A stretch of DNA of 10,797 nt, taken from the NCBI GenBank assembly GCA_021372695.1, contig JAJFTY010000238.1, forward strand, positions 1 to 10,797, given 5' to 3'. The position numbers and the translations under genes are program-made. Positions 1 to 10,797 of the stretch are shown one piece after another (positions within the stretch are counted from its first letter, which is position 1; each line of letters opens with the position of its first letter). The notes beneath the pieces were generated by a model. The model was not told the origin of the DNA. It ran no database searches and was given only the letters and a program-made list of their open reading frames with translations. Origin of the DNA: Deltaproteobacteria bacterium. Its GTDB lineage: Bacteria > Desulfobacterota > Syntrophia > Syntrophales > UBA5619.

Positions 1-1299
1 GATCGCCGTGAGCGCGGTCTCGTTGATCAGGTATTCGCGCGCGACGCGATTGACATCCTCGACGGTCACCTTCGCGATTGCATCCGTCAAGTCGTCCGGA
101 GAGTTCACCCCCGCCACGGCCAGGGCCTGGGACCAAGTTTCGGCGAGGCCGGAGATGGAATTCTTCTGAAACTCGGCGCCGGCCCTTTCATGCCGCTTGG
201 CCGCCTCCACGAGATCCGCGGGAAGGCCCCTTTTCACATATCCGGCGACGATGCCCCGGATCGCCTCCACGAGCGCAGCCCCGTCCCCTCCCTTTGGGAA
301 ACTCGCCATGGCAAACCCGAATCCCGCCTTGGGAAGGGCATCGTTTTCAAAACCGGCAAAGAGGGCCTTCCCCTGGGGAACCAGGGCGTAGAGATCGCCC
401 CGCCTGCTGCTGAGCACGTCCGCCAGGATCAGCCCCGGGGCATAGTCGGGGCTGTCATACCCGGGCAGGCGATAGGCGACGACGGCAAGCCCGTAGGGCC
501 GATCCGTGTCGAGCGAGAGCGAAGCCGCCTGGAGCGGCTGGAGCCGGATTTCGCGCCTTGCCGGGACGGGTCTCGCGGGAATGGGCTCGAAGAGGGTTTT
601 CACTTTTTGCAGGGTCTGCTCCATCTCGACATCGCCCGCGATCACGAGGATGGCGTTATTCGGGGCGTACCAGGCGTCGTAAAATTCCTTGAGCATGGCG
701 CCCGTGGTCTTCTGGAAGGAGGGGCGGGTGCCCAGGGCGTCGTGGGCGTAGGGTGTCCCCTTGAATAGTTCGGCGAGCAGCTGCATGCTCATGAGATACT
801 CGGGATTCGAAAGGTCTTGCGCCACCTCCTGCTCGATCGCGCCCCGCTCCTTGTCCCAGAGCTCTTCGGTCGCGAGGATCCCCCGCATGCGCTCGGCCTC
901 CACGTGGAGCGCCGTCTCGAGGTCGTCGCCGGGAACGGTGAAGAAGTACTGGGTCACCGTCTGCTGGGTATCCGCGTTGAAACGGCCGCCCATCATGGCG
1001 ATGATGTTCGCCAGCTGTTCGGCGGAGAGCCCCGGGCTGCCCCTGAACATCATGTGTTCCAGGGCGTGCGCCGTACCGGGGAATCCGTCGGGCGCCTCAT
1101 TGGAGCCGACCAGGTAGTTCGTCTCGATGGTCACCACGGGAGCGAGCGTGTTCTTGACGATCACGACCCGGAGCCCGTTTGTGAGGGTTGCACGCAGCAC
1201 GTCCTGCTTCTCCGCTGCCCGGGCGGGCCACGGGAGAAGCAGGAGCGACAGGAGGAGGAAAAGCAGCGCCGGGACTCTCCCGGCTTTCATGATCTTCAT
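1..1299 (-). CDS. M16 family zinc metallopeptidase, exported (partial; C-terminus beyond left edge)
   Basis: The minus-strand frame is open from an ATG at 1299 to the window edge, about 433 codons. It starts MKIMKAGRVPALLFLLLSLL, a typical Sec signal peptide ending near PARA (about residues 25-28), so the enzyme is expected in the periplasm. The inverted zinc motif HxxEH is seen as H78-A-L-E81-H82. E158 lies 75 residues after H82, matching the distal zinc-binding glutamate of the M16 pattern HxxEH-(74-76)-E. The block YAPNNAILVIAGDV (about 211-224) is the usual end of the first M16 domain, and the C-terminal half resembles the inactive second domain. M16 enzymes degrade peptides inside a clamshell of two such halves. 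An ATG nine bases downstream (1290) is an alternative start; the Shine-Dalgarno is weak for both. The gene follows the Crp/Fnr gene on the same strand after 289 bp containing a repeat, so co-transcription is uncertain. Confidence 0.93.
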   Translation of the reverse strand, partial: MKIMKAGRVPALLFLLLSLLLLPWPARAAEKQDVLRATLTNGLRVVIVKNTLAPVVTIETNYLVGSNEAPDGFPGTAHALEHMMFRGSPGLSAEQLANIIAMMGGRFNADTQQTVTQYFFTVPGDDLETALHVEAERMRGILATEELWDKERGAIEQEVAQDLSNPEYLMSMQLLAELFKGTPYAHDALGTRPSFQKTTGAMLKEFYDAWYAPNNAILVIAGDVEMEQTLQKVKTLFEPIPARPVPARREIRLQPLQAASLSLDTDRPYGLAVVAYRLPGYDSPDYAPGLILADVLSSRRGDLYALVPQGKALFAGFENDALPKAGFGFAMASFPKGGDGAALVEAIRGIVAGYVKRGLPADLVEAAKRHERAGAEFQKNSISGLAETWSQALAVAGVNSPDDLTDAIAKVTVEDVNRVAREYLINETALTAI

Positions 1300-1588
1300 G
1301 GCATTCGCTCGTAATTCCGGTTACGGGATACGTCAAAGTCGTCATTCCGGCGAAGGCCGGAATCCAGACGCCGTCCTGACGTGCCAGCCCGGCGGAGGCC
1401 GGGGCGGGAACCCGCCATCGATGGATACCGGTCCGGCAGGACAGTCCCAATGTTCGATTGCCGATGTAATAGTACGGGAGCGGGAGGCAAGTAAATGAGG
1501 ATCGAATGGAAGTTCAGTGGTAGGGGAAAACTATCAGGCGTCTTCCTGAGTGGAGGGGGTTGAAGACTCCCGTTGACAAAGATAGCGG
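1300..1588. other. Intergenic region between M16 peptidase and Crp/Fnr genes
   Basis: No convincing gene is seen. The region contains repeat copy R1 (1340-1431), a short inverted repeat CGTAA-TTCCGG-TTACG (1310-1325) just ahead of the peptidase start, and an inverted repeat overlapping the end of the Crp/Fnr gene. Short open frames here read the repeat as peptides such as LDSGLRRNDD, a common artefact of this repeat class. Confidence 0.75.
1340..1431 (-). repeat. Dispersed palindromic repeat, copy R1
   Basis: This copy is made of successive hairpins: ATTCCGGC-GAAG-GCCGGAAT (1344-1363), CCCGGC-GGAG-GCCGGG (1388-1403) and GGCGGG-AA-CCCGCC (1403-1416). It ends in TGGATACCGG (1422-1431). The opening GTCATTCCGGCGAA and the closing GGATACCGG are shared with R2 (2397-2520) and R3 (5172-5294). 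The expected distal arm ending in TATGACG is missing, so the copy looks truncated. Strand is nominal. Confidence 0.8.
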
Positions 1589-1592
1589 TCAA
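1573..1592. promoter_or_regulatory. Inverted repeat TTGAC-N10-GTCAA at the 3' end of the Crp/Fnr gene
   Basis: A perfect 5-bp inverted repeat, TTGAC (1573-1577) and GTCAA (1588-1592), overlaps the stop codon of the regulator gene. The half-sites resemble FNR-family half-sites, but the 10-base spacing is unlike the normal 4, so binding by the regulator is doubtful. It could also be a weak RNA hairpin after the stop. Confidence 0.25.
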
Positions 1593-2269
1593 TCCGCTTC
1601 CGCCAGCTCGCCGAGCGCCTCCCGATTCAGAATCCGGACCGACCGGCCGTCTACCGTGAGCATCCCGGCCTCGCTCATCCTTCTGAGCGCCCGCGAAAGA
1701 GCCTCGGGCGTGGCCCCGAGGATCTTGGCCAGTTCCCGCTGCGTGACCGTCAATTCCAGCAGGTCCGTCGTCTTTCCGCTCCCTTCCTGCGGGGCATGAA
1801 CCAGGAAGGAGGCGATCCGTTGGGGGAGCTCCTTCAGGGCCAGGGATTCGATCAGGGTCATGGCTTCCTTGAGGCGGTCGGAGAGGATCCGGATGACGTT
1901 CACCAGCAGACGCGGCTCCTGCATGGCGACGGCCTCCATGACCGGTCCGGGGATCAGAAGAACGGCGCTCTCTCCGATGGCCTGGACGTTCGCGGGGAAC
2001 GGCGCGACGGCAAAGGCGGTGCACATGCCGAACGGGTCCCCGGGGCCAAGGAGGTTCAGGGTCTGCTCCTTCCCCTCTGCTGAAATCTTGTAGAGCTTCA
2101 CCTGTCCCGTGACGACGACATAAAAGGCGCGGACAGGGTCCGTTTCGCCGATGATCGTCTCCCCGGGCTTGCAGCTTCTGTACAGGGCGCGCTCCGCCAG
2201 CGCCTTCAGCTTTTCGTCAGGCACCCCCTGAAAAAGGGGCAACTCCTGCATCTGTTTGAACACGTCCAT
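1589..2269 (-). CDS. Crp/Fnr family transcriptional regulator without Fe-S cysteines
   Basis: The product is 226 aa, a standard length for the family. Residues about 10-125 form the cyclic-nucleotide-binding-like beta-roll (GETIIGETDPVRAFYVVVTG, then LLGPGDPFG). A long dimerisation helix follows (about 120-145), then a winged helix (about 150-218) with TQRELAKILGATPEALSRAL. The recognition helix contains E189-x-x-S192-R193, equivalent to the E-x-x-S-R of FNR that reads TTGAT half-sites. The only cysteines are C33 and C83, so the FNR [4Fe-4S] ligand set is absent; a DNR/NNR-like or HcpR-like sensor of NO or redox state is possible, ligand unknown. The start at 2269 has a GGGGAAGG Shine-Dalgarno. 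An FNR-type box at 3205-3218 is a plausible target. Confidence 0.93.
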   Translation of the reverse strand: MDVFKQMQELPLFQGVPDEKLKALAERALYRSCKPGETIIGETDPVRAFYVVVTGQVKLYKISAEGKEQTLNLLGPGDPFGMCTAFAVAPFPANVQAIGESAVLLIPGPVMEAVAMQEPRLLVNVIRILSDRLKEAMTLIESLALKELPQRIASFLVHAPQEGSGKTTDLLELTVTQRELAKILGATPEALSRALRRMSEAGMLTVDGRSVRILNREALGELAEAD

Positions 2270-2371
2270 GGAAGCCTTCCCCTCGATCCGGATGAGCGAC
2301 CCTTGGAGTACAGGCGTAAATCACAAGACCGGTCGCGGGAAATATGTAACACGGGGCGCCTGGCGAAACAA

Positions 2372-2407
2372 AGCAAATTTGCTCAGCAATCAATTCTTGA
2401 TGAATTC
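2372..2407. promoter_or_regulatory. Cluster of short palindromes upstream of the Crp/Fnr gene
   Basis: The stretch contains AGCAAATTTGCT (2372-2383, perfect palindrome), an overlapping TTGCT-C-AGCAA (2379-2389), TCAA-TTC-TTGA (2390-2400) and GAATTC (2402-2407). The motif AGCAA/TTGCT occurs three times in 18 bases. This could be an operator for the regulator itself or another factor, or the decayed end of repeat R2. Confidence 0.3.
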
Positions 2408-2520
2408 GCAAAAAGTCGTCACTCCGGCGAAAGCCGGGGTCCCGTGCTTTCGTAACCATCCTTTATTCCTGGATACCGGCGCCTGTCCCGGACGCCGATC
2501 CGGGATTCGCCGGTATGACG
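2397..2520 (-). repeat. Dispersed palindromic repeat, copy R2
   Basis: Read on the minus strand it runs from CGTCATACCGGCGAATCCCG, through an arm closely matching the left arm of R3 (CCCGGATCGG-CGTCCGGGAC against CCCGGATCGG-AGTCCGGGGC), to a second arm containing GCTTTCGCCGG. A 21-base tail follows (2417 down to 2397), shared with R3 as GACTTnTTnCGAnTTCATCA plus A. It lies about 130 bp upstream of the regulator's start. Confidence 0.85.
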
Positions 2521-2553
2521 TTCGGGGTGGATTTCCGATTTCTTGCGACGCCG

Positions 2554-2703
2554 TCAATTCTCCGTCTCTGTTGGCTTTTTCTCTCCGCTCTCGACCGAGC
2601 AGCCTTTGCGCATTCAGGTCGAAATGCCCAGCCGGGGCAGCAGCCACCCCTGGAGAAAGAACCACACCGCGATCACAATCACGAACAGCAGCAAATCGTT
2701 CAT
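2554..2703 (-). CDS. Predicted small membrane selenoprotein (in-frame UGA = Sec30, U-x4-C motif)
   Basis: The ATG at 2703 has an excellent Shine-Dalgarno, GGGAGG, ending 7 bases upstream. It opens MNDLLLFVIVIAVWFFLQGW, then LLPRLGIST, then UGA at 2616-2614. The same frame continues for 19 codons as MRKGCSVESGEKKPTETEN to a second stop (2556-2554), giving 49 aa with selenocysteine at 30 and C35. Residues about 4-22 form one transmembrane helix. Basic residues after it suggest the redox tail faces the cytoplasm. A hairpin with a GGUC loop 17 nt after the UGA matches bacterial SECIS architecture (see 2587-2603). The gene starts 58 nt after the thioredoxin stop on the same strand, so they probably form one transcript. 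I recall similar small proteins with Cys in the first position of such a pair, but cannot verify this. The conservative alternative is a 29-aa peptide (2614-2703) ending at the UGA. Decoding requires SelA/B/C/D elsewhere in the genome. Confidence 0.72.
2587..2603 (-). promoter_or_regulatory. Putative bacterial SECIS element
   Basis: In the mRNA the hairpin is GCU-G-CUC-GGUC-GAG-AGC: three pairs, a bulged G, three pairs, and a GGUC tetraloop. From memory, E. coli fdhF has GGU-U-GCA-GGUC-UGC-ACC, the same plan. The loop begins 17 nt after the UGA here and 18 nt after in fdhF. An alternative fold has six continuous pairs (CUGCUC with GAGCGG, one G-U) and loop GGUCGA; it also exposes GGUC. The bulged base is G rather than the U of fdhF. 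Confidence 0.65.
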
Positions 2704-2722
2704 TTTCGATCCTCCCTGATCC

Positions 2723-2737
2723 CCTCTGTCGCAGAGG
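2723..2737 (-). other. Small hairpin between thioredoxin and selenoprotein genes
   Basis: A perfect 6-bp stem with a 3-base loop, CCTCTG-CGA-CAGAGG on the minus strand, lies in the 58-nt gap between the two genes. No U-run follows, so it is not a convincing terminator. It might affect processing or relative expression of the two cistrons. Confidence 0.4.
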
Positions 2738-2761
2738 ACGATTCATCCAAAAACCGACCCA

Positions 2762-3100
2762 TCATCCGGCCAGATTCCGGTCAATCAGGGCCACAAGTTT
2801 GTCTTTCGACGTGAGACCGACGAGGGTCTCCCGGACTTTTCCGTCCCGGATGAAAAGCAGCGTCGGAATGCTTTTGATCCCATGAGCCTCGGCAGTGTCG
2901 GCCGATTCATCCACATTCACCTTGATCACGTTCGCCCGGCCGTCATAATCCTGGGCAATCTCTTCCAGGACGGGCGCGAGTGCCCGGCAGGGTCCGCACC
3001 AGGGCGCCCAAAAGTCGACCAGGACCGGTTTGTCCGTCTTCATCACAGCCGCATCGAAGGTGCCGTCGTCGGCATGTCCGACCCACTCTTTCTTTTCCAT
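2762..3100 (-). CDS. trxA: Thioredoxin
   Basis: The product is 112 aa, the usual size of a cytoplasmic thioredoxin. The active site W34-C35-G36-P37-C38 follows the beta-strand PVLVDFWAP, and the cis-proline loop is seen as I78-P79-T80. It reduces protein disulfides using electrons normally supplied by thioredoxin reductase. The ATG at 3100 is chosen because AGAGGAGG lies just upstream; a longer in-frame reading from 3163 lacks both conservation and a Shine-Dalgarno. There is no signal peptide. The selenoprotein gene follows after 58 nt, and the upstream region shared with the divergent DUF2892/efflux operon holds an FNR-type box. The symbol is a family label; the genome may have other thioredoxins. 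Confidence 0.95.
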   Translation of the reverse strand: MEKKEWVGHADDGTFDAAVMKTDKPVLVDFWAPWCGPCRALAPVLEEIAQDYDGRANVIKVNVDESADTAEAHGIKSIPTLLFIRDGKVRETLVGLTSKDKLVALIDRNLAG

Positions 3101-3343
3101 TTTTCCTCCTCTGGAATTGATCGTATCTATGTTTGTTCGCGTTTCGCGCATGGCCCCATCCATTCGTCAGGGCTGAAGCATGGACCGGCTCGGGGTGGTT
3201 GTCATTGATCCAGGTCAATGACGCCGGGCCATCGAGGGCATATTTACAAACGCGGGATGGATGGCTATTTTTTAGTAGCATTGACCTGTTGGCCGTCCCT
3301 GCCCTGCGCAGGGCCAAGAGCCGTAACAAAGGGGGGAACGAAC
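3101..3343. other. Divergent regulatory region between thioredoxin and efflux operon
   Basis: No gene is seen. The region separates divergent genes and contains the FNR-type box with a plus-strand -10 at the right spacing. A weaker minus-strand -10 candidate, CATGCT (3182-3177), sits at the mirrored distance for the thioredoxin side. Confidence 0.7.
3205..3246 (+). promoter_or_regulatory. FNR-type box and class II promoter for the DUF2892-efflux operon
   Basis: TTGATCCAGGTCAA (3205-3218) matches the FNR/DNR consensus TTGAT-N4-ATCAA with one mismatch. Its centre is 3211.5. TATTTA at 3241-3246 fits a -10 element (5 of 6 bases), which puts the start near 3253 and the box at -41.5, the classic position for FNR-family activation. 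The leader to the DUF2892 start would be about 91 nt. That the nearby Crp/Fnr protein binds here is inference from its E-x-x-S-R helix. Confidence 0.65.
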
Positions 3344-3589
3344 ATGAAGGTGGAACATTATGTCCGGGCCATTGCCGGCAGCTTTGTCCTGATCTCGGTC
3401 CTGCTGGCCTATTTCCACAGCCTGTATTGGCTGTTTTTCACCGCCTTCGTCGGGCTGAATCTGCTGCAGTCCGCTTTCACAAAATGGTGTCTGATGGAAA
3501 ATTTTCTCGAAAAGCTGGGCGTTCCCCGGGATAACCCGTGCAGATGCGATGCCACCCGCCCTTCAGGAGAACCATCCCCGTCCCGCTGA
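3344..3589 (+). CDS. DUF2892 (YgaP-like) small inner-membrane protein
   Basis: The product is 81 aa. Residues 1-62 match the DUF2892 pattern: MKVEHYVRAIAGSFVLIS as the first helix (about 5-23), then SLYWLFFTAFVGLNLLQSAF as the second (about 26-46), followed by TKWCLMENFLEKLGV, which resembles the conserved Cys-containing end of the family. The tail from about 63 carries C67 and C69 and is probably disordered. The ATG at 3344 has a GGGGGGAA Shine-Dalgarno; a longer frame from 3218 has no support. It is the first gene of the presumed efflux operon, with TolC 79 bp downstream. The family's biochemical role is not known to me; in YgaP it is the membrane anchor of a rhodanese. A role in sulfur or redox handling is speculation. 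Confidence 0.88.
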   Translation: MKVEHYVRAIAGSFVLISVLLAYFHSLYWLFFTAFVGLNLLQSAFTKWCLMENFLEKLGVPRDNPCRCDATRPSGEPSPSR

Positions 3590-3668
3590 AATGAGCCGCC
3601 ATCGGTCGCCGGTCCGGCATTCCGTTTAGCCGGCGGCTGGATGCGCATCACCGGCATCAGGAGGAAAG

Positions 3669-5051
3669 ATGAAAAGAGCAAGCGATCCCATCTTCCGGAA
3701 AAGATCCTCCGTCCTGGTCATTCTCCTGCTCGCTTTTCTCGCGGCAATGCCGGCGGAAGCCGGAGAGAGGCTTACCCTGGACGAGGCCGTGAGGATTGCC
3801 CTGAAGAACAACCACGAGTTGCAGGCGCAGAGAAACGCCCACTCCGCCAAGGGGGCGGAGATCGGCGTCGCCCGCAGCTCTCTCCTCCCCAAGGTGTCCC
3901 TGGAGGAGCGGTATCTGCGGACGGCGGTCCCCGCCTATGTCTTCATGACCAAGCTCAACCAGGAGCGGATCGAGGCTGCCGATTTTTCGCCCGAGAGCCT
4001 GAACCATCCGACGCCCATCAACGACTTCCAGACCTCCGTCACGCTGGAGCAGCCCCTCTACGCCAGGAAGGCCGGGATCGGATTGGAGATGTCGAAGACC
4101 GAGGCCTCGGCCTCGGGGGAGGAACTGTACAGGAAGAAGGAGGAGGTGGCCTTCCGGGTCGTCCGGCATTACCTGATGGCGAGCACGGCCGCCCAGTATG
4201 TTCAGGTGGCGGAAAAGTCCCTGGAGGACGCACAAGAGCACCAGCGGCTGGCGGGGGTGCGGTACGAGTCGGGTCTCGGGCTTTTCTCCGACACGCTCCG
4301 GGCTTCAACGGCCGTGGCGGAAGCACGGCAGAGGCTCGTCAGCGCGGGGAAGAATTTCGCCGTGGCCAAGAGGGCCCTGGGGCTCACGATCGGCTCCGCG
4401 GACGCGGTCGACGTCGCGGCGGAGGCCCCTGAACTGCCGATCCGGGAGATCGAATCGCTCCGCGCCGGCTCCCTCGCCCGGAAAGACGTCAGGTCGCTGG
4501 AGCTGCGGACGGAAAATGCCAGGAACAACGTGAGGCTCGCGGAGGCGAGCTACTATCCGATGGCCGGCCTGGGCGGAACCTATCAATGGAACGACCACAA
4601 CCACCCGCTGGGCGGCGAGGGGGACGGCTGGCAGGTGATGGCCTTCCTCCGCTGGGAACTGTTCGACGGCGCCCGTACCCGGCATGAGAAGATCAAGGCC
4701 GGATACCAGGCCGCCGAGGCGGAAGAGCATCTCAAAGGCATGAAGAAGATGGTCTCCTTTCAGGTGGACGAGGCGTGGATGACCCTGAAGGAGGCCAGAC
4801 AAAACCGGGAACTCGCCAAGGAGGAGCTGAAGACCGCCGAAGAGGGACGCAGGCTCGTGAGGGTCCGGTATGAGGGCGCGCTCTCGCCGATGGTCGATCT
4901 GCTCGACGCCCAGGTGAGCGTCGACCGGGCGCGCGCAAACCTGGTCGCCAGGGAAAACGAGTACAAGCTGGCAGCTGCGGCTCTCGGCTTTGCCGGCGGC
5001 ACGATTCTCCAGGATCTGAAAGTGGATGAGACGGAGGGGGAGGCAAAATGA
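3669..5051 (+). CDS. TolC family outer-membrane efflux channel
   Basis: The product is 460 aa, normal for outer-membrane efflux proteins. A signal peptide spans about 1-31 with cleavage likely at AEA|GE. Two OEP repeats follow: the first begins LTLDEAVRIALKNNHELQAQ and the second lies at about 250-445, with coiled-coil helices such as LVRVRYEGALSPMVDLLDAQ, a strong family signature. The trimer forms the outer-membrane duct of a tripartite pump. AGGAGGAAAG precedes the ATG at 3669. The stop overlaps the adaptor start as ATGA at 5048-5051, which implies translational coupling. Adaptor and permease downstream complete the pump. Confidence 0.95.
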   Translation: MKRASDPIFRKRSSVLVILLLAFLAAMPAEAGERLTLDEAVRIALKNNHELQAQRNAHSAKGAEIGVARSSLLPKVSLEERYLRTAVPAYVFMTKLNQERIEAADFSPESLNHPTPINDFQTSVTLEQPLYARKAGIGLEMSKTEASASGEELYRKKEEVAFRVVRHYLMASTAAQYVQVAEKSLEDAQEHQRLAGVRYESGLGLFSDTLRASTAVAEARQRLVSAGKNFAVAKRALGLTIGSADAVDVAAEAPELPIREIESLRAGSLARKDVRSLELRTENARNNVRLAEASYYPMAGLGGTYQWNDHNHPLGGEGDGWQVMAFLRWELFDGARTRHEKIKAGYQAAEAEEHLKGMKKMVSFQVDEAWMTLKEARQNRELAKEELKTAEEGRRLVRVRYEGALSPMVDLLDAQVSVDRARANLVARENEYKLAAAALGFAGGTILQDLKVDETEGEAK

Positions 5052-6487
5052 AGACCGCCTTTTTGAACATCCGGAGCACTTCAAGACCCGACGACTTCGC
5101 GGGAAGACCTCAACCCGTCGAGCCCTGGATCGGAGTCCTGAGCAGCCGCCGGCAGCCAGTGCTGAAGAGATCGTCACCCCAGCGGACCCCGGATCGGAGT
5201 CCGGGGCAGGCGCCGGGGTCCAGTGTCTTACTGGATACCGGCTTTCGGCGGTATGACGGCCGGGTGGATTTGGGACTTGTTACGAGTTCATCAAATCCTG
5301 AAACTTTTGAAGATCACGACTTCCAAGTTGCGCGAAAGTCTCCTCCCGGCCATTCCCCAGGCCGCAGGGTGGGGCGCCTGCCCGTCCTGCTTTTGGCGGC
5401 AGCGCTTTTCCTGGCCGGTTGCGGCGAGAAGGCGCCGCCGGTCGGCACCCAGACGGCACGGACCCCGGTCCGCGACGTGACGATCGCGGCGCTTACCCCC
5501 GTCGCCGTCGATGAGTTCTACGAGGCAACCGGAACCGTGAAGGCCGTCCGCACGAGCGTCGTCGCCAGCCGGGTGATGGGCACGGTCACCTCCCTTCTCG
5601 TCAAGGAGGGGGACCCGGTGGAGCAGGGGCAGTTGCTGCTGACGATCGATGACCGCGAGGCGGTGCAGAAGGAGCGTGGGGCCGAGGCCGGCCACCGGGA
5701 GGCTCAGAAGGCGCTCGAGGCGGCCGCGCGAAACCACGAACTGACGGACATCACGTATCAACGCTACCGGAAGATGTACGAGGAGAAGGCGATCTCACGG
5801 CAGGAGATGGATCAGTTCGAAACGCAGAACCGGGTGGCCGGACTCGAAAAGGAGCGGGTGAAGGAGATGGTGGACCGGGCCGCGGCCGGGCTTGCCGAGG
5901 CCCGCATTTACCGGGGCTTCACCTGGGTGACTTCACCGATCCGCGGCGTCGTGACCGAGAAGAGGACGGAAGTCGGCAGCATGGCGGTTCCCGGAATGCC
6001 GCTCCTGATGGTGGAGAACGCGGCGGCCTTCCGGGCGGAAATCGCCGTGGATGAAAGCCTCTCGGGCCGGCTCAAGATCGGACAGCCGGTTTCGGTCTCC
6101 ATCGAGGCCGTCGGACGGGAGATCACGGGAAGGATCGCAGAGATCGTGCCGGCCGTCGATCCGCTGTCGCGTTCCTTCATCGTGAAGGTACCCATCAGCG
6201 GCCCCGGACTGAGGACCGGCCTCTACGCCAAGGTCCGCATCCCCGGTGGGAAGAAAGAGCTTCTCCTGGTGCCCCGTTCCGCCATCGTCGAAAAGGGGCA
6301 GCTCACCGGCGTCTATGCGGTGGACGGTCAGGGGGTCATCACCTACCGCCTGATCCGGACCGGCCGCACCTATGACAACCGGCTGGAGATCCTGTCGGGG
6401 CTCAAGACCGGCGACCGGATCATCGTCGGAGGGGTCGAAAAGGCAAACGATGGCGGCATCGTGGAGCAGAGGAAGCAGGGATCATGA
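5048..6487 (+). CDS. RND efflux periplasmic adaptor (membrane fusion lipoprotein) with repeat-derived N-terminal extension
   Basis: The frame encodes 479 aa. From residue 108 it is a typical HlyD/AcrA-like adaptor: lipoprotein signal [17 protein letters not shown] (C125 of the long form), first lipoyl half with [20 protein letters not shown], a coiled-coil hairpin (about 210-295), second lipoyl half with [18 protein letters not shown], then beta-barrel and membrane-proximal domains. The start at 5048 has GGAGGGGGAGG upstream and overlaps the TolC stop (ATGA). The first 107 codons look unrelated to any adaptor, and codons 42-83 are repeat R3 read in frame. A GTG at 5369 would give a normal short lipoprotein signal but has only a weak AGG seven bases upstream. 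Which start is used decides whether the protein is a lipoprotein with or without a cytoplasmic leader. The stop overlaps the permease start (ATGA at 6484-6487). Confidence 0.9.
5124..5225 (+). repeat. Degenerate direct duplication inside repeat-derived segment (5124-5161 and 5188-5225)
   Basis: Two 38-bp segments, 5124-5161 and 5188-5225, align without gaps with about 7 mismatches, sharing GGATCGGAGTCC, GCAG, GCCGG and CCAGTG. The period is 64 bp. The left copy looks like a decayed arm of the same element as R3, so more than one insertion or an internal duplication has occurred. Confidence 0.6.
5172..5294 (+). repeat. Dispersed palindromic repeat, copy R3 (inside the adaptor frame)
   Basis: It starts CGTCACCCCAGCGGACCCCG, continues with an arm matching R2 in opposite orientation, then CTGGATACCGGCTTTCGGCG and GTATGACG, and ends with the shared tail at 5274-5294. 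It reads through without a stop, giving peptides such as [11 protein letters not shown], typical of translated copies of this repeat class. Confidence 0.85.
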
Positions 6488-9400
6488 AAGGCATCGGCAT
6501 CTCAGGAAGCATCGCCCGGGCGTTCATCCAATCCAAACTGACGCCGCTCATCGTCGCGGCCTCTCTTCTGCTCGGCCTCTTTGCGGTCATCGTGACTCCG
6601 CGGGAGGAGGAGCCCCAGATCCTGGTGCCGATGATCGACGTCTTCGTCGCCTACCCCGGCGCCTCGCCCCAGGAGGTCGAGTCGAGGGTGACCAAGCCGA
6701 TGGAGAAGCTCCTCTGGGAAATCAAAGGGGTGGAATACATCTATTCCATCGTCAAGCCGGGCATGAACCTGACGATCGTCCGGTTCTATGTCGGCCAGAG
6801 CATGGAAGAGAGCATCGTCAACCTCAACAACAAGCTCCAGGCCAATTTCGACCGGATCCCGCCCGGCGTCTCCTTCCCGCTCGTCAAGCAGCGCTCCATC
6901 GACGATGTGCCGATCCTGACCCTGACCCTCTGGAGCGACAGCAACCGCACCTCAGGCTACGAGCTCCGGCGGATCGGGACCGAGCTCTGCAACGAGATCA
7001 AGAAGGACCAGGATGTGTCGGAGTTCTCAGTGATCGGAGGACAGAAGCGGCAGGTCCGGATCGCCCTCGACCCGGCCAGGCTCAAGGCCTACCATCTCTC
7101 CGCCTTCCAGATCATGGGCGCCCTGCAGAAGGCGAACTTCCGGCTGCCTTCCGGCATCTTCCCGGCCGGGAACCGGGAATATCTCGTGGAGACGGGCGCC
7201 CTGCTCACGAGCAGCGAAGAGGTGGGGAACGTCGTGACCGGCCTTTTCAACGGCCGCCCCGTCCATCTGCGGGACGTGGCAACGATCGCCGACGGCCCGG
7301 AGGAGCCGCCCGGCTACGTCTTCATGGGACTTGGCGCCGCGGCAGGGGCGAAGGGGCTTCGAAGCAACGCTTCGGGAGAGAAAGAGGCCGTCACGATCAC
7401 GGTCGCCAAGAAGAAGGGGGCCAATGCGAGCCTGGTCGCGAAGCAGGCGCTGGCCAAGGTGGAGGCGCTCAGGGGAAAGCTCATCCCCGGGGACGTGAAC
7501 GTCACCGTGACCCGGAATTACGGCGACACGGCCAAGGAGAAGTCGGACGAGCTCCTGAAGCACATGCTCCTGGCCACGGTGGCCGTCATCATCCTGATCG
7601 CGCTGGCTCTGGGATGGCGGGAGGCCATCGTGGTCGCGGTCGCGGTCCCGGTGACGCTCGCGCTCACGCTCCTGATCAACTACCTCTACGGGTACACGCT
7701 CAACCGCGTCACCCTCTTTGCGCTCATCTTCTCGATCGGGATCCTGGTCGACGACGCCATCGTGGTCGTGGAGAACATCCACCGCCACTTCAGGCTCCGC
7801 AAGATCGAGCCGATGACCGCGGTTCTCGCGGTGGACGAGGTGGGGAACCCTACCATCCTGGCCACCCTCGCCGTGATCGCAGCACTCCTCCCGATGGCCT
7901 TCGTCTCCGGATTGATGGGCCCCTACATGCGCCCCATCCCGGTCGGCGCCTCGGCGGCCATGATCTTTTCGCTGCTCGTCGCCTTCATCGTCAGCCCATG
8001 GCTGAGCTACATCGTCCTCCGGAACGTGAAGCGGGGAAAGAGCGTCGAAGAGGGCGGCAGGATGCATCGCCTCTACGAAAAAGTCCTGGGCCCCCTCCTC
8101 GCGAGCCGCCCCAAGCGGTATCTCGCCCTGGCAAGCGTGGTCCTTCTGCTCCTCCTCGCCGTTGCGCTGGTCCCGCTGAAGATGGTCACGGTCAAGATGC
8201 TCCCCTTCGACAACAAGAGCGAGCTCCAGGTGATCGTCGACATGCCGGAAGGAAAGACGCTCGAAGAGACGGCGGCGCTCGCCCGGGAGATGGGCCAGTA
8301 CCTGGTCACGGTTCCCGAAGTGACCGATTACCAGACCTATACCGGCATGGCGGCCCCCTACAATTTCAACGGGCTCGTCCGCCACTATTTTCTGCGCACG
8401 GGAAGCACCGTGGCCGACATCCAGGTGAATTTCGTCTCCAAGGAGGAGAGGAAAGATCAGAGCCACGCCATCGCCAAAAGGCTGCGGCCTCCGCTCAAGG
8501 CGATCGCCGACCGTTACGGCGCCCGGATCAAGGTCGCCGAGATCCCCCCCGGACCGCCCGTGCTCAGCACCCTGGTCGCAGAGGTCTACGGGCCGGACGA
8601 GACCCGGCGGATCGAGATCGCCCGGGAGATCAAGAAGATCTTCACGGAAACGGACGGCGTGGTGGACGTGGACTGGTACGTGGAGGCGGACCAGCCGAAG
8701 ATCCGGTTTGCCGTCGATCAGGACCGGGCGGCCGGAGCGGGGGTCAGCACGGAGGCGGTCGCGCAGAGCCTGCGGATCGCGCTCACCGGCCAGAACGCGG
8801 GGCTGCTGCATCTGGAGAGGGAAAATGAGCCGGTCGACCTCTTCCTGCGGATGCCGCTCTCAAAGAGGGCCGACATCGAGGCACTGAAATCGATCGGGAT
8901 GCCGACGCCCGCAGGGGGCATGGTCCCCCTCTCCGAACTGGTGAAGCAGACGGAGGGCCTTGAGGATAAGACGATCTACCGCAAGAACCTCAAAGACGTG
9001 ACCTACGTCCTGGGCGACGTGGCCGGGACCGAGGAGAGCCCGGTCTACGCCATCCTGAAGATGAAGAAGACGATCGAAAAGATGACGCTGCCCGAAGGCT
9101 ACGTTCTGAAGCAATATTCGACCATCCAGCCGTGGCTGGAGGATACCTACTCCATGAAGTGGGACGGCGAATGGCACATCACCTATGAGGTGTTCCGCGA
9201 TCTCGGGCTGGCCTTTGCCGCCGTCCTGATCCTGATCTACGTCCTGATCGTCGCCTGGTTCCGGAACTTCCTCACGCCCTTGATCATCATGGCCCCGATT
9301 CCCCTCACCCTGGTCGGGATTCTGCCCGGCCACTGGCTCTTCGGCGCTTTCTTCACCGCGACCTCGATGATCGGCTTTATCGCGCTTTCGGGCATCATCG

Positions 9401-9723
9401 TCCGGAACTCGATCCTTCTGGTCGATTTCGTGGAGATGGCGTGGCGGGAAAAGGGAAGCCTGCCGAACGCGCTCGTCATGGCGGGCGCCGTCCGCTCCCG
9501 GCCGATCGTCCTGACCGCCGCGGCCGTCGTCGTGGGCTCGTTCGTCATGCTCTTCGACCCGATCTTCCAGGGGCTCGCCATCGCCATGATGTTCGGCGCC
9601 GTGGGCGCGACGGTGCTCACCCTGATCGCCGTGCCTCTGCTCTACTACGAGTTCTTCCGGAAGAGAGCCTGCCCGCCCGCCGCGCAGGCGGACGAGGGCT
9701 ACGGCGCCGAACCGGAAGCGTGA
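6484..9723 (+). CDS. RND efflux permease (HAE-type)
   Basis: The product is 1079 aa, the normal size for an RND pump. TM1 is at about 13-34, TM2-TM6 at about 360-525, TM7 at about 544-565, TM8 at about 904-926 and the last four up to about 1055, with two large periplasmic domains between. TM4 carries [13 protein letters not shown] with D423-D424, the proton-relay pair of HAE-type pumps. TM10 has [12 protein letters not shown], placing R974 where AcrB has its relay lysine K940. [13 protein letters not shown] after TM1 is typical of a subgroup widespread in Proteobacteria. It exports small molecules by proton antiport through adaptor and TolC; the substrate cannot be told. The start overlaps the adaptor stop (ATGA), with GGAAGCAGGG upstream. 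Confidence 0.96.
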
Positions 9724-9799
9724 CGCCCTGCCGGCCGTCCGGGTATGCCGTTCCCGGAACGTCAAAGAAGGCGGACTCGCAAGAAGTCCCCAATTCCCC

Positions 9800-9868
9800 G
9801 TCCTCTCGACGGGAGAGAAGTTCCCTACTCCCTCCCCCTCGACGGGGGAGGGCGAGGGTGGGGTGGGA
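9800..9868. repeat. GC-rich hairpin repeat
   Basis: The main hairpin is CCCTCCCCC-TCGAC-GGGGGAGGG (9830-9852), a perfect 9-bp stem, followed by CGAGGGTGGGGTGGG. A weaker copy, CTCTC-GACGG-GAGAG (9803-9817), precedes it. Read in frame it gives LPLDGGGRGWG-like peptides, a known artefact of a dispersed repeat found in many bacterial genomes. It could also slow transcription leaving the efflux operon. Confidence 0.7.
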
Positions 9869-9907
9869 ACGGTCCGCCGCCAAAGTCGAAAAATTCCCGA
9901 TTCCCTC

Positions 9908-9937
9908 TTGACATCGTTATGGGCATATGCTTATTAT
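9908..9937 (+). promoter_or_regulatory. Sigma-70-type promoter for DUF134-NifX genes
   Basis: A perfect -35, TTGACA (9908-9913), is followed by an 18-base spacer and -10 TATTAT (9932-9937), 5 of 6 consensus. The predicted start near 9944 leaves a leader of about 12 nt with Shine-Dalgarno GAGGGGG. The spacer contains the perfect 8-bp palindrome GCATATGC (9923-9930), a candidate operator. Confidence 0.75.
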
Positions 9938-9955
9938 CCCCTCACGAGGGGGACG

Positions 9956-10348
9956 ATGCCGAGACCGAAGTGTTGCCGACAGATCGGAGCCATGCCCGGA
10001 AGGAGCTGTTTCCAGCCCGAAGGAGCGGAGTCCGGTGCCTGCGACGAGGTGCTTCTGAATCTCGACGAGTACGAGGCGCTCCGCCTGGCCGATTTCGAAG
10101 GGCTCTACCAGGAGCAGGCTGCGGCCCGAATGAACATCTCCCGGCAGACCTTCGGCCGGATCGTCGAGGCGGCCCGCCGGAAGATCGCCGACGTGCTGGT
10201 GAACGGAAAGGCCCTCCGGATCGACGGCGGCTCCGTGTCGCTGAAGTCGGCGGAACCCTTCCGTTGCCCTCGCTGCCGTAAGACGATCAGCCGCGACTGC
10301 GGCAAGTGTGAAGAGGTGAGTTGTCCGCATTGCAGAAAGCGTGCGTAA
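9956..10348 (+). CDS. DUF134 family DNA-binding protein with C-terminal zinc ribbon
   Basis: The product is 130 aa. The N-terminus MPRPKCCRQIG and the core VLLNLDEYEALRLADFEGLY are hallmarks of DUF134. A sigma-70 region-4-like helix-turn-helix follows (about 50-80, with QEQAAARMNISRQTFGRIVE). The C-terminal part (about 103-128) has cysteine pairs CPRC, DCGKC and CPHC, likely binding zinc or iron. It is probably a transcription factor controlling its own operon. The start at 9956 is set by GAGGGGG upstream and by the promoter; a longer frame from 9863 would run through the promoter. A NifX-like gene follows after 31 bp, a common arrangement in anaerobes. Confidence 0.93.
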   Translation: MPRPKCCRQIGAMPGRSCFQPEGAESGACDEVLLNLDEYEALRLADFEGLYQEQAAARMNISRQTFGRIVEAARRKIADVLVNGKALRIDGGSVSLKSAEPFRCPRCRKTISRDCGKCEEVSCPHCRKRA

Positions 10349-10379
10349 AATCGAATTGTCATGAAAGGAAATGAAGAAG

Positions 10380-10745
10380 ATGACGAAAATTGCCTTACCG
10401 TCGCGTCAGAACCGGGTGGACGAGCATTTCGGCCACTGCGAGTATTTCACGGTATTCACCGTCAATGAAAAGAACGAAATCCAGGCAGAGGAGACGGTCT
10501 CCTCGCCGGCCAACTGCGGCTGCAAATCGAACATCGCCCAGACGCTCGCCGAGATGGGCGTCCGAATGATGCTTGCGGGCAACATGGGGCAGGGGGCCGT
10601 GAACGTCCTGAACAGCTGCGGGATAGACGTTCTCCGGGGCTGCTCCGGGGATGTGAAAGAGGTGGCCCAGACGTGGCTCGCGGGCGGCCTGCAGGATTCG
10701 GGCATCGCCTGCGGCCTGCACGGCCACGAGTGCCACGAGGGCTGA
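10380..10745 (+). CDS. NifX/NifB-like dinitrogenase iron-molybdenum cofactor family protein
   Basis: The product is 121 aa from the ATG at 10380 (MTKIALPSR), chosen because AAGGAA ends nine bases upstream; the in-frame ATG at 10371 abuts that Shine-Dalgarno and would add three residues. The signature DEHFGHCEYFTVF near the N-terminus and the ribonuclease-H-like fold pattern (VRMMLAGNMGQGAVNVL) identify the family that binds Mo/Fe-S clusters or their precursors. Extra cysteines (CGCKS, RGCSGD, the HECHEG tail) suggest metal binding. No nitrogenase genes are visible, so this is more likely of the stand-alone type linked to DUF134 and Mrp/ParA-type ATPases, as in the Orange-protein systems of sulfate reducers. 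Confidence 0.93.
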   Translation: MTKIALPSRQNRVDEHFGHCEYFTVFTVNEKNEIQAEETVSSPANCGCKSNIAQTLAEMGVRMMLAGNMGQGAVNVLNSCGIDVLRGCSGDVKEVAQTWLAGGLQDSGIACGLHGHECHEG

Positions 10746-10784
10746 CCGGACCCTGGCGCCGTCCGTGAACGAGAGGGAAGAACC

Positions 10785-10797
10785 CTGAGCGACAATA
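10785..10797 (+). CDS. Possible start of a following gene (CTG start, partial)
   Basis: AGAGGGA (10772-10778) lies six bases before CTG-AGC-GAC-AAT, which would read MSDN if CTG initiates. In this gene order an Mrp/ParA-type ATPase is often next, and such proteins can begin this way. Only four codons are visible, so this is weak. Confidence 0.2.

What the first reader, a model, noticed from the sequence alone, without database searches (positions are those of the whole stretch)
2554..2703. Undescribed 49-residue membrane selenoprotein hidden behind an in-frame UGA
A tiny minus-strand gene with an excellent Shine-Dalgarno encodes one transmembrane helix and LLPRLGIST, then UGA, then 19 more codons in the same frame containing a Cys five residues after the UGA (U-x4-C, the layout of a redox pair). 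Standard gene callers would either miss it or cut it at 29 residues. It sits directly behind thioredoxin. Sequence shows the frame, Shine-Dalgarno, TM helix, UGA and Cys; selenocysteine is inferred.
Basis: partly seen in the sequence, partly recalled or inferred. Interest (0 to 1): 0.88.

Follow-up and report, generated by a model that had tools for sequence, protein, structure and literature searches.

The report
Overlooked tiny membrane selenoprotein family
This 49-residue gene, which gene finders cut short at an apparent stop codon, very probably encodes a tiny membrane protein that carries selenocysteine, and it belongs to a widespread bacterial family that the databases we searched do not recognise.

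Summary
The finding holds. Window 2554-2703(-) encodes a membrane helix, then LLPRLGIST-UGA-MRKGC, and the UGA is almost certainly selenocysteine (Sec). (1) The gene is in 78 of 155 genomes of a Syntrophales-like order and 167 of 395 genomes sampled from its phylum. Of 192 loci fetched, 190 could be counted: UGA is codon 30 in 190 of 190, with Cys at +5 in 170. (2) The 12 codons after the UGA are 48.5% identical on average, against 8.1% after the trx stop of the same loci. (3) Homologues with Cys at that position exist (24 among 233 held proteins). (4) The hairpin behind the UGA meets published bacterial SECIS criteria and covaries. (5) All 167 carriers have SelB or tRNA-Sec. Pfam, NCBIfam and a 2026 table of 119 selenoprotein families show nothing like it. 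Redox genes recur beside it: thioredoxin, YgaP-like TM, DsbD_TM. Best reading: a membrane-anchored Sec/Cys redox peptide on the cytoplasmic face, recycled by thioredoxin. Sec is strongly inferred; the function is inferred. The window's own genome is not held.

The parts
2554..2703 (-). Selenopeptide gene: ATG 2703, Sec-UGA 2616-2614, final UGA 2556-2554; 49 residues
   Evidence: homologues
2711..2717 (-). Shine-Dalgarno AGGGAGG, 7 nt before the ATG
   Evidence: sequence
2632..2700 (-). Membrane helix, residues 2-24
   Evidence: AlphaFold2 helix 2-24, mean pLDDT 91 and 90 for residues 1-10 and 11-20, 63 for 21-30; hydrophobic sequence
2614..2616 (-). In-frame UGA, codon 30 (Sec)
   Evidence: UGA in 190 of 190 countable copies; Cys in 24 of 233 held database proteins
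2599..2601 (-). Cys35 at U+5, possible resolving residue
   Evidence: first Cys at U+5 in 170 of 190 copies
2585..2602 (-). bSECIS hairpin: 6-bp stem, loop GGUCGA at 2596-2591, 17 nt between UGA and loop
   Evidence: criteria from PMC13188914
2762..3100 (-). Thioredoxin gene (CGPC) directly upstream; likely electron donor
   Evidence: PF00085; directly upstream in 33 of 192 loci
3218..3589 (+). Divergent frame with a YgaP-like TM domain; the true start is probably inside the frame
   Evidence: PF11127; the same family directly downstream of the gene in 15 of 192 loci
1589..2269 (-). Crp-type regulator, next gene downstream
   Evidence: PF00027 and PF13545; a Crp-type gene near in 28 of 192 loci, mostly on the other strand

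Best explanation
It is a single-pass membrane selenoprotein. SelB, guided by the hairpin 17 nt behind it, decodes the UGA at codon 30 as Sec (strongly inferred, about 0.97). The helix anchors it, and the lysine-rich tail with the Sec lies on the cytoplasmic face (inferred, about 0.8). Sec30 attacks an oxidised substrate at the membrane surface (peroxide, disulfide or persulfide), forms a selenenylsulfide with Cys35, and is reduced again by the thioredoxin encoded just upstream (inferred, about 0.55). The confidence given is for the whole chain.
For: UGA at codon 30 in 190 of 190 and Cys at +5 in 170 of 190 countable copies; coding conservation past the UGA with controls. Cys at the UGA position in 24 of 233 held proteins, 23 of them with Cys at +5. 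bSECIS: the window meets the four published criteria; covariation beats 500 of 500 shuffles; 160 of 190 genes pass my version of the criteria against 45-58 after synonymous randomisation. Sec genes go with it. Thioredoxin directly upstream on the same strand in 33 of 192 loci; in L150 and L183 the order is arsR, Sec peptide, FmdB-like, trx, DsbD_TM. Lys+Arg average 4.4 in residues 23-44 and 0.77 in 1-20.
Against: No selenium, peptide or activity has been measured. The window's own genome is not held. Thioredoxin is adjacent in 33 of 192 loci only, and some recurring neighbours are not redox genes (response-regulator-like 17 loci, ABC ATPase 13, 3D domain 11). Seven of 190 copies have no Cys within 14 residues of the Sec, so a Sec/Cys pair cannot be needed everywhere. 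30 of 190 genes fail my SECIS test, and two of the five pair measures do not exceed the shuffles. The tail is modelled as disordered, so Sec-Cys contact is not shown.
Confidence: 0.6

Rival explanations
1. A selenoprotein that binds metals or metalloids: Sec and the Cys residues at the membrane surface hold arsenic, mercury or copper for a sensor or transporter.
For: ArsR-type regulators in 9 of 192 loci, overlapping the gene start by 4 nt in four; U-x4-C and, in Cys forms, C-x4-C spacing.
Against: The commonest conserved neighbour with a redox role is thioredoxin; I saw no metal exporter among the annotated clusters, but I annotated 16 cluster representatives only. ArsR-family proteins can sense H2O2 and control thioredoxin (RexT, abstract of PMC8960804).
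Confidence: 0.15
2. A selenoprotein that is a small subunit of a larger membrane redox complex, with the Sec as one relay in it.
For: YgaP-like TM directly downstream in 15 loci, DsbD_TM near 10, Fe-S proteins in two clusters (11 and 10 loci).
Against: No single membrane partner recurs in most loci, and partners differ between subfamilies.
Confidence: 0.2
3. A 29-residue membrane peptide that really ends at the UGA; what is conserved behind it is an RNA element such as an attenuator.
For: Database gene calls end there (202 of 233 held proteins); a conserved hairpin is present.
Against: Amino-acid level conservation behind the UGA, Cys homologues that run on with the same motif, and the link with Sec genes.
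Confidence: 0.02
4. The UGA is read as Trp or by ordinary read-through, not as Sec.
For: Six database proteins have Trp at this place.
Against: The alternative residue in 24 proteins is Cys; the hairpin fits a bSECIS; tRNA-Sec, SelA or SelB accompany the gene. The Trp forms are best explained as gene calls under code 4 (inference).
Confidence: 0.01

Closest known systems
Bacterial selenoprotein families of PMC13188914, Table 1 (119 families/subfamilies; section 7 parts 1 and 2 read)
   Same: In-frame UGA, bSECIS, Cys homologues, redox-type Sec plus Cys
   Different: The table lists no stand-alone membrane-helix family and no U-x4-C motif. The nearest motif is U-x4-U in TsoB (rhodanese/DsbD fusion-like, NF045694); NCBIfam gave no match to it
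Cys-containing small membrane proteins with ...LPxxG[IV]PTCMSGSC (P0123-P0136 and others)
   Same: Same length class, helix, LP-x-x-G motif and Cys at the Sec and +5 positions; homologous by the profile search
   Different: Cys instead of Sec; named only 'hypothetical protein' where named, one from a Planctomycetes MAG (P0126)
Eukaryotic selenoproteins S and K
   Same: Works like: one membrane helix with a Sec in a flexible tail. For SelS a selenosulfide bond with a nearby Cys has been proposed (abstract of PMC3628699 in search listings); SelK is recalled
   Different: No Pfam match of the window protein to any family up to E = 1; other domain of life, size and SECIS type

Membership tests
Bacterial selenoprotein | In-frame UGA with coding sequence conserved on both sides | tested here: met
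   190 of 190 copies; 48.5% against 8.1% and 5.7% identity in controls
Bacterial selenoprotein | bSECIS: loop 3-9 nt, stem 4-16 bp, G in first two loop positions, spacing 16-37 nt, MFE at most -7.5 kcal/mol (PMC13188914) | tested here: met
   Window: loop GGUCGA, 6 bp, 17 nt, -9.6. Family: 160 of 190 pass my coding of it, 45-58 of 190 after synonymous randomisation
Bacterial selenoprotein | Sec/Cys pairs among homologues | tested here: met
   24 of 233 held proteins have Cys there; their DNA was not seen
Bacterial selenoprotein | Sec machinery in the same genome | tested here: inconclusive
   Own genome not held. In relatives met: 167 of 167 carriers of the phylum sample have SelB over cut-off (159) or a tRNA-Sec of 74-79 bits (8)
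Bacterial selenoprotein | Selenium in the product | not testable with these tools
   needs 75Se labelling or mass spectrometry
Selenoprotein families modelled in NCBIfam or Pfam | Match over the model's cut-off | tested here: not met
   Window: none in Pfam up to E = 1. Eight family members in NCBIfam: two weak matches, best E 0.078. Eight Cys homologues: no NCBIfam match up to E = 1, only sub-cut-off Pfam matches
Thioredoxin-fold selenoproteins | Thioredoxin fold | tested here: not met
   Model: helix 2-24 and a disordered tail; no Pfam match
Selenoprotein S / K | Sequence homology | tested here: not met
   No Pfam match up to E = 1; a weak relation cannot be excluded in 49 residues

The most novel reading that the evidence does not exclude
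The gene marks a phylum-wide membrane selenol system: a bare membrane helix with a Sec/Cys tail, charged by thioredoxin and controlled by ArsR- or Crp-type redox or sulfide sensors, that clears persulfides or peroxides at the inner membrane of anaerobes. It has a paralogous type (GGPG-U-TSQSC) that can overlap it in tandem, so these tiny selenoproteins form a class of their own.
Probability: 0.3. Interest if true: 0.88.

Novelty: new variant of a known kind. Interest (0 to 1): 0.82.

Why it matters
A Sec gene found in 167 of 395 sampled genomes of a phylum matches no family model I searched, and is called as a 29-residue hypothetical protein if at all. Selenoprotein counts for these bacteria would then be too low, and very short selenoproteins would be missed systematically. 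The deep-Sep authors say their method may drop selenoproteins that lack Cys homologues (PMC12013277, passages); here Cys homologues exist but are short and unnamed. The peptide is also a minimal membrane selenoprotein, small enough to be made synthetically and tested.

Tried and rejected
Own-genome search: no genome is held. Megablast of the window against plasmids gave one 94-base RND match. L008 (Dehalococcoidia) is a chance match without the UGA and was dropped. One base-pairing register does not fit all 79 unique order sequences (70% of cells paired), because subfamilies use shifted registers; so covariation was counted in the window's subfamily only (40 of 43 unique sequences, three with a different hairpin register left out) and the others were tested by energy. 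Trp-at-30 proteins (P0013-P0017, P0137) and the Arg form P0155 are not counted as Cys homologues. A plasmid search with one Cys homologue found nothing. Literature searches listed no paper that I recognised as describing this family; I read passages or sections of four papers only (PMC13188914 section 7 parts 1-2 and passages; PMC9312934 and PMC12013277 passages; PMC8960804 abstract and outline). Haft and Tolstoy 2025 is not held, and the older tables of predicted families were not read. Trees, fold search and viral scans were not run.

Rows left out of counts. One of the 89 rows (G002:C121:5461-5520, cut by the contig end) was not taken as a copy; 84 of 89 sequences (window and 88 loci; L027 masked, L097 broken, L099 partial, L100 and L102 paralogues left out); 79 unique of those 84; 192 loci, from 89 plus 108 phylum loci less 5 repeats; 190 counted (L099 and the masked L027 out; L097, L100 and L102 in). 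The 108 phylum loci do not cover all 167 genomes with a match, and one search did not list its weakest rows. One search listed 120 of 167 hits and one search listed 120 of 451. The 42 genomes below the SelB cut-off were picked by best E-value (all weaker than 1e-56, the rest stronger than 1e-75), which agrees with the tally of 353 over cut-off.

The 0.25 that stood under best explanation was meant for a rival; the evidence has not changed.

Full report
What is in the sequence. On the minus strand, 58 nt after the stop of a thioredoxin gene (CGPC, PF00085; distance), lies an ATG preceded by AGGGAGG. It opens MNDLLLFVIVIAVWFFLQGWLLPRLGIST, then UGA, then MRKGCSVESGEKKPTETEN and a second UGA. Rfam has no match over gathering score in the window, and Pfam has none for the product up to E = 1.

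Homologues. Of 233 database relatives held end at the residue before the UGA. The genomes show the rest. Of eight loci found in the GTDB collection, seven carry the UGA at the same place followed by U-[MV]-[RK]-x-x-C; the eighth is a chance match. A profile search that reads through stops found the gene in 78 of 155 genomes of the order of G005 (L004 and L005 are titled Syntrophaceae) and in 167 of 395 genomes drawn from its phylum. Every listed row contains a TGA; the weakest rows are not listed. I fetched 192 loci including the window, of which 190 could be counted. Codon 30 is UGA in all 190. The first Cys after it is at +5 in 170, +6 in 6, +2 in 4, further on in 3, and absent within 14 residues in 7. 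P23 and G26 are invariant, W14 is present in 183 and T29 in 185; median length 52, range 41-68.

Is the stretch behind the UGA protein? Among 33 loci with thioredoxin directly upstream, the 12 codons after our UGA are 48.5% identical on average, the 12 after the thioredoxin stop 8.1% and the 12 after the gene's own final stop 5.7%. Proteins with Cys at position 30 exist: P0012 (GIPTCLDQSC), P0018, P0019 and 20 more with Cys also at +5, and P0172 without it. One is named as from a Planctomycetes MAG (P0126). P0012 and the UGA gene of L059 agree at 43 of their first 48 residues, the C/U position counted as a difference. Six proteins have Trp there, which I take for gene calls under code 4, and one has Arg. 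No Cys form was seen in the genomes I read.

SECIS. A 2026 review gives the criteria: loop 3-9 nt, stem 4-16 bp, G in the first two loop positions, 16-37 nt from UGA to loop, MFE at most -7.5 kcal/mol (PMC13188914, passages). The window's hairpin has a 6-bp stem, loop GGUCGA, 17 nt and -9.6. In 40 sequences of its subfamily 93.2% of cells pair, 30 cells are changed on both sides (shuffles 8.5), and 0 of 500 shuffles reach the covariation score; slid registers pair 33-46%. Two other measures, the number of pairs with a change on both sides (4, shuffles 3.5) and further pair types (9, shuffles 8.6), do not exceed the shuffles. RNAalifold finds six of the seven pairs unaided. Over 79 unique sequences the stretch is more stable than synonymous-codon variants (mean z -2.5; p below 0.05 in 59 of 79), and in 70 of 79 the base at +18 lies in a hairpin loop. 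With my own coding of the criteria 160 of 190 genes pass, against 45-58 after synonymous randomisation. Thirty fail; in some of them the fold is stable but the stem is not contiguous, which my test does not accept.

Sec machinery. The window's own genome is not held. tRNA-Sec is over cut-off in 5 of 6 genomes of the first loci, best hits 71-79 bits, and the sixth has selA. That model also reaches its cut-off in 5 of 14 control genomes, so I rely on hits above 70 bits. In the phylum sample 353 of 395 genomes have SelB over cut-off. The gene is in 159 of 353 and in 8 of the other 42 (Fisher p = 0.0014). All 8 have a tRNA-Sec of 74-79 bits and 7 have selA. Of the 34 genomes with neither SelB nor the gene, 12 have selA. 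So the gene is in 166 of 372 genomes with SelB or SelA and in 1 of 23 with neither (p = 4.6e-5). The genomes are related, so the p-values are guides only.

Neighbours. In 192 loci thioredoxin is directly upstream on the same strand in 33 and near in 39. A zinc-ribbon gene (PF09723, FmdB-like; that name is recalled and from PMC13188914) is adjacent on the same strand in 30. A Crp-type gene is near in 28, mostly on the other strand. A YgaP-like TM gene is directly downstream in 15. Fe-S proteins (11 and 10 loci), DsbD_TM (10), ArsR (9), C_GCAxxG_C_C (7) and YgbA_NO (6) recur (Pfam of representatives). In L150 and L183 the order is arsR (4-nt overlap), Sec peptide, FmdB-like, trx, DsbD_TM; in L177 no DsbD_TM and in L200 no FmdB-like gene was detected. 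Some recurring clusters are not redox genes: response-regulator-like (17), ABC ATPase (13), 3D domain (11) and unknowns (the first two judged from their sequence only). In the window a YgaP-like TM gene diverges from trx and a Crp-type gene follows. An ArsR-family protein that senses H2O2 and controls thioredoxin is known (RexT, PMC8960804, abstract).

Model. AlphaFold2 gives one helix (residues 2-24) and a disordered tail; mean pLDDT 68. Lys+Arg average 4.4 in residues 23-44 and 0.77 in 1-20, which by the positive-inside rule (recalled) puts the Sec on the cytoplasmic side, where thioredoxin is. I therefore propose a membrane-tethered Sec/Cys redox couple reduced by thioredoxin. Shown: conserved UGA, coding sequence on both sides, Cys alternatives, covarying hairpin, company of Sec genes, redox neighbours. 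Inferred: Sec insertion, topology, selenenylsulfide, thioredoxin as donor, substrate.

Novelty. No Pfam or NCBIfam model matches over cut-off. Table 1 of PMC13188914 lists no such family. Searches listed no paper that I recognised as describing it. Most subscription papers and Haft and Tolstoy 2025 could not be read, so an unseen mention is possible.

Noticed in passing
L100 (G002:C121:5270-5410), L102 (G016:C5:22288-22422), and the end of the gene in L002 and L006: A paralogous short gene MSWV...RIPRRGGPG-UGA-TSQSC, also with U-x4-C. In L002 and L006 the family gene ends in ATGA, where an ATGAGCTGG start (MSW) overlaps it, a tandem pair.
   Followed up: partly
L087, L088, L094, L095 and L090, L091, L096, L101, L103, L104: Subfamilies without Cys at U+5 (UMVQARQ type, and UxCPDGKDSR-like type with Cys at +2 in some), so the partner of the Sec may differ.
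   Followed up: partly
P0013-P0017, P0137 (protein database): Relatives with Trp at the Sec position, probably metagenome gene calls under genetic code 4; such calls could serve as a marker for hidden UGA genes.
   Followed up: no
L097 (G048:C15:6704-6799): A degraded second copy with a TAG inside the helix, in a genome that has another, intact-looking copy (L079).
   Followed up: no
window 2723-2737 (-): A perfect 6-bp hairpin CCTCTG-CGA-CAGAGG between the thioredoxin stop and the gene's Shine-Dalgarno; no T-run follows.
   Followed up: no
window about 2390-2530, 1300-1450 and 5130-5260: Stretches whose translations share phrases such as FAGVT, SGEGRNP and DTGFRRYD look like copies of one dispersed intergenic repeat; seen by eye only.
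   Followed up: no
L150, L177, L183, L200: A compact redox gene cluster: arsR overlapping the Sec peptide by 4 nt, then FmdB-like, trx and DsbD_TM genes in most of them.
   Followed up: partly
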